From Nocardioides pini (GTDB lineage: Bacteria; Actinomycetota; Actinomycetes; Propionibacteriales; Nocardioidaceae): a DNA stretch of 64,000 nt. The notes under the pieces are model-generated. The model was given only the letters and a program-made list of their open reading frames with translations. It had not been told where the DNA came from and did not search any database. Position numbers and translations under genes: made by a program. Shown here piece after piece: positions 1 through 64,000 of the stretch. The stretch lies in NCBI RefSeq assembly GCF_026712185.1, contig NZ_JAPPUX010000004.1, positions 620,001 through 684,000 of the forward strand, in the 5' to 3' direction. Every line of letters starts with the position of its first letter. Positions within the stretch are counted from its first letter, which is position 1.

Positions 1-33
1 GCTCTTGTCGCTCCGGGCGGTGGCACCCCTCAC
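1..33 (-). CDS. mrdA: Start of a gene cut by the window edge, probably penicillin-binding protein 2 (MrdA)
   Basis: Only the first 11 codons are present. They begin with GTG at 33 and read (M)RGATARSDKS. This GTG overlaps the mreD stop codon (TGA, 30-32) in a GTGA arrangement, the same coupling used between mreC and mreD, so it is very likely the next gene of the mre operon. In actinobacteria the gene after mreD is normally mrdA, the elongation transpeptidase, whose cytoplasmic N-terminus is short and basic like this one. The product name rests on gene order; the sequence itself is too short to identify it. Confidence 0.5.
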   Translation of the reverse strand, partial: MRGATARSDKS

Positions 34-542
34 GACGCGGCCCACTGCGGGCTGAGCCGCGCGAACAGCTTCATCAGCGGAGGAAGCACGAACGGCGTCA
101 GGAGCACGTCCCACACCACGGCGACCAGGACGACCTCGAGGAGGCCCGCCACGGACATGTCGGGGTCCTGGAGCAGCACGCCCGAGAGGGCGAAGACGGA
201 GGTGGCCACGAACGACGCGGCCGCGACGGTGCCGACCACCGCGAGGGCGGTGGGCTTCTGGTCCTGGCGCACCCGAGCGGCGAGGAACGCCGCGATCGTC
301 ATGGCCAGCGCCCAGCGGCCGGCGACGTGGTCGGCCGGCGGCGCGAGGTCGAGCGTGAGGCCGGCGGCGAAGCCGAGCACGAGGGCGAACGGCGCCTCCA
401 CGGTCAGCGCGGCCGCGACCACCACCAGCAGGCAGAGGTTGGGCACGATGCCGTGCCACGCGACGTGCGGGAAGAGCGTCACCTGCACGACGAGCGCGAC
501 GACGACGGCGGTGACGGCCAGCAGCAGCCTCAGCCCCTTCAC
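30..542 (-). CDS. mreD: Rod shape-determining protein MreD
   Basis: A 170-residue, very hydrophobic protein of about five transmembrane segments, as expected for MreD, the membrane partner of MreC in the elongasome. The start is GTG at 542. It overlaps the mreC stop codon (539-541) by a GTGA junction, and its own TGA overlaps the start of the next gene at 33, so the genes are translationally coupled. MreD is poorly conserved. The call rests on size, topology (hydrophobic from residue 5) and position directly after mreB and mreC. In this family MreD helps place peptidoglycan synthesis along the lateral wall. Confidence 0.9.
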   Translation of the reverse strand: MKGLRLLLAVTAVVVALVVQVTLFPHVAWHGIVPNLCLLVVVAAALTVEAPFALVLGFAAGLTLDLAPPADHVAGRWALAMTIAAFLAARVRQDQKPTALAVVGTVAAASFVATSVFALSGVLLQDPDMSVAGLLEVVLVAVVWDVLLTPFVLPPLMKLFARLSPQWAAS

Positions 543-1477
543 CGGAGGCTCCCGTCCGCCTCGATGACGGCGCGGTCGCTGCGTGAGCCGCTGGGGACCA
601 TCACCCCCACGACGTCGAGGGCCGAGAAGTCGACGAAGGGCTTCACGACCGCGCGCTGCGAGGCCTCCCGCAGCGAGCTGTAGACCTCGGTGATCGTGCC
701 GATCGGCACGCCCGGGGCGTACGGCCCCGTCGAGCTGCCCCAGGTCACGACCGTGTCGTCGCGGGCCGGGACCGAGGCGTCGTCGACCAGGCGGAGGTCC
801 AGACCCGACTTCTGGTCGAGGGACCCGCTGCCGGTGACGAACCCGATCTCCATGCTCGACCCCACGCGGCCGCCGACGGTCGAGTCGGGGTCGATGACCA
901 GCAGCACGGTCGCGGTGCTGCGGGTGACGCGGAGGACGCGGCCGACCAGGCCGTCGTTGTTGACGACCGTCATGTCGGGGCCGACCCCCGACTCGGAGCC
1001 GGCGTCGATGGTGACGGTGAAGCTCTGAGACTGCCGCGAGCCCATCGCGACCACGCGGGCGGGCACGAGGGCCGAACCGAGGTCCTCCGCGGCCGTGGTG
1101 AGGCCGTCGTACTGCTCGAGGCGGTTGCGGTCGAAGCCGGCCAGCTCGACCTGGCCCTTCAGCTCGGCGTTGCTGGCCTCGAGGTCGCGGACCTGGTCGG
1201 CCAGGTCACCCTTGCTGCGGAACCAGGCGGGCACGGCGGTGAACGGGCGGACGGCTGCGGCGACCCCGGCCTCGGCCGGACCGAAGGCCTCGCCGACCGC
1301 GCGCCGCGCCGGCTCGAGCGGCGAGCTGCCACCGCCCGAGACGTCGAGCGTGATGAGCGTGACGCTGGCGAGGACGAGCGCCACCAGCAGCGACCGCGGC
1401 GGGCGGTTGCGCGACTCGAGCTTGTCGAGACCGGTCCAGCGTCGTTCCCGGCCGTCGTGCCCCCCGAAGGCCCCCAT
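539..1477 (-). CDS. mreC: Rod shape-determining protein MreC
   Basis: The 312-residue protein has a short cytoplasmic head, one membrane helix at about residues 28-45, a coiled coil at about 85-120, and a beta-rich periplasmic-type domain with the family's 'VVNNDGLVGRV' region. MreC scaffolds the elongation machinery outside the membrane. The start is ATG at 1477, sharing one base with the mreB stop (TGATG). A longer reading frame continuing upstream is antisense to mreB and has no MreC-like residues, so it was not used. The C-terminus overlaps mreD by four bases. Confidence 0.93.
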   Translation of the reverse strand: MGAFGGHDGRERRWTGLDKLESRNRPPRSLLVALVLASVTLITLDVSGGGSSPLEPARRAVGEAFGPAEAGVAAAVRPFTAVPAWFRSKGDLADQVRDLEASNAELKGQVELAGFDRNRLEQYDGLTTAAEDLGSALVPARVVAMGSRQSQSFTVTIDAGSESGVGPDMTVVNNDGLVGRVLRVTRSTATVLLVIDPDSTVGGRVGSSMEIGFVTGSGSLDQKSGLDLRLVDDASVPARDDTVVTWGSSTGPYAPGVPIGTITEVYSSLREASQRAVVKPFVDFSALDVVGVMVPSGSRSDRAVIEADGSLR

Positions 1478-2505
1478 CAGAAGCGCCTCGGGTCGGAGAC
1501 GAGGACCTGCTGGAGCGCCTCGAACTCCTCGACGCACTTGCCGGCGCCGTAGGCCACCGACGACAGCGGGTCCTCGGCGACGTGGACGGGCATGCCCGTC
1601 TCGTGGCGCAGCCGCTCGTCGAGGCCGCGCAGCATCGCGCCGCCGCCGGTGAGGACGATGCCGCGGTCCATGATGTCGCCGGCGAGCTCGGGCGGCGTCT
1701 GGTCGAGCGTGGTGCGGACGGCGTCGATGATGTTGTGCAGCGGCTCCTCGAGCGCCTGGCGCAGCTCGGAGCTGGAGACGACGACGGTGCGGGGCAGGCC
1801 GGAGACCATGTCGCGGCCGCGGATCTCCGCGTCGGGCTCGCTGGGCAGGGGGAAGGCCGAGCCGAGGGTCATCTTCATCTCCTCGGCGGTGCGCTCCCCC
1901 AGCATCAGGGAGTACTCCTTCTTCATCCACGCGATGATCGCCTGGTCGAGGTCGTCGCCCGCGGTGCGCACCGACAGGCTGGTGACGATGCCGCCGAGGC
2001 TGATGACCGCCACCTCGGTGGTGCCACCGCCGACGTCGACGACCATGTTGCCGGTGGCCTCGTGGACCGGCAGCCCGGCACCGATCGCGGCCGCCATCGG
2101 CTCCTCGACGATGTAGACCCGGCGGGCCCCGGCCTGGTAGCCGGCCTCCTTGACCGCGCGCTGCTCGACGGCGGTGATGCCGCTCGGGACGCAGATGACC
2201 ATCCGGGGCTTGGCGAAGTAGCGCCGGCGGTGCACCTGGTGGATGAAGTAGCGCAGCATCTGCTCGGTCGCCTCGAAGTCGGCGATCACGCCGTCCTTGA
2301 GCGGCCGGATGGCGGCGATGCTGTCGGGCGTGCGCCCGATCATGCGCTTGGCCTCGTGGCCGACCGCGAGCACCTCGCCGGTCGTGGTGTTCATCGCGAC
2401 GACCGACGGCTCGTCGAGGACGACGCCCCGGCCGCGGACATAGACCAGCGTGTTGGCGGTGCCGAGGTCGACGGCCATGTCTCGGCCGATGAAGCTGTTT
2501 GCCAT
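1477..2505 (-). CDS. mreB: Rod shape-determining actin homologue MreB
   Basis: The 342-residue protein is full length for the family. It shows the actin-fold ATP site: the phosphate-1 motif DLGTANTLVYV near residue 14, VVDVGGGTTEVAV near 155 and an adenosine motif VLTGGGAML near 285. MreB filaments orient lateral cell-wall synthesis from the cytoplasmic face of the membrane. It is the first gene of the mreB-mreC-mreD-(mrdA) operon, with a 1-nt overlap into mreC. The 326-nt gap upstream, before ndk, must hold its promoter. Rod-forming actinobacteria that grow apically often lack MreB, so its presence supports a coccoid or short-rod Nocardioides-type cell. Confidence 0.96.
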   Translation of the reverse strand: MANSFIGRDMAVDLGTANTLVYVRGRGVVLDEPSVVAMNTTTGEVLAVGHEAKRMIGRTPDSIAAIRPLKDGVIADFEATEQMLRYFIHQVHRRRYFAKPRMVICVPSGITAVEQRAVKEAGYQAGARRVYIVEEPMAAAIGAGLPVHEATGNMVVDVGGGTTEVAVISLGGIVTSLSVRTAGDDLDQAIIAWMKKEYSLMLGERTAEEMKMTLGSAFPLPSEPDAEIRGRDMVSGLPRTVVVSSSELRQALEEPLHNIIDAVRTTLDQTPPELAGDIMDRGIVLTGGGAMLRGLDERLRHETGMPVHVAEDPLSSVAYGAGKCVEEFEALQQVLVSDPRRF

Positions 2506-2831
2506 GCCGCTGCTGCCCTCGCAGGTCGGGTCGTTCGGGGAAGGAGGGTCAGCGAGGCTGCCGACCCACGCTCAGGTTAAGGAGCCGGAGCAGGTCTTCC
2601 CGGGAGGACACGCGCGGGGTGTGTGGGGCATGTGGGGCACACTCATCCGGCTGGCGGCCTTCCGAAGGTGGCGGCGGACGACATCTCCCGGCGCGCTCCC
2701 GGTGTCGTACGCCGCCAGGGTGGCGGCACATCGCACGGGATTGGCGGGCTGGCACGCAATCTGCCGCCACCCCCGACGCGGGCTGAGGCAAGAGATGCCT
2801 CGCTCGCGGACTGACCGCGAGCAAGCTCGCG
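2506..2831. other. Intergenic region between mreB and ndk
   Basis: The 326 bases between the mreB start and the ndk stop hold no convincing gene: short reading frames here lack homology-like composition and a ribosome site. The ndk-proximal end carries two hairpins (separate entry). The remainder must contain the mreB promoter, but no clear -35/-10 pair could be assigned by eye. Confidence 0.5.
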
Positions 2832-2843
2832 TCAGTCCGCGAG
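2785..2843 (-). terminator. Terminator hairpins of the ndk transcript
   Basis: A near-perfect inverted repeat spans 2803-2843: CTCGCGGACTGA plus CGCGAGC on each side with one bulged base and an AA loop. It overlaps the last codons of ndk. A second small hairpin, GAGGCA/TGCCTC, follows at 2785-2801. There is no U-run, as is common for actinobacterial terminators. It separates the folC-ndk transcript from mreB. Confidence 0.7.
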
Positions 2844-3263
2844 GTCGGGGAACCAGATGCCGATCTCGCGCGCGGCGGACTCCTCGGAGTCGGAGCCGTG
2901 GACGAGGTTCTGCTGGACGGCGAGGCCCCAGTCGCGGCCGAGGTCGCCGCGGATCGTGCCCGGCGCGGCGACGGTCGGGTCGGTGGCGCCGGCGAGGGAG
3001 CGGAAGCCCTCGATGCAGCGCTCGCCCTCGACCACGACCGCGAGCACGGGGCCCGACAGCATGAACTCGACGAGGGGACCGTAGAACGGCTTGCCCTCGT
3101 GCTCGGCGTAGTGCTCGGCGAGGATCTCGGGGGTCGCGGTGCGCAGCTCGACGGCCGCGAGCGTGTAGCCCTTGCCCTCGATCCGGCGGAGGACCTCACC
3201 CGAGAGGCCGCGGCGCACGCCGTCGGGCTTGACGAGGACGAGGGAGCGCTGGACGTCGGTCAT
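2832..3263 (-). CDS. ndk: Nucleoside diphosphate kinase
   Basis: The 143-residue protein balances NDP and NTP pools by a ping-pong phosphotransfer. The catalytic histidine is H122 in the signature NLVHGSDS. The nucleotide-site residues of the N-terminal VKPDGV motif (about 11-16) are also visible. Length matches the family (about 135-150). It lies 22 bases after the DUF4233 gene and ends in a strong hairpin, so it is probably the last gene of the transcript that includes folC. The folC-DUF4233-ndk order is typical of actinobacteria. Confidence 0.97.
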
Positions 3264-3285
3264 GGGCGCAGCCTAGCGAGGACGC

Positions 3286-3696
3286 TCAGTCCTGCTCCGC
3301 GCGGTACGCCGCCCACGCGGCGGCCCGCTCGCGCTCGATCTTGCGACCCAGCAGGTCCGCCGCCGTCCACAGCCCGGCGAAGACGAGGCCGAGGGCGAAC
3401 ATCACGGGCACCACGAAGCCGAGGGCGACCGCGGCGACCTGCACCACGTAGCCGGCGACGTAGGCCCACTCGGCCCGCAGCATCCCGGCCAGCAGCAGGC
3501 ACACGACGGCGAGGCCGAGGCCGACGGCGACCGCGGTGCCGGCCGGGACGTCGGCGATCGTGATCATCACCGGGGTGGTCAGGCCGAGCGTGATCGCCTC
3601 GAGGCTCAGGACAGCGGCGGCCATCCCGCGCCGGGGCGAGCGCTCGGTGTTGGTCGGCACCGGGTCGTCGGCGGGGCCGGTGGGCTGCTCGCTCAT
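3286..3696 (-). CDS. DUF4233 family membrane protein
   Basis: A 136-residue protein with about four hydrophobic segments between residues 25 and 115 and a charged C-terminus (RKIERERAAAWAAYRAEQD). DUF4233 proteins are usually encoded directly after folC in actinobacteria and have no established function. The start is ATG at 3696, which overlaps the folC stop in an ATGA junction. A longer frame extending upstream only copies folC in another frame. The coupling suggests co-expression with folate polyglutamylation; a link in function is inference. Confidence 0.88.
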   Translation of the reverse strand: MSEQPTGPADDPVPTNTERSPRRGMAAAVLSLEAITLGLTTPVMITIADVPAGTAVAVGLGLAVVCLLLAGMLRAEWAYVAGYVVQVAAVALGFVVPVMFALGLVFAGLWTAADLLGRKIERERAAAWAAYRAEQD

Positions 3697-5054
3697 CGTC
3701 GGCCCATCAGCAGGGAGCGGGCCTCGCCCACGGTGACGACGGAGCCGGTGACCAGCACCGCTCCAGCGCCGATCGAGACGTCGATGGCCTCCCCCGCCTC
3801 GGCCAGCGTCGCGGCCCGGTCGATGGCGTCGGCCAGGTCGGGCACGACGCTGACGCGGTCCTCGCCGAAGACCTCGGCGGCGGTGCGACCGAGGGCCGCG
3901 GCGGACATCGAGCGCGGCGTGGAGTTCTGGGTGCACACGACGTGGGTGAGGTGCGGCTCGAAGGCCGCGAGCAGGCCCTCGTGGTCCTTGTCCTCCATCA
4001 CGCCCATCACCCCGACCAGCGGGCTGAAGGAGAACGAGTCCTCCAGCGCGGCAGCCACGGCCTCGGCCCCGTGCGGGTTGTGCGCGGCGTCGAGCAGGAT
4101 CGTCGGGCTGCGCCGGACGATCTCGAGGCGCCCGGGCGAGGTGACCTCGGCGAACGCGGCGCGGACCACGTCGTCGTCGAGGACGCCCGACCCGGCGAAC
4201 GCCTCGACCGCGGCGAGCGCCACGGCGGCGTTCTGCGCCTGGTGGGCGCCGTAGAGCGGCAGGAACACGTCGTCGTACCTCGCCCGCAGGCCCTGCAGCG
4301 AGACGACCTGCCCGCCGACGGCGGGGGTGCGCGCGACGACCCCGAACTCCATGCCCTCGCGGGCGATGGTGGCGCCGGACTCGGCCGCGCGCTCGAGCAG
4401 CACCGCCGCCACCTCGGGCGTCTGCTCCGCCAGCACGGCGACGGAGCCGGGCTTGATGATCCCGGCCTTCTCCCCTGCGATGGTCACCGCGTCCTCGCCG
4501 AGGTACTTGGCGTGGTCGATCGCGATCGGGAGCACGACGGCGACGTCCGCGTCGATGACGTTGGTGGCGTCCCAGGTGCCGCCCATCCCGACCTCGACCA
4601 CGGCCACGTCGACCGGGGCGTCCGCGAAGGCAGCGTAGGCCATCGCGACGATCGTCTCGAAGAAGCTGAGGGGGTGCTCCTGCTCGGCGTCGACGAGGTG
4701 GGTGTAGGGGGCGACGTCGTTGAAGGCGCGGACGAACGCCTCGTCGTCCAGCGGCTCGCCGTCGATGCTGATCCGCTCGCTCATCCGCTCCAGGTGCGGC
4801 GAGGTGAAGCGGCCCGTGCGGAGGTCGAGCGCGCGCAGCAGCGTCTCGATCATCCGGCTGGTGCTGGTCTTGCCGTTGGTGCCGGTGAGGTGGATCGATC
4901 GGAAGGAGTGCTGGGGCTCGCCGAGCAGCTCGGTGAAGGCCTGGATCCGGTCGAGGCTGGGCTCGAGCCGGGTCTCCGGCCAGCGGGAGAGCAGGGCGTC
5001 CTCGACCTCGTCGAAGGTCTCGGCGAGGCGGGGGGCGTCGGGGGCGTCAGTCAT
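3693..5054 (-). CDS. folC: Bifunctional dihydrofolate/folylpolyglutamate synthase
   Basis: The 453-residue Mur-ligase-like enzyme adds glutamate to dihydropteroate and to folates using ATP. The P-loop LTGTNGKTSTS lies at about residues 56-66. Other family hallmarks are EVGMGGTWDATN near 155-165 and the LDAAHNPHGAEA motif near 320. Length is normal (420-500). It is coupled to DUF4233 by a 4-base overlap and preceded by a secreted-protein gene with 25 bases between. In many relatives valS lies directly upstream of folC; here valS is inverted and two genes sit between. Confidence 0.96.
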   Translation of the reverse strand: MTDAPDAPRLAETFDEVEDALLSRWPETRLEPSLDRIQAFTELLGEPQHSFRSIHLTGTNGKTSTSRMIETLLRALDLRTGRFTSPHLERMSERISIDGEPLDDEAFVRAFNDVAPYTHLVDAEQEHPLSFFETIVAMAYAAFADAPVDVAVVEVGMGGTWDATNVIDADVAVVLPIAIDHAKYLGEDAVTIAGEKAGIIKPGSVAVLAEQTPEVAAVLLERAAESGATIAREGMEFGVVARTPAVGGQVVSLQGLRARYDDVFLPLYGAHQAQNAAVALAAVEAFAGSGVLDDDVVRAAFAEVTSPGRLEIVRRSPTILLDAAHNPHGAEAVAAALEDSFSFSPLVGVMGVMEDKDHEGLLAAFEPHLTHVVCTQNSTPRSMSAAALGRTAAEVFGEDRVSVVPDLADAIDRAATLAEAGEAIDVSIGAGAVLVTGSVVTVGEARSLLMGRR

Positions 5055-5079
5055 GTTGCCTCGAGTCTATTGACCCGGG

Positions 5080-6099
5080 TCAGCAGGACACGACCCGACG
5101 CCACGGCTCGACGACCTCCAGCGCCCTGCCGTCCAGCGGGCGGGCGCGGAACTGGTCGAGCGCGTCCTCCCAGCGCGGGTCGGCGGCGCCGGTGACGTAC
5201 ATCGACGAGCCCTGGTCGGCGTAGACCAGGCCGTAGCGCTTCATCGCCACGACGATGGTCCGGGCCACGCCGGTGTAGCGGCGCGCGGGGAACGACTCCC
5301 TCAGCCGGAACCGGAGGCCGTACGCCGGCAGGTCCCGCGCGGTGTTCCCGCTCGGGCCGCAGTGGCGGGCGGGCCAGGTGTAGGCGTGCCGGGCCGACGG
5401 CAGCGTGAAGCGCAGTGCGTGCGTGATCCGCCCCGAGGCCGCCTCCTCGTAGGACAGCAGCCCGGGCAGGATCGGCAGGCCCGCGGCGTCGGCCGAGGTC
5501 CAGCCCGCGGGGCGGAGCCGGTTGGACGACAGGTCCCAGCGGGCGGCGGACGCGGCGCGCCACGCGACGACCCGGCCCGAGGCGTCGCGCACCCGCTCGG
5601 CGGCGTACAGCTCCACGAGGTCGCAGGTGCCGCGGCGGAGGGTGACCACGTGGCGGTCGCCCTCGCCCGGGTCGGGGTCGCGGGTGCTGCCGCCCTCGAT
5701 CGCCGCGTCGGCCGGCACGAAGACCGGACCGCGGTCGCTCTCGTCGCGGTAGTCCTCGCCGTCGGTGCCGAACCGGAGCGGCAGCAGCGGCTGGTCGGCG
5801 TCGACGACGTTGACCGGGATGCCGTAGTACTCCTCCGTCGTGCCGAGGTCGAGGTGCAGGTCGTGGCCGGCTGCCTGCCTGGCCACGATCGCCGAGGACC
5901 ACCTCCAGACCGGCCGGCCGTCGATGCGGCGGTTCCACGGGTTGTCGCCCGGGAACAGCTCGCAGCCGCCGACTCTGTGCACGGGCGCCCGGCGGCCCTC
6001 GACCCGGTCCTCCTCCGGCGCAGCCCGCGCAGGCAGGGCCGCAGCCGTGACGACGAGGGACAGGACGAGGACCACGCTGGACCGGAGGAGCCGCCGCAT
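5080..6099 (-). CDS. Secreted protein of unknown function
   Basis: A 339-residue protein with a clear Sec signal peptide (basic MRRLLR, a hydrophobic core to about residue 20, an ARA-A type cleavage site near 26). The mature part starts with a CELFPGDNPWN stretch (Cys46) and contains three further cysteines, one being the final residue, so two disulfides are possible. I do not recognise an enzyme motif. It lies 9 bases after the GNAT gene and 25 before folC, so it is probably co-transcribed with cytoplasmic housekeeping genes, which is unusual for an exported protein. Confidence 0.85.
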   Translation of the reverse strand: MRRLLRSSVVLVLSLVVTAAALPARAAPEEDRVEGRRAPVHRVGGCELFPGDNPWNRRIDGRPVWRWSSAIVARQAAGHDLHLDLGTTEEYYGIPVNVVDADQPLLPLRFGTDGEDYRDESDRGPVFVPADAAIEGGSTRDPDPGEGDRHVVTLRRGTCDLVELYAAERVRDASGRVVAWRAASAARWDLSSNRLRPAGWTSADAAGLPILPGLLSYEEAASGRITHALRFTLPSARHAYTWPARHCGPSGNTARDLPAYGLRFRLRESFPARRYTGVARTIVVAMKRYGLVYADQGSSMYVTGAADPRWEDALDQFRARPLDGRALEVVEPWRRVVSC

Positions 6100-6108
6100 C
6101 CGACGAGG

Positions 6109-7038
6109 CTAGGGGGTCGTGGGGAGCGTGACGAGGTGCTCGGCCATGTCCACGACGGGCTCGTAGCCGAGGCCGGCGTAGATCTTGTTGGACGTCGGGT
6201 TGGCGCGGTCGGTGAACAGGCACATCCGGTGCCCGGCCTCGAGGCCGCGCCGGGTGAGCTCCCCGACGACGTACGACGCGATGCCGCGGCCACGCAACTC
6301 CTTGGGCGTGTAGACCGGACCGATGCGGCCGACGCCGTAGGCCGGCAGCCCCGAGCCGGTCAGGTGGGCGACGGTGCCGTCGGGGAGCTCCCACAGCCAC
6401 TCGACGCCCTCGCGGACCCGGACCAGCACGCTGTCGAGGGTGTTGTGCTCGCCGGCGGTCGGGTCGGGCTCGCGGCCCGCCTGCTCGTCGGCCTCGGCGT
6501 GGAAGGCCTCGAACCACGCGAGCACGAGCTCGGCGTCGTCCTCCGTGGCCTGCCGGAGCCGGCCCTCGGGTGCGGGCGGCACCTCGACGGCCCGGCACTC
6601 CCACAGCCGGGTGGCCTTGTCGACGACGAGCTCGCCCCCGGAGAGCGCAGCGGTCGTCCTGGCCAGCACCTCGGCCCCCGGCAGCGCGCCGTTGGCGCCA
6701 CCGAGGTGCTCGCCCCGCTCGTGCAGCGCAGTCGCCAGGGCACGGGCCGCCCCGTCCGGCATCGGCATCCCGAAGGTGGGGTGCGGCTTGAACGGTGCCG
6801 TCCGCATCACCGCGCTGACGACCTCGCCGTCGCCGTCCCGGACGGCCAGCCACCACCGCTCGAACCCGGCGTCCACGTCTGCCCAGGAGTCGATGCCGTC
6901 GGCCAGCTCGCGGGCGGTCCGCATGCTCACGCTGGCGATCACGCTGCCCAGGACCGGGTCGGCGGCGAGCAGGTCACCGGCCGCGTCGAGGAAGGGCTGC
7001 GGGGCGTCGAAGAACTCGAGGGTGAAGGCGTCGTCCAT
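6109..7038 (-). CDS. GNAT family N-acetyltransferase
   Basis: A 309-residue protein whose C-terminal half is a GNAT domain. The acetyl-CoA pyrophosphate-binding motif A, LRGRGIASYVVGEL, is near residue 250, followed by the FR47-like NPTSNKIYAGLGYEPV. The N-terminal half is a degenerate second domain, as in other double-domain actinobacterial GNATs. The substrate is unknown. It is divergent from valS, with 77 bases between the starts, and appears to head the minus-strand run GNAT - secreted protein - folC - DUF4233 - ndk. Confidence 0.88.
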   Translation of the reverse strand: MDDAFTLEFFDAPQPFLDAAGDLLAADPVLGSVIASVSMRTARELADGIDSWADVDAGFERWWLAVRDGDGEVVSAVMRTAPFKPHPTFGMPMPDGAARALATALHERGEHLGGANGALPGAEVLARTTAALSGGELVVDKATRLWECRAVEVPPAPEGRLRQATEDDAELVLAWFEAFHAEADEQAGREPDPTAGEHNTLDSVLVRVREGVEWLWELPDGTVAHLTGSGLPAYGVGRIGPVYTPKELRGRGIASYVVGELTRRGLEAGHRMCLFTDRANPTSNKIYAGLGYEPVVDMAEHLVTLPTTP

Positions 7039-7115
7039 GGCCGCACGCTAGGGCCCGCGACCGCCGCGTCGATACTCGTTTTCGCAGGCCGGAGGCCCGT
7101 CAATAGAATCGGTGC

Positions 7116-9749
7116 ATGACTGAGAACCCCAGCACCCAGGCCCCGGACAGCGGTCCGACGACAGCGAGCACCGACCAGCGTGCCGTCGTCGTACCGGAGC
7201 GTCCGGCGCTCGAGGGTCTGGAGGACAAGTGGTCCCGGGCGTGGGCCGAGAACGACACCTACGCCTTCGACCGCACCCAGCCGCGGGAGAACGTCTACTC
7301 GATCGACACGCCCCCGCCCACGGTCAGCGGCTCGCTGCACGTCGGCCACGTCTACTCCTACAGCCACACCGACCTGATCGCGCGCTACCAGCGCATGCAG
7401 GGCAAGGCCGTGTTCTACCCGATCGGCTGGGACGACAACGGCCTGCCGACCGAGCGCCGCGTCCAGAACTACTTCGGCGTGCGCTGCGACCCGTCGCTGC
7501 CCTACGACGCCGACTTCACGCCGCCCGAGAAGCCGGACCCCAAGCGGCAGGTCGCGATCAGCCGGCCCAACTTCATCGAGCTGTGCGAGCAGCTGGTGGT
7601 CGAGGACGAGAAGGCCTTCGAGGCGCTGTGGCGCCAGCTCGGCCTGTCGGTCCAGTGGAACCCGACCTACACCACCATCGGCGACCACTCGCGCACGGTC
7701 AGCCAGCGGGCGTTCCTGCGCAACTACGCGCGTGGCGAGGCCTACCTGTCCGAGGCGCCGACGCTGTGGGACGTCACCTTCCAGACCGCCGTCGCGCAGG
7801 CCGAGCTCGAGGCGCGCGACTACCCGGGCGCCTACCACCGCGTCGCCTTCCACAAGCCGGACGGCAGCCCGATCCACATCGAGACCACGCGCCCGGAGCT
7901 CATCCCGAGCGTCGTTGCGCTGATCGCCCACCCCGACGACGAGCGCTACCAGGACGTCTTCGGCACGACCGTCACGTCGCCGGTCTTCGGCGTCGAGATC
8001 CCGGTCCTCCCCCACCCGGCCGCCGAGCCCGACAAGGGCGCCGGCATCGCGATGTGCTGCACCTTCGGTGACCTCACCGACGTGATGTGGTGGCGCGAGC
8101 TGAGCCTGCCGATCCGCACGGTCGTCGGCCGCGACGGCCGCCTGGTCCGCGAGACCCCCGAGTGGCTGGCCGCCGAGCCCGCCGCGACGGCGTACGCCGA
8201 GATGGCCGGCAAGACCACGTTCAGCGCCCGCGAGGCGATGGTCGCGCTGCTGCGCGAGTCGGGCGACCTCGACGGGGAGCCGACGGCGACCCAGCGCATG
8301 GCGAACTTCTACGAGAAGGGCGACAAGCCGCTCGAGATCGTCGCCACCCGCCAGTGGTACATCAAGAACGGCGGCAAGGACGCGGCGCTCCGCAAGGAGA
8401 TGCTGGCCCGGGGTGAGGAGATCACCTGGATCCCCGCCCACATGAAGCACCGCTACGACAACTGGGTCGGCGGCCTCAACGGCGACTGGCTGATCTCGCG
8501 CCAGCGGTTCTTCGGCATCCCGTTCCCGGTCTGGTACCCCCTCGACGCCGACGGCGAGCCCGAGCACGACCACCCGCTGATGCCCAGCGAGGCCCAGCTC
8601 CCGGTCGACCCGTCGACCCAAGCGCCCGAGGGCTACACCGAGGACCAGCGGGGCAAGCCCGGGGGCTTCATCGGCGACCCCGACGTGATGGACACGTGGG
8701 CCACCTCCTCGCTGACCCCGCAGATCGCGGGCATGTGGGAGGTCGACGACGACCTGTTCTCCCGGGTCTTCCCCTACGACCTCGCCACGCAGGCGCACGA
8801 CATCATCCGCACCTGGCTGTTCTCCCGCGTCGTCCGCGCCGACTACGAGCACCAGGTCGTGCCGTGGTCGCACGCGATGATCTCCGGCTTCATCGTCGAC
8901 CCGGACCGCAAGAAGATGTCGAAGTCCAAGGGCAACGTCGTGGTCCCGACCGACATCCTCGACAAGTACGGCGCCGACGCCGTCCGCTGGCGCGCCGCCA
9001 TCGGCCGTCCGGGCCTCGACTCGCCGTTCGACGAGTCGCAGATGAAGGTCGGCCGCCGGCTGGCGATGAAGGTCCTCAACGCCTCGAAGTTCGTCCTCGG
9101 CAACGTCGGTGCCACCGAGCTCAGCCCGGCCGCCGTCAGCGCCCCGGTCGACTGCGCCCTGCTGGGCCGGCTCGAGATCGTCGTCCGCCGGGCGACCGAG
9201 GCCTTCGACGCCTACGACTACACCACCGCGCTCGAGGTCACCGAGAAGTTCTTCTGGGAGTTCTGCGACGACTACCTCGAGCTGGTCAAGGAGCGCGCGT
9301 ACGACACCGAGGGCGGCGCCGGCACGGAGTCCGCGCGGGCGACGCTGGCCATCGCGCTGCACGTCCAGCTGCGGCTGCTCGCGCCGTTCCTGCCGTACGC
9401 CACCGAGGAGGTCTGGTCGTGGTGGCAGGACGGCTCCATCCACCACGCGTCGTGGCCCACCGCCGCCGACCTCGGCTCCGCCGCCGCCTCCCAGCCGCTG
9501 GTCCTCGACGCGGTCGCGGCGGCGCTGACCGGCATCCGTGGCGCCAAGTCGCAGGCCAAGGCCAAGATGCGCGCCCCGCTCGCCCGCGTCGAGATCACCG
9601 GCCCGGCGTCCCTCGTCGAGGCCGCGCAGCAGGCGCAGGACGACCTGCGCGCCGTCGGCACCATCGTCGGCGACCTGGACTTCGTCACCGACGAGTCCGC
9701 CACCGAGCTGAAGGTCACCTCCGCCGAGCTGGCGCCCACCGAGGACTGA
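7116..9749 (+). CDS. valS: Valyl-tRNA synthetase
   Basis: The 877-residue class I synthetase charges tRNA-Val. The ATP-site motif HVGH is at residues 75-78 and KMSKS at 600-604. The editing (CP1) domain lies between, with [11 protein letters not shown] near 255, and an anticodon-binding domain follows. The length and the N-terminal sequence [13 protein letters not shown] match the short actinobacterial ValS type. The start ATG at 7116 follows a hydrophilic leader poor in structure; the conserved part begins near residue 30. A strong hairpin follows the stop. Confidence 0.97.
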
Positions 9750-9755
9750 GACGGC

Positions 9756-9799
9756 CGGATCCCCCTCACGCGCCGCCGGCGGTGTGTGAGGGGGATCCG
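9756..9799 (+). terminator. Rho-independent-type terminator after valS
   Basis: A perfect stem of 14 bp (CGGATCCCCCTCAC, 9756-9769, with 9786-9799) encloses a 16-nt GC-rich loop that can itself pair. It begins 6 bases after the valS stop. There is no T-tract. Confidence 0.8.
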
Positions 9800-9942
9800 T
9801 GCGTCCGGCCCGGGTCGCCTCGCGTGGGGCGGTCGCGCCACCACGACGGCGCGTCGGACGACAAGAAGTCCTATGAGACGTGCGCGCGCAGCGTGCCTAC
9901 GACCGCGCGGACGGACATGTGGTCGTCCGACGCGCCGGGGGC
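9800..9942. other. Spacer after valS terminator
   Basis: The sequence between the valS terminator and the end of the convergent coiled-coil protein contains no recognisable gene or clear regulatory site. Confidence 0.4.
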
Positions 9943-10848
9943 TCAGCCCTTGCCGTTGCCGTTGCTGTTGCCGTTGCCGTGCCCGTTGCCGTTGTTGCCC
10001 GGGACCGTGGCTGCCTGCTGGGCGGCCTGGGCGGCCGCCTGCTCGGCGGCCCGCTGGGCCTTCTCGGCCTCCCGCTCGGCCGCCTTCTGGGCCTTCGCGG
10101 CCTCCCGCTCGGCCGCCTGCTGGGCCTTCGCGGCCTCGCGCTCAGCCTGACGCTGGGCCTTCGCGGCCTCGCGCTCGGCCGCCTGCTGGGCCTTCGCGGC
10201 CTCCCGCTCAGCAGCCCGCTGCGCCTTCGCGGCCTCCCGCTCAGCAGCCCGCTGCGCCTTCGCCGCTTCCCGCTCAGCAGCCCGCTGCGCCTTCGCCGCT
10301 TCCCGCTCAGCAGCCCGCTGCGCCTTCTCAGCCTCCCGCTGAGCAGCCCGCTGCGCCTTGGCGGCGTCGCGCGCGGCCTTGGCGGCGTCGCGATCGGCGG
10401 TCGTGGCGTCGTCGGAGTCGTCTGCCTGGTCGTCTGCCTGGTCGTCCGCCTGGTCGTCCGCCTGGTCGGCGCCCTGGGACGTGGCAGTGCCGGTCGCCGT
10501 GTCGCCCGTGGTCGACGAGCCGGGTCCCTTGCCGGGGGTGGGTGCGCCCGACGTCCGGGCGGCCGTGCCGGTGGCCTTCGCGGCGGCGACGACGGCGGCG
10601 AGCGGCTGGGCGCTCAGCTCGGCGGGGATCTGGGCGGGAGCGACCTGTCGGGTGGCCTGGGCCGCCGGGGGCGCGTCGTGGGTGCGCTCGACCGGCGCGG
10701 CGATGGGCTTGCCGGGGTGGACGAGGTCGCTGAACCCGAACCCACGGTCGACGGAGACCGCCATCAGGACGGCACAGAGCACTGCCACGAGAGCGAAGCC
10801 GACGAGCGGCCGCTTCTGGTCAACCCCCACGGGGTCCCCTTCCCACAT
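9943..10848 (-). CDS. Membrane-anchored alanine-rich coiled-coil repeat protein
   Basis: A 301-residue protein with a short cytoplasmic N-terminus, one membrane helix (about residues 16-34, GFALVAVLCAVLMAV) and an extracytoplasmic low-complexity region. The latter has a Pro/Ala linker, four copies of a DQAD tetrad, ten copies of an 11-residue unit (AAKAQRAAERE-like), and a tail of Gly-Asn repeats ending in NGNGKG. Hendecad periodicity predicts a long parallel coiled coil. I do not recognise a family; similar proteins are simply annotated hypothetical. The start is uncertain: ATG at 10848 is chosen, and another in-frame ATG at 10878 would add ten residues. Confidence 0.7.
   Translation of the reverse strand: MWEGDPVGVDQKRPLVGFALVAVLCAVLMAVSVDRGFGFSDLVHPGKPIAAPVERTHDAPPAAQATRQVAPAQIPAELSAQPLAAVVAAAKATGTAARTSGAPTPGKGPGSSTTGDTATGTATSQGADQADDQADDQADDQADDSDDATTADRDAAKAARDAAKAQRAAQREAEKAQRAAEREAAKAQRAAEREAAKAQRAAEREAAKAQRAAEREAAKAQQAAEREAAKAQRQAEREAAKAQQAAEREAAKAQKAAEREAEKAQRAAEQAAAQAAQQAATVPGNNGNGHGNGNSNGNGKG
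10042..10371. repeat. 33-bp coding tandem repeat, ten units
   Basis: Ten consecutive 33-bp units encode the 11-residue coiled-coil unit of the surrounding gene. Three adjacent units (about 10200-10320) are almost identical at the DNA level, while outer copies have drifted. This suggests recent expansion by slippage or unequal exchange. Confidence 0.85.
10417..10464. repeat. 12-bp coding tandem repeat, four units
   Basis: Four head-to-tail copies of GTCGTCYGCCTG encode the repeated DQAD tetrad. The array lies in the acidic linker of the same protein and is another potential length-variable tract. Confidence 0.85.
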
Positions 10849-10951
10849 GCTGACGAGACGCCAGTCTCTCCGGACCATGACGCACGTCCAGCGTCGATGG
10901 CCCGGAATAGCCCGAAATGACTAGACCGGAGTAGTCATCGCGGGCCAGGGG

Positions 10952-12232
10952 TCAGGCTGACTTCTTCTTACGGCCCTCGGCCTCGCGCGGGATGAGCGTC
11001 GGGGCGACGTCGTCCTCCACGACCTCCCGGGTGACGATCACCTTCGCGACGTCGCCCCGCGACGGGACGTCGTACATCACGTAGAGGAGGACCTCCTCGA
11101 TGATCGCGCGCAGGCCGCGGGCGCCGGTGCCGCGCTCGAGGGCCGCCTCGGCGATGGAGTCGATGGCGTCGTCGGTGAACTCGAGCTCGACCCCGTCGAG
11201 GTCGAAGAGCTTCTGGTACTGCTTGACGAGCGCGTTGCGCGGCTCGGTGAGGATCTGGACGAGCGCCTCGCGGTCGAGCTTGCTCACGCTGGCGATCAGC
11301 GGCAGGCGACCGATGAACTCGGGGATCAGGCCGAACTTGGTGAGGTCCTCGGGACGGACCTGGGCCAGCAGGTCGTCGGCCTCGCGCTCGGCCGCGCCGC
11401 GCACCTCGGCGGTGAAGCCGAGCGACTTCTTGCCGACGCGCTGCTCGATGATCTGCTCGAGGCCGGCGAACGCACCGCCGACGATGAAGAGGATGTTGGT
11501 GGTGTCGATCTGGATGAACTCCTGGTGCGGGTGCTTGCGCCCGCCCTGCGGGGGCACCGACGCGGTGGTGCCCTCCAGCATCTTCAGGAGCGCCTGCTGC
11601 ACGCCCTCGCCCGACACGTCACGGGTGATCGAGGGGTTCTCCGCCTTGCGGGCGACCTTGTCGATCTCGTCGATGTAGATGATGCCCGTCTCGGCCTTCT
11701 TGACGTCGTAGTCGGCGGCCTGGATGAGCTTGAGGAGGATGTTCTCCACGTCCTCGCCGACGTAGCCGGCCTCGGTCAGCGCGGTCGCGTCGGCGATCGC
11801 GAAGGGCACGTTGAGCATCCGGGCGAGGGTCTGCGCGAGGTAGGTCTTGCCGCAGCCGGTCGGCCCGATGACCAGGATGTTGGACTTGGCGACCTCGACG
11901 ACGTCGTCCTTGGCCTTGCCGGCGACGGGCTGCAGGCCGGCCTGGACGCGCTTGTAGTGGTTGTAGACCGCGACGGCGAGCGACTTCTTGGCGTGCTCCT
12001 GGCCGATCACGTAGGAGTTGAGGAACTCGAAGATCTCGCGGGGCTTGGGCAGCTCCTCGAGGCTGACCTCGGCGCCCTCGGCCAGCTCCTCCTCGATGAT
12101 CTCGTTGCACAGCTCGATGCACTCATCGCAGATGTAGACGTTGGGGCCAGCGATGAGCTTCTTGACCTGCTTCTGGCTCTTTCCGCAGAAATTGCACTTC
12201 AGCAGGTCGCCGCCGTCACCGATACGTGCCAC
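10952..12232 (-). CDS. clpX: ATP-dependent Clp protease ATP-binding subunit ClpX
   Basis: The 426-residue AAA+ unfoldase feeds substrates to ClpP. It has an N-terminal C4 zinc-binding domain (C13, C16, C35, C38), Walker A GPTGCGKT at 123-130 and Walker B IIYIDEID near 184-191. An IGF-type ClpP-docking region is replaced by [10 protein letters not shown] near 285. The start is GTG at 12232, giving the usual (M)[13 protein letters not shown]-terminus; an in-frame ATG 48 bases upstream gives non-conserved residues. It lies 158 bases after clpP2, with a hairpin between, and is probably co-transcribed in part with clpP1-clpP2. Confidence 0.97.
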
Positions 12233-12326
12233 GAGTCGTGTCCTCCAGTCTCGCCGGATGGGGGTTCCGGCACTCCACACCTTGCGCTGTGCTGTCTTGC
12301 AGTGGGCCGTACGACGGTACCCCGTC

Positions 12327-12347
12327 CCGGCCCCCGACGGGGGCCGG
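12327..12347 (-). terminator. Hairpin between clpP2 and clpX
   Basis: A perfect 9-bp stem, CCGGCCCCC/GGGGGCCGG, with a 3-nt loop lies in the 158-bp gap. It may terminate or attenuate the clpP1-clpP2 message before clpX; which of the two cannot be decided from sequence. Confidence 0.55.
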
Positions 12348-12390
12348 ACACGAGATGTCGTCGGCCGTCATTTCGGGCCTCGGCTCGCCC

Positions 12391-12999
12391 TCAGGCGAGG
12401 ACCGGGGCGCCCTTGCGGGACTCGATGACCGCGTCGATGAGGCCGTACTCGACGGCCTGCTCGGCGGTCAGGATCTTGTCGCGCTCGATGTCGCGGCTGA
12501 CCTGGTCGATGTCCTTGCCGCTGGAGTCGGCGATCATCCGCTCGAGCAGCTCGCGCATGCGGAGGATCTCGTTGGCCTGGATCTCGATGTCCGAGGTCTG
12601 GCCGAACGTGCCCTCGGTGTAGGGCTGGTGGATCAGGATGCGGCTGTTGGGCAGCGCCATCCGCTTGCCCTTGGCGCCGGCGCCGAGCAGGATCGCCGCC
12701 GCCGAGGCCGCCTGGCCCAGGCACACGGTCTGCACGTCGGGTTTGATGAACCGCATCGTGTCGTAGATCGCCGTGAGCGCCGTGAAGGAGCCGCCGGGGC
12801 TGTTGATGTAGATGCTGATGTCGGTGTCGGGGTTCATCGTCTCCAGGCACATCAGCTGGGCGATGACCGCGTTGGCCACGTCGTCGCTGATCGGCGTGCC
12901 GAGGTAGATGATGCGCTCCTCGAACAGCTTGGCGTAGGGGTCGATGCGGCGGAAACCGTAGGAGGTCCGCTCTTCCCACTGCGGGATGTAGTAGTTCAT
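12391..12999 (-). CDS. clpP2: ATP-dependent Clp protease proteolytic subunit, ClpP2-type
   Basis: A 202-residue serine peptidase subunit. The catalytic triad is visible: S99 in GQAASAA, H124 in ILIHQP and D174 in IERDK. The N-terminus MNYYIPQWEERTSYG is typical of actinobacterial ClpP2, and the ATG at 12999 is only 2 bases after the clpP1 stop. In actinobacteria ClpP1 and ClpP2 form a mixed 14-mer that works with ClpX or ClpC1. A longer frame upstream copies clpP1 in another frame and was rejected. Confidence 0.96.
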   Translation of the reverse strand: MNYYIPQWEERTSYGFRRIDPYAKLFEERIIYLGTPISDDVANAVIAQLMCLETMNPDTDISIYINSPGGSFTALTAIYDTMRFIKPDVQTVCLGQAASAAAILLGAGAKGKRMALPNSRILIHQPYTEGTFGQTSDIEIQANEILRMRELLERMIADSSGKDIDQVSRDIERDKILTAEQAVEYGLIDAVIESRKGAPVLA

Positions 13000-13001
13000 G
13001 T

Positions 13002-13679
13002 TCAGTCCTGCTTCCGGGCCGGGCGGCCCTCGTCGGCGGCTTCGCGGGCGCTGGTGATGACCTGGTCGACGAGGCCGTACTCGACGGCCTGGTCGGCGGT
13101 GAACCACCGGTCACGGTCGGCGTCGGCGACGACCTGCTCGACGGTCTGGCCGGTGTGCTCGGCGATCAGGTCGAGCAGCACCTTCTTGATGTGCAGCGAC
13201 TGCTGGGCCTGGATCTTGATGTCGGAGGCAGAGCCACCCATGCCGGAGGACGGCTGGTGCATCATGATGCGGGCGTGGGGCAGGGCGTAGCGCTTGCCCT
13301 TGGTGCCTGCGCAGAGCAGGAACTGGCCCATCGAGGCCGCGAGGCCCATCCCCACGGTCGCCACGTCGTTGGGGATGTAGTTCATCGTGTCGTAGATCGC
13401 CATGCCGGCGTCCACCGAGCCGCCGGGGCTGTTGATGTGGAGGAAGATGTCGGCCTCCGGGTCCTCCGCGGACAGCAGGAGGAGCTGCGCGCAGATCGCG
13501 TTGGCGTTCTGGTCGCGCACCTCCGAGCCGAGGAAGACGATGCGCTCACGGAGGAGGCGCTGGTAGATGTGGTCGTCGAGGCCATACATCCCACCGGCGC
13601 CGTTCATCTCGGGCGAGAGGGCTGGGCTGGAGTTCTGGTTCACGCTGGCGACACTAGCCGGAAGGACGGACACTTCCAC
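13002..13679 (-). CDS. clpP1: ATP-dependent Clp protease proteolytic subunit, ClpP1-type
   Basis: A serine peptidase subunit with S116 in GLAASMGQ, H141 in IMMHQP and an Asp near 190 in the DRDRWFTA motif. The start is set at GTG 13679 (225 residues) because GGGAGGG lies 7 bases upstream (13687-13693). A GTG at 13643, which would give 213 residues, lacks a ribosome site. The N-terminal 30 residues are probably a processed propeptide, as known for mycobacterial ClpP1. The clpP1-clpP2 spacing of 2 bases implies one transcript. Confidence 0.94.
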
Positions 13680-13735
13680 GCGCTGACCCTCCCTGTTCGC
13701 CCACAGCGGATTCGGGGGCACGTCCGCCCACCCCT

Positions 13736-14161
13736 TCAGCCGAGCGCGACCTCCTCGAGCACCTCGCGGAACACCCGCCACCGCTCGGGACCGACTCGCG
13801 CCGCCCACTCCTCGTCGCAGGCCGCCAGCACGGCCGCGGAGCGGGCGAGGGCGTCGCGACCGGCGTCGGTGAGGCGTACGACGCGCGCGCGGGCGTCGTG
13901 CTCGGCCACGGAGACCTCCACCATGCCGAGCGCCTCGAGCTGGCGGACGAACTGGCCGCATCCCTGCGTGGTCATGTCGGCACACTCGGCGAGCTCGCTG
14001 ATGGTGAGCCCCTCGACGGGGAGCCACTCCAGGACGCGCAGCTGGGAGGGCCGCAGGTCCGGCACCTCCGCGGCGAGGCGCTCGCGCAGCCGGCCGAACA
14101 CCAGGCCCATCAGCATCGGCAGGTGCGGCCGGGCGGCCGGGAGCCTCTTGACGCCAGTCAT
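13736..14161 (-). CDS. MarR family transcriptional regulator
   Basis: A 141-residue winged-helix protein. The helix-turn-helix lies around [25 protein letters not shown] (about 51-75), followed by the wing with the conserved [14 protein letters not shown] motif. It is divergent from a phosphotransferase-like gene with only 24 bases between the start codons. Both starts lie inside copies of a 14-bp direct repeat, a probable operator for this regulator. The ligand is unknown. Confidence 0.92.
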
Positions 14162-14198
14162 GAAAGCAACTTACCTTCTTTGACCATGAAAGCAACTT
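14159..14198. promoter_or_regulatory. 14-bp direct repeat covering both start codons of a divergent pair
   Basis: CATGAAAGCAACTT occurs at 14159-14172 and again at 14185-14198, 26 bases apart. In the first copy the CAT is the reverse complement of the marR-like start; in the second the ATG starts the phosphotransferase gene. With 24 bases between starts there is no room for two ordinary promoters, so the promoters probably lie within the opposing genes or the messages are leaderless. Operator function is inferred from position and repetition. Confidence 0.6.
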
Positions 14199-15346
14199 TC
14201 ACGCCGACGCCCGGCATCGACCGGCGTGAGGTGCTCGGCGCCGACGACGTCACCGACGCCGAGCTCGAGGCGATGGTCGCCGACCTGTGGGGGGAGCCGG
14301 CCGTGCGGCTGCTCGCCTCCACGGCCGAGCGCGTCGCCTACGACGTGCCGTCGATGCTCACCGGGGCCCGCACGTGGGTCCGGGGACACGCCGACCCGGG
14401 GACGGGCGCCCGGCCGTTCGAGTTCTTCGTCAAGCGCGTGCAGCACTGGCGCCACTCCCCCATGTTCGCCTTCGTCCCACCGGAGCTCGCCGCCTGGGCC
14501 GCGACCACCGTGCCGTGGCGCTCGGAGGTCCTCCTCTACGGCTCCGACCTCGCCGCGCGGTTGCCCGACGGGCTCACCATGCCGCGCGCGCTGCGCGTCG
14601 AGGACCGGCCCGACGACACCGCCGTGCTGTGGCTCGAGTCGGTCGAGCACGATCCCGCGCCCTGGGTGGCGGACGACGACGCCCGCGCGGCGTACCTCCT
14701 GGGCCGCCTGTCCGGGAGCCCGCGCGTGGCCGGGCTCGCCGACATCGACCCGCAACCGTGGCACATCAGCTACTTCGTCGAGGGCCGGCTCGCCCACACC
14801 GTCTTCCCGGTGCTCGCCGACGACGCCGTGTGGGCGCACCCGGCGGTGGCCGAGCACTTCGGCGACCTGCGCCCCGACCTGCGGGCCGTCGCCGCACGCC
14901 TCGACCGCCTCGCCCAGGAGTACGCCGCGCTGCCGCACCGCGCGTCGCACGGCGACGCCTGCCCGAACAACCTCATGCGACACCTCGACGGGACGGGCTA
15001 CACGCTCATCGACTACGGGTTCTGGCGCCCCCAGCCCGTCGGGTTCGACCTCTCACAGCTCCTGGTCGGCGAGATCCAGGTGCGACGGCTCGACGCCGAC
15101 GACCTGCCCGAGCGCGCCGCGACCTGCCTGGAGGCGTACGCCGAGGGGCTGGCGGCGGAGGGCAGCGCCGTCGAGCCCGACGTCCTGCGTCGCTGCCACG
15201 CCGTGAGCCTGATGCTGTTCAACGGGCTGCCGAGCATCCCGGTCGAGGCGCTCGGCGAGGACGACCAGGAAGCGGTCGCCCACCACGTCGCGCAGCGCGC
15301 CCAGGTGGCGCGCTACGCCTTCGACGTCCTCGCCGCGACGGACTGA
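14186..15346 (+). CDS. Phosphotransferase family protein (APH/choline kinase fold)
   Basis: A 386-residue protein whose C-terminal part has the kinase-like catalytic loop HGDACPNN (from about residue 255) and, about 16 residues later, the metal-binding LIDYG motif. These are the Brenner-type signatures of aminoglycoside phosphotransferase-fold enzymes. The N-terminal lobe is less conserved. The natural substrate is unknown; resistance to an antibiotic cannot be inferred. The ATG at 14186 lies within a 14-bp direct repeat shared with the divergent MarR gene, suggesting control by that regulator. It ends 85 bases before the convergent tig gene. Confidence 0.82.
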
Positions 15347-15375
15347 CCGGGACGACCGGGAAGACCGGGAAGACG

Positions 15376-15409
15376 GACCGGCGCCCGCCCCGAGGGGCGG
15401 ACGCCGGTC
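15376..15409. terminator. Bidirectional terminator between the phosphotransferase and tig
   Basis: A long inverted repeat: GACCGGCG (15376-15383) pairs with 15402-15409 and CCGCCCC pairs with GGGGCGG, with one C/A mismatch and a minimal loop. It lies between convergent genes and can serve both. Confidence 0.75.
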
Positions 15410-15431
15410 AGTGTCACGGGCTGGGCGAGGC

Positions 15432-16835
15432 TCAGGCCTCGTCCTCCGCAGCGGTCTCGTCGCTCGCCTCGGGGGCGGTCTCGGGGGCGGTCTCGTCGAC
15501 CGGCTCGCCGATGGTGCCGTCGGGGCGCAGGTTCTTCAGCTCGACCACGTTGCCCGAGGCGTCCTTGACGGTCGCCGCCTCGACGATCGTCGCGAGGGCC
15601 TTGCCGCGCAGGATCTCCTGCACGAGCTCGGGGATGTGGTTGTGCTCGAACATGTGGTTCGCGAACTCCTGCGGGTCCTGGCCGGACTGCTGGGCGCGGC
15701 GCACGAGGTGCTCGGAGAGCTCGGCCTGGTCGATGCCGAACTCCTCCTTCTTGGCGATCTTGTCGAGGATGAACTGCGCGGCGACCGCGTCGCGGACCCG
15801 GCGCTCGAGGTCGGCCTCGAACTCCTCCTGGGTCTGGCCCTCGTCCTCGAGGTACTTCTCCATCGTGATGCCGGCGAAGCCGAGCTGCTGCTCGACGTTC
15901 TGGCGGCGGGCGTTGAGCTCGTCGGTGACCATCACCTCGGGGAGCGGGATGGAGACCTTCTCCAGCAGGGCCTCGAGGACCGCGTCGCGGGCGGCGGCGG
16001 CCTGCTCGAGGCGCTTGCCGCGACCAAGACGCTCGCGCACGTCGGCGGTCAGCTCGTCGACGGTGTCGAACTCGGAGGCGAGCTGGGCGAACTCGTCGTC
16101 GTACTCGGGGAGCTGCTGCTCCTGCACGGCCGTCACCTTGACGGTCACCTGGACGGGCTCGCCCACCAGGTCGCCGCCGACGAGCTCGGAGTCGAACGTC
16201 GTGTCGTCGCCGGCGGAGAGGCCGACGAGGGCCTCGTCGAGGCCGTCGATCATGCCGCCGCGGCCGACCTTGTAGGACATGCCGGTGACCTCGCCGCCCT
16301 CGACGGTCTCGCCGTCCTTGGCAGCGACCAGGTCGATGGTGACGAAGTCGCCGTCGGCGGCGGCGCGCTCGACCGGGACCAAGGTGCCGAAGCGCTCACG
16401 CAGCGCCTCGACCTGCTCGTCGACGTCGGCGTCGGTGATCTCGATGTCTTCGACGCTCGCCTCGAGGCCGTCGTAGGCCGGCAGCTCGAAGTCGGGCTTG
16501 ACGTCGACCTCGGCGGTGAACTCGAGGGACTCGTTGTCCTCGAACTTCGTCACCTCGATCTCCGGCTGGGCCAGCGGCTCGAGGTCGTGCTCCTGCAGCG
16601 CAGCCATGTACTGCTGCGGGACGACGGCGTTGATCGCCTCGTCGAGGACCGGGCCGCGCCCGACCTGGCGGTCGATGACCGCCGGCGGGACCTTGCCGCG
16701 GCGGAAGCCCGGGACGTTGATCTGCTTCGCGATCTTCTGGTACGCCGCGTCGAGGCTCGGCTTGAGCTCCTCGAAGGGCACCTCGACGGTCAGCTTGGCC
16801 CGGGTGGGGCTCAAGGTCTCGACGGCGCTCTTCAC
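15432..16835 (-). CDS. tig: Trigger factor (ribosome-associated chaperone, PPIase)
   Basis: The 467-residue protein has three parts: an N-terminal ribosome-binding domain with the signature GFRRGKVPPAVID near residues 43-55, a central FKBP-type domain (about 155-240), and a long helical C-terminal domain. The C-terminus carries an extra acidic, repetitive tail (ETAPETAPEASDETAAEDEA) typical of actinobacteria. Trigger factor meets nascent chains at the ribosome exit. In actinobacteria tig usually precedes clpP1; here the MarR pair lies between them. Confidence 0.97.
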   Translation of the reverse strand: MKSAVETLSPTRAKLTVEVPFEELKPSLDAAYQKIAKQINVPGFRRGKVPPAVIDRQVGRGPVLDEAINAVVPQQYMAALQEHDLEPLAQPEIEVTKFEDNESLEFTAEVDVKPDFELPAYDGLEASVEDIEITDADVDEQVEALRERFGTLVPVERAAADGDFVTIDLVAAKDGETVEGGEVTGMSYKVGRGGMIDGLDEALVGLSAGDDTTFDSELVGGDLVGEPVQVTVKVTAVQEQQLPEYDDEFAQLASEFDTVDELTADVRERLGRGKRLEQAAAARDAVLEALLEKVSIPLPEVMVTDELNARRQNVEQQLGFAGITMEKYLEDEGQTQEEFEADLERRVRDAVAAQFILDKIAKKEEFGIDQAELSEHLVRRAQQSGQDPQEFANHMFEHNHIPELVQEILRGKALATIVEAATVKDASGNVVELKNLRPDGTIGEPVDETAPETAPEASDETAAEDEA

Positions 16836-17016
16836 AAATGTCTCCTGATGCTGAAGGTCTGTGGGTGGACCACACGGGGAAAGGTGCGGCGCTGCCAGGG
16901 CACGGGCCCGGCGACCGCAAACCTCGCCAGTCTATCGAGGGCGGGGGCGCAGACCGAATCACGCCCGGGCGGCCGCCGCGAGGCGCGGGGAGCGCGTGAC
17001 GGGTGGGACCGGAGGG
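16836..17016. other. Upstream region of tig
   Basis: About 180 bases between the tig start and tRNA-Pro. A possible ribosome site (GGAGAC) lies just before the tig ATG. No other gene is visible, and no promoter could be assigned with confidence. Confidence 0.4.
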
Positions 17017-17089
17017 TCGGGGCGACAGGACTCGAACCTGCGATCTCCTGCTCCCAAAGCAGGCGCGCTAGCCACTACGCTACGCCCCG
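17017..17089 (-). tRNA. tRNA-Pro (UGG)
   Basis: A 73-nt cloverleaf. Acceptor CGGGGCG pairs perfectly with CGCCCCG; the anticodon loop TTTGGGA gives anticodon UGG, and the T-arm contains GGTTCGAGTCC. The discriminator is A. The CCA end is not encoded. Confidence 0.95.
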
Positions 17090-17134
17090 CCAAACGGGCC
17101 CCGGGCGCTCCCCGGAGGGCGCTCGCAGCCTGCT

Positions 17135-17208
17135 TGGAGCGGATGACGGGAATCGAACCCGCGTAGCCAGTTTGGAAGACTGGGGCTCTACCATTGAGCT
17201 ACATCCGC
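17135..17208 (-). tRNA. tRNA-Gly (UCC)
   Basis: A cloverleaf with acceptor GCGGATG/CATCCGC. The anticodon loop CTTCCAA gives UCC, and the T-arm contains GGTTCGATTCC. The body is 71 nt, and the 3' CCA (17135-17137) is encoded in the genome. It lies 45 bases upstream of tRNA-Pro on the same strand, so the two may share a transcript. Confidence 0.95.
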
Positions 17209-17283
17209 GCGCGTCCCGGCGACGTCGTCTCGCCGGTGCGGGTGTCATGGTGCCACACGCGCGAGCGCGCGCCGCAACCCGGC

Positions 17284-18339
17284 TCAGCGTCGGTGCACGA
17301 GGAGCAGCGCCCGGTCGTCGTTGCGCGAGCCGAGCGCCTCGACGAGCCGCGTGGCCCCGCCCTCGAACTCCCCGCGCAGCAGCCGCTCGGCCTGGCCGAG
17401 CATCCGGTCGATGCCGAGGGCGATGTCGCGGTTGCGGGTCTCGACCATGCCGTCGGTGTAGAGCAGCAGCGCGTCGCCGCGGCGCATCTCCCCCGAGACG
17501 GCGGGGAAGACGGCCCCGTCGACGAGGCCGAGGATGGGGCCCTCCGACTCGAGCACCTCCCACCGGCCCGACCCGGCGTGGCGCAGGGCGGCCGGCGGGT
17601 GGCCGGCGCTGCGGATGTCGTACGTGCCGGTCGCGAGGTCGAGCGAGAGGTGGATGGCGGTCGCGAAGCCCTCGTCCCAGTCCTGCTGGAGCAGGAACCG
17701 GTTGGCGGCGTCGAGGAAGTCACTGGGCGGCAGCGCGCTCAGCAGGCCACCCAGGGCACCGCAGAGCAGCAGGGCCCGGGTGCCGGCGCCCTGCCCCTTG
17801 CCCGAGACGTCGACGACGGCCACCTCGAGCCGGCCCTCGACGCGCGAGGCGACGACGAAGTCGCCGGCGAAGGGTGTGCCCCCGGCCGACCTCAGCTCGC
17901 TGGCGGCGTACCACTCCGCGGGGAGGTCGGGGATCCCACCCTGGCGCAGGATCCGGTCGCGCAGGTCGACGAACATCATCTCGCCCTGGATGCCGGCCAC
18001 CCCGAGGCGCGAGCGGCGGAACGACGACAGGAGGACCACGAAGCCGAGGCCGAAGATGATGACCACGGTGAGGGCGATCCGCAGGGTGATCGGGTTCTGG
18101 CTCGGCACGACCAGGGCCAGGACGAGGAGCACGAACAGCACGAACCACGGCAGCTGCCGCGGACCGAGCACCAGGCTCGAGAGCACCATCGGCACCAGCA
18201 GGGTGACCAGGGGGAAGTCGTCGGAGAACAGCCAGATGGCGACGCCGATGAGCAGGGTCGCGACGACCAGCAGCGCCAGGGTGCGCGAGCCCCGCGGCAC
18301 CACTCGGCTCGCGGCTGCGCGGAGCGATGGAGAACTCAT
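17284..18339 (-). CDS. SpoIIE-type PP2C protein serine phosphatase with membrane N-terminus
   Basis: A 351-residue protein with about four transmembrane helices in residues 18-112 and a PPM/SpoIIE phosphatase domain after about 150. Metal-binding motifs are visible: GDFV, then VVDVSGKGQGAG, and LLYTDGMVE near the end of the domain. Such proteins usually act on anti-anti-sigma factors. The start is ATG at 18339, overlapping the DNA glycosylase stop by ATGA; a longer frame runs antisense-like into the glycosylase gene. No anti-sigma kinase is encoded nearby, so the partner is unknown. Confidence 0.88.
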   Translation of the reverse strand: MSSPSLRAAASRVVPRGSRTLALLVVATLLIGVAIWLFSDDFPLVTLLVPMVLSSLVLGPRQLPWFVLFVLLVLALVVPSQNPITLRIALTVVIIFGLGFVVLLSSFRRSRLGVAGIQGEMMFVDLRDRILRQGGIPDLPAEWYAASELRSAGGTPFAGDFVVASRVEGRLEVAVVDVSGKGQGAGTRALLLCGALGGLLSALPPSDFLDAANRFLLQQDWDEGFATAIHLSLDLATGTYDIRSAGHPPAALRHAGSGRWEVLESEGPILGLVDGAVFPAVSGEMRRGDALLLYTDGMVETRNRDIALGIDRMLGQAERLLRGEFEGGATRLVEALGSRNDDRALLLVHRR

Positions 18340-19250
18340 GCTCGAGCTCCTCCTGCTCTCCCAGTCCCCTTGGTGGGAGATCGTAGGGCCCGCGACCGGA
18401 ACTTCGGCTGACATTTGGGGCACCAGAACGAGCTGCGCCCGGCGAGCTCACCCGTCCGGACCGGGGTGCCGCACACCAGGCACGGCTGCGACGTGCGCCG
18501 GTAGACGTAGACCTCTCCCCCGTGGTCGTCCTTGCGGGGCGCCCGCCCCATCGCCTCGGGGGTGTGCTCGGGACGCACGGTGTCGATGCGTCCGGTGCGG
18601 ACGCCTTCGGCCATGAGCTCGACGAGGTCGGCCCACATCGCCCGCCACTGGCCGCTGCGCAGCGTGTTGCCGGGGCGCAGCGGGTGGATGCGGTGCCGGA
18701 ACAGCACCTCGGCGCGGTAGACGTTGCCGACGCCGGCGAGGACCTTCTGGTCCATCAGGAGGTCGCCGATGGCGCGCGGGCTGGTCGAGATCCGCCGCCA
18801 GGCCAGGTCGGGATCGGCGTCGGGCCGCAGCGGGTCCGGGCCGAGCCGGCCGAGGATCTCGGCGCGCCGGGCGGCGCCGACCAGGTCGCAGATGATCGCG
18901 CCCCGCAGGTCGGCGTACGCCGCCGGGCGCGGGTCGGTGGGGTCGTCGAGCGTGACCAGGCGCAGCCGCACCGCCCCGACCGGGTCGGGCACGGCGGCCG
19001 CGCCGCCCTCGATGCCCGTGTGGACGTCGAGCTGGCCGATGAGCCCCAGGTGCACGTGCACGAACCGCTCGCCCTCGTGCTCCACGAAGAGGTGCTTGCC
19101 GGCGGAGTCGGCCCCGACGACCCGGGACCCGTCGAGCTGCTCGGCGTCGGCGGCGAACCGCCCCTGGGGCGAGGTGACCCGGACCCGGCGGCCCGCGAAG
19201 GCAGCGGTGAGGTCGTCGGCCAGCTTGCGGAGGGTGTGTCCCTCAGGCAT
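18336..19250 (-). CDS. Nei-type DNA glycosylase/AP lyase (Fpg/Nei family)
   Basis: A 304-residue base-excision repair enzyme. The N-terminus MPEGHT gives the catalytic P2 and E3; MPEGHT rather than MPELPE points to the Nei branch (oxidised pyrimidines). K52 in GKHLF matches the conserved lysine. The C-terminal zinc finger is CLVCG...FWCPKC. It overlaps rpiB by 8 bases and the phosphatase by 4, so the three genes form one operon. The rpiB-nei pairing is common in actinobacteria. Confidence 0.93.
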   Translation of the reverse strand: MPEGHTLRKLADDLTAAFAGRRVRVTSPQGRFAADAEQLDGSRVVGADSAGKHLFVEHEGERFVHVHLGLIGQLDVHTGIEGGAAAVPDPVGAVRLRLVTLDDPTDPRPAAYADLRGAIICDLVGAARRAEILGRLGPDPLRPDADPDLAWRRISTSPRAIGDLLMDQKVLAGVGNVYRAEVLFRHRIHPLRPGNTLRSGQWRAMWADLVELMAEGVRTGRIDTVRPEHTPEAMGRAPRKDDHGGEVYVYRRTSQPCLVCGTPVRTGELAGRSSFWCPKCQPKFRSRALRSPTKGTGRAGGARA

Positions 19251-19788
19251 CCGCGCGGTCGGCGTCGGTGTTGGTCTCTGCGCCGGTGTCGGGACCGCGG
19301 AGCGCGGACTCCGGGAGCGGCGGCAGCTCGCCCGTCTCGTCGTAGGTGGAGAGCTGACCGATGCGACGCACGTGGCGCTCGTCGCCCGAGAAGTCCGTGG
19401 AGAGGAAGATCTCCACGAAACGGGTCATGTCGTCCACCGGGTGCATGCGGCCGCCGACGGAGACGACGTTGGCGTCGTTGTGCTCGCGGGCCAGCGCGGC
19501 CGTCTCGTCCGACCAGGCGAGCGCGCACCGGATGCCCTCCACCTTGTTGGCCGCGATCTGCTCGCCGTTGCCCGAGCCGCCGATCACCACGCCCAGGCTG
19601 TCGAGGCCCTCGGCCCGGTCGGCGGCGACCCCCTCGGCCGCGCGCAGGCAGAAGCAGGGGTAGTCGTCGAGGGCGTCGTAGACGAACGGACCGTGGTCGA
19701 CGGCCTCGTAGCCGTGGTCGACCAGCCAGGTCAACAGGTGGTCCTTCAGCTCGAGGCCGGCGTGGTCGGAGCCCAGGTGTACGCGCAT
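19243..19788 (-). CDS. rpiB: Ribose-5-phosphate isomerase B (RpiB/LacAB family)
   Basis: A 181-residue enzyme interconverting ribose-5-phosphate and ribulose-5-phosphate. GSDHAG at residues 6-11 and the phosphate-binding GGSGNGE near 80 are the family signatures. The start is ATG at 19788 (MRVHLGSDHAG), matching family members; an upstream extension would add about 30 non-conserved residues. It is the first gene of the rpiB-nei-phosphatase operon. The C-terminus has a polar extension after the fold. Confidence 0.93.
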   Translation of the reverse strand: MRVHLGSDHAGLELKDHLLTWLVDHGYEAVDHGPFVYDALDDYPCFCLRAAEGVAADRAEGLDSLGVVIGGSGNGEQIAANKVEGIRCALAWSDETAALAREHNDANVVSVGGRMHPVDDMTRFVEIFLSTDFSGDERHVRRIGQLSTYDETGELPPLPESALRGPDTGAETNTDADRADA

Positions 19789-19906
19789 GGGAGGAGTTTG
19801 GCAGAGCCGGACCACGCGGACCGAGGCGGATGCCCGAGGCTGTGGACACGCCCGAGGAGGCGGGTCGCGTGCGAACACCCGGGCACCTGCGGTGGAGCTC
19901 GCGCTC

Positions 19907-19936
19907 TTGACTCGTGTCGCTTGATCATGAGATAAT
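19907..19936 (+). promoter_or_regulatory. Sigma-70-like promoter of the HNH nuclease gene
   Basis: TTGACT at 19907-19912 and GATAAT at 19931-19936 are separated by 18 bases, a good vegetative promoter by eye. The -10 element overlaps the first base of the LexA box. Confidence 0.65.
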
Positions 19937-19951
19937 CGAACACATGTTCGA
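19936..19951. promoter_or_regulatory. LexA (SOS) box
   Basis: TCGAACACATGTTCGA is a perfect inverted repeat and an exact match to the actinobacterial LexA consensus TCGAAC-N4-GTTCGA. It lies directly on the -10 element and 16 bases before the start codon, an ideal repressor position. Confidence 0.85.
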
Positions 19952-19967
19952 TCAATGAGGAGGACGG

Positions 19968-21308
19968 ATGGCAGGCCGAGCGGAGGGTAACGTGTGGGAG
20001 CCCGACGACCTGCACGCGCTTGCCGACCTCGTTGCCGTCCTCGCGCCCGCCACGACGGGAACCGACCTGCTCGACCAGCTCGAGGCCCTCGAACGGATCA
20101 AGTCCGCGGCCGCTGCCGCGCAGGCCGTCATCTCGGCCACCTTCGCTGACGCCGCCGACAGCGAGGACCTGCCGGCGTCCGGCCGGCGCACGCCGCCGCG
20201 GGCGATGTCGATCGGCGCCGAGGTCGCGCTCGCGACGCTGGCCAGTCCGTACGCCGGTGAGCAGCGGGTGCTGCTCTCTCGCCGACTGCGCGACCACCTC
20301 CCACTGACGCTGGCCGCGCTCGCTCGCGGCGAGCTCACCGAGGAGCGAGCCTTCGCGGTGGCCCGCGAGGTCGCCCACCTGACACCCGAGCAGCGCAGGC
20401 GCGTCGACGAAGACGTGGCGCCCCGGTTGACCGGTCTCGGTGACGCCCGGCTCCGCGCCGCCGTGCGCCGCTCGTGCCTGACCCACGCCGCCGAGTCCGA
20501 GACCCGACGCTGTCGGCGCGCCCGTGCCGATCGCCGGGTCACCTCGCGTCGTCTCGACGACGGCACCGGCCAGCTCATCGCCACCCTTCCCATCGAGGTC
20601 CTTGCCGCCGTCCGCTCAGCCCTCGACACCGCCGCCACCACCGCCCGGGCCGCGGGCGACGAGCGCACGTCCGGGCAGGTCCGCGCCGACACCCTCGCCG
20701 CCCGGGTCACCGGCAACCAGAGCGTCACCGACGCCGTGCCGGTGCGGGTCAACCTGGTCATCGGGGTCGAGTCCCTCCTCGGCACGGGCACCGAGCCCGG
20801 CTTCGTCCAAGGCGAGGGCTTCCTGCCCGCAGCCCTGTGCACGGCGTGGGTGCGCCGCGCCAGCGACTCGGCGAAGACCACCCTGCGCCGGCTCTTCGCC
20901 AGCCCCGACGACCGCGCGCTCGTCGCGATGGAGTCCACCAACCGCCGCTTCGACGGCCAGCTCGCCGAGCTGATCGACCTCCGAGACGCCGGGACCTGCC
21001 GCACCCCAGGCTGCAACGCCCCCATCCGCCACCACGACCACGTGACCGGGGTGGACGACGGCGGACCGACTGCCACAAGCAACGGCCAGGGGCTGTGCGA
21101 GCGCTGCAACTACGTGAAGGAATCGCCCGGGTGGGCCTCCTGGGTCGCCGAGCCCGGCGACACCAGGCTCCACGAGGTCCACGGCGTCACCGAGCACCTC
21201 CGCATCCTCAGATCCACGGCACCACCACTCCCCGGCGGACCCGCCGGAACCGTCGACTACTCCCCCTACGAGCTCCGGCTTGCCAGCAACTACACCCTGG
21301 CGTCGTAG
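19968..21308 (+). CDS. DUF222/HNH endonuclease domain protein (13E12-like), SOS-controlled
   Basis: A 446-residue protein with an alpha-helical DUF222 region (about 20-300) and a C-terminal HNH domain. The latter starts at CRTPGCNAP and continues through HHDHV to GLCERCNYVKE, so the metal-site histidines and the zinc-binding cysteines are intact. GAGGAGGA precedes the ATG at 19968. Related proteins form the large 13E12 family of actinobacteria, several of which carry LexA boxes; this one has a perfect box on its promoter. The target DNA and role (repair, mobile-element or defence nuclease) are unknown. Confidence 0.88.
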   Translation: MAGRAEGNVWEPDDLHALADLVAVLAPATTGTDLLDQLEALERIKSAAAAAQAVISATFADAADSEDLPASGRRTPPRAMSIGAEVALATLASPYAGEQRVLLSRRLRDHLPLTLAALARGELTEERAFAVAREVAHLTPEQRRRVDEDVAPRLTGLGDARLRAAVRRSCLTHAAESETRRCRRARADRRVTSRRLDDGTGQLIATLPIEVLAAVRSALDTAATTARAAGDERTSGQVRADTLAARVTGNQSVTDAVPVRVNLVIGVESLLGTGTEPGFVQGEGFLPAALCTAWVRRASDSAKTTLRRLFASPDDRALVAMESTNRRFDGQLAELIDLRDAGTCRTPGCNAPIRHHDHVTGVDDGGPTATSNGQGLCERCNYVKESPGWASWVAEPGDTRLHEVHGVTEHLRILRSTAPPLPGGPAGTVDYSPYELRLASNYTLAS

Positions 21309-21385
21309 TCCCGGGCTTTCGCGGCACTGTTCATTCGGTTCGGATCATCCTGCCCGGAGGCACCGGAGGTCACCGGTCGCTCCCA

Positions 21386-21420
21386 CGCGGCAGATCCGTG
21401 CGCTCATCGCGACAGATCCG
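21386..21420. repeat. Two tandem copies of the CGCGGCAGATCCG repeat
   Basis: CGCGGCAGATCCG at 21386-21398 is followed at 21408-21420 by CGCGACAGATCCG (one mismatch). The motif recurs exactly at 21964 and 25337. The copies fall between genes of the accessory region. Confidence 0.6.
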
Positions 21421-21421
21421 G

Positions 21422-21873
21422 TCATTCGCCGGGAACGGCAGCGTCCAGCACGCGCTGGATGAGCGACGTCGTGGAGATCGTGGAGGTACGTGCGACGTGC
21501 ACGAAACGTCCATCGGCGACGGCGGGGCCGTAGACAGCCGACGCTGCCTCGAGTGACAGGTCATCGCCATGCACCACCGTCGAGATCGCGTGTTCCTCCA
21601 AGAACTCCGCTGTCACTCGGTCCGGGGAGTCGGCGATCACCTCGTCGACGTACCTGCACGCCTCGATGACCGCGACGCGCTCCGCGAGCGTCATGATCGG
21701 ACGCCGTTTGTACGAGGCAACCGTCTCGTCGGACAAGACGCCGACCACCAGCCAGTCGCCATGACTGCGAGCCTCTCGAAGGAACGCGACGTGGCCAGGT
21801 GGAACAGGTCTCCGACCATGTCGACGTAGACCCTCGACGAGGGTCGCGCTTCAGCGCCGGGGTCATCTGTCAT
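21422..21873 (-). pseudogene. Frameshifted cytidylyltransferase-family (nucleotidyl transferase) gene
   Basis: The reading starts at 21873 (MTDDPGAEARPSSRVYVDMVGDLFHL) and continues in a second frame as LVVGVLSDETVASYKRRPIMTLAERVAVI to VHGDDL and the terminal STTSLIQRVL. Together these make one glycerol-3-phosphate/ethanolamine-phosphate cytidylyltransferase-like protein. Adding one G in the CTGGCCAC at about 21793-21796 restores LGHVAFLREARSHGDW, joining both halves. The break lies inside the catalytic HxGH motif (FHLGH), so the gene is inactive unless the base is a sequencing error. No intact partner gene of a lipid or wall pathway is adjacent. Confidence 0.8.
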
Positions 21874-21943
21874 CGGCGCATCCTGGTTCGTCGGGGAGCA
21901 CGGCTACTTTCAGTTCGTCGAGACGGTACCCGCGCGCACATCG

Positions 21944-21978
21944 GCATGAGCGGACGCACGGGTCGCGGCAGATCCGGG
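21944..21978. repeat. Copy A of a ~33-bp dispersed repeat
   Basis: The sequence runs from GCATGAGCGGACGCACG to CGCGGCAGATCCGGG. It matches 25319-25351 with one substitution and a 2-base gap. The 12-bp start ATGAGCGGACGC recurs at 23658-23669, on the other side of the IS110 gene. Confidence 0.7.
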
Positions 21979-22031
21979 CGAGCCTGGCCGCCCTCAACGC
22001 GGCATAGAAACACGTTCTGAGCGCTGGCTCT

Positions 22032-22098
22032 GGACGGAGGAACGTCCCCCTGCTGCGCTTGTCGGGCTTGGTGTCCCATCGCAGACAGGAGGACGTTC
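22032..22098 (+). ncRNA. Structured leader of the IS110 transposase, possible bridge-RNA region
   Basis: The leader can fold in two exclusive ways. One is a local hairpin GGACG/CGTCC (22032-22036 with 22043-22047). The other is a longer-range 8-bp stem, GAACGTCC at 22040-22047 with GGACGTTC at 22091-22098, which would bury the region just before the ATG. Group IS110 elements are known to make a guide (bridge) RNA from the end preceding the transposase. Assigning that role here is inference; no expression or loop-to-target match was tested. Confidence 0.35.
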
Positions 22099-23448
22099 AT
22101 GACCAACGGTAATGGCGTGAGCCGGGGTGATCGGAACCGGAATGCTCGGCTCGCTCGGCTCCGTGAGCTGGTGCCGGTGAGCAACGCGATCGTCGGGATC
22201 GACCTGGCCGATCGCAAGCAGATGGTCGTGGTGTGCGACCACGACTCCAAGGTGCTGGCCCGCAAGACATTCCGGTGCCGGGCCTGGGATCTCGGTGTCG
22301 CGTTGGACTGGGCAGCGCAGCGTGCTGCAGCCAGCGGCTTTGCTGGAGCGACGGTGGCGTGCGAGCCGACCGGTCACCGGTGGCGAGTGCTCGGGCAGCT
22401 CGCCGCGGACCGTGACATGTCGTTCGTTTGTGTGCAGCCGATCCAGACGTCCTGGGCTCGGCGCAGCGAGGACCTGACCTTCGACAAGACCGACGACAAG
22501 GACGCCATCCTGATCGCCAGGCTCACCGCCCAGCTCCGCTGCTACGACCCCGAACCAGTCGATGAGACGGGCCGGCTCCGTCATCTTGGTGCCCGGCGGG
22601 AACGGCTGATCGTCGACGCGGGCGCTCAGGTCCGCCAGATCCGCGACCTGCTCGAGTGCGTGTGGCCGGCGGCGCTGGAGACCGCGAACTACCCGTTCCG
22701 GTCCAAGACCTGGCCGGCTGCGCTGTGGGTGATCTTGGACCGTGACGGCGGCGACCTGGCCCGCACCCGACGCCTCGGCCTGGCCCGGTTCGAGAGCGCC
22801 GCGCGCCGCGAGGTCCTCAAGCGTGGCGGGCAGAGGCCGTGCCTGCGGATCGTCCGCAAGCTCTACACCGCGCTGGCCGACCCGACCGGCGTCACAGCGC
22901 ACCGACGCGGCGCGTTGGAGCGGGTGCAGCTGCTGCTGGAGGACTGGGCCGAGACCCAGCGCAAGCTCGCCGACACCGAAACCCGGATGACCACGGTCCT
23001 CGACGAGCTCGGCCTCACCGAACTCGCCACCAGCATCCATGGGCTGTCGCCGGTGGGTGCTGCGGCGATCCTCGCCGAGACCGGTGACCCGACCCGGTTC
23101 GCCACCGCCCGGGCGTTGGTCAAGCACGCCGGTCTGGCCCCGCGGGAGAAGAAGTCCGGCACCTTCACCGGCAAGAGCAAGCTCACCGGCCAGGGCCGGC
23201 CAAAGCTCCGGTTGGCGGCCTGGCGCGCGGTCTGGGGAGCGTTGCAGACCAACACCGTCTACGCCGCCCGCTACCGACACCTCACCACCCGCGAGACCAA
23301 CAAGCTCACCGCCACCCAAGCCCAAAGCGTCATCGCCGCGGCGATCCTGCGGCACCTGCACGCGGTGATCACCACCGGCCAAGCCTGGGACCCGGTCATC
23401 GCCGCTCACGGCACCCGGCGCAGGGAGGCGGTCACGATCGCGGCCTGA
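22099..23448 (+). CDS. IS110-family transposase (DEDD recombinase)
   Basis: A 449-residue protein. The N-terminal RuvC-like DEDD domain has acidic residues in IVGIDLADRKQMV (about 32-44), ACEPTGHRW (about 96-104) and FDKTDDKDAILIARL (about 130-145). The C-terminal Tnp_20 domain contains HGLSPVGAAAILAETGD and the TGKSKLTGQGRPKLR region thought to hold the catalytic serine. The frame is intact. CAGGAGGA precedes the ATG at 22099. IS110 enzymes insert by a serine-assisted, RNA-guided mechanism without classical inverted repeats. Confidence 0.93.
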   Translation: MTNGNGVSRGDRNRNARLARLRELVPVSNAIVGIDLADRKQMVVVCDHDSKVLARKTFRCRAWDLGVALDWAAQRAAASGFAGATVACEPTGHRWRVLGQLAADRDMSFVCVQPIQTSWARRSEDLTFDKTDDKDAILIARLTAQLRCYDPEPVDETGRLRHLGARRERLIVDAGAQVRQIRDLLECVWPAALETANYPFRSKTWPAALWVILDRDGGDLARTRRLGLARFESAARREVLKRGGQRPCLRIVRKLYTALADPTGVTAHRRGALERVQLLLEDWAETQRKLADTETRMTTVLDELGLTELATSIHGLSPVGAAAILAETGDPTRFATARALVKHAGLAPREKKSGTFTGKSKLTGQGRPKLRLAAWRAVWGALQTNTVYAARYRHLTTRETNKLTATQAQSVIAAAILRHLHAVITTGQAWDPVIAAHGTRRREAVTIAA

Positions 23449-23820
23449 TCAGTAGGCGGGGCATCAAGTTGACGGTCGGGGCAAGCCCTACGCGGCATTG
23501 AGGACCACGAGTACCTCGTCGCTCATCGCGGGCAGCCCCGTCCGTCGTCTCCTCAACCCGATTACACGCTGCCGGGCACAGCCCGATTCACCGCTATGCA
23601 GGGACAGACGACGGACGCGGCACCGAACAGATGCTTGACGCAAACCGCCTTACGCTGATGAGCGGACGCTTTGGAGAAGCCGTCCTCCGTCTTCTATCGA
23701 GGTCGCTGCTTGCTCTGCGCTGTCAGACCGCGGACGGGCCGCCGGGCCGTCCCGGGGAGGGCTACGGCCCGGCTGCTACCTCACCCGCTGCGGGGCACAC
23801 GAGACGCGCCTATCGCTGGG
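23449..23820. other. Non-coding region after the IS110 transposase
   Basis: There are 372 bases with no supported gene. It holds the putative right end of the element (ACGCGGCAT, 23490-23498), a 12-bp inverted repeat with a 55-nt loop (23539-23617), and a copy of ATGAGCGGACGC at 23658-23669. Short reading frames here have no recognisable content. Confidence 0.5.
23539..23617. repeat. 12-bp perfect inverted repeat with a 55-nt structured loop
   Basis: CGTCCGTCGTCT (23539-23550) pairs with AGACGACGGACG (23606-23617). The loop contains two copies of CCCGATT and a small GCTG/CAGC hairpin. It is not followed by a gene in a way that suggests a simple terminator. Its role is unknown. Confidence 0.5.
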
Positions 23821-25096
23821 TCAGATGCGCTTCTCGCATCCCCGAATCGTCTCGCCCTGGCACACGTCGCGCCCCTTTTGACCCCGCACGCTGTCGTTGC
23901 CAGGGCCGCCGATGAGGCGGTCATCGCCGTAGTTCCCGGTGATGTAGTCGTTGCCAGGGCCGCCGTCGATCGTGGCCTCGTAGTCGGAGCACCGAGGCGG
24001 GGTCAAAGAGTCTGCGAGATAACTCTTGAGCTTGTAGTCAACGTAGAGTCCGTCCCCGCCCTTCATTCCCTTGAGCGTCGTCCGGCACGCGGCGACCCTG
24101 ATGAAGTCCGTGCGGTCGGTGCCGATGACGACGGCACGCTTCGCGGCCACGGCGAGGCCATTGAAGTCGCTGACGCGGATCGAGTCCGTGACGCCCGCCT
24201 TGGTGGCCGTCACCCGGGAACGGCTCAGGTCGGCGCGCACCCGGTCGTGGCTCTTGAGGTCGAGCAGCAGTGTGTTGCGCCCGATGTCGCCCTTGATCCG
24301 CGTCGCCTTTCCGCCCAGGCTGTTCGACTCGTAAAGGTCGTTGCCGCTGCCGAGCGCGATGTCGCGGTCATACGTCCTCGGCGTTGACCTTGATGTGTTC
24401 AATGCGGTCGGTTCCGCGGAACGTGAACCGTCCGTACTTGGCCGACGTAGTGAAACCGAGCCGGGCGAACCGGCCCGTCCAGGTGAGTTTCGTGTCGCCC
24501 CCCGTCACCGTGCCGCTGGCGTCCATGGTGACGTCGCCGTTGGCGGATCGAACGCTCAAGAGGCCGGTGCCGATGCTGTAGCCGACCGCAGACACCGCGC
24601 CCGGGGCGGTTTGGATGCCGCTCCACCTGACGTCGCCGCTGTCGCCGAGGTCGATGATGTCGGCGTTCGGCTGGCCAGGCATGCCGGAGATGACGAGGCC
24701 GGCGGTCCAGCTGAGGCGGATGACGTCAGCCTCGGTGTCGGTGCCGTCGACGGTGCCCGCGTGGATCGTGGATCCGCTGCGCTCGGAGGGGATGAACGTG
24801 TCGGCCCCCGCGCCGAGGATGACGACGACGAAAGTGGAGGTGCCGGTGACGGAGTCGTAGCTGCTGCGCTCGCCGGTCGCGCACACGAGGTCATCGCCGC
24901 CGAGCGCGTCGACTCGCGTCGCATCGTTCGTGACGATGACGTCCGCGTCCTCCGTTCCGGTGATCTGACCCCCGGGCGTCCCGACGATGGTTGCCGCCTG
25001 CCCCTGACATGTCTCGCCCGCTGCGGCGGCCGTGCCCACTGGCGCGAGCAGAGCAGCGCCCAGCAACGCGACGGCGCTCAGACTGATCGTCCCCAT
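23821..25096 (-). pseudogene. Frameshifted secreted RTX-like (calcium-binding repeat) protein
   Basis: The first part (25096 to about 24368) has a signal peptide (MGTISLSAVALLGAALLAPVGTAAAA) and a beta-rich region with GGDDLVCATG. It stops just after IEHIKVNAEDV at a TGA. The same protein continues in another frame as YDRDIALGSGNDLYES and ends with GGPGND- and GDDRLIGGPGND-type nonapeptide repeats that bind calcium in RTX proteins. The break lies near 24368-24378. Read through, it would be about 420 residues. AGGGGAATC precedes the ATG at 25096. It is either a decayed gene or a sequencing error. Confidence 0.7.
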
Positions 25097-25420
25097 GATT
25101 CCCCTGATCGTTGACGAACCCGTATGACTACGCAACGGATCGAAAGGTTGTCACGACCCGCTGACGGAGACTGGGCCGCCCCGGGGGATGGGTCGACCCG
25201 CCCGACGAACACAAAGTCAGCCAGACTCAGTGAAGGCCCTGACGTCGTGAAACGCGGTTGCCGTAGGGGAGGTGGTGTGCACGCCTCACAGTCGGCAATG
25301 CGAAGGTGCGCCGACCAAGCATGAGCGGATGCACGTCGCGGCAGATCCGGGTGTCTCGGTCCACCTCATTCGTGCAGCTCGTCATCCTCACCGAGAGCGG
25401 GCCGACTCCGACGCGGCGGT
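25097..25420. other. Intergenic region upstream of the RTX-like gene
   Basis: About 320 bases between the RTX-like gene start and the end of the hydrolase gene. It contains repeat copy B (25319-25351) and no supported gene. Confidence 0.5.
25319..25351. repeat. Copy B of the ~33-bp dispersed repeat
   Basis: It runs from GCATGAGCGGATGCACG to CGCGGCAGATCCGGG. It is nearly identical to copy A at 21944-21978, 3.4 kb away. Together with the copies at 21386 it frames the degraded accessory segment. Confidence 0.7.
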
Positions 25421-26299
25421 TCAGGCAGTCGTGAGGTGCTGGTCGAGCCAGCCGGCCACCTGGCGCACGAGCGGCTCCGACGCCGTGAAGGCCGCGTGCC
25501 GCCAGAAGCCGTGGGTCTGGCCCAGGCAGCGGATGCCGACGACCTCGACGCCGGCCTCCGCGACCCGTCGGGCGAGCTCCTCACCCTCGTCGCGCAGCGG
25601 GTCGGCCTCCGCGGTGGCGACGAAGGTGGGCGGGAGCGTGTGCAGGTGCTCGGAGAGCAGCGGCGCGAGGTCGGGGTCGTCGTAGTCGGCCTCGGTGCGG
25701 GCGTACTGCTCCCAGTACCAGCGCGCCTCGGCCGGGTCGAAGCCCGACTCCTCCCCGTGCCGCCACGACGGGAAGGCCCCTCGCGGGTCGAGGAACGGGT
25801 AGACCAGCGCGACCGCGGCGAAGAAGCCGGGGTTGCGCAAGGCAGCGACGAGGGCGAGGTTGGCGCCTGCCGAGTCGCCGTGGGCGGCGTACGGCCCGGG
25901 CGGGCCCTCGCGACGGAGCCAGCCCACCACCGTGTCGAGGTCGTCGGGCGCGGCCGGGAACGGGTCCTCGGGCGGTCGGCGGTAGTCCACGTTCAGGACC
26001 GCCCGCCGACCACGGTTGGCCATCCGCCGGGCGATGCCGTCGTGGACGTCGATGTCGTTGAGCACGAAGCCCCCGCCGTGCGCGTGCACGACGAGCCCCG
26101 GCGCGGGGTCGGCCGGGACGTAGAGCCGGCAGCGCACCCCGTCGGCGTCGACGTCCTCGACCGACGCGACCTCCTCGCGCGGCAGGCGCAGGCTGGCGAG
26201 GCGGGCCTCCTCGCGGTGGGCAGCGAGGTCGAAGCCGGGAGCGCTGAGCGTGGGGCTGTCGTCGGCCTCGAGGGCCGCCCGCACCTCTGGGTACATCAC
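25421..26299 (-). CDS. Alpha/beta hydrolase (hormone-sensitive-lipase-type esterase)
   Basis: A 292-residue protein. The oxyanion-hole motif HGGGF is at residues 74-78. The nucleophile S143 lies in GDSAG, D233 in EADPLRDEG and H263 in QTHGFW, a complete triad. The motif pattern is that of the HSL/Est family acting on short acyl or aryl esters; the substrate is unknown. Two consecutive ATG codons open the frame; either may be used. It is 5 bases downstream of the LURP-like gene and so probably the third gene of the metG transcript. Confidence 0.92.
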   Translation of the reverse strand: MMYPEVRAALEADDSPTLSAPGFDLAAHREEARLASLRLPREEVASVEDVDADGVRCRLYVPADPAPGLVVHAHGGGFVLNDIDVHDGIARRMANRGRRAVLNVDYRRPPEDPFPAAPDDLDTVVGWLRREGPPGPYAAHGDSAGANLALVAALRNPGFFAAVALVYPFLDPRGAFPSWRHGEESGFDPAEARWYWEQYARTEADYDDPDLAPLLSEHLHTLPPTFVATAEADPLRDEGEELARRVAEAGVEVVGIRCLGQTHGFWRHAAFTASEPLVRQVAGWLDQHLTTA

Positions 26300-26304
26300 G
26301 GTCG

Positions 26305-26910
26305 TCAGCGGGACATGAGGGCGTCGAGGGCGACCGCGACGGCGGCCGCGACCCGGAAGTCGACCCGCTGGTCGGGAACGGTGACGGTGTAGCGGTCACC
26401 GAGCGACATCTTGCGCTCGACCGAGAGGAGCGGAGCACCGCCGGCGTCGACGAAGTCGAAGTGGACCGGCATGAAGTCGAGGTCGGTGAAGCGACGCATC
26501 AGGCCGACGACCTGGCTGCGCTCCTGGCCGGTGCCGGCGTAGCCGGGGCCCTCGACGTGGAACGTCGAGCGGAGCAGCGATGCGCCGAAGTCCTTCCTGA
26601 AGTAGCCGATCTGCGCGCCGGACTCGTCGGTGACGTCGTACCCGGCGTTGAGGTCGAGCTTCTTGCGCGCCTTGAAGCCGAACACCGGGCGCGACTTGCC
26701 CGCGTCGGAGTAGAAGGTGACCTGCTCCTTGAACGCCATCCGCTTCTGCTCGGCCAGCGCCATCAGCCGGGTGGGGTTGCCGGACCCGTCGGTCTCCGAC
26801 ACCTCGTAGCGATTGATCATCATGGTGAGCTTCTGCTTCACCACGAAGTGGGGCAGGTACATCTCGGCCGCGCGGGCCGGCTCGTGCGGAGGGTCGCCGG
26901 GCGTCGTCAT
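26305..26910 (-). CDS. LURP-one-related/phospholipid scramblase-like protein
   Basis: A 201-residue protein with the tubby-like beta-barrel pattern of LURP-one-related proteins: repeated strands such as [24 protein letters not shown] and [24 protein letters not shown] single hydrophobic helix ([14 protein letters not shown]) closes the C-terminus, as in scramblase-like folds. Function is unknown in bacteria. The ATG at 26910 overlaps the metG stop by ATGA, so it should be translated only together with methionyl-tRNA synthetase. Confidence 0.75.
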
Positions 26911-28718
26911 GCCGGCTCACCGGCCGCCCGCGCCAGCTCCTCCTCGACGACCGACGGGTCGAGCTTGGTGAAGACCGGCGTCGGCTTGTCGACCCTCGCG
27001 CCGACCACGACCGGTCGCGACTCCCACGCGGGCGTCGAGGTGTACTCGCCGGTGATGACGGCGTACGACGTGTGGCCGGCGCCGTTGTCGGGCTCGAGCT
27101 CGTCGACCTGCTCGATGCGCGGCATCGGCATGAGCTCACCCTCCCCGCCGAGCACCGCGTGGACCTTGTTGGCCGCGTGCGGGAGGAACGGCGAGAGCAG
27201 CGTGTTGCAATCGCTCACGCACTGCGCGGCCACGTGGAGGACGGTGGCGAGACGCTCGCGCTGCGACTCGTCCTTCATCTTGTAGGGCTCGGTGACGGTG
27301 AGGTACTTGTTCACCTCGCCCACCACGCGCATCGCCTCGGCGATCGCCGCCCGGAGCCGGTGCTTCCCGATCAGGTCGCCGACGCCCGTGAAGCCGTCGC
27401 GGACCGTCGCCAGCACCTGCTCGTCGACCTCCTCGAGCGGGCCGGCGGCCGGGATCTCCCCGAAGTTCTTGGCGATCATCGTGGCGGTGCGATTGACCAG
27501 GTTGCCCCAGCCGGCGACGAGCTCGGAGTTGTTGCGGGTGACGAAGTCGGCCCAGGTGAAGGCGGCGTCGGAGGTCTCCGGGCCGGCGGCGCAGATGTAG
27601 TAGCGCAGCGGGTCGGGGCCGTAGCGGGCGAGGAAGTCGCCGACATAGATGACGTTGCCGCGGCTGGTGGAGAACTGCGAGTCACCGAAGGTGAGGAACT
27701 CGCTGGAGACCACCTCGGTGGGCAGGTTGAGCGTGCCGTAGGGGCCGGGCTCGCCGCCCTTGTCGCCCTTGCCGTTGTAGGCCAGCAGCTCGGCGGGCCA
27801 GATCTGGGAGTGGAAGACGATGTTGTCCTTGCCCATGAAGTAGTAGGACTCCGCCTCGGCGTCGTTCCACCACTCGCGCCACTTCTCGGGCTCCCCCAGC
27901 CGGCGCGCCCACTCGATCGAGGCGGACAGGTAGCCGATCACGGCGTCGAACCACACGTAGAGCCGCTTGGTCGGCTGGTCCTCCCAGCCCGGGACCGGGA
28001 TGCCCCAGTCGATGTCGCGGGTCATCGCGCGCGGCCGGATCTCCTTGAGGATGTTCTGGCTGAACTTGATGACGTTGGGGCGCCACAGGCCGGTGGCCTC
28101 GCGCTGGTCGAGCCACTCCCCCAGCGCCTCGGCGAGGGCGGGCAGGTCGAGGAACCAGTGCTGGGTGTCCTTGAACTCCGGCGTCTCGCCGTTGATCTTC
28201 GACCGCGGGTCGATCAGGTCGGTCGGGTCGAGCTGGTTGCCGCAGTTGTCGCACTGGTCCCCGCGCGCCTCCTTGTAGCCGCAGATGGGGCAGGTGCCCT
28301 CGATGTAGCGGTCGGGCAGGGTACGCCCGGTCGAGGGGCTGATCGCGGTCTTCGTGGTCTCCTCGACCATGTAGCCGTTGCGGCGGCACGTCTCGAACAT
28401 CTCCTGCACCACGGCGTAGTGGTAGCCGGTGGTGGTGCGGGTGAAGAGGTCGTACGACAGGCCGAGTCCGCACAGGTCGTCGACGATCACCTGGTTGTAC
28501 TTGTCGACCAGCTCGCGGGCGGGCAGCCCCTCGTTGTCGGCCAGCACGAGGATCGGCGTGCCGTGCTCGTCGGTGCCGCTGACCATCAGGACGTCGTGGC
28601 CCGCCATCCGCATGAACCGGCTGAAGACGTCGGAGGGCACGCCGAAACCGGCGACGTGGCCGATGTGGCGCGGGCCGTTGGTGTACGGCCAGGCGACGGC
28701 GGACAGGACACGAGTCAT
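26907..28718 (-). CDS. metG: Methionyl-tRNA synthetase
   Basis: A 603-residue class I synthetase. The HIGH motif is at 18-21 (PRHIGHVAG). Four zinc cysteines occur in the connective domain (C143, C146, C156, C159). The KMSKS loop is FSTSRGN near 350, the variant seen in MetG enzymes that keep only the last basic residue. There is no C-terminal tRNA-binding (EMAP) extension. It is followed by the overlapping LURP-like gene and the esterase, and preceded by a DsbA-family gene 42 bases upstream. Confidence 0.97.
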
Positions 28719-28760
28719 GGGCGCAAGCCTAGTGACCGGACGCCACCCGGATCTCCCGGG

Positions 28761-29360
28761 TCAGCTGAAGTCGAGGTCGCCCGTGCGGGAGCGCTTGAGC
28801 TCGTAGAAGTACGGGAACTTCGCGACGGCGACCGCGCCGTCCCACAGCTCGCCGGCCTCCTCGCCGCGCGGGATCTTGGACAGGACGGGGCCGAAGAACG
28901 CGGAGCCGTTGATGTGGATGGTCGGCGTGCCCACGTCGTCGCCGACGGCGTCCATGCCCTCGTGGTGGCTCGTGGCGACGGCCTCGTCGAGGGACTCGTC
29001 GTCCCAGGCCTCGATCAGGTCGGCAGGCAGGCCCACGTCGGCGAGGGACTTGGCCACGGTCTCGCGGTCGAGCTCCTCACCGTTGTTGTGGCGACGCGTG
29101 CCGATGGCGGTGTACCAGTCGCCGAGGGTGGCGTTGTCGTGCTCCTGGGCGATCTTGATCGCGACCCGCACCGGCTTCTCCTTGCCGGCCAGCATGTCGC
29201 GGTAGTCCTGCGGGATGTCCTTGTCCTTGTTGAGGTAGGCCAGCGACATCACGTGCCACTGCACCTCGATGTCGCGGACCTGCTCGACCTCGCGGATCCA
29301 GCGCGAGGTGATCCAGGCGAACGGGCAGAGGGGGTCGAACCAGAGGTCAGCGGTAGCCAT
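28761..29360 (-). CDS. DsbA-family thioredoxin-fold protein, mycothiol-dependent nitroreductase-like
   Basis: A 199-residue cytoplasmic protein (no signal peptide) with the N-terminal WFDPLCPFAWITSRWI, the DsbA/FrnE fold, and a GTPTIHING cis-proline loop. It resembles the actinobacterial Rv2466c/Mrx-2 group of mycothiol-linked reductases. The active-site motif is CPFA, with only one of the usual two cysteines, which points to a monothiol mechanism. The start is ATG at 29360 with GGTGG just upstream; an in-frame GTG 9 bases earlier is possible. It is divergent from pepN. Confidence 0.87.
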   Translation of the reverse strand: MATADLWFDPLCPFAWITSRWIREVEQVRDIEVQWHVMSLAYLNKDKDIPQDYRDMLAGKEKPVRVAIKIAQEHDNATLGDWYTAIGTRRHNNGEELDRETVAKSLADVGLPADLIEAWDDESLDEAVATSHHEGMDAVGDDVGTPTIHINGSAFFGPVLSKIPRGEEAGELWDGAVAVAKFPYFYELKRSRTGDLDFS

Positions 29361-29459
29361 GTCCACCACAATCGACCGGCCGGGCCACCTATTCCCCTCG
29401 CCCCCTCACCCGCTCCCACCGATGTGGGCGCCGCCACACGCCGGTGGCAGGATGCCCGC

Positions 29460-32012
29460 ATGCCTGGAACCAACCTCACCCGGGACGAGGCCGCCACCCG
29501 CGCCGCCCTCCTGGACGTCACGGCGTACACCGTCGACCTGGACCTGACGTCAGCCACCCAGCCCGAGGAGACCACCTTCGTCTCCACCACCACGCTCGAG
29601 TTCACGTGCCGTGAGCCGGGCGCGGGCACGTTCGCCGACCTGGTCGCCCCCAGCGTCCGCGAGATCACCCTCAACGGTCGCAGCCTCGACCCCGCCACGG
29701 CGTACGCCGACAGCCGCATCGTGCTCGACGACCTCGAGGCGACCAACACGCTCGTCGTCACCGCCGACTGCGCCTACTCCAACACCGGCGAGGGCCTGCA
29801 CCGCTTCGTCGACCCGGCCGACGACCGGGTCTACCTCTACAGCCAGTTCGAGGTGCCGGACGCCCGGCGCGTGTTCACCACCTTCGAGCAGCCCGACCTC
29901 AAGGCCGTCTTCACCTTCAACGTCACCGCGCCGTCACACTGGGTCGTGGTCTCGAACGCCGCCACCCCGGAGCCGACCGACGCCGGCGACGGTGCGTCGC
30001 TGTGGAGCTTCCCCACCACCAAGCGGATGTCGACCTACATCACCGCGATCGTGGCCGGTGAGTACCACGGCGAGCACGACACCTACGAGGGCAAGTTCGG
30101 CACCATCCCGCTCGGCCACTACTGCCGCCAGTCGCTCAAGGAGCACATGGACACGGCCGAGCTGGTCAAGCTCACCAAGCAGAGCTTCGAGTGGTTCGAG
30201 GAGCAGTTCGACTACCCCTACCCGTTCGGGAAGTACGACCAGCTCTACGTGCCCGAGTACAACGCCGGGGCGATGGAGAACGCCGGCTGCGTGACGCTGC
30301 GCGACGAGTACCTCCCCCGCAGCCGCCAGCCGCGCTCGTTCTTCGAGTTCCGCGCGTCGGTCATCACCCACGAGATGGCCCACATGTGGTTCGGCGACCT
30401 CGTCACCATGAAGTGGTGGGACGACCTGTGGCTCAACGAGTCGTTCGCCGAGTGGGCCTGCTACTGGTGCGAGGCCAACGCCACCGAGTTCACCGACGCG
30501 TGGACCGGCTTCGCCAACGCCCGCAAGCAGACGGGCTACCGCGCCGACCAGCTGCCCTCGACGCACCCGATCGCGGCCGACAACGTCGACCTGCACGCGG
30601 TCGAGGTCAACTTCGACATGATCACCTACGCCAAGGGCGCCTCGGTGCTCAAGCAGCTCGTCGCGTGGGTGGGCATCGAGCCGTTCCTCGAGGGCCTGCG
30701 CGAGTACTTCAAGGAGTGGGAGTACGGCAACCCGGAGTTCAAGGACCTGCTCGCCACGCTCGAGAAGTCGTCGGGCCGCGAGCTGCAGGGCTGGGCCCAG
30801 GAGTGGCTCCAGACCGCGGGCGTCAACACGCTCGCCCCGTCCTTCGAGGTCGACGCCGACGGCGCCTACACGGCGTTCGCGGTCAGCCAGACCGCCCACG
30901 AGGACTGGCCGACGCTGCGTCGCCACCGTCTCGGCATCGGCCTCTACGACGAGGTCGACGGCCGCCTGGTGCGCCGCGACTACGTCGAGATCGACGTGGA
31001 GGGTGCCAGCACCGAGGTGCCCGAGCTCGTCGGCGTGAAGCAGCCCGCGCTGCTGCTGCTCAACGACGAGGACCACGCCTACGCCAAGATCCGCCTCGAC
31101 GAGCGGTCGCTGGCGACCGCCGTCGCGTCGCTGTCCACCTTCGAGGACTCGCTCCCGCGCGCCCTCGTCTGGGGTGCCGCGTGGGACATGACCCGTGACG
31201 GCGAGATGCGCACCCGCGACTGGGCCGACCTGGTGCTGGCCAACATCGGCCGGGAGACCGACGCGTGGGCGGTGACCCGGATCCCGGCGTCGACCGCGCT
31301 GGCGATCAACTTCTACTCCGACCCCGCGCACCGCCCCGAGCTCAAGGCGACGTGGGAGAAGGGGCTGCGCGAGCTGCTGCTCGCCGCCGAGCCCGGCAGC
31401 GACCACCAGCTCACCTTCGCCCGCTCCTACGCCGGCGCGGCCCAGAGCGACGCGGCGCTCGACGACCTCATCGGCCTCCTCGACGGCTCGTTCGAGGTCG
31501 ACGGGCTGGCCGTCGACCAGGACATGCGCTGGGTGCTGATCACGGCGCTCGCCAAGCAGGGTCGCTTCGGCGACGCGGAGATCGACGCGGAGCTCGAGGT
31601 CGACAAGACCATCTCGGGCAAGGAGCAGGCCGCCGCGGCCCGCGCCGCGCAGCCGACCGCGGAGGCCAAGGCCGCCGCGTGGGACGCGCTCCTGGACCCG
31701 TCGACGCCCAACGAGACGTCGCGCGAGATCGCGTTCTCGATCTTCCGCTTCGGCCAGGAGGACGTGCTCGCGCCCTACCTCGAGAAGTTCCTCGCCGCGT
31801 CGGAGACGCTCGTCGACGAGCTGGGCTTCCACAAGGCCTCGACCATCCTCGAGTACGGCTTCCCCAAGCCCCTCGGCTCCGAGGCCACCCTCGGCCGGCT
31901 CGACGAGTGGCTCGCGGAGGGCTCGGCGCCCAAGCAGGCGAAGCGCTACGTCGGCGAGGCCCGCGCCGAGATCGCCCGCGCGCTGGCGGCCCAGCAGTAC
32001 GACGCCCGCTGA
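29460..32012 (+). CDS. pepN: Aminopeptidase N (M1 family)
   Basis: An 850-residue zinc metallopeptidase. The exopeptidase motif GAMEN is near residue 270. The zinc site HEMAH is at about 304-308, and the third ligand is in NESFAEW near 327. An ERAP1-like C-terminal helical domain fills the remainder. The length fits actinobacterial PepN. The ATG at 29460 gives the normal N-terminus; a much longer frame reading in from 27,072 is antisense to metG and was rejected. A strong hairpin follows. Confidence 0.96.
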   Translation: MPGTNLTRDEAATRAALLDVTAYTVDLDLTSATQPEETTFVSTTTLEFTCREPGAGTFADLVAPSVREITLNGRSLDPATAYADSRIVLDDLEATNTLVVTADCAYSNTGEGLHRFVDPADDRVYLYSQFEVPDARRVFTTFEQPDLKAVFTFNVTAPSHWVVVSNAATPEPTDAGDGASLWSFPTTKRMSTYITAIVAGEYHGEHDTYEGKFGTIPLGHYCRQSLKEHMDTAELVKLTKQSFEWFEEQFDYPYPFGKYDQLYVPEYNAGAMENAGCVTLRDEYLPRSRQPRSFFEFRASVITHEMAHMWFGDLVTMKWWDDLWLNESFAEWACYWCEANATEFTDAWTGFANARKQTGYRADQLPSTHPIAADNVDLHAVEVNFDMITYAKGASVLKQLVAWVGIEPFLEGLREYFKEWEYGNPEFKDLLATLEKSSGRELQGWAQEWLQTAGVNTLAPSFEVDADGAYTAFAVSQTAHEDWPTLRRHRLGIGLYDEVDGRLVRRDYVEIDVEGASTEVPELVGVKQPALLLLNDEDHAYAKIRLDERSLATAVASLSTFEDSLPRALVWGAAWDMTRDGEMRTRDWADLVLANIGRETDAWAVTRIPASTALAINFYSDPAHRPELKATWEKGLRELLLAAEPGSDHQLTFARSYAGAAQSDAALDDLIGLLDGSFEVDGLAVDQDMRWVLITALAKQGRFGDAEIDAELEVDKTISGKEQAAAARAAQPTAEAKAAAWDALLDPSTPNETSREIAFSIFRFGQEDVLAPYLEKFLAASETLVDELGFHKASTILEYGFPKPLGSEATLGRLDEWLAEGSAPKQAKRYVGEARAEIARALAAQQYDAR

Positions 32013-32045
32013 CGAGCAGGCGCCACCTGCCGCTCAGCGGTGGTC

Positions 32046-32088
32046 GAGCCGGCGCGTCCTGACCCTCGAGGCCAGGATGCGCCGGCTC
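32046..32088. terminator. Bidirectional terminator between pepN and the DUF5130 gene
   Basis: A 16-bp stem: GAGCCGGCGC with GCGCCGGCTC, a G-T pair, then TCCTG with CAGGA, around an 11-nt loop. It lies between convergent genes. Confidence 0.8.
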
Positions 32089-32125
32089 GTCGTGGTCTCG
32101 GCACCGGATACGCCGGCCCGACGCG

Positions 32126-32518
32126 TCAGGCGTGGAGGGTGTTCTGCGGGCGCGCGTGCTCGGCGAGCATGGCGATGCCCCGCTGCAGCCCGACCAGCAT
32201 GTTGCCGGCGGCGAACTCCGACGCCATCTCCAGCACGGCCAGCTCGACCTCGGCGTCGCTGAGGTGGCGGCGCACCTCTCCCCCGGTGACGACCTCGATG
32301 ACGCGGCGGCGCGGGTCGACCAGCACCAGCACGCTCCGGGCCGGGACCACCAGGCGGTTGTGCAGCCGGGTGGCCCAGGCACGGGTGTCGTCGCCCTCGA
32401 CGGGCCCGACGTAGACGGAGAACTCGAAGCGGCAGGTCTGCTCGGCGAGACGGATCGTCTTGTCGAGCGCGAGCCGGTCGGTCTCGCTCAGGGTGTCACC
32501 AGCGGCCACTTGCGCCAC
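32126..32518 (-). CDS. DUF5130 family protein (TPM-like)
   Basis: About 130 residues. The region FEFSVYVGPVEGD, RSVLVLVDPRRRVIEVVTG and the end AEHARPQNTLHA match the DUF5130 pattern found next to actinobacterial membrane genes. The start is unclear: GTG at 32518 is chosen, GTG at 32509 is equally possible, and both overlap the upstream gene by about 20 bases. A longer frame beginning at 32626 gives non-conserved residues. Function is unknown. Confidence 0.8.
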   Translation of the reverse strand: MAQVAAGDTLSETDRLALDKTIRLAEQTCRFEFSVYVGPVEGDDTRAWATRLHNRLVVPARSVLVLVDPRRRVIEVVTGGEVRRHLSDAEVELAVLEMASEFAAGNMLVGLQRGIAMLAEHARPQNTLHA

Positions 32519-32906
32519 CCGCTCGGGAGTCGGTGCCGTCGGGTGCGGGGAGCTCGGCGACGCCCTGGCGGGGTCCACCGATCCACTGCACCTCACCCGC
32601 CGAGTGGTCGGGCAGCAGCTTCTCACCGCGGACCATGGCCGGCAGGTAGACGGCCACCGCGATCAGCACGAACAGCAGCAGGGGGAGGCCCAGGTAGAGC
32701 CCCAGCACGTGCAGCGGTTCGGTCTGGTAGGGCTGGGTCTGGTCGCCCCAGCCCTCCGGGACGTCGGCGTGGGCCGGCGCGGCGAGCAGGGCGAGGACGG
32801 CGCCGGTGGCGAGGGCCGAGGCACGGCCCGCCCGGCGGACGCGCGTGCTGCGGGACGGACGGGAGGCGCTGACGTGCGTGGTCACGGGCAACAGGGTATC
32901 GCCCAT
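32496..32906 (-). CDS. Small exported/membrane protein of unknown function
   Basis: About 136 residues. An N-terminal signal sequence (ALATGAVLALLAAPAHADV) is followed by a PEGWGDQTQPY stretch, a transmembrane helix (about 75-95, LYLGLPLLLFVLIAVAVYLPAMV) and a cytoplasmic tail with an EVQWIGGPRQG motif. Actinobacteria often carry such a gene next to DUF5130. The start could be ATG at 32906 or 32918 or GTG at 32885; no strong ribosome site decides. It is divergent from the MscS gene by about ten bases, so promoters must overlap. Confidence 0.75.
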   Translation of the reverse strand: MGDTLLPVTTHVSASRPSRSTRVRRAGRASALATGAVLALLAAPAHADVPEGWGDQTQPYQTEPLHVLGLYLGLPLLLFVLIAVAVYLPAMVRGEKLLPDHSAGEVQWIGGPRQGVAELPAPDGTDSRAGGASGRW

Positions 32907-32916
32907 ACTGGCCGGC

Positions 32917-33972
32917 ATGCCTCACCCCCTCACCACCCCGATCATCGCCATGACCGAGGTCTCCGGGAGCGAGACCAACCCCTGCGACACCAGCGAGAAC
33001 CTCTGCAACCTGACCTGGGACCAGACCGGCGACGCCACCTTGTCGACGGCCGTCGACTGGGTCGTCGGCAAGCCGTCCGCCCTGCTGGGACTGGTCCTGA
33101 TCGGACTCGTGGTCCGGTGGCTGCTCCACCGGCTCATCGACCGCATCGTCCGCAAGGCCGAGAACGGGATGCTGCCCAACCGGGTCAGCCGCGCCATCTC
33201 GGGCGGGCGGATGGGAGCGGCCCTCAACCTGCGCGACGACCCCGGCTACACGCGACGGGTGCAGCGCGCGGCGACGATGGGCTCCCTGCTCAAGAGCATC
33301 GTCACCGGTGTCGTGCTGACGGTCGTCACGCTGATGTTCATCGCCGAGCTCGGCTACGACATCGCGCCCCTCATCGCCAGCGCCGGCATCATCGGCGTCG
33401 CGATCGGCTTCGGCTCGCAGGCGCTCGTGAAGGACTTCCTCTCCGGCATCTTCATGATCTTCGAGGACCAGTACGGCGTGGGCGACGTCGTCGACCTCGG
33501 TGAGGCGTCCGGCACCGTCGAGGCCGTCAGCCTGCGCGTCACCCGGCTGCGCGACGTCAACGGCACCGTCTGGTACGTCCGCAACGGCGAGATCCTCCGC
33601 GTGGGGAACATGAGCCAGAACTGGGCGCGCACCGTGCTCGACGTGACGGTCGGCTACGCCGAGGACCTGGTGAAGGTGCGACGCGTGCTCGAGGAGGTGG
33701 CCCACGACCTGTGGGAGGACGAGGACTTCAAGGGCCTCGTCATCGAGGAGCCCGAGGTCTGGGGCGTGGAGTCGCTGGGGGTCGACGGCATCGTGGTGCG
33801 CGTGACGCTGAAGACCGCTCCCCTGGAGCAGTGGGGCGTGGCGCGGGCGATGCGCGAGCGGGTCAAGGCGCGCTTCCAGCACGAGGGCATCGAGCTCGCG
33901 GTCGCGCAGCGCGTGATGTGGCAGGAGAGCGCCCCATCGGCGGCCTCCGCGGATCCTTCCGACGACGCCTGA
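32917..33972 (+). CDS. MscS-family small-conductance mechanosensitive channel
   Basis: A 351-residue membrane protein with helices at about 50-67, 105-125 and 130-150. The pore-lining segment is PLIASAGIIGVAIGFGSQALVKD, the MscS signature, followed by GIFMIFEDQYGVGDVV and a beta-domain. It opens on membrane tension to release solutes during hypo-osmotic shock. The C-terminus is short and acidic. The ATG at 32917 is chosen because the frame upstream is antisense to the neighbouring gene. Confidence 0.93.
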   Translation: MPHPLTTPIIAMTEVSGSETNPCDTSENLCNLTWDQTGDATLSTAVDWVVGKPSALLGLVLIGLVVRWLLHRLIDRIVRKAENGMLPNRVSRAISGGRMGAALNLRDDPGYTRRVQRAATMGSLLKSIVTGVVLTVVTLMFIAELGYDIAPLIASAGIIGVAIGFGSQALVKDFLSGIFMIFEDQYGVGDVVDLGEASGTVEAVSLRVTRLRDVNGTVWYVRNGEILRVGNMSQNWARTVLDVTVGYAEDLVKVRRVLEEVAHDLWEDEDFKGLVIEEPEVWGVESLGVDGIVVRVTLKTAPLEQWGVARAMRERVKARFQHEGIELAVAQRVMWQESAPSAASADPSDDA

Positions 33973-34015
33973 CCCCGGTCGGGGACGAGTCGGCACCGCA
34001 CGGGACAATCGGGAC

Positions 34016-34393
34016 GTGACCACCACCTTCTACGAGGACATCGGCGGCGAGGCGACGATCCGCACGATCGTGCACCGCTTCTACGCCGGCGTGGCCGGCG
34101 ACGAGCTGCTGCGCCCGATGTACCCCGAGGAGGACCTCGGTCCCGCCGAGGAGCGGTTCACGCTGTTCCTCATGCAGTACTGGGGCGGCCCGACGACGTA
34201 CGGCGATACGCGGGGGCACCCGCGGCTGCGGATGCGTCACGCCCCGTTCCGCGTCACCCCCGACGCCGCCCAGCGGTGGCTGGTGCACTTCCGGGCCGGG
34301 CTCGACGAGGCCGACCTCACCGAGGAGCAGGACGCCAGGTTCTGGGACTACGTGACCCACGCGGCCCAGTTCATGGTCAACTCGATGGAGTGA
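34016..34393 (+). CDS. glbO: Group II truncated haemoglobin
   Basis: A 125-residue haem protein. The 2-on-2 globin residues are visible: B10 tyrosine Y23, the proximal histidine H75 in MRHAPF, and the group II marker tryptophan at G8 (W88). The start is GTG at 34016. Group II truncated haemoglobins bind oxygen tightly and are linked to NO or peroxide chemistry. Its last 17 bases overlap the end of the convergent thioesterase gene. Confidence 0.95.
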   Translation: MTTTFYEDIGGEATIRTIVHRFYAGVAGDELLRPMYPEEDLGPAEERFTLFLMQYWGGPTTYGDTRGHPRLRMRHAPFRVTPDAAQRWLVHFRAGLDEADLTEEQDARFWDYVTHAAQFMVNSME

Positions 34394-35237
34394 CCACGCC
34401 GGCGATGTCGCGGAACTCCTCGGGCACGGGCGCGGGCCGCCCGGTGGCGCTGTCGATGCACACGCCGACCACCCTCGCCCGGGCGAGCACCTCGTCGCCG
34501 TCACGGACCACGGACTCGAAGACGACCGACGTGCTGCCGATGTGCGAGACCCAGGTGGAGCAGTCGTACGGCTCGGGGCGGAAGAGGATCGGGCGCCGGT
34601 AGTCGACGTCGGTCTGCGCGACGACGAGGTGGTGGCCCTGGCCGAGCTCGCGACCGCTGGCGACCATCAGCTGGATGCGCGCCTCCTGGAAGTACTCGAA
34701 GTACTTCACGTTGTTCACGTGCCCGTAGACGTCCACGTCGCTGAAGCGCACGTGGACCGGGTAGTGACCGCCCGGCACGTCGACGACCTCGGGTGCGGCC
34801 GGCGGCCGCACCGGCTCGTCGGGCTCGAGGAGCCGGCCGAGCGACTCGCGCTCCTCGGCGTGGAGGCGGCGAGGCCGCTCGGTGGCGAAGACGTAGGGGG
34901 TGAGCACCGTGCGCGCCCGGAGGAACACGGTGCGCTCACCCGACTCGTCCTCCTCGAAGACCTCGTAGGCCATCGTGAAGCTGGCGGCGCGGATCTCGGT
35001 GACCCAGCACTCGATCGACACCGGCTCGAACCCGAAGGTCAGCGAGGAGACATAGGTGACCTCGTGCCGCACCACGACGACGCCCTCGGCGAGGTCCTCG
35101 GCACGGCTGTCGGGGGCGTGGGTGCGGAACATGTCCACCCGCGCCTCCTGGAGGTAGTCGACGTAGGTGACGTTGTTGACGTGGCCGAGCAGGTCGAGGT
35201 CGGCCCACCGGAGGGGGCAGCGGTACAAGTGGCGCAC
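34377..35237 (-). CDS. Double-hotdog acyl-CoA thioesterase
   Basis: A 286-residue protein made of two 4HBT domains. Each has its own signature: WADLDLLGHVNNVTYVDYLQEAR near residue 11 and FSDVDVYGHVNNVKYFEYFQEAR near 164. The aspartates expected for 4-hydroxybenzoyl-CoA-type thioesterases are present in both halves. It hydrolyses an acyl-CoA; chain length is unknown. The gene is convergent with glbO and overlaps it by 17 bases, so read-through would create antisense RNA for both. Confidence 0.9.
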   Translation of the reverse strand: MRHLYRCPLRWADLDLLGHVNNVTYVDYLQEARVDMFRTHAPDSRAEDLAEGVVVVRHEVTYVSSLTFGFEPVSIECWVTEIRAASFTMAYEVFEEDESGERTVFLRARTVLTPYVFATERPRRLHAEERESLGRLLEPDEPVRPPAAPEVVDVPGGHYPVHVRFSDVDVYGHVNNVKYFEYFQEARIQLMVASGRELGQGHHLVVAQTDVDYRRPILFRPEPYDCSTWVSHIGSTSVVFESVVRDGDEVLARARVVGVCIDSATGRPAPVPEEFRDIAGVVTPSS

Positions 35238-35306
35238 GCCCCGATCGTCGCAGAAGCGGTCGATCGGGGCGTGGCGGCGTCCGTCACCGGCCCACGGGGA
35301 CGGTGG

Positions 35307-35489
35307 TCAGGCGGCGAAGTGCAGGCGGCCGTAGTAGGTGGGGATGGACTCGCGGCGGGCGACACGGTCGTGGCGGGTCTCGCGGAGCGTGGCGGGGAGG
35401 ACGACCGCAGCCAGGGCGACGGCGGTCAGGGCGGCGATGCCGACGAGGACCATGAGGGCGATGGCGGCGGCGGGGTCGATGAGCTGCAT
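35307..35489 (-). CDS. 60-residue single-pass membrane peptide, probably TetR-controlled
   Basis: The peptide has one transmembrane helix (about residues 8-32, rich in Ala, Val and Leu) and a basic tail ending in RRESIPTYYGRLHFAA. AAAGGAACCGATC precedes the ATG at 35489, a good ribosome site. Two palindromic operators lie 12-45 bases upstream, and the divergent gene encodes a TetR repressor. No homologue is recognised. Small membrane peptides in this setting may modulate a transporter or signal membrane stress, but that is speculation. Confidence 0.75.
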   Translation of the reverse strand: MQLIDPAAAIALMVLVGIAALTAVALAAVVLPATLRETRHDRVARRESIPTYYGRLHFAA

Positions 35490-35500
35490 GATCGGTTCCT

Positions 35501-35516
35501 TTCTACAGGTGTAGAA
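35501..35516. promoter_or_regulatory. TetR operator 1 (perfect palindrome)
   Basis: TTCTACAGGTGTAGAA has 7-bp arms and a 2-base centre. It directly abuts operator 2 and lies just upstream of the ribosome site of the 60-residue peptide gene. Confidence 0.75.
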
Positions 35517-35534
35517 CTTCTACGTATGTAGAAG
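35517..35534. promoter_or_regulatory. TetR operator 2 (perfect palindrome)
   Basis: CTTCTACGTATGTAGAAG has 7-bp arms and a 4-base centre. It shares the TTCTAC/GTAGAA half-site with operator 1; the two centres are about 17 bases apart, allowing binding of two dimers. Confidence 0.75.
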
Positions 35535-35625
35535 AATACGCCGCGCTCGGGAGATCGCAAGTCGGGCCGGTAGTGTTCTGCGTCACCGCCGTACAGCGAT
35601 CCGGGCGGCGCCCGAGGAGGAGTCC

Positions 35626-36222
35626 GTGAGCCCAGCACGCGAGGAGCTGTCGCCGCGCCGCCGGCAGATCCTGGCGGCGGCGACGACCGTGCTGGCGCAG
35701 CAGGGCAACCGCGGGCTCACCCACCGTGCTGTCGACCGCGAGGCCGGACTGTCCGAGGGCAGCTCGTCGGCGTACTTCCGCACCCGCGACGCGCTGCTCC
35801 GCGCCCTCGGCGACGTGGTCGCGGACCGGCTGGCCGCGGACGTGGCCGCGCTGGGCACGCGCCTGGCGTCGTGTCCCGGCGACCACGAGCGCGCCGTGGC
35901 GGAGGTGTCCCGGCTGTTCTCGCGCTGGCTCGGCGAGCCGGACCTGCTGGCCGCCCGGCTCGAGCTGACGGTGGCCGCGACCCGCGACGCGGCCCTCGCC
36001 GAGCGCTTCACCCAGTGGCGTGACGACCTCGTCCGCACCGTGCGCGGGGTGCTGGAGGCGGCGGACCAGGACGGCGGCGACTCGGCCGAGACCCTCGTCG
36101 CGGCGCTCGACGGCGTCCTGCTCGCCTCGCTCCTGCTGCCCCCGCGGCGTCGGCGCGCCTTCGTCAGCGCGAGCGTCGAGCAGCTGCTCTCCGGGCTCGG
36201 CCCCAACCCTGCGCAGACCTGA
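35626..36222 (+). CDS. TetR family transcriptional regulator
   Basis: A 198-residue protein. The N-terminal helix-turn-helix covers residues 11-55 (RRRQILAAATTVLAQQGNRGLTHRAVDREAG), followed by a helical ligand domain. The start is GTG at 35626. It is divergent from the 60-residue membrane peptide, with tandem palindromes between, and 62 bases upstream of a thiolase gene. The second position suggests that it might respond to an acyl-CoA or related hydrophobic compound, though the operators sit on the peptide side. Confidence 0.9.
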   Translation: MSPAREELSPRRRQILAAATTVLAQQGNRGLTHRAVDREAGLSEGSSSAYFRTRDALLRALGDVVADRLAADVAALGTRLASCPGDHERAVAEVSRLFSRWLGEPDLLAARLELTVAATRDAALAERFTQWRDDLVRTVRGVLEAADQDGGDSAETLVAALDGVLLASLLLPPRRRRAFVSASVEQLLSGLGPNPAQT

Positions 36223-36283
36223 CCGGGCGGCCGGACTAGGGTGCGCGGAGACCGTGCAACCGCCCAGTGACCCGGAGTTCCCC

Positions 36284-37498
36284 ATGCCCGAGGCAGTGAT
36301 CGTTTCCGCAGCGCGCACCCCCATCGGGCGCGCCAACAAGGGCTCGCTCAAGGACGTCCGTCCAGACGACCTGACCGTCCTCGCCGTGCAGGCCGCGCTG
36401 GACAAGATCCCCGACCTCGACCCCACCACGATCGAGGACCTGCTCCTCGGCTGCGGCCTGCCCGGGGGCGAGTCCGGCAACAACATGGCGCGGGTCGTCA
36501 CCACCCTGCTCGGCCTCGAGGTCCCCGGCGCGACCATCACCCGCTACTGCTCCTCGTCGGTGCAGACGACCCGGATGGCGTTCCACGCGATCAAGGCGGG
36601 CGAGGGCGACATCTTCGTCTCGGCGGGCGTCGAGACCGTGTCCCGCTTCGCCAAGGGCACGTCCGACCACATCCCCGACACCCGCAACCCGCTCTTCGCC
36701 GAGGCGGGAGCCCGCACCGACGAGATGGCCCAGGGCGGCCAGGACTGGCACGACCCGCGCGAGGACGGCCGACTCCCCGACATCTACATCGCGATGGGCC
36801 AGACCGCCGAGAACGTCGCCCGGCTGCGCGGGCTGGACCGCAAGGAGCTCGACGAGTTCGCCGTCCGCTCGCAGAACCTCGCCGAGAAGGCGATCGCCGA
36901 CGGCTTCTGGGAGCGCGAGATCACCCCGGTGACCACGCCCGACGGCACGGTCGTGACGAAGGACGACGGCCCCCGCGCCGGGGTGACGTACGACGCCATC
37001 GCGGGCCTCGACCCGGTCTTCCGTCCCGACGGCGTCGTCACCGCCGGCAACTGCTGCGCGCTCAACGACGGTGCCGCGGCGGTCGTGGTCATGTCCGACA
37101 CCAAGGCGGCCGAGCTCGGCCTGACCCCGCTGGCGCGGATCGTGTCCACCGGCGTCTCCGCCCTCTCCCCCGAGATCATGGGCCTCGGCCCCGTCGAGGC
37201 CACCAAGAAGGCGCTGGCGCACGCCGGCATGAGCATCGGCGACATCGACCTGGTGGAGATCAACGAGGCCTTCGCCGCCCAGGTGGTCCCGTCCTACCAG
37301 GACCTCGGCATCGACCTCGACCGGCTCAACGTCAACGGCGGCGCGATCGCCGTCGGGCACCCCTTCGGCATGACCGGCGCCCGGCTGCAGAACACGATGC
37401 TCAACAGCCTCGACTGGCACGACAAGTCGACCGGTCTCATCACGATGTGCGTCGGCGGCGGCCAGGGCATGGCGATGATCCTCGAGCGGCTCTCCTGA
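36284..37498 (+). CDS. Acetyl-CoA C-acyltransferase (thiolase)
   Basis: A 404-residue thiolase. The acyl-binding cysteine is C89 in TRYCSSSVQ, with H359 in GGAIAVGHPFGMTGA and C389 in TMCVGGGQG. The family catalyses the last step of fatty-acid beta-oxidation or acetoacetyl-CoA formation; degradative use is more likely as no ketone-body or polyhydroxybutyrate gene is adjacent. It lies between a TetR and a MarR regulator on the same strand. Confidence 0.95.
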   Translation: MPEAVIVSAARTPIGRANKGSLKDVRPDDLTVLAVQAALDKIPDLDPTTIEDLLLGCGLPGGESGNNMARVVTTLLGLEVPGATITRYCSSSVQTTRMAFHAIKAGEGDIFVSAGVETVSRFAKGTSDHIPDTRNPLFAEAGARTDEMAQGGQDWHDPREDGRLPDIYIAMGQTAENVARLRGLDRKELDEFAVRSQNLAEKAIADGFWEREITPVTTPDGTVVTKDDGPRAGVTYDAIAGLDPVFRPDGVVTAGNCCALNDGAAAVVVMSDTKAAELGLTPLARIVSTGVSALSPEIMGLGPVEATKKALAHAGMSIGDIDLVEINEAFAAQVVPSYQDLGIDLDRLNVNGGAIAVGHPFGMTGARLQNTMLNSLDWHDKSTGLITMCVGGGQGMAMILERLS

Positions 37499-37533
37499 CG
37501 CGTTCGCGGCTCCGGCAGCACTACGCTTGCCCC

Positions 37534-38028
37534 ATGACGGGGACGGCGGAGCCGCGATGGCTCGACGACGACCAGCAGCACTCCTGGCGCGCCCTGATGA
37601 TGGGGTTCACCCTGCTCGAGGAGCGCCTCGACGACGACCTGCGGCGTGAGTTCAACATGTCCCTGACCGAGTACGAGGTCCTGGTCCGCCTGTCCGAGCG
37701 CCCGGGCCGGGCGATGCGGATGGCGCAGCTCGCCGACGCGATGGCGCACTCGCGCAGCCGGGTGACCCACACCGTCGCCCGGATGGAGGCGGTCGGCTAT
37801 GTCACCCGCGGCACGACGCCCGAGGACGGGCGCGGCGTCGTGGCGACCATGACCGACCAGGGCTACGACCTGCTCGTGCGAGCGGCGCCGTGCCACGTGG
37901 AGAGCGTGCGGCGCAACATCGTCGACCTCGTCCCGGCCGAGGACTTCGCCGCCGTCGGCCGGGTCTTCGACCGGGTGGCCGACCACCTCGTCAACCGGCA
38001 CCCGGAGTCGGAGATCCGCCAGTCCTGA
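37534..38028 (+). CDS. MarR family transcriptional regulator
   Basis: A 164-residue winged-helix regulator. Recognition helix region MRMAQLADAMAHSRSRVTHTVARME lies at about 67-91, followed by the wing DGRGVVATMTDQG. The ATG at 37534 is 35 bases after the thiolase stop, and the two could be co-transcribed. The ligand is unknown. A strong hairpin follows the gene. Confidence 0.9.
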   Translation: MTGTAEPRWLDDDQQHSWRALMMGFTLLEERLDDDLRREFNMSLTEYEVLVRLSERPGRAMRMAQLADAMAHSRSRVTHTVARMEAVGYVTRGTTPEDGRGVVATMTDQGYDLLVRAAPCHVESVRRNIVDLVPAEDFAAVGRVFDRVADHLVNRHPESEIRQS

Positions 38029-38064
38029 GCGCGCGCCGGGTCTCGATGCCGGCCCGGCCGAGTC

Positions 38065-38094
38065 CAGCCGGCCGCTGGTTCCCGCGGCCGGCTG
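38065..38094. terminator. Bidirectional terminator between the MarR gene and ettA
   Basis: A perfect 11-bp stem, CAGCCGGCCGC with GCGGCCGGCTG, with an 8-base loop, between convergent genes. Confidence 0.8.
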
Positions 38095-38103
38095 CGCGTC
38101 ACC

Positions 38104-39786
<1,683 letters not shown>

Positions 39787-39852
39787 GCGGGCGAGCCTAC
39801 GGTGAAGCGCCCGTGCCCCGACAATCGCAGTGGTCGCACGCGACCGCCCGGC

Positions 39853-40314
39853 TCACGCCGCCCGGACCGGCTGCTCCACCACGGCCTCCACCACGGCCTC
39901 CGCCCCGGCCGCGGACGCGGTGGCCGGGGTGGCCTCCGACGGGGTCGCGGGCGACGTCACCGGGACCGCGCGGGTGAGGACCGTCGTGCCGTGGGCGAGG
40001 TCGTGACCCACCGCGCTCGCCACGACCTCGAGGGACGTCTGGGGCTTGCCGTCACGCTCCCAGACGTCGGCGACCAGCCTGCCGTGCACGACGACGGGCT
40101 CGCCGCTGGCGAGCGAGCTCGCGACGTGGCGGCCGAGGCGGTTCCACGCCTTGACGGTGTGCCACGACGTGGTGCCCTTGACCCACTCGCCGTCGCGATA
40201 GCGCGTCGGGGTGCAGGCCACCCGGAAGGTCGCGACGGCTCGCCCGTCGGTGAGCTCGCGCAGCGTGACCTCGCCGCCGATCCAGCCGGCGAGGGTGATC
40301 TGGGTGTCGTTCAT
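39853..40314 (-). CDS. ssb: Single-stranded DNA-binding protein, paralogue without the acidic tip
   Basis: A 153-residue protein. The OB fold (about 1-105) has the SSB pattern: TLAGWIGGEVTLREL, FRVACTPTRYRDGEWV, SWHTVKAWNRLGRHVASSL and a SGEPVVVHGRL strand. The tail is Ala/Pro/Thr-rich and ends in VVEQPVRAA; the acidic tip (usually DDDIPF) that recruits repair and replication proteins is missing. This suggests a secondary SSB like those made for competence or special conditions, not the replicative one. AGGAGG lies 7 bases before the ATG. Confidence 0.9.
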   Translation of the reverse strand: MNDTQITLAGWIGGEVTLRELTDGRAVATFRVACTPTRYRDGEWVKGTTSWHTVKAWNRLGRHVASSLASGEPVVVHGRLVADVWERDGKPQTSLEVVASAVGHDLAHGTTVLTRAVPVTSPATPSEATPATASAAGAEAVVEAVVEQPVRAA

Positions 40315-40508
40315 CGAGGTGCCTCCTGGTGTCCGCGGCAGCGGGCCCGCCGCGCTGCTCCAAGGTTCGGCGGCCGGGCCGACAGCACACGCCGATCGGA
40401 CGACCGGCCTGTGGAGAACCCGCCGGCGCAGCAGGGTGTGGATGCCTGGTGGCCCCCGACCACCCGTGCCGGTCACGACCGCCGCACGTGCGCGGGCTCG
40501 GCAGGCGC
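40315..40508. other. Intergenic region between ssb and the YfjP-like GTPase
   Basis: The 194 bases contain no supported gene. They must carry the ssb promoter; no operator-like repeat was noticed. Confidence 0.4.
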
Positions 40509-42164
40509 TCAGCGCAGGGCGGTCGCCAGTCCCTCGCGGACCGTGGCGTAGGAGGCGAGCTCGGCCTGGATCGGCTGCACGACCATCTCCTCGGAGACCT
40601 CGGAGATCGCGTCGCGCAGCCGCTTGTCGGCCGCGCGGGCGCGCGACCTGGCCGTGAGCGCGACCAGCCAGCGGCAGACCAGGGCGAGGAGCACGCCGAG
40701 GACGATCCCGCCGAGCAGCAGCAGCGTGGGCAGCGGGAAGGCGCCGACCTCCGGCGTCGGGGGCTCGGGCAGCCGGGCGTAGGACCCCAGGGCGAGGAGC
40801 GCGAGCCATCCCGCACCGACGAGCGCGGCGAGGACGAGGAGGTACTGCAGGACGCGCACCAGGCCGGCCCAGGCGGGGATCTTCGTCGCGCCGAGGTCGG
40901 TGGAGGCGACGGCGCGGTCGAGGCGGTCACCGAGGTCCGGCAGCCGGGACACCGAGGCCGCGCGCACGGCGCTGGCCCAGGACGGCGCCATCCCCTCCCC
41001 CACCTGGTCGGCCAGCGCCCGCACCTCGGTGTCGACGCGAGCGCGCTGCACGCCGGTCGCGTGCGGCACGGACGTGCGGGCGGTGCCGGTGAGCTCCTTG
41101 CCGGCCGCACCGAGGTCGAGGTGGAGACGTTTGAGCGGGTCGGGCTTGAGGCGCGAGAACCACGCCGTGACGGGCCAGCCGGTCGCGCGGTTGGCACGCA
41201 TCCGGGTCGAGTCGGCCACCGCCTTCACGACCGTCGGGACGCCGGCCGCCTCGGCGAAGGCGTCGTCGAGCGCGGCGACGCGCTCCTTGGACAGGGTCGG
41301 CACCTTGCCCGTGCCGGTCGCGGCCTCGAGGCGCTGGGCCGCGGACCGCACGTCGGCCTCGAGCCTGGAGCGGGTGACCTTCTTCTCCGCCACGCGCTTG
41401 GCGATCATCGCGCGGAGCTCCTGGATGCCCCAGCCCTGGCGGGCGCTGACCGGCAGCACCGGGACCCCGTGGAGGCCGTCGGCCTCGAGCAGGCGGCGCA
41501 CGTCGTCGACCATGCCGGCGCGACGGTCCTCGGGCACCGTGTCGATGTGGTTGAGCACCACCAGCATCACGTCCTCGTGCCCGGCGAGGGGCTTGAGGAA
41601 CCGGTCGTGGATGGCGGCGTCGGCGTACTTCTGCGGGTCGAGGACCCACACCATCATGTCGGCGAGCTGCACGAGCCGCTCGACCTCGAGGTGGTGCGAC
41701 ACCTCCGTGGAGTCGTGGTCGGGCAGGTCGAGCAGCACCACGCCGCGCATCTCGACGTCCTCGTCGGCCTTCGACAGCATCGAGTCGCGCGTCACCTGGT
41801 GGCGGGCGGGGATGCCGAGCCACTCCAGCAGCTCCTCGGCGCCCTGCTTGCCCCACACGACTGCGGTGGCCCACGAGGTGGTGGGACGGCGTACGCCGAC
41901 CGCGGCCAGCTCGAGGCCGCTCAGCGCGTTGAAGGTGGAGGACTTGCCGGAGCCGGTGGCGCCGCCGAGGGCGACCACCGTGTGCTCGGCGGACAGCTTG
42001 AGGCGGCTGGAGGCGCGGGCGGCCACGGCGGTGGCGTCGTCGACCACGGCGTCGTCGACCCGGCCACGGGCCGCCTCGGCGGCGCGCTCGAGTCCCTCGA
42101 CGCGCGCGCCGATGTCAGAGCTCCTGGTGACCAGCTTCTTGGCCCCTTCGAGCAACGACGTCAT
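40509..42164 (-). CDS. YfjP-like dynamin-family membrane GTPase
   Basis: A 551-residue GTPase. G1 is VALGGATGSGKSSTFNAL (near residue 70), G3 is LLDLPDHDS, G4 is the NKxD variant LNHID. A long helical region follows, then two transmembrane helices in a hairpin near the C-terminus (YLLVLAALVGAGWLALLAL and LLLLGGIVLGVLLALVCRWLV) as in bacterial dynamin-like proteins. The start is ATG at 42164 with GGGGAACAC before it; a TTG at 42206 is also in frame. It directly follows the next GTPase and probably works with it as a pair. Confidence 0.88.
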   Translation of the reverse strand: MTSLLEGAKKLVTRSSDIGARVEGLERAAEAARGRVDDAVVDDATAVAARASSRLKLSAEHTVVALGGATGSGKSSTFNALSGLELAAVGVRRPTTSWATAVVWGKQGAEELLEWLGIPARHQVTRDSMLSKADEDVEMRGVVLLDLPDHDSTEVSHHLEVERLVQLADMMVWVLDPQKYADAAIHDRFLKPLAGHEDVMLVVLNHIDTVPEDRRAGMVDDVRRLLEADGLHGVPVLPVSARQGWGIQELRAMIAKRVAEKKVTRSRLEADVRSAAQRLEAATGTGKVPTLSKERVAALDDAFAEAAGVPTVVKAVADSTRMRANRATGWPVTAWFSRLKPDPLKRLHLDLGAAGKELTGTARTSVPHATGVQRARVDTEVRALADQVGEGMAPSWASAVRAASVSRLPDLGDRLDRAVASTDLGATKIPAWAGLVRVLQYLLVLAALVGAGWLALLALGSYARLPEPPTPEVGAFPLPTLLLLGGIVLGVLLALVCRWLVALTARSRARAADKRLRDAISEVSEEMVVQPIQAELASYATVREGLATALR

Positions 42165-42208
42165 GTGTTCCCCATCGTCTCTCCGCGTGGTGGTGCTGTG
42201 CCCCAACC

Positions 42209-44077
42209 CTAGGGGGCGTCACCCTCGCCGCCCGACACCCGGGGAGGCTCGTCCGTCGCGGCCGCTGCCACGTCCGGGGCCCGGCGTGCCGAGGCGAAGC
42301 GCAGGTCGTCGACCTTGCGCGCGGCGGCGCGCATGCGCTCCGGCGTCTCGGGCGAGACCTCGAGAGTGTCGAGCAGGTCGGTGTAGCGGCGGCGCTCGGC
42401 GTCGAGCAGGTCGCGCATGGACGCCTCGAGCCGCTGGCGGGCGCGCTCGGCCAGCGAGCGCACGGCCTGGTCACCGAAGACGGCCTCGAGCAGCTTCTGG
42501 CCGAGGATCGCGGACCCGCCGGCGATGCCGGCCTCCGCGCCCGTCACCCCCGCGGTGTGGGCGAACACGACGACCATGAGGGCCACGGACAGGCCGTTGA
42601 CGCCGAAGGCGAGGAACCGTGCGGTCGAGCGCTTCTCGGCGCCCTCGGTGCGGACCATGTCGAGCACGTCGGACTGCCAGTCGCGGACCGCGCGCTCGGC
42701 GCGGCGGCGGAAGTCGCGCGACGCCCGCCCGAGGTCCTCCCCGGCGTCGCGCAGCAGGATCTGCCCCGCGGCGGTGCTGCGCCACGAGGCCTCGGCGCGC
42801 TCGGCGGCGGCCTCGGCGTGCTCGAGGATGAGCGTCTCGAGACCCGACTCGACCGCCACGGTGACCCGCTCGGCCTGTTGCGGCTTGCCCTTCACGGCGT
42901 TGACGACGCGGTCCCTGATCCAGCCGACGCGGGTCTCCAGAGAGCGCAGCAGCTCGCCGGTGCCGACGAACTCCTGCCAGCGCGCGAGCACCTCGCCGCG
43001 CAGCAGGGTGCCGTCGGCGGACGCCTCGCCCACGGCCGTCACGGCCCGGTCGTAGGCGTCGTTGGCGTCCTCGCGCAGGCGGCGCACGGAGTCGACCTGC
43101 TCGGTCGCGGCATCCGCCACCGAGTGCGTACGACGGGCGAGCGTGCGGATCGCGCCGTCGAGGGTCTGCTGCACCACCGACTGGCGTGCCTCCTGGTCGT
43201 CGGCCAGCGCGCGGAGCCACTGTCGGATCTCCATCACCGACGACGAAGGGAGCAGTCCCATGTCGGACACCTCGCCCTCCTCGACGACGAAGAGCGGGGA
43301 GTCCTTGAGACCACGGCTGGCGAGCATGCGGGCCAGGTGGGTGGTGATGGTGTCGACGGCCTCGGGCGGGGTGCGGTCGAGGACGATGGCGACGGCCGCC
43401 GAGCGGTCCGCGGCCTTGCGGAGGAAGTCCCACGGCACCTGGTCGGCGTAGCGCGCGGCCGAGGTGACGAAGAGCCACAGGTCGGCGGCGGCGAGCAGCT
43501 GCGCCGCCAGGACCCGGTTCTGCTCCTCCACCGAGTCGATGTCGGGGGCGTCGAGGACGGCGAGGCCCGGCGCCATGACGGGCGACGGCACGAGCTGCAG
43601 GGCGCCGGGGTCGTTGGTCTGGCGGCTGACCCGCTCGAGCTCGGGCAGCAGGCGGTCCTGGCCGAACCACTTCGCGTCGTCGGGGTGGTGCACGAGGACG
43701 GGCGAGCGGGTGGTGGGGCGCAGCACCCCGGGCGTGGTGACGCGGGTGCCGACGAGGGAGTTGACCAGGGTCGACTTGCCGGCCCCCGTGGAGCCGCCGA
43801 CGACCGCGAGCAGCGGGGCCTCGAGGGTCATCAGTCGCGGGATGACGTAGTCCTCGAGCTGGTCGACCATCTCGGCACGCGCGGCCCGCTGCTCCTCGGC
43901 GCCCGGCAGCTCGAGCGGCAGCCGCGCCTCCTGCAGGGCACCTCGCAGGCGCACCAGCGCGGTGACCATCGCGGTCGTGGCGTCGGACTCGCGGCGCTGG
44001 TCGGGAGCCGGACCGGAAGCCGGTTCGGGCGCCGGGCCCGGGGCCCGGCCGGAGGTCGCGTCGTCGTCGGGGCTCAT
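42209..44077 (-). CDS. Dynamin-family GTPase, partner of the downstream GTPase
   Basis: A 622-residue protein. G1 VVGGSTGAGKSTLVNSLVG lies near residue 90 and G3 is LAVLDAPDIDS. The G4 position (VLDRTPPE) departs from NKxD. A long helical stalk region follows, with a hydrophobic segment near 510-550 (FLAFGVNGLSVALMVVVFAHT). The ATG at 44077 overlaps the PrsW stop by ATGA. The frame extending further upstream is antisense to prsW. Paired bacterial dynamins remodel membranes in sporulation septa, antibiotic stress or phage defence; which applies here is unknown. Confidence 0.87.
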   Translation of the reverse strand: MSPDDDATSGRAPGPAPEPASGPAPDQRRESDATTAMVTALVRLRGALQEARLPLELPGAEEQRAARAEMVDQLEDYVIPRLMTLEAPLLAVVGGSTGAGKSTLVNSLVGTRVTTPGVLRPTTRSPVLVHHPDDAKWFGQDRLLPELERVSRQTNDPGALQLVPSPVMAPGLAVLDAPDIDSVEEQNRVLAAQLLAAADLWLFVTSAARYADQVPWDFLRKAADRSAAVAIVLDRTPPEAVDTITTHLARMLASRGLKDSPLFVVEEGEVSDMGLLPSSSVMEIRQWLRALADDQEARQSVVQQTLDGAIRTLARRTHSVADAATEQVDSVRRLREDANDAYDRAVTAVGEASADGTLLRGEVLARWQEFVGTGELLRSLETRVGWIRDRVVNAVKGKPQQAERVTVAVESGLETLILEHAEAAAERAEASWRSTAAGQILLRDAGEDLGRASRDFRRRAERAVRDWQSDVLDMVRTEGAEKRSTARFLAFGVNGLSVALMVVVFAHTAGVTGAEAGIAGGSAILGQKLLEAVFGDQAVRSLAERARQRLEASMRDLLDAERRRYTDLLDTLEVSPETPERMRAAARKVDDLRFASARRAPDVAAAATDEPPRVSGGEGDAP

Positions 44078-45192
44078 CGCGTGGGCACCACCTGTCCGGG
44101 GAAGGAGATGTAGGGGCGGATCCGACGCAGGTCCTCGACGTGCTCCTGGCCGCGCAGGGAGAAGTCGGGCGGCGCCGTGCCGCGCAGGTAGCGGTGGTGG
44201 AGGTAGCCGAGCTCGATGGCGGCGGCCTGGTACTCGCGCATGGCCCGCTCGGCGAGCGGGCCTCCCCGCTGGCGGGCCCAGCGGCGGGCGTGCCGGCGCG
44301 CGCGCAGGTCGACGAGCCACGGGATGTCCGTGGCCGGCAGCAGGCCGCGGTCCGCGGCGTCCTGCAGTGCCTCGGCGAGCAGGGGGCCCTCGGACCGGCG
44401 CCGGTAGACCGCGAAGGCCACGACGCCGAGGAAGACGGGGAACATCAGCGTGCCGTAGACGACCAGGAAGTGGCCGGTGCCGGACACCGTCGAGGAGTTC
44501 CAGACGCCGTGGAGGAGGGCGGCCAGCGCCAGCCCGACGACGGGCGCGAGGAGTCGCACCCACAGGCGTCGCGAGGCGATCGCGAGACCCACCCCGATGC
44601 CGATGAACGCGGTGAAGAACGGGTGGGCGAACGGGCTGATCAGGCAGCGCACGACGAAGGTCGAGGTCAGTGCGGTGGTGCCGCCCGGACCCAGCCCGTC
44701 GGTGCCGTCGTAGGCGGCCGCGAGGTAGAGGATGTTCTCGGTGTAGGCGAACCCGATGCCCACCATCCCGGCGTAGACGATGCCGTCGAGCACGCCGTCG
44801 AGCTCGTGGCGGCGCCACCACAGGAGCAGGAAGAGGAAGGCCCCCTTGGTGACCTCCTCGCTGACGGGGGCGACGACGCCGAGGACGTCACGCTCGGTGG
44901 CGCCGCCGGCGAAGCCGATGCCCTGGAACACGATGGCGGCACCGGTGGCGGCGAACGCGCCCCAGAGCAGGCCGGCGACGAGGAGGTTGCGCGGCTCGGG
45001 CTCGTAGCGGTCGAGCCACATGAAGCAGCCGACGAGCGGACCGACCGGGACCGCGGCGAGGAGGGCGGCCAGCGCGAGGGAGCCGGGGGCGCCGGACAGC
45101 GCGACGACGACCGCCATGACGACCCCACCGAGCAGCACCAGTGCGGCCACCACGACGGTGAACGCGACACTGTCGCGGCGGCCTCGTCTCAT
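44074..45192 (-). CDS. PrsW-family intramembrane metalloprotease
   Basis: A 372-residue, multi-pass membrane protein (about eight helices up to residue 270). The conserved glutamates lie in APVSEEVTKG (E112, E113). GIGFAYTENI, HPFFTAFIGIGVG and LLHGVWN carry the other family motifs, including the putative metal-binding histidines. PrsW proteases cut membrane anti-sigma factors (first described for RsiW). No anti-sigma factor is adjacent. The C-terminal 95 residues form a cytosolic domain. It is the first gene of the run prsW - dynamin - YfjP GTPase. Confidence 0.9.
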   Translation of the reverse strand: MRRGRRDSVAFTVVVAALVLLGGVVMAVVVALSGAPGSLALAALLAAVPVGPLVGCFMWLDRYEPEPRNLLVAGLLWGAFAATGAAIVFQGIGFAGGATERDVLGVVAPVSEEVTKGAFLFLLLWWRRHELDGVLDGIVYAGMVGIGFAYTENILYLAAAYDGTDGLGPGGTTALTSTFVVRCLISPFAHPFFTAFIGIGVGLAIASRRLWVRLLAPVVGLALAALLHGVWNSSTVSGTGHFLVVYGTLMFPVFLGVVAFAVYRRRSEGPLLAEALQDAADRGLLPATDIPWLVDLRARRHARRWARQRGGPLAERAMREYQAAAIELGYLHHRYLRGTAPPDFSLRGQEHVEDLRRIRPYISFPGQVVPTR

Positions 45193-45298
45193 GCTCCGAC
45201 CCTAACGGAGCGGCCACTTCCGACCGGCCCCGCCGCACCCCTTCGGGGGACGCCCGATCGGCTCCGTACGGGCCGGTGCCCCGGCGTACAGTGACCGC

Positions 45299-46700
<1,402 letters not shown>

Positions 46701-46708
<8 letters not shown>

Positions 46709-47864
46709 CCGGGCGCCGGCGCCCAGCCTCACCATCGTCGACGGGGTGCCGCGCTGCCACCACTTCGACGCGTTCCGCTGCCGTTCCTGCACCCTCCTCG
46801 GCACCCCGCGCGACCGGCAGCTCTCCGACAAGGAGGCGCACGCGCGCTCGCTGGTCGGCTCGCCGGTGTGGCTGCCCACCGTCGCGGGCGCGGACGCGCG
46901 GTTCCGCAACAAGGCCAAGATGGTGGTCGGCGGCACCGTCGACGCGCCGACCCTGGGGATCCTCGACCGCGACCTGGCGGGGATCGACCTGCACGACTGC
47001 GGCCTGCACTCCGACGGCCTGCGGGCGACCCTCGACCGCCTGGCCGGCTGGATCCGCGACGCCGGCCTGGTGCCGTACGACGTCGCGGCGCGCGCCGGCG
47101 AGCTCAAGCACGTCCTGCTCACCGAGTCGCCCGACGGCGAGATGATGCTCCGGCTCGTGCTGAGGTCGACGGCCCTGGAGGCGCGCGTCCGGTCCCGCCT
47201 GCCCGCGCTGCTCGAGGCGGTGCCGGCGCTGCGGGTGGTGACGATCAACGTCCAGCCCGAGCACAAGGCCGTGCTGGAGGGGGAGCGCGAGATCGTGCTG
47301 ACCGAGGCCGCGACGCTGCCGATGCGGCTGGCCACCGGGGTCACGCTCCGGCTGGGCCCACGGTCGTTCTTCCAGACCAACACCGCGGTCGCCGAGGCCC
47401 TCTACGACCAGGCGTGGACGTGGGTGCGCGACCTGCCGGAGGTACGCACCGTCTGGGACCTCTACTGCGGCGTCGGGGGGTTCGCGCTGCACCTCGCCGG
47501 GCCGGGGCGGGACGTGCGCGGCGTCGAGGTCTCCGCTGACGCCGTCGCGGCCGCCGGCGCCACGGCGTCCGAGCTCGGCGTCTCGGCGGAGTTCGTCGCC
47601 GCCGACGCGACGGCGTACGCCCTCGCTTCCGACGTCGTCCCGGACCTCGTCGTGGTCAACCCGCCCCGCCGCGGCATCGGCCCCGACCTCGCCGGCTGGC
47701 TCGAGAGGTCAGGCGTGCGTCATGTCGTCTACTCCTCGTGCAACGCCGAGTCGCTGGCACGCGACCTCGCGCTGATGCCGTCGCTCCGCCCGGTCGAGGC
47801 ACGGGTGCTCGACATGTTCCCGCACACCACGCACTACGAGGTGATGGTGCTGCTCGCGCGGTGA
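46701..47864 (+). CDS. rlmC: 23S rRNA (uracil-C5)-methyltransferase, RlmC type
   Basis: A 387-residue TrmA-family enzyme. The iron-sulfur cysteines are at C19, C27, C30 (CHHFDAFRCRSC) and a fourth near 98. The SAM site is VWDLYCGVGGFAL and the catalytic cysteine sits in YSSCNAESLARDL. The absence of a TRAM domain and the short N-terminus fit RlmC rather than RlmD. The start is GTG at 46701, overlapping the pepP stop by eight bases. Confidence 0.9.
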
Positions 47865-47867
47865 GGC

Positions 47868-48470
47868 TCAGCCGCGGCGGATCCTGGGGCCCACGGCCAC
47901 CCGGAACACGCGGTACGTGTCGCTGTGGCCGTCGTCGACGGTGGACGCGAGGACGGCGGGGTCGTCCGCGGGGAGCGGGGCGAACGCCTTGAGGCCCAGC
48001 CGGACCCAGCGGGGCGAGGAGAGGCACGCGGTGGGCACGGACACCGCGGCAGTGTCGGCGCCGGTGTCGTACCGCGCGCGGAGGGCAGGGCAGCCGACGG
48101 GCTCGCGCCTGCGGGTGATCGTCGTCCGCGCCCGCCGTCCTTCGTCCTTCTCGACCTCGACGCGGTAGGCACCCGACGGAGTCCGGATGAGCACCTGGAT
48201 CGAGTGCTCCCGCACGCCGGCGAGCTCGGTGAAGTGGACCGTGATGCTCAGCCGCCGGTCCCCGTGCGCCGCCACCGTGCGCACGATGTCCGCAGGCGAC
48301 GGGTCGGGAGTCGGCGGGAGCTCGGCGTCCTCCTCGGCGACGAAGCCCACGACCCCGGCGTCGCCGGCCGGGTCGTGCGTGACGACCTTCTCGGCGTGCG
48401 CTCCGGTCGGCGCGAGGAGGGCGAGGGGCACGACGAGCGCGACCAGGCGCGGCCCGAGACGTGACGACAT
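47868..48470 (-). CDS. Secreted protein of unknown function, tandem paralogue 1
   Basis: A 200-residue protein with a signal peptide (to about residue 26, cut after GAHA) and a mature domain starting EKVVTHDPAGD. The domain looks beta-rich, with VRTVAAHGDRRLSITVHFTEL and a cysteine pair (VGCPALR and TACLSSPRW). It ends in GPRIRRG. The next gene upstream has the same layout (signal, EEVVTEDPAAD, cysteine pair, GPKVRRG end), so the two arose by duplication. Function is not recognised. Confidence 0.85.
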   Translation of the reverse strand: MSSRLGPRLVALVVPLALLAPTGAHAEKVVTHDPAGDAGVVGFVAEEDAELPPTPDPSPADIVRTVAAHGDRRLSITVHFTELAGVREHSIQVLIRTPSGAYRVEVEKDEGRRARTTITRRREPVGCPALRARYDTGADTAAVSVPTACLSSPRWVRLGLKAFAPLPADDPAVLASTVDDGHSDTYRVFRVAVGPRIRRG

Positions 48471-48506
48471 GTGACGCAGCGTAGGGCCGGGCGGCCGCCG
48501 GCGCCC

Positions 48507-49121
48507 TCAGCCCCGGCGGACCTTCGGGCCGAGGGCGATCCTCTCGCGGACCTCCCCGGACCGGTGGGCGTCGTCGGCGAGCACCACCATCTCCTCGGCG
48601 CCGTCGACCGACGTCACGGTCTCGACCGTGGCGACGCCCGCGCCGACCTGCACCCACCGCGGGTCGCCGAGGCACGACGTCGGGATCGTGACGGTGACTC
48701 GCGACGATGCCTGGTCCCCGACGGCGCGCAGCCGCCGGCACTCGATCGCGCGGCTCCGGCGCGTCATGTCGACCTCGGGTCGACGACCGAGGTTCTCGGT
48801 CTCGACCTCGAACCTGCCGTCGGGAGTGCGCACCTCGAGCACCGCGAAGTAGGTCCGCGAGCGGCCCAGGTCGCGCAGGTCGAGGCGCACCCGGAGGCGC
48901 GACGCGCGGTGGTCGACGGTCGTGCGCACGACGTCCGCGGTGAGGTTCTCGGGCGCAGGCAGGAGGTTGTCCAGGTCGCCACCGCCCTGCTCCGTCGGGC
49001 CGAGGGCCACCACGTCGGCGGCCGGGTCCTCGGTCACGACCTCCTCCGCGTGGGCGGCAGCCGGGAGGAGGAGGGCGGTCGGCAGCAGGACCGCAAGGAG
49101 AGAGGTGGCAAGTCGGGTCAC
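48507..49121 (-). CDS. Secreted protein of unknown function, tandem paralogue 2
   Basis: A 204-residue protein when started at GTG 49121 (signal peptide VTRLATSLLAVLLPTALLLP, cleavage after AHA). The mature region EEVVTEDPAADVV, the strand VRTTVDHRASRLRVRLDLRDL, the cysteines in IECRRLRAVG and TSCLGDPRW, and the RIALGPKVRRG end mirror the neighbouring paralogue. 36 bases separate the two genes, so they form one transcript. A longer upstream frame exists but carries no signal peptide. Confidence 0.85.
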   Translation of the reverse strand: MTRLATSLLAVLLPTALLLPAAAHAEEVVTEDPAADVVALGPTEQGGGDLDNLLPAPENLTADVVRTTVDHRASRLRVRLDLRDLGRSRTYFAVLEVRTPDGRFEVETENLGRRPEVDMTRRSRAIECRRLRAVGDQASSRVTVTIPTSCLGDPRWVQVGAGVATVETVTSVDGAEEMVVLADDAHRSGEVRERIALGPKVRRG

Positions 49122-49368
49122 CCGGCGAAACCTAGGGGTGAACCGCGTCCGGTGTGAGGCGAACCACGGAATCGACCGGACGGACCCCCGGTTGTGCCAG
49201 GCGTGCGCCCTTCCTCCCCCGTCCCCGCGACCGTCGGCGAGCTGCTGACGCAGCGTCGCGCCGTGGACCTCGCGCGCACCCAGAGCGCCCTCTGTCGCTG
49301 ACGGCGCGCCCCGACCGTACGTCCTGCACCCCCGGTCCCGGCGCCCCGCGTGACGCGGCGCCACTCGG

Positions 49369-49381
49369 AAAGGTTACCTTT
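49369..49381. promoter_or_regulatory. Palindrome just upstream of the DctA-type gene
   Basis: AAAGGTTACCTTT is a perfect 6+1+6 palindrome ending five bases before the start codon, over the ribosome-site position. It could be an operator or affect translation initiation. No regulator is encoded next to it, so the binding protein is unknown. Confidence 0.5.
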
Positions 49382-49386
49382 TCAGT

Positions 49387-50778
49387 ATGAATACATCTGT
49401 TACGGCGGAGAAGAAGCACACCCGCTTCCGAACGCCCTCGTTCGCCGTCCAGGTCCTGATCGGCCTGGCCCTCGGTGTCGTCCTCGGTCTCGTCGCCCGC
49501 AGCATGGGTGCGGACGGCGTGGACGCCACGACCGGCGAGGTGGACCCCAACTGGCTCACCGAGACGCTCGGCACCATCGGCAGCACCTTCGTGACGCTGC
49601 TGCGTGCCGTCGTGCCGCCGCTGGTCTTCCTCGCGATCGTCGCCTCGATCGCCAACCTGCGCGACGTCACCGGCGCTGCCCGCCTCGCGTGGCGGACGCT
49701 GGCGTGGTTCGCCATCACCGCGCTCATCGCGGTCAGCATCGGCATCGTCCTCGGCCTCGTGCTGCAGCCGGGTGACCACACGAGCGTCACCGCCGACGCG
49801 GCCTCGGCGCCGTCGACGACCGGCTCGTGGCTCGACTTCCTCACCGGACTGGTGCCGGCCAACGTCCTCGGCCTCGAGGGGTACGACAACGGCGACGGCT
49901 CCGTCGGCTTCTCCTTCAACGTGCTCCAGATCCTGGTCATCTCGATCGCCGTCGGCATCGCGACGCTCAAGGTCGGCGAGGCGGCCGAGCCCTTCCTCGC
50001 GTTCGTCCGCTCCGCCCTGGCCGTGGTGCAGAAGGTCCTCTGGTGGATCATCCTGCTCGCCCCGATCGCCACCGTCGGCCTCCTCGGCAACGCCGTCGCG
50101 AGCTACGGCTGGGACGCCCTCGGCTCGCTGGGCATGTTCACCGTCGCGATCTACGCCGGTCTCGCCCTGGTCGTCGCCGGCGTCTACCCGACCCTGCTCC
50201 GCCTGCACGGCCTCTCGGTGCGCCAGTTCTTCTCCGGCGCGTGGCCGGCGATCTCGCTGGCCTTCGTCTCGCGGTCGTCGATCGGCACCATGCCGGTCAC
50301 CGAGTCGGTGACGGAGCGCAACCTCGGCGTGCCCCGGTCGTACGCCTCGTTCGCCGTGCCGCTGGGCGCCACCACCAAGATGGACGGCTGCGCCTCGATC
50401 TACCCGGCGATCTCGGCGATCTTCGTCGCGCAGTTCTTCGGCCTCGACCTGTCGGTCACCGACTACCTGCTCATCGCGTTCGTCTCGGTGATCGGCTCGG
50501 CCGCCACGGCCGGCGTCACCGGCGCGACCGTCATGCTGACGCTGACGCTCTCGACGCTCGGCCTGCCGCTCGAGGGCGTGGGCCTGCTGCTGGCGATCGA
50601 CCCGATCCTCGACATGGGCCGCACCGCGGTCAACGTCGCGGGTCAGGCGCTGGTCCCGACCATCGTCGCCAAGCGCGAGGGCATCCTCGACCAGGCGGCG
50701 TACGACGCCCCGCGCGGGCGCGACGCCTGGCGCGAGGACGCGGACAGCACCCGCGAGGCAGCACCCGCCGTCGCCTGA
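49387..50778 (+). CDS. Dicarboxylate/amino acid:cation symporter (DAACS family)
   Basis: A 463-residue membrane transporter with about eight helices plus re-entrant loops. The family's serine-rich hairpin motif is present as SRSSIGTMPVT, and the ion-binding region as TTKMDGCASIYPA and LAIDPILDMGRTAVNV. These proteins import C4-dicarboxylates, glutamate or aspartate with Na+ or H+. The exact substrate cannot be told from sequence. The C-terminus is a charged cytoplasmic tail. A palindrome covers the leader and a hairpin follows. Confidence 0.94.
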   Translation: MNTSVTAEKKHTRFRTPSFAVQVLIGLALGVVLGLVARSMGADGVDATTGEVDPNWLTETLGTIGSTFVTLLRAVVPPLVFLAIVASIANLRDVTGAARLAWRTLAWFAITALIAVSIGIVLGLVLQPGDHTSVTADAASAPSTTGSWLDFLTGLVPANVLGLEGYDNGDGSVGFSFNVLQILVISIAVGIATLKVGEAAEPFLAFVRSALAVVQKVLWWIILLAPIATVGLLGNAVASYGWDALGSLGMFTVAIYAGLALVVAGVYPTLLRLHGLSVRQFFSGAWPAISLAFVSRSSIGTMPVTESVTERNLGVPRSYASFAVPLGATTKMDGCASIYPAISAIFVAQFFGLDLSVTDYLLIAFVSVIGSAATAGVTGATVMLTLTLSTLGLPLEGVGLLLAIDPILDMGRTAVNVAGQALVPTIVAKREGILDQAAYDAPRGRDAWREDADSTREAAPAVA

Positions 50779-50792
50779 GGGCGGACATCCCT

Positions 50793-50831
50793 CGACGCCG
50801 GCCCCGGTCCCCGTGACCGAGGCCGGCGTCG
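50793..50831 (+). terminator. Terminator after the DAACS symporter
   Basis: A perfect 11-bp stem (CGACGCCGGCC with GGCCGGCGTCG) around a 17-base loop, starting 15 bases after the stop codon. Confidence 0.8.
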
Positions 50832-51143
50832 GCGCGTTCGGGAGGTGGCACCAGAACCGGTCTGGACTGGTCTGGACCCATACCGACCCTGTCCGGATCC
50901 TTGACCGAAGTGCCACGACTTCCGGTGAAGTGCACGGGAAACATGACGCTCGCCAGAAGGCACCCTTTCGGGTGGGGCGACACGATCGGACGAGGCGCAC
51001 GACGACCCTTCACATCCGGCTCCACGCACCCCTGCAGCCGCGTCGCTGGCGGCGGACACGTCCGGCCGGGGTCTGTCCGGCCGGCGCGATGCCTTCCGCC
51101 GGCCCTGTTCCGGGCCGGTCCCCCCGGAAGAGAAGAGTTCGCC
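50832..51143. other. Upstream region of the large secreted protein
   Basis: About 310 bases without a supported gene. They contain a 10-bp tandem repeat, GGTCTGGACT/GGTCTGGACC, at 50859-50878, followed by CCGACCCTGTCC. GGAAGAGAAGAG precedes the next start codon. It probably holds a long untranslated leader or regulatory sites; no promoter could be fixed. Confidence 0.45.
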
Positions 51144-53081
51144 ATGCCACGAAGCACATCTGCCTCCGGTAGCAACCCACGGCGTCGTCCCTGGCGCCGA
51201 CTCAGCCCCCGCCTGGCCGCCGTCGGCGCACTGGTGGCCGCAGCGGTCGTCACGCCGCTGGCGGCGTTCGCAGCCGACGGGCCGTACACCATCGACGGCA
51301 ACATCCCCGACGCCGGCGCCACCGAGCTGCCCGACCCGTTCGGGAGCGTCAAGGAGCTCGGACCGAAGAACTCGAACACGACGAAGATCGGCGTCATCAA
51401 CTCGGCTGCCGTCCCGATGCTCGACAGCACGAACCCGAACGCCCAGGTGGATCTCCGGCGAGCCTGGCTGGACACCGAACGGGACACCGCCGCCCCCAAC
51501 CACGACTGGCTCTACTTCGGCTGGGAGCGCGACTCCAACAGCGGCAGCGGCTTCATCGCCTACGAGTTCATGCAGGATCCGGCGCCCGCGGCCTGCGCCT
51601 ACGACACCGCGACCGATGCCCAGCTGATTGCCGGCTGCAACCCCTGGGCGAACCGCAGGGCGGGCGACTTCATGATCCTGTGGGACCAGCAGGGCGGGAG
51701 CAGGGACCTCTACCTCCGCACCTGGTCCGGCACCGCACCGAACCTGACCCTCGGTGCGCCGGCGCTCCTCGACAGCACGGTCTCCCAGGCGCAGTACAGC
51801 GCCGACGGCTTCCGCGGTGAGGCAGCGGTCGACCTGACGGCGACCATCTTCGGCGGCTCCACCGCATGCAAGACCTTCGCCAACACCATCCCCAGCACGG
51901 TGACGGGCAACTCCGACACCGCCGACTACAAGGACACCATCCTCAAGAACGCACCGCCCATCACCAACTGCACCTCGACCACCGTGACCACGCCGCAGAC
52001 CAGCACGGGCGGCAGCACGGCCGGAGGCCTCTCGATCGGCTCCGGGGTCGTGGCAGTCCGCGACCAGGCCGTCGTGGACGTCGTCGGCGGCACGGCGGAC
52101 CCGGCCGGCTCGGTCGCCTTCTCCCTCTGCAAGGTCGACGCTCCGGGACTGTGCACCAGCCCAGCGGGCACGTCGGTCGGATCGACGAACCTGCCGGCCG
52201 CGGCCACGACGTACCCCGTCACGGTCGTGTCCCCGACGGCGTACGTCACCTCGGCCGGCCGCTACTGCTGGCGGGCGGTCTTCAGCGGTGACTCGGCCAA
52301 CGGCATCCCCGGCTCGAGCGACGCCAGCGCGTCGGAGTGCTTCACCGTCGACCCGGTGACACCGACGCTGGCAACGACTGCCGGCGCCGACGTGAACCTC
52401 GGCAGCCCCGTGACCGACACGGCGACCCTCAGCGGTCTCGCCACCCAGCCGGCGAACCCGGTCATCAACCTGACCGGCACGGGTGGTGCCGCCGCGGGCG
52501 GGACGATCACGTTCAAGCTGTACGGCCCGAGTGACACGGGCTGCGGCCCCCTCGTCCACACCGTGACGCCGGCGACCCCGGTCAGCGGCAACGGGACCTA
52601 CGGGCCGGTGTCCTTCACCCCGACCGCACCCGGTACCTACCACTGGGTCGCCGAGTACAGCGGCAACGCCCCGAACACCAACGGGACGACGCACAACGCC
52701 AGCTGCGCCGACACCAACGAGGACGTCGTCGTCTCCACCGTTCCCTCGTCACTGACGAGTGCCCAGCGCTGGGTCCCGAACGACTCGGTGACCGTCTCGG
52801 CCCCGGCCGGCAGCGGCAACCTGGCCGGCACTGTGTCCTTCGACCTGTACGCCAGCAGCGACTGCACCGGCAACGCCGTCTACTCGACCACCGAGAGCGT
52901 CTCCGGGGCCTCCCCGAGGACCGTGTCGACGTCGAACACGACCGCGCAGACGGCCTCCGGCTCGTTCTCGTGGAAGGTGAGCTACGACAGCACCAACCCG
53001 GCCCAGCGCGACATCGGGGCGAGCTGTCACGAGACCTCGGCCCTGACGATCGCGAACGGGGGCACCGTCAGCAGCAACTGA
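51144..53081 (+). CDS. Large secreted protein with Ig-like repeats
   Basis: A 645-residue protein with a long N-region signal peptide (basic to about residue 22, a hydrophobic core, cleavage near AAFAAD). The N-terminal 200 residues form a domain with DWLYFGWERDSNSGSGFIAYEF, resembling the lectin/jelly-roll part of other actinobacterial surface proteins. Three bacterial Ig-like repeats of about 115 residues follow, each with GTxxFxLYxxxDxxC and a YxWxVxYxGD-type end. There is no LPxTG motif or membrane anchor. Release or non-covalent attachment to the wall is likely. Function is unknown, with adhesion a possibility. Confidence 0.85.
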   Translation: MPRSTSASGSNPRRRPWRRLSPRLAAVGALVAAAVVTPLAAFAADGPYTIDGNIPDAGATELPDPFGSVKELGPKNSNTTKIGVINSAAVPMLDSTNPNAQVDLRRAWLDTERDTAAPNHDWLYFGWERDSNSGSGFIAYEFMQDPAPAACAYDTATDAQLIAGCNPWANRRAGDFMILWDQQGGSRDLYLRTWSGTAPNLTLGAPALLDSTVSQAQYSADGFRGEAAVDLTATIFGGSTACKTFANTIPSTVTGNSDTADYKDTILKNAPPITNCTSTTVTTPQTSTGGSTAGGLSIGSGVVAVRDQAVVDVVGGTADPAGSVAFSLCKVDAPGLCTSPAGTSVGSTNLPAAATTYPVTVVSPTAYVTSAGRYCWRAVFSGDSANGIPGSSDASASECFTVDPVTPTLATTAGADVNLGSPVTDTATLSGLATQPANPVINLTGTGGAAAGGTITFKLYGPSDTGCGPLVHTVTPATPVSGNGTYGPVSFTPTAPGTYHWVAEYSGNAPNTNGTTHNASCADTNEDVVVSTVPSSLTSAQRWVPNDSVTVSAPAGSGNLAGTVSFDLYASSDCTGNAVYSTTESVSGASPRTVSTSNTTAQTASGSFSWKVSYDSTNPAQRDIGASCHETSALTIANGGTVSSN

Positions 53082-53105
53082 CCTGGCGAACCAGCCCAAC
53101 CCTCT

Positions 53106-53136
53106 GGAGCGCCCCGGGCACCACCCGGGGTGCTCC
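53106..53136 (+). terminator. Terminator after the Ig-like protein
   Basis: A 13-bp stem with one G-T pair (GGAGCGCCCCGGG with CCCGGGGTGCTCC) and a five-base loop, 24 bases after the stop. Confidence 0.8.
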
Positions 53137-53167
53137 TGCGCGCGGGCTGGGATACTGCTCCCCGCTG

Positions 53168-53240
53168 GCCCCCGTGGCGCAATGGATAGCGCAACGGCCT
53201 TCTAATCCGTGGGTTGCAGGTTCGAGTCCTGCCGGGGGCG
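53168..53240 (+). tRNA. tRNA-Arg (UCU)
   Basis: A 73-nt cloverleaf. Acceptor GCCCCCG/CGGGGGC; the anticodon loop CTTCTAA gives UCU, and the T-arm contains GGTTCGAGTCC. The discriminator is G, and the CCA end is not encoded. Confidence 0.95.
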
Positions 53241-53372
53241 CAAAGAGGCTGCGTTGCGCGACACGCCCGGCGTGCCTCCCCGACGAGGCGGCGACGCCCC
53301 ATCAGGATGTGGTCAGGCCCCGCCACGTATGAGGTAGCGGGGCCGAATGCTTGCCTGCGGTGCGACACGTAC

Positions 53373-53416
53373 GACGGCCCGGAGCGGGAGGCCTCGACCT
53401 CCCGGCCCGGGCCGTC
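53373..53416 (-). terminator. Terminator of the small secreted protein gene
   Basis: A two-part stem: GACGGCCCGG with CCGGGCCGTC outside, and CGGGAGG with CCTCCCG inside, separated by small internal loops. It starts 24 bases beyond the stop codon on the minus strand. Confidence 0.75.
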
Positions 53417-53440
53417 GCCTGTCAGCTGTCCGTGACGTCC

Positions 53441-54058
53441 TCAGACGCCCAGGTTGAGGGCGGCCAGGATCTGGTTCAGCAGGGTCCCGAGCTGGCCCAG
53501 GAGCCCGGCGAGCGGGGTGCCGTCGAGGAGCCCGGCCACCGAGCACAGCAGGTTGCCGAGCAGGTTGCCGGCACCCGGCACGGCCGTGATGTCGAGCACC
53601 ACCTGGTTCAGCTGGACCCGCAGCCCGAGGATGTTGAGGTCCAGCGGACCGAGCACCAGGTTGAGGATGTCGCAGGCGGCCGCGTTGGCGGCGACGCGCC
53701 CGTTGACGAGCGGGCTTCCGTTGATCTTCTTGATCGGGATGGTCTGGACGCCCGAGAACTTGGTGTTGGGGCCGGCGTCCTTGATCACGCCCTTCAGGAA
53801 GCCGGTCATGTACAGGACGCCGTCCTGCTCGACGACCTCGATCGGCGTGAACGTGCCCCCGACCTTGTCGCCGGTGGACGTCTTGCCGACGACCTTGCTG
53901 GTGATCTTGCCGAGGTCGGACTTGCCGACGACCGACTTGCCCGATGTCGCGGCCGCCGACGATCCGGCCACGGTGAACGTCGTCAGCCCGACCGTCATGG
54001 CCAAGGCGACAATGGCTCCTGCAACAAGCCGTCGTGCCACGTGCGTGAACTGGTTCAT
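53441..54058 (-). CDS. Secreted protein with hydrophobic Gly/Leu C-terminus
   Basis: A 205-residue protein with a signal peptide (MNQFTHVARRLVAGAIVALA, cut near SSAA). The mature part contains a beta-rich FTPIEVVEQDGVLYMTG region. The C-terminal half is a repeated Leu/Gly pattern (LLGNLLCSVAGLLDGTPLAGLLGQLGTL) with two cysteines. Similar exported proteins are frequent in Nocardioides-type genomes and carry no known function. GGAGGGG precedes the ATG at 54058. Confidence 0.82.
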   Translation of the reverse strand: MNQFTHVARRLVAGAIVALAMTVGLTTFTVAGSSAAATSGKSVVGKSDLGKITSKVVGKTSTGDKVGGTFTPIEVVEQDGVLYMTGFLKGVIKDAGPNTKFSGVQTIPIKKINGSPLVNGRVAANAAACDILNLVLGPLDLNILGLRVQLNQVVLDITAVPGAGNLLGNLLCSVAGLLDGTPLAGLLGQLGTLLNQILAALNLGV

Positions 54059-54286
54059 GGTTCCCCTCCGAGTGGTGGATCCCTCCCGCAGGGCAGCAGG
54101 CGCCGCCCCTCCGTCGGACGCTAGGCACGCTGACCACCGACGGTCATACCCCAACGGGTAAGACAGGTGTGCCAACTCGCAGTTACCCCCTGCATCACCG
54201 CCCTGCGGGTGGGGCTGTGCTCATGCCACCGCCGGTCGGGGGTACGGGCCTGTCGTCCCCCTCCCCCCAACCAGATCGGACCCCCG

Positions 54287-54445
54287 ATGTACCAGGACTT
54301 GGGCCTGAGCCTCCTGACGGTGCTCGGCGTGCTCGCCGGCATCGGAGCCCTGCTCTACGTGATGACCGCGCTCGACCCGACCAACGTCCGCGCAGCACGG
54401 CAGCTGCCGGCCCACCGGGCGGCGCGGGGGCGCACGGACACCTGA
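54287..54445 (+). CDS. Small single-pass membrane protein (52 residues), tentative
   Basis: The frame starts at ATG 54287 and encodes a hydrophobic helix (LSLLTVLGVLAGIGALLYVMTAL) followed by a basic tail (RAARQLPAHRAARGR). The composition supports a real one-helix membrane peptide, but there is no clear ribosome site and another reading frame overlaps it. It ends 10 bases before the end of the convergent deaminase gene. Confidence 0.45.
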   Translation: MYQDLGLSLLTVLGVLAGIGALLYVMTALDPTNVRAARQLPAHRAARGRTDT

Positions 54446-54455
54446 GGCGGGCCCC

Positions 54456-55469
54456 TCAGCGCGTGGCGTAGGCCTCGATCTCGGCGGTGATCCGCTCCTT
54501 GACGTCGACGGGGGCGAACGACGCGTCCACGGCTGCCCGCGCCAGGTCGGCCACGCCCCGCTCGTCGAGGTCGAGGAGGCTCGCTGCGACCGCGTAGTCG
54601 TGGTTGAGCGAGGTGGCGAACATCGGCGGGTCGTCGGAGTTGATCGTCACCGCCACGCCCGCCTCGACGAACGTCCGCAGCGGGTGGTCCTCGATGCGGT
54701 CCACGGCCCGCGTCGCGATGTTGGAGGTCGGGCAGACCTCCAGCACGACGCCGCTGTCCGCCAGGTGCGCCAGGAGCTCGGGGTCCTGCGCGGCCGAGAC
54801 GCCGTGCCCGATCCGCTCGGCACCGAGCAGCCGCAGCGACTCCCAGATCGTCTCCGGCCCCGTGGTCTCCCCCGCGTGCGGCACCGACCGCAGCCCGGCG
54901 GCGCGGGCGGTGTCGAAGTGCCGGCCGAACTGCGCACGCGGCACCCCGATCTCCGGACCGCCCAGGCCGAAGCCCACCAGTGCGTCGGTGCGGTGCTCGA
55001 GGGCGTACTCCAGCGTCGCGTCGGCGGCCGGGACGCCCGACTCGCCCGGGATGTCGTAGATCCACTGCAGCACCAGGCCGAAGTCGCGCTCCGCCGCGAC
55101 CCGCGCGTCCTCGATCGCCTCGGTGTAGGCCTGGATCGGGATGCCGCGGACCACGGAGGTGTACGGCGTGCAGGTGAGCTCGGCGTAGCGCAGGTTCTGG
55201 CCCTCCGCCATCTCGCGGGCGACCTCGTAGGTCAGCAGCCGGACGTCCTCCGGGGTGCGGACCAGGTCCACCACCGCCAGGTAGACCTCGATGAAGTGGG
55301 CGAAGTCGCGGAACGTGAAGAACTCGCGCAGCGCCTCGAGGTCGGACGGGACGCCGGCCGCCGGGTGGCGCGCCGCGAGCTCGGAGACGATCCGCGGCGA
55401 CGCCGACCCGACGTGGTGGACGTGCAGCTCGGCCTTGGGCAGGCCGGCGATGAAGGACTGGAGGCTCAC
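54456..55469 (-). CDS. add: Adenosine deaminase-family enzyme
   Basis: A 337-residue amidohydrolase. Metal ligands H16 and H18 lie in KAELHVHHVGSAS; HAGE (H198-E201), GHG (H222) and NSDDPPMF (D279, D280) complete the zinc site and catalytic groups. The HVHHVGSAS start, in place of the more usual HLHLEGS, marks a subgroup common in actinobacteria, where members may act on adenosine or on 6-aminodeoxyfutalosine. No menaquinone (futalosine) genes are near, so adenosine remains the default. Confidence 0.88.
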   Translation of the reverse strand: MSLQSFIAGLPKAELHVHHVGSASPRIVSELAARHPAAGVPSDLEALREFFTFRDFAHFIEVYLAVVDLVRTPEDVRLLTYEVAREMAEGQNLRYAELTCTPYTSVVRGIPIQAYTEAIEDARVAAERDFGLVLQWIYDIPGESGVPAADATLEYALEHRTDALVGFGLGGPEIGVPRAQFGRHFDTARAAGLRSVPHAGETTGPETIWESLRLLGAERIGHGVSAAQDPELLAHLADSGVVLEVCPTSNIATRAVDRIEDHPLRTFVEAGVAVTINSDDPPMFATSLNHDYAVAASLLDLDERGVADLARAAVDASFAPVDVKERITAEIEAYATR

Positions 55470-55482
55470 GCCCCGCAGTGTG

Positions 55483-56280
55483 TCAGGACGCGTCCGCCCC
55501 GCTGGTGCCGGCGAGCATCTCGGTGGCGATCTGGTCCATCGTCTGGCCCTCGACCTTCTTGCCGTCGACGAGCACCGTCGGGGTGGCGTTCACGCCGGCC
55601 TTGGACGCGGCCTCACCGGCGGCCTCGACCCAGCCCTCGAAGGTCATGTCCTCGATGCCGGGCCGGACCGCGTCCTCGTCAGCCCCGGCCTCGACGGCCC
55701 ACTCGACCAGCTGGTCGCTGTCGGGGAACGGTCCCGACTCCGCCGGCTGGTTGTCGAAGAGCAGGTCGTGGAACTCCTTCGCGACCTCCGGGCCGGACTC
55801 CTCGAGCACGACGGCGAAGGCGTTTGCGGCCTGCGGCGAGTAGTCGCTGATCCGCTCCAGGAACGGGAGCGGGCGGTACTCGACCTTGACCTCACCCGCC
55901 TCGACAGCGGCGTCGAGCTTGTCGCCAACCGTCTGCTCGAGCTGGCCGCAGAAGGGGCACAGGAAGTCCTCGTAGATGACGATCGACTTGGCTGCGTCGG
56001 CGTCGCCGACGACCATGCCGTAGTCGCCCGAGGCGCCGGCAGGCGCGGTGTCGGGCTTGTCGGAGCCGAGGTTGGTGACGAGGAAGTAGCCGCCGACGAC
56101 GAGGACCAGCAGGGCACCGACGAGGCCGAAGCGGGTGAGCTGCTCCTTGCGCTTGGCCTTCTTGCGGCGCTCCTCGGCCTCGACCCGCGCGCGCTCGGTG
56201 CGCGCCCGCCGGGCCTCGCGCTTGGCCGCGGTCGCCGCCTTCTCCTCAGCGGTCCTGTGCGAGCTCTTCTTCTGCGCCAT
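55483..56280 (-). CDS. Membrane-anchored DsbA-like disulfide oxidoreductase
   Basis: A 265-residue protein: a strongly basic cytoplasmic head (residues 1-50), one membrane helix (51-70) and an exported thioredoxin-fold domain with active site CPFC (C108, C111) in YEDFLCPFCGQL and a cis-proline in NATPTVLVDG. It is the thiol-disulfide module that makes disulfides in exported proteins. The start ATG 56280 lies inside the end of the upstream MauE-like gene, a 35-base overlap, so the two are coupled. In actinobacteria DsbA-like proteins often pair with VKOR or MauE/DoxX proteins. Confidence 0.9.
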   Translation of the reverse strand: MAQKKSSHRTAEEKAATAAKREARRARTERARVEAEERRKKAKRKEQLTRFGLVGALLVLVVGGYFLVTNLGSDKPDTAPAGASGDYGMVVGDADAAKSIVIYEDFLCPFCGQLEQTVGDKLDAAVEAGEVKVEYRPLPFLERISDYSPQAANAFAVVLEESGPEVAKEFHDLLFDNQPAESGPFPDSDQLVEWAVEAGADEDAVRPGIEDMTFEGWVEAAGEAASKAGVNATPTVLVDGKKVEGQTMDQIATEMLAGTSGADAS

Positions 56281-56782
56281 CGCGGCTTCTTCCTTCGTGA
56301 TCGGTCGTGTCATCGGTGGACTGGTCGTGGTCGGAGCGGAACAGCACGTTGTCGAGCGCGAGGCGCGACGACGGGCGCACGACGAGCCACAGGCTCAGTG
56401 CCAGCAGGCCGACGTCGCGCGCGATCTCACCGGGATAGGCGGCCGCCGCGTCGGGGATCTCCCCGCCGCCGCCGAAGCAGCCGCACTCGATCGACAGCCC
56501 GCGCGCCCAGGCGGTCGAGATGCCGACGATGAAGGCCAGGAAGAGCAGCGCCGACACCAGGGAGGCCCCCCGCACCAGCACGCCCAGGACCAGGCACAGG
56601 CCCACGACGATCTCGACGACGGGCAGGAGGTGCCCGATCGTCGGGACGACCGCCTCCGGCAAGAGGTCGTACGCCCGCACGGCTCGCACGCTGTCCGCGG
56701 GGTGGGGCAGCTTGAGCGCCCCTGCCGCGATCCACACGCCGCCCGTCACCAGGCGGGCGACGAGACCGAACCAGTCCTTCAC
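56246..56782 (-). CDS. MauE/DoxX-family membrane protein
   Basis: A 178-residue protein with four membrane helices (about 7-155) and a cysteine pair in SIECGCFGGGGE on the outer side, the MauE signature. MauE-type proteins pass electrons or disulfides between quinone and a thioredoxin-like partner; the coupled DsbA-like gene downstream is the natural partner. The GTG at 56782 is used, with GGGGG just upstream. The C-terminal tail (DDTTDHEGRSRDGAEEE) overlaps the start of the next gene. Confidence 0.85.
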   Translation of the reverse strand: MKDWFGLVARLVTGGVWIAAGALKLPHPADSVRAVRAYDLLPEAVVPTIGHLLPVVEIVVGLCLVLGVLVRGASLVSALLFLAFIVGISTAWARGLSIECGCFGGGGEIPDAAAAYPGEIARDVGLLALSLWLVVRPSSRLALDNVLFRSDHDQSTDDTTDHEGRSRDGAEEELAQDR

Positions 56783-56854
56783 GCCCCCGACCTTATGAGG
56801 CGAGGCTGAGTCGAGCCTGAGAGCGTCCGGCAGGGCCAAGTAGGGTGGCCCGTC

Positions 56855-57499
56855 GTGAGCGACAGACTGGTGTGGATCGACTGCGAGATGACCGGCCTCG
56901 ACCTGGGAGCCGACGCGCTCGTCGAGGTGGCGGCGCTCGTCACCGACTTCGAGCTCAACGTCCTCGGCGAGGGCATCGACGTGATCATCAAGCCGTCGCA
57001 GGAGGCGCTCGACCAGATGGTGGAGTTCGTGCGGAGCATGCACGAGAAGTCGGGCCTGCTCGACGAGCTCGCCAGCGGTACGACGCTCGCCGACGCCGAG
57101 CAGCAGGTGCTCGCCTACATCAGGGAGCACTGCCCCGACGGGAGCCGTCCGCCGCTCGCCGGCAACACCGTCGCCACCGACCGCTCGTTCCTCGCGCGCG
57201 ACATGCAGGAGCTCGAGTCCTTCCTGCACTACCGGATCGTCGACGTCTCCTCGATCAAGGAGCTCTCGCGCCGGTGGTACCCCCGCGCCTACTTCGCGGC
57301 GCCCACGAAGCGGGGCAACCACCGGGCGCTCGCCGACATCCAGGAGAGCATCGAGGAGCTGCGCTACTACCGCGAGGCCGTCTTCGTCCCGCAGCCCGGC
57401 CCCGACAGCGTCCGCGCCAAGGAGATCGCCGCGCGCCACGGCGGCCAGCTGACCGGCCTCGGCCCGGACACGGACGCCGATTCCGGCTCCACGGACTGA
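56855..57499 (+). CDS. orn: Oligoribonuclease
   Basis: A 214-residue 3'-5' exoribonuclease of the DEDDh group that degrades 2-5-mers and pGpG. Motif ExoI is LVWIDCEMTGLD (D9, E11), ExoII has ATDRSFLARDM, and ExoIII is HRALADIQESI. Length is slightly above the usual 180-200 because of a polar C-terminal tail. The start is GTG at 56855. It is divergent from the MauE gene and upstream of tRNA-His. Confidence 0.96.
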   Translation: MSDRLVWIDCEMTGLDLGADALVEVAALVTDFELNVLGEGIDVIIKPSQEALDQMVEFVRSMHEKSGLLDELASGTTLADAEQQVLAYIREHCPDGSRPPLAGNTVATDRSFLARDMQELESFLHYRIVDVSSIKELSRRWYPRAYFAAPTKRGNHRALADIQESIEELRYYREAVFVPQPGPDSVRAKEIAARHGGQLTGLGPDTDADSGSTD

Positions 57500-57546
57500 G
57501 TGCCCTACACTTCTCGTCGTCCACAGCGGCAACGCTGCGGGACATG

Positions 57547-57622
57547 GTGGGTATAGCTCAGCTGGTAGAGCGCCGCCTTGTGGTGGCGGATGTCGCGGGT
57601 TCAAGTCCCGTTACTCACCCCA
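57547..57622 (+). tRNA. tRNA-His (GUG)
   Basis: A cloverleaf with acceptor GTGGGTA/TACTCAC (one G-T pair), anticodon GUG in TTGTGGT and T-arm GGTTCAAGTCC. A G at 57546 can serve as the extra 5' G of tRNA-His opposite C73. The CCA (57620-57622) is encoded. Confidence 0.96.
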
Positions 57623-57628
57623 ACCGAT

Positions 57629-57656
57629 GGAGCCCCCGGCAGCAGCCGGGGGCTCC
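57629..57656. terminator. Terminator after tRNA-His, shared with the convergent FUSC gene
   Basis: A perfect 12-bp stem (GGAGCCCCCGGC with GCCGGGGGCTCC) and a four-base loop, seven bases beyond the tRNA. Confidence 0.85.
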
Positions 57657-57679
57657 GTCGCGTTCACGGCGCAGCAGCG

Positions 57680-58801
57680 TCAGGCGTCGGCGACGCGGCC
57701 CATCGGAAGCCGGATCGGCACGCGCGAGCGCCCGATCGGGTTGGCTGCGGCGACCCGGTCCATGGCGTCGATGATGTTGCGCAGGTTGATGATCAGCGCG
57801 CCGTAGATCGGCCACTCCGGGGAGCGCTCGGTGGACCGGAGCTCCTCGGTGAAGACCTCCAGCCGGCGGCGTACGTCGAGCAGGGCCTCGGGGTCGGCGG
57901 CGCTGGTCGCCCGCCCCGTGTCGCCGAGCATCGAGATCCACGGCTCGGCGAACGCCTCGCCCCACGCCTCGCGGTGCGCCTGCTGCCCACCGAGGGTGCG
58001 CGCGAGGCTGCGGGTCTCGGCGATGGCCTGCTCCATGCGGCGGAGCAGCTCGTGCCACTCGCGGGGGTTCTTCATCACCTTCGCCGAGCGTCGGGGGTTC
58101 ATCCGAGCGCTCTCCTCGGCCTGCCGCACGAGGGACCAGGCCTGGTCGAGGTCGCCGTCGAGGTCGCGGCTGCGGTCGATCCACCCGTCGACGTCCTCGT
58201 CCTGACACCCCTCACCGAGCCCTCCGGCCATGTCCGTGAGGAGCTCACCGATGCCGTCGTCGACGCGGTCGAGGGCCTTCGCCGCGGTGTGCCGACGCAG
58301 GGGCGGCCACACGATGACGTTGACCAGCAGGCCGACCGCGACGCCGATCGCGGTGTCGAGCAGCCGGGCGATGAGCATGACGTCGTCGTCGAAGCCCGTG
58401 GTCAGCACCACCAGACCGGTGGTCGCGATGGTCGTCGCCTCCGCACCCAGCCAGGGCACGGTGCCCAGCACCAGCGCCACCACCAGGAGCAGGGCGATCG
58501 CCCCCGTGCTCAGGCCGAGGGCCTCCCCCACCACGGTGGCGAGCAGCACGGCGACGACGGTCGCGGCGACCTGCTGCATGCCCTTGGAGAAGGTGCGGTA
58601 GACGGTCGCGTGCACCACGAGCAGCGCTGCCCACGGCGCCAGGAAGGGCTGCGGCAGGTCGAGGACGCTCGCTGCGAGCACCCACGCCGCCACGGCCGCC
58701 AGCACCGTCTTGGCCAGCTGCAGGACGTCGTTCCACCAGATCGGGTCACCGAGCCGGTCGTCGACGCGCTGCCTCCACCTCTCCCACGGGCTCTCCCTCA
58801 C
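57680..58801 (-). CDS. FUSC/aromatic acid exporter-family membrane protein
   Basis: A 373-residue protein with about six membrane helices in residues 28-165 (for example LAKTVLAAVAAWVLAASVL and AIALLLVVALVLGTVPWL), ending with DTAIGVAVGLLVNVIVWPPLRR, the FUSC-family motif. The C-terminal half is soluble and helical. Related proteins export aromatic acids or other toxic small molecules; no partner pump component is present. The start is GTG at 58801, with GGAGAGGAG 8 bases upstream. Confidence 0.85.
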   Translation of the reverse strand: MRESPWERWRQRVDDRLGDPIWWNDVLQLAKTVLAAVAAWVLAASVLDLPQPFLAPWAALLVVHATVYRTFSKGMQQVAATVVAVLLATVVGEALGLSTGAIALLLVVALVLGTVPWLGAEATTIATTGLVVLTTGFDDDVMLIARLLDTAIGVAVGLLVNVIVWPPLRRHTAAKALDRVDDGIGELLTDMAGGLGEGCQDEDVDGWIDRSRDLDGDLDQAWSLVRQAEESARMNPRRSAKVMKNPREWHELLRRMEQAIAETRSLARTLGGQQAHREAWGEAFAEPWISMLGDTGRATSAADPEALLDVRRRLEVFTEELRSTERSPEWPIYGALIINLRNIIDAMDRVAAANPIGRSRVPIRLPMGRVADA

Positions 58802-58885
58802 GACGTGCTCCTCTCCCTCACCGACCGACACTACGGACGCGCGGGGGAGGTGCAAGTCGGGACGACCCCTCCGGGCGGGACGACC

Positions 58886-59152
58886 TCACGCGAGGGAGAG
58901 GAAGAGCTTCTCCATCTTCTTCACGTCGATGCTGTCGATGTCGCCGTCGCCCGCGACGAGGCACTGCTGGAGCCCGGACGCCACGATCGCGAAGCCGGCG
59001 CGGTCCAGCGCCTTGGACACCGCGGCCAGCTGGGTGACGACGTCCTCGCAGTCGCGGCCCTCCTCCAGCAGGCGGAGCACACCGGCGAGCTGACCCTGCG
59101 CGCGCTTGATGCGGTTGACGACGGGCGTCATCTGGTCGGGATCGAGCTGCAT
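58886..59152 (-). CDS. cstR: CsoR/CstR-family repressor, thiol-sensing type
   Basis: An 88-residue all-helical DNA-binding protein. The conserved cysteines are C35 (GRDCEDVV) and C64 (GLQQCL). In copper-sensing CsoR the pattern is Cys, His and Cys (about 36, 61, 65). Here the His position is Gly60, so copper binding is unlikely and the pair resembles CstR, which forms di- or trisulfide bridges with reactive sulfur. The divergent operon encodes a persulfide dioxygenase, supporting this. Two palindromic operators lie in the 135-bp divergent gap. Confidence 0.88.
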   Translation of the reverse strand: MQLDPDQMTPVVNRIKRAQGQLAGVLRLLEEGRDCEDVVTQLAAVSKALDRAGFAIVASGLQQCLVAGDGDIDSIDVKKMEKLFLSLA

Positions 59153-59202
59153 CCAGTCCTCCTCGGGGCCGGTCCGGGGCGGCGGGCACCGCGATCACCA
59201 GC

Positions 59203-59218
59203 ATACCCCCCGGGGTGT
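59203..59218. promoter_or_regulatory. CstR-type operator 1
   Basis: ATACCCCCCGGGGTGT is a near-perfect palindrome (ATACCCC then GGGGTGT). C-rich/G-rich arms of this kind are the known site type for CsoR-family repressors. Confidence 0.72.
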
Positions 59219-59234
59219 TTTGCGTTCTCCCCGG

Positions 59235-59250
59235 ATACCCCCTAGGGTAT
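59235..59250. promoter_or_regulatory. CstR-type operator 2
   Basis: ATACCCCCTAGGGTAT has perfect 6-bp arms (ATACCC/GGGTAT) and is 32 bases from operator 1, a spacing of about three helical turns. It lies closer to the dioxygenase start. Confidence 0.78.
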
Positions 59251-59287
59251 TCACAGACGCCAGCACAGCGAGCACGAGAGGATCGCC

Positions 59288-60679
59288 ATGACCCACCCGA
59301 CGACCGACCTGACGGTCCTCGTGATCGACACCCCGACGCTCGGCGACCGCAGCTACCTCGTGCACGACGGCGAGGTCGCGTTCGTGGTCGACCCCCAGCG
59401 CGACATCGACCGCGTCCTGGCCCTCCTCGACGAGCACGGCGTGCGACTCACGCACGTCTTCGAGACCCACATCCACAACGACTACGTCACCGGCGGCCTC
59501 GCCCTCGCCGAGCGCACCGGTGCCCAGTACCTCGTCAACGGCGAGGACGACGTCTCCTTCTCCCGCACCCCCGTAGCGAACGGAGACGTCGTCGAGGTGG
59601 GTGGACGTATGCGCGTCACTGCGCTGGCGACCCCCGGCCACACGTTCACCCACCTCTCCTACGTGATCACCGACGCCGCGGCCGACGGCGACCAGCAGGT
59701 CGGCGTCTTCTCGGGCGGATCACTGCTCTACGGGGCGACCGGTCGCCCGGACCTGCTCGGGCCCGAGCACACCCACGACCTCGTGCACCACCAGCACGCG
59801 TCGGCACACCGGCTCGCCGACCTCCTCCCCGACGAGGCGGAGGTCTATCCCACCCACGGCTTCGGCTCCTTCTGCTCCGCGACCCAGTCCGACGCGTCGT
59901 CGTCGACGATCGGCCGCGAGAAGCAGTCCAACCCCGTCCTCACCCAGGACGAGCAGACCTACGTCGAGGAGCTGCTGGCCGGGCTCGGCCCCTGGCCGGC
60001 CTACTACGCCCACATGGCCCCGGCCAACGCCGCCGGCCCCTCCGAGCCCGACCTGTCACCTCCCGCCGTCGCCGACGCGACCGAGCTGCGGCGCCGCATC
60101 GAGGCCGGCGAGTGGGTCGTCGACCTGCGCAACCGCACGGCCTTCGCCGCCGGGCACGCCCCGGGGACGCTCAACTTCGGACTCGACGGCGGCTTCGCCA
60201 CCTACCTGGGCTGGCTCATCTCCTGGGGCACCCCGCTGACGCTGCTCGGCGAGACCGCCGATGACGTCGCCGAAGCCCAGCGCGAGCTGGTCCGCATCGG
60301 CATCGACCGCCCCGCAGCACACGCCACCGGCGGGCCCGAGGACTGGAGCGACCGCCCGCTCAGCTCCTTCGCCACCGCGACCTTCGCCGACCTCGCCCAG
60401 GTGCGGCACCACCGCGAGGTCGTCGTCCTCGACGTACGACGCGCCGACGAGCACGACGCCGCTCGCATCGCCGGTGCCGTCAACATCCCGCTCCACGAGC
60501 TGTGGGACCGCCTGGCCGAGGTGCCGGCCGGCGAGGTCTGGGTGCACTGCGCCGGTGGCTACCGCGCGTCCGTCGCCGCCTCCGTGCTCGACGCGGCCGG
60601 TCGCTCCCTCGTCGCCATCGACGACTCCTTCGACAACGCCGAGCCGGTGGGTCTCCACCTCGTGGGGCCGGCGGCGTGA
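59288..60679 (+). CDS. MBL-fold persulfide dioxygenase fused to rhodanese domains (CstB/Blh-like)
   Basis: A 463-residue fusion. Residues 1-250 are a metallo-beta-lactamase domain with the iron-site motif ETHIHNDYVTGG (H61, H63, D65). About 265-350 is a rhodanese domain without an active cysteine (VVDLRNRTAFAAGHAPG). About 365-455 is an active rhodanese domain with HCAGGYRA holding the catalytic cysteine. This MBL - inactive rhodanese - active rhodanese order matches CstB, which turns persulfides into sulfite or thiosulfate. The GTGA overlap with the next gene couples it to the exporter. Confidence 0.93.
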   Translation: MTHPTTDLTVLVIDTPTLGDRSYLVHDGEVAFVVDPQRDIDRVLALLDEHGVRLTHVFETHIHNDYVTGGLALAERTGAQYLVNGEDDVSFSRTPVANGDVVEVGGRMRVTALATPGHTFTHLSYVITDAAADGDQQVGVFSGGSLLYGATGRPDLLGPEHTHDLVHHQHASAHRLADLLPDEAEVYPTHGFGSFCSATQSDASSSTIGREKQSNPVLTQDEQTYVEELLAGLGPWPAYYAHMAPANAAGPSEPDLSPPAVADATELRRRIEAGEWVVDLRNRTAFAAGHAPGTLNFGLDGGFATYLGWLISWGTPLTLLGETADDVAEAQRELVRIGIDRPAAHATGGPEDWSDRPLSSFATATFADLAQVRHHREVVVLDVRRADEHDAARIAGAVNIPLHELWDRLAEVPAGEVWVHCAGGYRASVAASVLDAAGRSLVAIDDSFDNAEPVGLHLVGPAA

Positions 60680-61506
60680 TCGAGATCGTCCTCGCCGTCG
60701 TGGCCGGCGCGCTCATCGGGCTCAGCCTCGGGGCGCTCGGTGGCGGTGGCTCGATCCTGGCCGTCCCGGTGCTGCTCGCCCTCGGCCAGTCAGCCACCCA
60801 GGCCACGACCGGCTCGCTGGTCGTCGTCGGGGTCACCTCGCTCGCCGGGGCCGTCACCGCGCGGCGTGCGGGCACCGTGCTGCTGGCGCGAGGGGCCGCC
60901 TTCGGCGCCGTCGCCATCGGCGGTGCCGTCGCCGGTGCGCACCTGTCCGCGACGGTGCCCGAACCGGTCCTGCTGGCCGCCTTCTCCGCCCTGATGCTCC
61001 TCGTCGCCGGCCTGATGGCGGCGCGGCAGCTGCGGAGCCGACGCGCGGCCGGTCCCTTGGACCCGGCCGTCGAGCGTCCCGGGCTCGACGACCCGATCAT
61101 CACCTTCAGCCCCACCTTCATGTGCCAGTGCCCGCGCGCGCTCAAGGTCGTGGTGACCGCGACCGTCGTGGGCCTGCTGACCGGCTTCCTCGGCGTCGGT
61201 GGCGGCTTCCTCGTCGTGCCCGCGTTGGTCCTCGCTCTGGCCCTGCCGATGCGCTACGCCGCCGGCACCTCGCTGGTCGTCATCACCATCACCAGCGCGG
61301 CCGCTCTCGCCACCCGGGCCGGAGCGGGCATCGCCCCGGACTGGGGCCTCGTCGTCGCCCTCACGCTGACCTCCATCGTCGGCTCCGTCGTCGGCGCGCG
61401 GGTCGCGGCGCGGGCCGACACCGCGCGCCTGTCCGCCGCGTTCACCGGGCTGGTCCTCGCCGTGGCGGCGTACGTCGCGGTGCAGGCGTTGCCCGCCCTC
61501 GTCTGA
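60676..61506 (+). CDS. TauE/SafE-family sulfite/sulfur-compound exporter
   Basis: A 276-residue membrane protein of about eight helices in two halves. Each begins with the glycine-rich family motif: LGALGGGGSILAVPVL near residue 17 and FLGVGGGFLVVPALV near 170. A loop with FMCQCPRALK carries two cysteines. It probably exports sulfite formed by the adjacent dioxygenase. The start is GTG at 60676, overlapping the dioxygenase stop by GTGA. Confidence 0.9.
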   Translation: MIEIVLAVVAGALIGLSLGALGGGGSILAVPVLLALGQSATQATTGSLVVVGVTSLAGAVTARRAGTVLLARGAAFGAVAIGGAVAGAHLSATVPEPVLLAAFSALMLLVAGLMAARQLRSRRAAGPLDPAVERPGLDDPIITFSPTFMCQCPRALKVVVTATVVGLLTGFLGVGGGFLVVPALVLALALPMRYAAGTSLVVITITSAAALATRAGAGIAPDWGLVVALTLTSIVGSVVGARVAARADTARLSAAFTGLVLAVAAYVAVQALPALV

Positions 61507-61544
61507 TTCCCTCCCACCACCCACTGCAACAGAAGGAGCCCTCC

Positions 61545-61727
61545 ATGTGCCGACCGACCACCTGCAAGACCTGCGGCAAGACCACCTGGGCCGGCTGCGG
61601 CCAGCACGTCGCCCAGGTCAAGGCCGGCGTGCCCGCCCAGCAGTGGTGCAACGGCCAGCACAGCGCGGCCGAGAAGGAGGCCAGCGGCTCCAGCGGCGGC
61701 CTCCTGTCCCGGCTGTTCGGCCGCTGA
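61545..61727 (+). CDS. 60-residue cysteine-rich protein of the reactive-sulfur operon
   Basis: The reading frame starts at ATG 61545 behind AGAAGGAG and encodes MCRPTTCKTCGKTTWAGCG, then a VPAQQWCNGQHS motif and a GSSGGLLSRLFGR tail. Cysteines fall at 2, 7, 10, 18 and 35, with His at 21 and 39, giving a C-x2-C...C-x2-H zinc-ribbon-like layout. It lies 38 bases after the exporter gene with no terminator between, so it belongs to the operon. Short Cys-rich proteins with this start are widespread in actinobacteria and, to my knowledge, uncharacterised. A sulfur carrier or metal-thiolate role is conjecture. Confidence 0.85.
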   Translation: MCRPTTCKTCGKTTWAGCGQHVAQVKAGVPAQQWCNGQHSAAEKEASGSSGGLLSRLFGR

Positions 61728-61730
61728 CGC

Positions 61731-62633
61731 TCACGGGTGGTACGCCGCCCGGTGCGGTCGCGGCGTCGCGAGCAGCACCGGGCACACGGCCTCCCTGAGC
61801 ACGCCGCGGGCGACCGGGCCGATGTGCGACCCGATGGGCACCAGCGGGTCGTGGCGACCGATCACGAGCAGCTCGGCCTCGGCAGATGCCTGCACCAGCA
61901 CGTCGGCGGCCCGGCCCTGCTCGACCACCACCTCGGCCTCGGTGGCGGCGGAGAGGTCGCCGACCCGGTCGAGAGCGGCGCAGACATCGGCCCGGGCGCT
62001 GTTCGACCACCGTCGGACGTCCTCGGCGGCGAACGTGCCCTCGTAGGCCTGCGGGAGCTGCCACGAGTGGACGAGCCGCAGCCCGGCGCCGCGGCCGTGG
62101 GCCTCGGCGAGCGCGGCACGCAGCACCTCGTCGGAGCGGTCCGGCACGTCGATGCCGGCGACGACCACGTGCTGCCGCCCGTCCGGCCGCCACCCGCTCG
62201 GCACGGCGACCACCGGCACCCGCAGGTGCGCGGCCACCCCGCCGGCGACGGTGCGGTTCACGATCCGTGACAGGCGGGTCAGGTGCCGGTGCTCCAGCAC
62301 CACCATCCGCGCGGACCGGCCGACCTCGACGAGCGCGCCCACCGGGGTGCCCCGGACGAGGTCGTGGGTGACGGGGACCGCGCCGTCGACCAGCTCGTCG
62401 GCGATCTTGACCGCCTCGGCGATCCGGCCGGCGCCCCAGGCCTCCATGTCGACCGACGGCAGCAGGACGTGGTCGGCCGCCATCGGGGTCAGGTCGACGG
62501 CGTGCACCAGGTGCAGCCCGCACCCGGCACGGACGGCCTCGGCCGCCGCGAAGGCGAGCGCCGACTCCACCTCTTCTGGTCCGACCCCGACCACGATCCG
62601 GGGTCCGTGTGCGGTGGTGCGCTGCTCGCTCAT
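61731..62633 (-). CDS. Universal stress protein with two Usp domains
   Basis: A 300-residue protein with tandem Usp domains. The first begins at RIVVGVGPEEVESALAFAA (about 12-30) and the second at HVVVAGIDVPDRSDEVLRA (about 155). The second has the ATP-binding pattern VIGRHDPLVPIGSHIGPVARGVL; the first retains a weaker version. Tandem Usp proteins are usually part of dormancy or redox responses. GAGGAC precedes the ATG at 62633. It is divergent from the alcohol dehydrogenase. Confidence 0.92.
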   Translation of the reverse strand: MSEQRTTAHGPRIVVGVGPEEVESALAFAAAEAVRAGCGLHLVHAVDLTPMAADHVLLPSVDMEAWGAGRIAEAVKIADELVDGAVPVTHDLVRGTPVGALVEVGRSARMVVLEHRHLTRLSRIVNRTVAGGVAAHLRVPVVAVPSGWRPDGRQHVVVAGIDVPDRSDEVLRAALAEAHGRGAGLRLVHSWQLPQAYEGTFAAEDVRRWSNSARADVCAALDRVGDLSAATEAEVVVEQGRAADVLVQASAEAELLVIGRHDPLVPIGSHIGPVARGVLREAVCPVLLATPRPHRAAYHP

Positions 62634-62781
62634 GACGTCCTCCTCGGCTGGACCTGCACCTCCACTCTTCGCCTGGGGAGACGTCGTACGAAGGGTCGTT
62701 GGACCCCGCGAGGGACGGCAAAGGGCCCTGCTCCGGCGCCGTCGTCCGGGGCAGGCTGGAGGTGAGCCCGAGGAGGTCGAG
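62634..62781. other. Divergent promoter region between Usp and alcohol dehydrogenase genes
   Basis: 148 bases with no gene. GAGGAGG is visible near 62770. It must hold promoters for both genes, and co-regulation of the pair is plausible. No clear operator was found. Confidence 0.45.
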
Positions 62782-63846
62782 ATGCGCGCACTGCGCCTGA
62801 ACCAGTGGAAGAGCGAGCCCGTGCTCGAGGAGGTCCCGGTCCCCGAGCCCGGGCCGGGAGAGGTCCTGGTGCAGGTGGGCGCCGCGGGGGCGTGCCACTC
62901 CGACCTGCACCTGATGCACGAGTTCGAGCCGGGCACCCTGCCCTACGACCCGCCGTTCACCCTCGGGCACGAGAACGCCGGCTGGGTGCACACCCTGGGC
63001 CAGGGGGTCACCGGTCTCGACGTCGGTCAGCCGGTGGCCGTCGTCGGCGCGTGGGGCTGCGGCACCTGTGACCACTGCCTCGACGGCCTCGAGACGTACT
63101 GCGAACGCCCCGACCTCGCCCCGGTGCCCGGTGGCGGTGGCGGGCTGGGCCTCGATGGCGGCATGGCCGACTTCATGCTCGTGCCGTCCGTACGCCACCT
63201 GGTGCCCCTCCCCGACGGCCTCGAGGTCGTCGACGCGGCCCCGCTGACCGACGCGGCGCTCACGCCCTACCACGCCGTACGCCGCTCGCTGGGCAAGCTG
63301 GGTCCCGGCACGACCGCGGTCGTGATCGGCGTCGGCGGCCTGGGCCACCTCGGCCTGCAGGTCCTCCGGGCGCTGACCGCGGCGCGGGTCATCGCGGTCG
63401 ACGGACGCGAGAGCGCCCGGGACCAGGCCTCGGACCTCGGTGCCGACCTGGTCCTCGACCCCGGACCCGACACGGTGGAGCGCATCCGGGAGGCCACCGG
63501 GGGCCGTGGCGCCGACGTGGTGCTGGACTTCGTCGGCTCCGACGAGACCCTGGCCACTGCGGCCGCCAGCGTGCGGCAGGTCGGCGACATCACCATCGTG
63601 GGGATCGCCGGCGGCACCCTGCCGGTCTCGTTCTTCGGCGTCCCCTACGAGGCCAGCGTCCAGACGACCTACTGGGGCAATCGGCGCGAGCTCGTCGAGG
63701 TGCTCGACCTCGCGAGCCGCGGCCTCCTCCACGCCGCGACGACGATCTACCCGCTCGAGGACGCCGTCTCCGCCTACCAGGACCTGGCCCACGGCGAGGT
63801 CACCGGGCGGGCGGTGGTCGTGCCCAACGACACGTTCACCCCGTGA
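62782..63846 (+). CDS. Zinc-dependent alcohol dehydrogenase (MDR family)
   Basis: A 354-residue medium-chain dehydrogenase. Catalytic zinc ligands are C38, H63 and E64 (GACHSD, LGHENAG). Structural zinc cysteines are C93, C96, C99 and C107 (CGTCDHC...C). The Rossmann NAD(P)-binding motif is VIGVGGLGHLGLQ near residue 173. Members of this group oxidise primary alcohols with NAD+. The ATG at 62782 follows GAGGAGG-type spacing. The preferred substrate is unknown. Confidence 0.93.
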   Translation: MRALRLNQWKSEPVLEEVPVPEPGPGEVLVQVGAAGACHSDLHLMHEFEPGTLPYDPPFTLGHENAGWVHTLGQGVTGLDVGQPVAVVGAWGCGTCDHCLDGLETYCERPDLAPVPGGGGGLGLDGGMADFMLVPSVRHLVPLPDGLEVVDAAPLTDAALTPYHAVRRSLGKLGPGTTAVVIGVGGLGHLGLQVLRALTAARVIAVDGRESARDQASDLGADLVLDPGPDTVERIREATGGRGADVVLDFVGSDETLATAAASVRQVGDITIVGIAGGTLPVSFFGVPYEASVQTTYWGNRRELVEVLDLASRGLLHAATTIYPLEDAVSAYQDLAHGEVTGRAVVVPNDTFTP

Positions 63847-63895
63847 CGCCGGTGTCGCACCGGGGCCGACGGCCGCGAGGGTCTACGTTGGCTCG

Positions 63896-64000
63896 GTGAA
63901 CCCGGCCAGGAACAGCTATGACGTGGTGGTCGTCGGCGGCGGCCACAACGCCCTCGTGAGCGCCGCCTACCTCGCCCGTGCCGGGCTCTCCGTGGTGGTC
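63896..64000 (+). CDS. Start of an FAD/NAD(P)-binding oxidoreductase, cut by the window end
   Basis: 35 codons starting at GTG 63896: (M)NPARNSYDVVVVGGGHNAL, then VSAAYLARAGLSVVV. The dinucleotide-binding GxGxxN variant (VVVGGGHNALVSA) is typical of phytoene desaturase-like and flavin-containing amine oxidases. GHNALV in particular marks the actinobacterial 'phytoene dehydrogenase-related' group. The rest lies beyond the window. Confidence 0.8.
   Translation, partial: MNPARNSYDVVVVGGGHNALVSAAYLARAGLSVVV

Follow-up and report, generated by a model that had tools for sequence, protein, structure and literature searches.

A probable SOS-regulated HNH endonuclease gene of the DUF222/13E12-type superfamily in Nocardioides pini

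The stretch of Nocardioides pini DNA analysed here (the window, 64,000 nucleotides in all) contains, between rpiB and an esterase gene (estA), an HNH nuclease gene preceded by an apparent LexA box, which raises the question of whether the gene belongs to the SOS response and, if so, what function a nuclease produced upon DNA damage would serve. Repeat families of 13E12-type HNH genes are abundant in mycobacteria and nocardioides, and such genes are found among those induced by damage. Those of M. tuberculosis are under LexA control and are induced by mitomycin in a RecA-dependent manner (PMC4181829, PMC8151990; Davis 2002 and Smollett 2012 cited therein), the RecA-dependent set in cells exposed to mitomycin C comprising imuA', imuB, dnaE2, alkB, five putative HNH endonucleases and lexA (PMC8151990). 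The original prediction for this locus stated that the role of the family is undefined, which is right for the molecular function but not for regulation, given the published LexA control and mitomycin induction. LexA-controlled HNH genes are thus already known from M. tuberculosis, to which the window gene would add a Nocardioides case. By its sequence, the window gene is quite probably an SOS-regulated HNH endonuclease of the DUF222/13E12-type superfamily, an assignment that covers the regulated nuclease and not its role. The features of the gene and its upstream region are as follows.

19907–19912, plus strand: -35 sequence TTGACT (sequence and promoter scan; two other species have TTGAC conserved at the corresponding position between rpiB and the orthologous HNH gene)
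19915–19936, plus strand: imperfect PafBC-type element TGTCGC-N10-GATAAT, with two mismatches and with the spacing to the box that is commonest among relatives
19931–19936, plus strand: -10 sequence GATAAT, its final base in common with the LexA box (sequence and promoter scan)
19936–19951, plus strand: LexA (SOS) box TCGAACACATGTTCGA (pattern search, genome-wide search and conservation in homologues)
19944–19958, plus strand: ATG within the LexA box, opening a four-codon frame, MFDQ-stop (sequence)
19957–19963, plus strand: ribosome-binding sequence GAGGAGG (sequence)
19968–21308, plus strand: HNH nuclease gene, 446 aa, of a divergent DUF222/13E12-HNH branch (ORF, profile searches and homologue alignment)
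20106–20495, plus strand: helical N-terminal domain, codons 47–176, predicted by AlphaFold2 with a fold like the ParB/Noc/Spo0J/KorB DNA-binding domain
20997–21134, plus strand: HNH nuclease domain, codons 344–389, of zinc type (C344/C349 and C377/C380), with D357-H358, N372, N381 and K384

The box upstream of the HNH gene is the one perfect LexA box in the window, and both of its half-sites agree without mismatch with the SOS consensus of mycobacteria, TCGAAC-N4-GTTCGA (PMC4181829), as had been predicted. The original prediction also placed the box on the -10 of a good promoter, which is borne out by an overlap of one base, the first T of the box being the last base of GATAAT, and by a scan of 19850–21480 in which TTGACT-N18-GATAAT was the sole sigma-70-like promoter (shuffled sequences averaged 0.0). 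Judged from the genome sequence, the box is not a chance match, because the perfect pattern occurs at five sites in the 4.53-Mb genome and the reversed control pattern at none (approximately 0.1 sites are expected from base composition by our own estimate), and because its companions are mostly SOS-type genes. Three of the other four perfect boxes stand before imuA' (NCBIfam NF058630, E 4e-43), a gene for an AlkB-type 2OG-Fe(II) oxygenase, and a DUF6504 gene, after which comes a SAV_6107 HEPN gene; the fourth adjoins an unnamed small ORF of 138 aa. The ORFs beside two of the five boxes (the DUF6504 gene and the 138-aa ORF) occupy 1094–1435 of L015 and 1072–1488 of L013. LexA itself is encoded by the host genome (E 8e-27), with a near-consensus box, TCGAACAGGTGTTTGA, approximately 40 bp upstream of the lexA start. 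Several more LexA-like boxes with one or two mismatches lie approximately 1 kb upstream of lexA (L223), and resemble the box cluster near M. tuberculosis lexA.

A scan of homologues for the box, proposed together with the original prediction, was run on two samples, and most members of both retain it; the absence from close homologues that the prediction had named as refuting is not what is seen. The genus sample consisted of 126 homologues whose upstream DNA could be used, almost all of them belonging to the same genus (the named matches are Nocardioides): the box is perfect in 57 and has one mismatch in 29 (86/126 at one mismatch or fewer, compared to an average of 0.12 sequences for eight permuted palindromes), and 30 have three or more mismatches, that is, no recognisable box. 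Among 60 homologues from other genera (Mycobacterium/Mycolicibacterium, Rhodococcus, Sinomonas, Arthrobacter and others), the box is perfect in 16 and has a single mismatch in 26 (42/60), and no control reached one mismatch or fewer. Of PF02720 loci taken from across the phylum, 14/29 have a box with at most one mismatch. Most of the homologous proteins compared have only about 40% sequence identity. A comparison of the orthologous rpiB locus in three species shows no change in TTGAC or in most of the box, against a diverged spacer between the two; in L053, an ortholog at the rpiB locus, the box is degenerate. The LexA box thus appears to be a hallmark of this HNH family across genera of actinobacteria. 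With a host lexA that has a box of its own, mostly SOS-type genes at the boxed loci of the genome and a box kept in most homologues, the predicted SOS control of the window gene, through LexA, is strongly supported by sequence and conservation. In the undamaged cell, LexA bound at 19936–19951, over the -10 and the transcription start, would keep the gene off; upon DNA damage, RecA filaments would trigger self-cleavage of LexA and the nuclease would be expressed. In 47 of the 86 boxed homologues, the ATG or GTG at the box position that corresponds to 19944 reads in frame and without interruption into the gene, which fits the common MFD/MFE beginnings of the proteins.

The same promoters frequently contain a second damage-related element, the mycobacterial PafBC motif TGTCGG-10N-TA-3N-T (PMC8151990), which was searched for as TGTCRG-N10-TANNNT. 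The perfect motif is present in 36/130 boxed promoters of the family, all seven boxed DUF222 paralogues of the same genome among them (five scrambled controls gave one in total), and in 15/60 promoters from other genera. When promoters are aligned on the box, TGTCR is exactly at -21 in 21/96 and at any other single position in at most one; the TANNNT of the motif ends on the LexA box, and the two motifs overlap at a fixed spacing. From these alignments, a PafBC motif built into the LexA-boxed promoter is a candidate second damage input within the HNH family. The perfect motif is absent from the promoter of the window gene, and since its element has two mismatches to TGTCRG-N10-TANNNT, control of this gene by PafBC is not claimed. 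Genes with both a LexA box and a RecA-NDp/PafBC motif are a described class (PMC8223512), and in the limited literature consulted no published report of the pair in HNH genes was found. Mycobacterial dual SOS/PafBC promoters such as that of recA likewise combine both motifs in one upstream region, but the overlap at fixed spacing distinguishes the HNH family from the dual class in general, as the lack of a perfect PafBC motif distinguishes the window gene. With a damage switch that is kept across genera while the flanking DNA changes, and that often has a PafBC element built in, the HNH genes would belong firmly to the damage response, and the questions of their targets and of who profits from the cutting become testable.

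The protein that this switch would control is encoded by an uninterrupted ORF of 446 aa (19968–21308) that begins with the ATG at 19968 after GAGGAGG. The HNH site had been predicted to be intact, and it is: D357, H358, C344, C349, C377, C380 and K384 are invariant across 75 aligned homologues, and the HNH residues overall are invariant or nearly so, with a match to Pfam PF01844 (HNH) of 19.5 bits, slightly under the 21.4 cut-off. The predicted label DUF222 applies through homologues, 59 of the 75 aligned family members matching PF02720 (69 match HNH), but not to the window protein itself, which has no match to PF02720 even at E=10 and is not among the matches in a PF02720 search of its own genome. 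Because it can be aligned over most of its length with many relatives (36–49% identity) and 59/75 of those aligned match PF02720, the protein is placed by sequence in a divergent branch of the DUF222/13E12-HNH superfamily, not as a direct Pfam match; full-length relatives approximately 40% identical to it match both PF02720 and HNH, whereas the window protein lacks the former match. A gene 79% identical to the window gene is present in N. pinisoli, a cultured relative. The M. tuberculosis REP13E12/13E12 HNH genes share with the window family the LexA box of TCGAAC-N4-GTTCGA type and the presence of multiple copies, but the window protein is of a divergent Nocardioides branch, related via the superfamily rather than by direct sequence comparison, and its gene has a TTGAC-type -35 and an imperfect PafBC element.

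The ratio dN/dS is approximately 0.22–0.26, which indicates functional constraint. It bears, with the state of the neighbouring DNA, on the possibility of a fossil gene, in which an old repeat copy would have retained its box by descent without any present role. Degraded DNA on the right, where an IS110-type element lies near a cytidylyltransferase fragment whose frame appears to be shifted, would be in keeping with a fossil, but the open frame, the invariant catalytic residues, a dN/dS of approximately 0.26 among close family members and the conservation of the box against a diverging spacer make this reading very improbable. The original prediction set the gene at the border of a degraded segment, which is correct for the right side, where a 4.1-kb stretch contains a cytidylyltransferase remnant, an IS110-type transposase and an RTX-repeat ORF, but not for the left side, where rpiB is intact. 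It also linked the gene to mobile DNA. The degraded segment is no basis for that link, because it lies beside the gene and is missing next to the orthologous HNH gene of other species; dispersed repeats and presence/absence between rpiB and estA, however, are suggestive of such a role for the family. In many species rpiB and the esterase gene are nearly adjacent (approximately 40 bp), and in several others the HNH gene stands between them; the gap is approximately 5.6 kb in the window (19790–25420), so that the locus is variable. The cytidylyltransferase-like gene (21422–21866, minus strand) is apparently frameshifted; a close relative of it adjoins the HNH gene in L019 and L020, from two other species, for three different arrangements overall. 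The IS110-family transposase ORF between the HNH and esterase genes (22099–23448, 449 aa) appears to be intact.

The AlphaFold2 model of the protein has a mean pLDDT of 85, and of 93.6 for the N-terminal domain alone. The best ten structure matches of this domain are all to Noc, Spo0J or ParB, with Z from 7.3 to 5.2 and therefore under 8 throughout, a range that can reflect a common helical arrangement; the top rows align approximately 100 residues with an rmsd mostly near 3 (3.0 over 102 residues). As Z is under 8 and the E-values of Foldseek do not reach significance (0.08 and 0.9 at best), the likeness is suggestive only, and a DNA-binding domain of ParB/Noc type is treated as a reasoned lead, which would be the first handle on target recognition. 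The C-terminal part of the model resembles the HNH domains of IscB, EcoKMcrA and GmeHNH. Identity as an IscB was considered for the likeness of the HNH fold and for weak NCBIfam matches in 10 relatives, and was set aside, the common HNH domain being the simplest cause of both. From the predicted fold and the conserved catalytic residues, the protein probably binds specific DNA through the ParB-like domain and uses the zinc-HNH domain to nick or cut it. The putative DNA-binding domain is nearly constant among paralogues, and diversification of specificity is therefore not visible.

A nuclease of this kind might serve to destroy the DNA of infected or irreparable cells, as a damage-triggered suicide or anti-phage enzyme. 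Tight repression by LexA would suit such a harmful enzyme, 13/75 relatives weakly match a PADLOC type II restriction enzyme model, and overexpression of MSMEG_1275, an HNH DNase of M. smegmatis, leads to cell death (PMC9416677). However, of five HNH proteins overexpressed in that study only one killed the cells (PMC9416677), the window protein has no match in the PADLOC defence library, and no conserved antitoxin, immunity or defence partner was found among 326 flanking ORFs, so that a suicide or anti-phage role is improbable. Searches of phage and plasmid collections gave distant matches only (human faecal phage contigs; Rhodococcus, Arthrobacter and Tsukamurella plasmids).

The main alternative for the role is that of a host DNA-repair nuclease that processes damaged or mismatched DNA with ImuA'/ImuB/DnaE2 and the Ruv proteins. 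Its regulon company (imuA', alkB-type) is the same as in M. tuberculosis (PMC8151990), a mismatch-repair role has been proposed for the M. tuberculosis 13E12 genes (PMC4181829), and the family is under purifying selection. Against it, NucS is already the mismatch-repair enzyme of mycobacteria (PMC8151990), the distribution is patchy (83/216 genus genomes have no match at E<=1e-40), and the widely varying copy number and the lack of a constant partner gene are unlike a core repair enzyme; a repair role is, on balance, somewhat doubtful.

Copy number and location are best seen in the same genome, in which 7/11 DUF222 paralogues have a one-mismatch LexA box. Six of the DUF222-HNH genes (L006–L011) are dispersed units of approximately 1.5 kb (in C1, C8, C10 and C12 of the genome) with 86–92% DNA identity. 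Their pairwise alignments all begin within approximately 10 bases of the PafBC motif CTGTCGGTGG and stop just beyond a G+C-rich hairpin downstream of the stop codon, and in each unit a perfect PafBC motif abuts a LexA box with one mismatch, and this box overlaps the start codon. Related genomes have about five to sixteen such units among the matches listed. No neighbour gene is constant among the 326 flanking ORFs, the larger recurrent groups (rpiB/fpg and esterase/LURP genes) all belonging to a single shared locus and the others occurring in at most four loci; the unit is therefore the promoter plus the nuclease. At the locus of L011, three species have only short intergenic DNA, with the flanks 45–132 bp apart, and a fourth has a diverged unit of its own; this empty-site comparison includes extra flanking sequence. 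Target-site duplications were sought at L008 and L011 and none is claimed, the flanks being conserved and the insertions not clean. The pattern of presence and absence fits gain or loss of units.

Because the units are dispersed and are present or absent at particular loci, the preferred role for the window gene, held tentatively and somewhat short of probable, is that of a homing-like or gene-conversion nuclease active only during induced recombination repair, when its activity would help its own unit to be copied and retained. Free-standing HNH homing endonucleases are alike in combining a DNA-binding domain (predicted here) with HNH, in their dispersed copies and in their presence or absence at loci, whereas a target site, self-copying and an invaded gene are known only of the homing enzymes. 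An extension of the homing-like role to DUF222-HNH genes across actinobacteria would describe them as a selfish dispersing unit whose own LexA/PafBC-type damage switch, often fused to the start codon, drives a site-specific nuclease of ParB-like HTH and HNH domains, the breaks being repaired from its own copies; as a whole this is doubtful. Three further DUF222 paralogues of the set (L001, L002 and L003) have a different common upstream element, TCGAACATGCTTGCGA, TCGAACACCCTTGCGA and TAGAACATGCTTGCGA, respectively, which is possibly a variant operator.

Follow-up and report, generated by a model that had tools for sequence, protein, structure and literature searches.

What would a 60-residue, cysteine-containing protein contribute as the last gene product of an operon that otherwise resembles a persulfide-detoxification circuit? 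The question is raised by an open reading frame at positions 61545–61727 (forward strand) of the window, the whole 64,000-nucleotide stretch of Nocardioides pini DNA analysed here. A preliminary description had proposed it as a real gene, easily missed by automated calling, whose product could handle sulfane sulfur or bind zinc.

The small gene and its operon

The frame translates into exactly 60 amino acids with Cys at positions 2, 7, 10, 18 and 35 and His at positions 21 and 39, and a Shine-Dalgarno-like AGAAGGAG (61531–61538, forward strand) was read 6 nt ahead of its ATG, in agreement with the five cysteines, two histidines and intact ribosome site described previously. A 52-row alignment of relatives contains 12 invariant columns and, when ten close relatives are compared over their first 35 codons, differences are most frequent at third positions, which together place the frame beyond chance. 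With relatives also present in 145 of the 345 genomes sampled from the class and 27 of 246 across the phylum, the frame is, as judged from its sequence and as initially proposed, a genuine gene. It is also readily overlooked, as had been anticipated: 48 of the 60 listed plasmid records have no annotated feature under the match, in a PLSDB gene table that is itself incomplete.

The gene is present as a single copy in the genome of the window. More widely, the peptide pattern matched at least 591 genome-contig stretches, at least 297 of which encode relatives; record titles of the best 80 of these, which were retained, are all actinobacterial (80/80), as are the genera, where named, of 69 plasmid records carrying a relative. 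One further relative lies within a single 24 kb record named 'Bacteriophage sp.' (MT835623.1, 19139–19273; H61). In addition, records named as five different genera (L037, L043, L044, L045 and L046) share, at 97–100% identity, a segment of ~10 kb (6 kb in L044) that spans CsoR, the small gene and a methyltransferase-like gene, which reflects either recent transfer or assembly contamination.

Upstream in the window, a CsoR-family repressor is encoded on the reverse strand (58886–59152; Pfam PF02583, E 2.7e-21; ligand signature C-G-C); it retains two Cys 29 residues apart and lacks the copper-ligand His, as in CstR-like, persulfide-type regulators. Between this gene and the divergent operon, pattern searching located ATACCCCCTAGGGTAT (59235–59250, unstranded), an exact match to the published Streptomyces coelicolor persulfide-CsoR site ATACCn6GGTAT (PMC7533328). 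This pattern occurs once in the window and once in the whole genome, as does a reversed control pattern in the genome. The first gene downstream (59288–60679, forward) encodes a metallo-beta-lactamase-fold and rhodanese protein (PF00753 and PF00581), a putative type III persulfide dioxygenase, as its domain layout resembles that of ScPDO. A TauE/SafE-type sulfite exporter gene follows (60676–61506, forward; PF01925, E 5.9e-40), whose GTG start, assigned from sequence reading, overlaps the dioxygenase stop, and 38 bp separate its own stop from the start of the small gene. Placement of the small gene beside the dioxygenase, as in the preliminary description, thus holds for operon membership but not for direct adjacency, since it lies two genes downstream with the TauE-like gene between.

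Regulator type, operator spacing and orphan copies

Neighbouring genes were surveyed at 113 loci (3 kb radius, crude gene calls), with rhodanese-domain genes at 49, CsoR at 40, dioxygenase at 28, TauE at 22, thioredoxin at 10 and MMPL at 9, while 30 of the 113 had none of the tested families within 3 kb. As the 80 retained loci are close relatives, a 27-genome phylum sample provides the fairer estimate; here 15 of 30 members have a CsoR within 4 kb, where copy number and genome size predict 0.11; the genomes themselves are related, so the p-value of this excess is nominal. The His at Cys+25, a copper ligand of copper CsoR, is absent from all 54 CsoR rows near the small gene (some of them duplicates), every one of which has Cys at +29, and is present in 18 of 25 rows from elsewhere in the same genomes. 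Across the 27 genomes, 14 of 21 non-His copies are within 4 kb of the small gene versus 0 of 18 His copies (tallied from 40 matches, one 21-residue fragment being left out). The XYZ metal-binding motif is described in PMC5016687, and PMC7533328 reports that Cys37 and Cys66 of S. coelicolor CsoR, 29 apart, are both required for polysulfide sensing.

Operator spacing separates the same two regulator types. Among loci L276–L335, TACC-N7-GGTA occurs at 37 of 39 His-type CsoR loci and the N6 form at none (0/39), whereas TACC-N6-GGTA occurs at 13 of 21 non-His loci and the N7 form at 1 of 21. This split fits the published copper CsoR sites, TAC-X9-GTA (PMC3902906), together with the one-base-shorter persulfide site; the difference is implied jointly by PMC7533328 and PMC3902906, and the accessible portions of the two contain no explicit statement of it. 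Around the small gene, TACCN6GGTA was counted 123 times in loci L001–L114 versus 1–5 times for spacers of 3, 4, 5, 7, 8 and 9. A neighbour-independent sample of 137 loci (30 from the phylum survey, 27 new from the class survey and 80 taken from among the further places listed in it), comprising 143 distinct genes, has the exact N6 core ending within 100 bp ahead of the start in 49 of 143 cases, mostly 20–60 bp away and orphan copies included; the other spacers gave 0, 0, 1, 2, 0 and 0. A weight-matrix scan (≥10 bits) recovered operators in 47 of 142 upstream stretches versus 6 of 426 random ones, with little gain over the exact pattern.

Homologues standing apart from sulfur genes, an outcome that the preliminary description had set against a sulfur role, are indeed common in the literal sense: by what lies within 1.5 kb, the 143 sampled members divide into 44 with CsoR, 30 with another sulfur gene, 3 with only thioredoxin and 66 with none. 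Yet the promoters of 23 of these 66 orphans themselves contain the persulfide-CsoR operator, which argues that much of the sulfur link runs through a regulator acting in trans. Searching 20 genomes with an orphan plus site (most sites exact, two imperfect, one with spacer 7) for CsoR gave 18 positives, all with a non-His copy (18/18) and seven with non-His copies exclusively; in the remaining two, both draft genomes, CsoR was not found. At genome level, a proximal operator was present in 8 of 18 phylum-sample genomes with a non-His CsoR versus 0 of 9 without (Fisher p 0.026), and in 18 of 34 versus 1 of 15 genomes of a class list that was partly operator-selected, where CsoR was typed by its sequence or, in some cases, by bit score and one genome was omitted. 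Eight other genomes have 3–9 exact sites each, one of them directly ahead of the small gene, and 20 regions around other sites in five genomes contain rhodaneses, a dioxygenase-rhodanese protein, FAD-rhodaneses, thioredoxins, CsoR, a second small gene and many unassigned genes. The small gene is therefore very probably a previously unrecognised member of the regulon of a persulfide-sensing (CstR-like) CsoR, a conclusion drawn from sequence comparison, and the suggested connection to sulfane-sulfur metabolism is upheld by operator, regulator type and neighbours alike.

Exceptions to this pattern fall into several kinds. For 43 of the 143 members, no tested neighbour lies within 1.5 kb and a proximal operator is absent as well; some of these have a low-scoring (non-His-like) CsoR 3–6 kb away and some are in CsoR-free genomes. 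At 20 loci lacking the tested sulfur genes, one neighbour each was scanned; these were of mixed kinds, among them MFS, amidohydrolase, protein kinase and methyltransferase genes, and shared no theme. The small gene occurs without any CsoR in the genome in seven small genomes of family f86 and in one more, and its retention there suggests that the protein may be useful beyond an induced response. In two of the seven (L220 and L228), the flanks match those of relatives whose small gene adjoins CsoR and rhodanese genes, which would fit loss of the sulfur genes around the small gene, or failure to acquire them. Within one family of small genomes (L211, L231, L228 and L220), the stretch between common flanking genes is in some cases a CsoR/rhodanese/small-gene module and in others just the small gene. 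Conversely, one large-genome genus encodes a close dioxygenase homologue (E < 1e-140) in 4 of 7 genomes and a convincing small gene in 0 of 7, weak matches, some with stop codons, having been discounted.

Ligand conservation and predicted structure

Conservation was assessed in 235 distinct members collected with a pattern that fixed C7, C10, an aromatic residue at 15, G17, C18 and H21, and nothing else. All 235 have a start codon at position 1 (ATG 226, GTG 9) with Cys2 right behind it, and all have Cys35 followed two to four residues later by Cys or His (CxC 87, CxxH 82, CxxxH 58, CxH 4, double 4). Such exchange of Cys for His behind C35 is the signature of a metal ligand. The family thus combines the pairs C7/C10 and C18/H21, imposed by the pattern, with C35 and the interchangeable Cys or His behind it; this layout across the 235 members supports the zinc-type ligand arrangement envisaged at the outset, and the protein probably binds zinc. 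Methionine aminopeptidase removes Met ahead of Cys, and Cys2 would probably be N-terminal after such processing. Most members (196/235) are long forms, 166 of the 196 ending in a basic-hydrophobic tail, and 39 of 235 are short (46 amino acids or less); long and short copies lie side by side at several loci. A second, tail-less copy of 37–44 residues was seen ~200–640 bp downstream of the long copy in L006, L009, L018, L026, L035, L069 and others.

The protein falls outside every family of Pfam, NCBIfam and PHROGs, and a PDB sequence search gave no match. The best Pfam hit, DUF5651 (PF18892; residues 5–36, E 0.039), scored 14.3 bits, well under the curated cut-off of 27 bits, and membership was rejected, as was membership of the TusA, DsrE and rhodanese sulfur carriers, which gave no match in Pfam or NCBIfam at E ≤ 1. 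An AlphaFold2 model from a 60-row alignment (mean pLDDT 81.9, pTM 0.53) comprises a hairpin (3–6, 13–16), a helix (19–26) and less certain C-terminal helices. Foldseek returned no PDB match at E ≤ 0.001, some zinc fingers being among the weak, non-significant matches, and VIA-align returned none with Z ≥ 2. The motif strings were absent from the literature searched, in which subscription papers are thinly represented, and its titles and abstract openings show no such protein.

Proposed role, alternatives and known systems

We hold with moderate confidence that the last gene of this persulfide-responsive operon encodes a zinc-thiolate protein that most likely serves as a sulfane-sulfur acceptor or relay. 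The divergent CsoR-type repressor would control the dioxygenase-rhodanese protein, the sulfite exporter and the small protein; reactive sulfur would modify the two Cys of the repressor, freeing the operator and allowing the small protein to be made. The product is predicted to fold into a compact unit of hairpin and helix and to bind zinc through its Cys/His set, with one likely site formed by C7, C10, C18 and H21 and a second, three-ligand site by C2, C35 and C37, H38 or H39. It is this second site that would most likely accept sulfane sulfur and relay it among small thiols, rhodanese domains and thioredoxin, and the basic-hydrophobic tail may dock the protein to the membrane or a partner. 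Acceptance of sulfane sulfur by the small protein, taken alone, is a tentative proposal that falls a little short of evenly balanced. The broader possibility is that sulfane sulfur is carried by a small metal-thiolate protein of a new kind, in which a Cys made N-terminal by Met removal and held at a three-ligand zinc site takes up persulfide sulfur and passes it to rhodanese and thioredoxin partners, and that persulfide sensing across actinobacteria has repeatedly and independently brought this family under its control; this is speculative and unlikely in its entirety.

Ligands as fully conserved as these would also be in keeping with a protein in which zinc is purely structural. In that case zinc would serve the fold only, and the helix and tail would bind and modulate a partner, be it a rhodanese fusion, membrane protein or nucleic acid, with no sulfur transfer, the gene still belonging to the persulfide regulon. 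The C-x2-C ... C-x2-H layout with its modelled hairpin and helix and the conserved tail of the long forms favour such an adaptor, but neither profile nor fold searches gave a significant zinc-finger match, and a second Cys set with a fixed Cys2 exceeds the needs of one zinc finger; we regard it as somewhat unlikely. Storage of zinc, or its protection from precipitation by sulfide, by a metallothionein-like buffer that does not handle sulfur would be consistent with the seven potential ligands conserved within a stretch of about 39 residues and with an operator common to sulfide-detoxification genes. However, typical metallothioneins have more thiolates than this protein, and zinc-uptake genes are not prominent among the recurrent neighbours in a tally that was not a family-level search for them, making this reading improbable. 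Most improbable of all is a copper-responsive small Cys protein like mycobacterial MymT, under a copper CsoR/RicR. A CsoR-family regulator does adjoin the gene and the operators of the two CsoR kinds look alike, but no neighbouring CsoR row has the copper His, spacer 7 precedes only 2 of 143 members within 100 bp (spacer 6, 49 of 143) and several genomes with operator and gene have solely non-His CsoR; regulator ligands and operator spacing thus led us to reject a copper context.

Persulfide detoxification has so far been known through enzymes, sensors and exporters. A conserved small protein controlled by the same sensor, unnamed and often unannotated, would add to these a part that had been overlooked, and it is a candidate participant in persulfide handling; the one-base spacer difference (N6 persulfide, N7 copper) offers a simple handle for mapping actinobacterial persulfide regulons. 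Compared with zinc ribbon and treble-clef proteins, the small protein has a similar hairpin and helix in its model and two knuckle-like pairs (C-x2-C and C-x2-H), but differs in its invariant Cys2, in a third Cys/His pair past residue 34 and in the lack of a significant profile or fold match. The sulfane-sulfur circuit of S. coelicolor consists of ScCsoR (SCO0620), ScPDO (SCO0618), the TauE protein SCO0619 and the rhodanese Rhod (SCO0621) (PMC7533328); the present operon resembles it in the gene set next to the small gene, the operator letters and the two-Cys regulator type, and differs in the small protein itself, which is absent from the description in the Results of that paper. The accessible text on CstR-type repressors likewise names no small Cys/His protein in their operons, and describes persulfide-sensing CsoR relatives that control rhodaneses and sulfite exporters, as here (PMC10318464).
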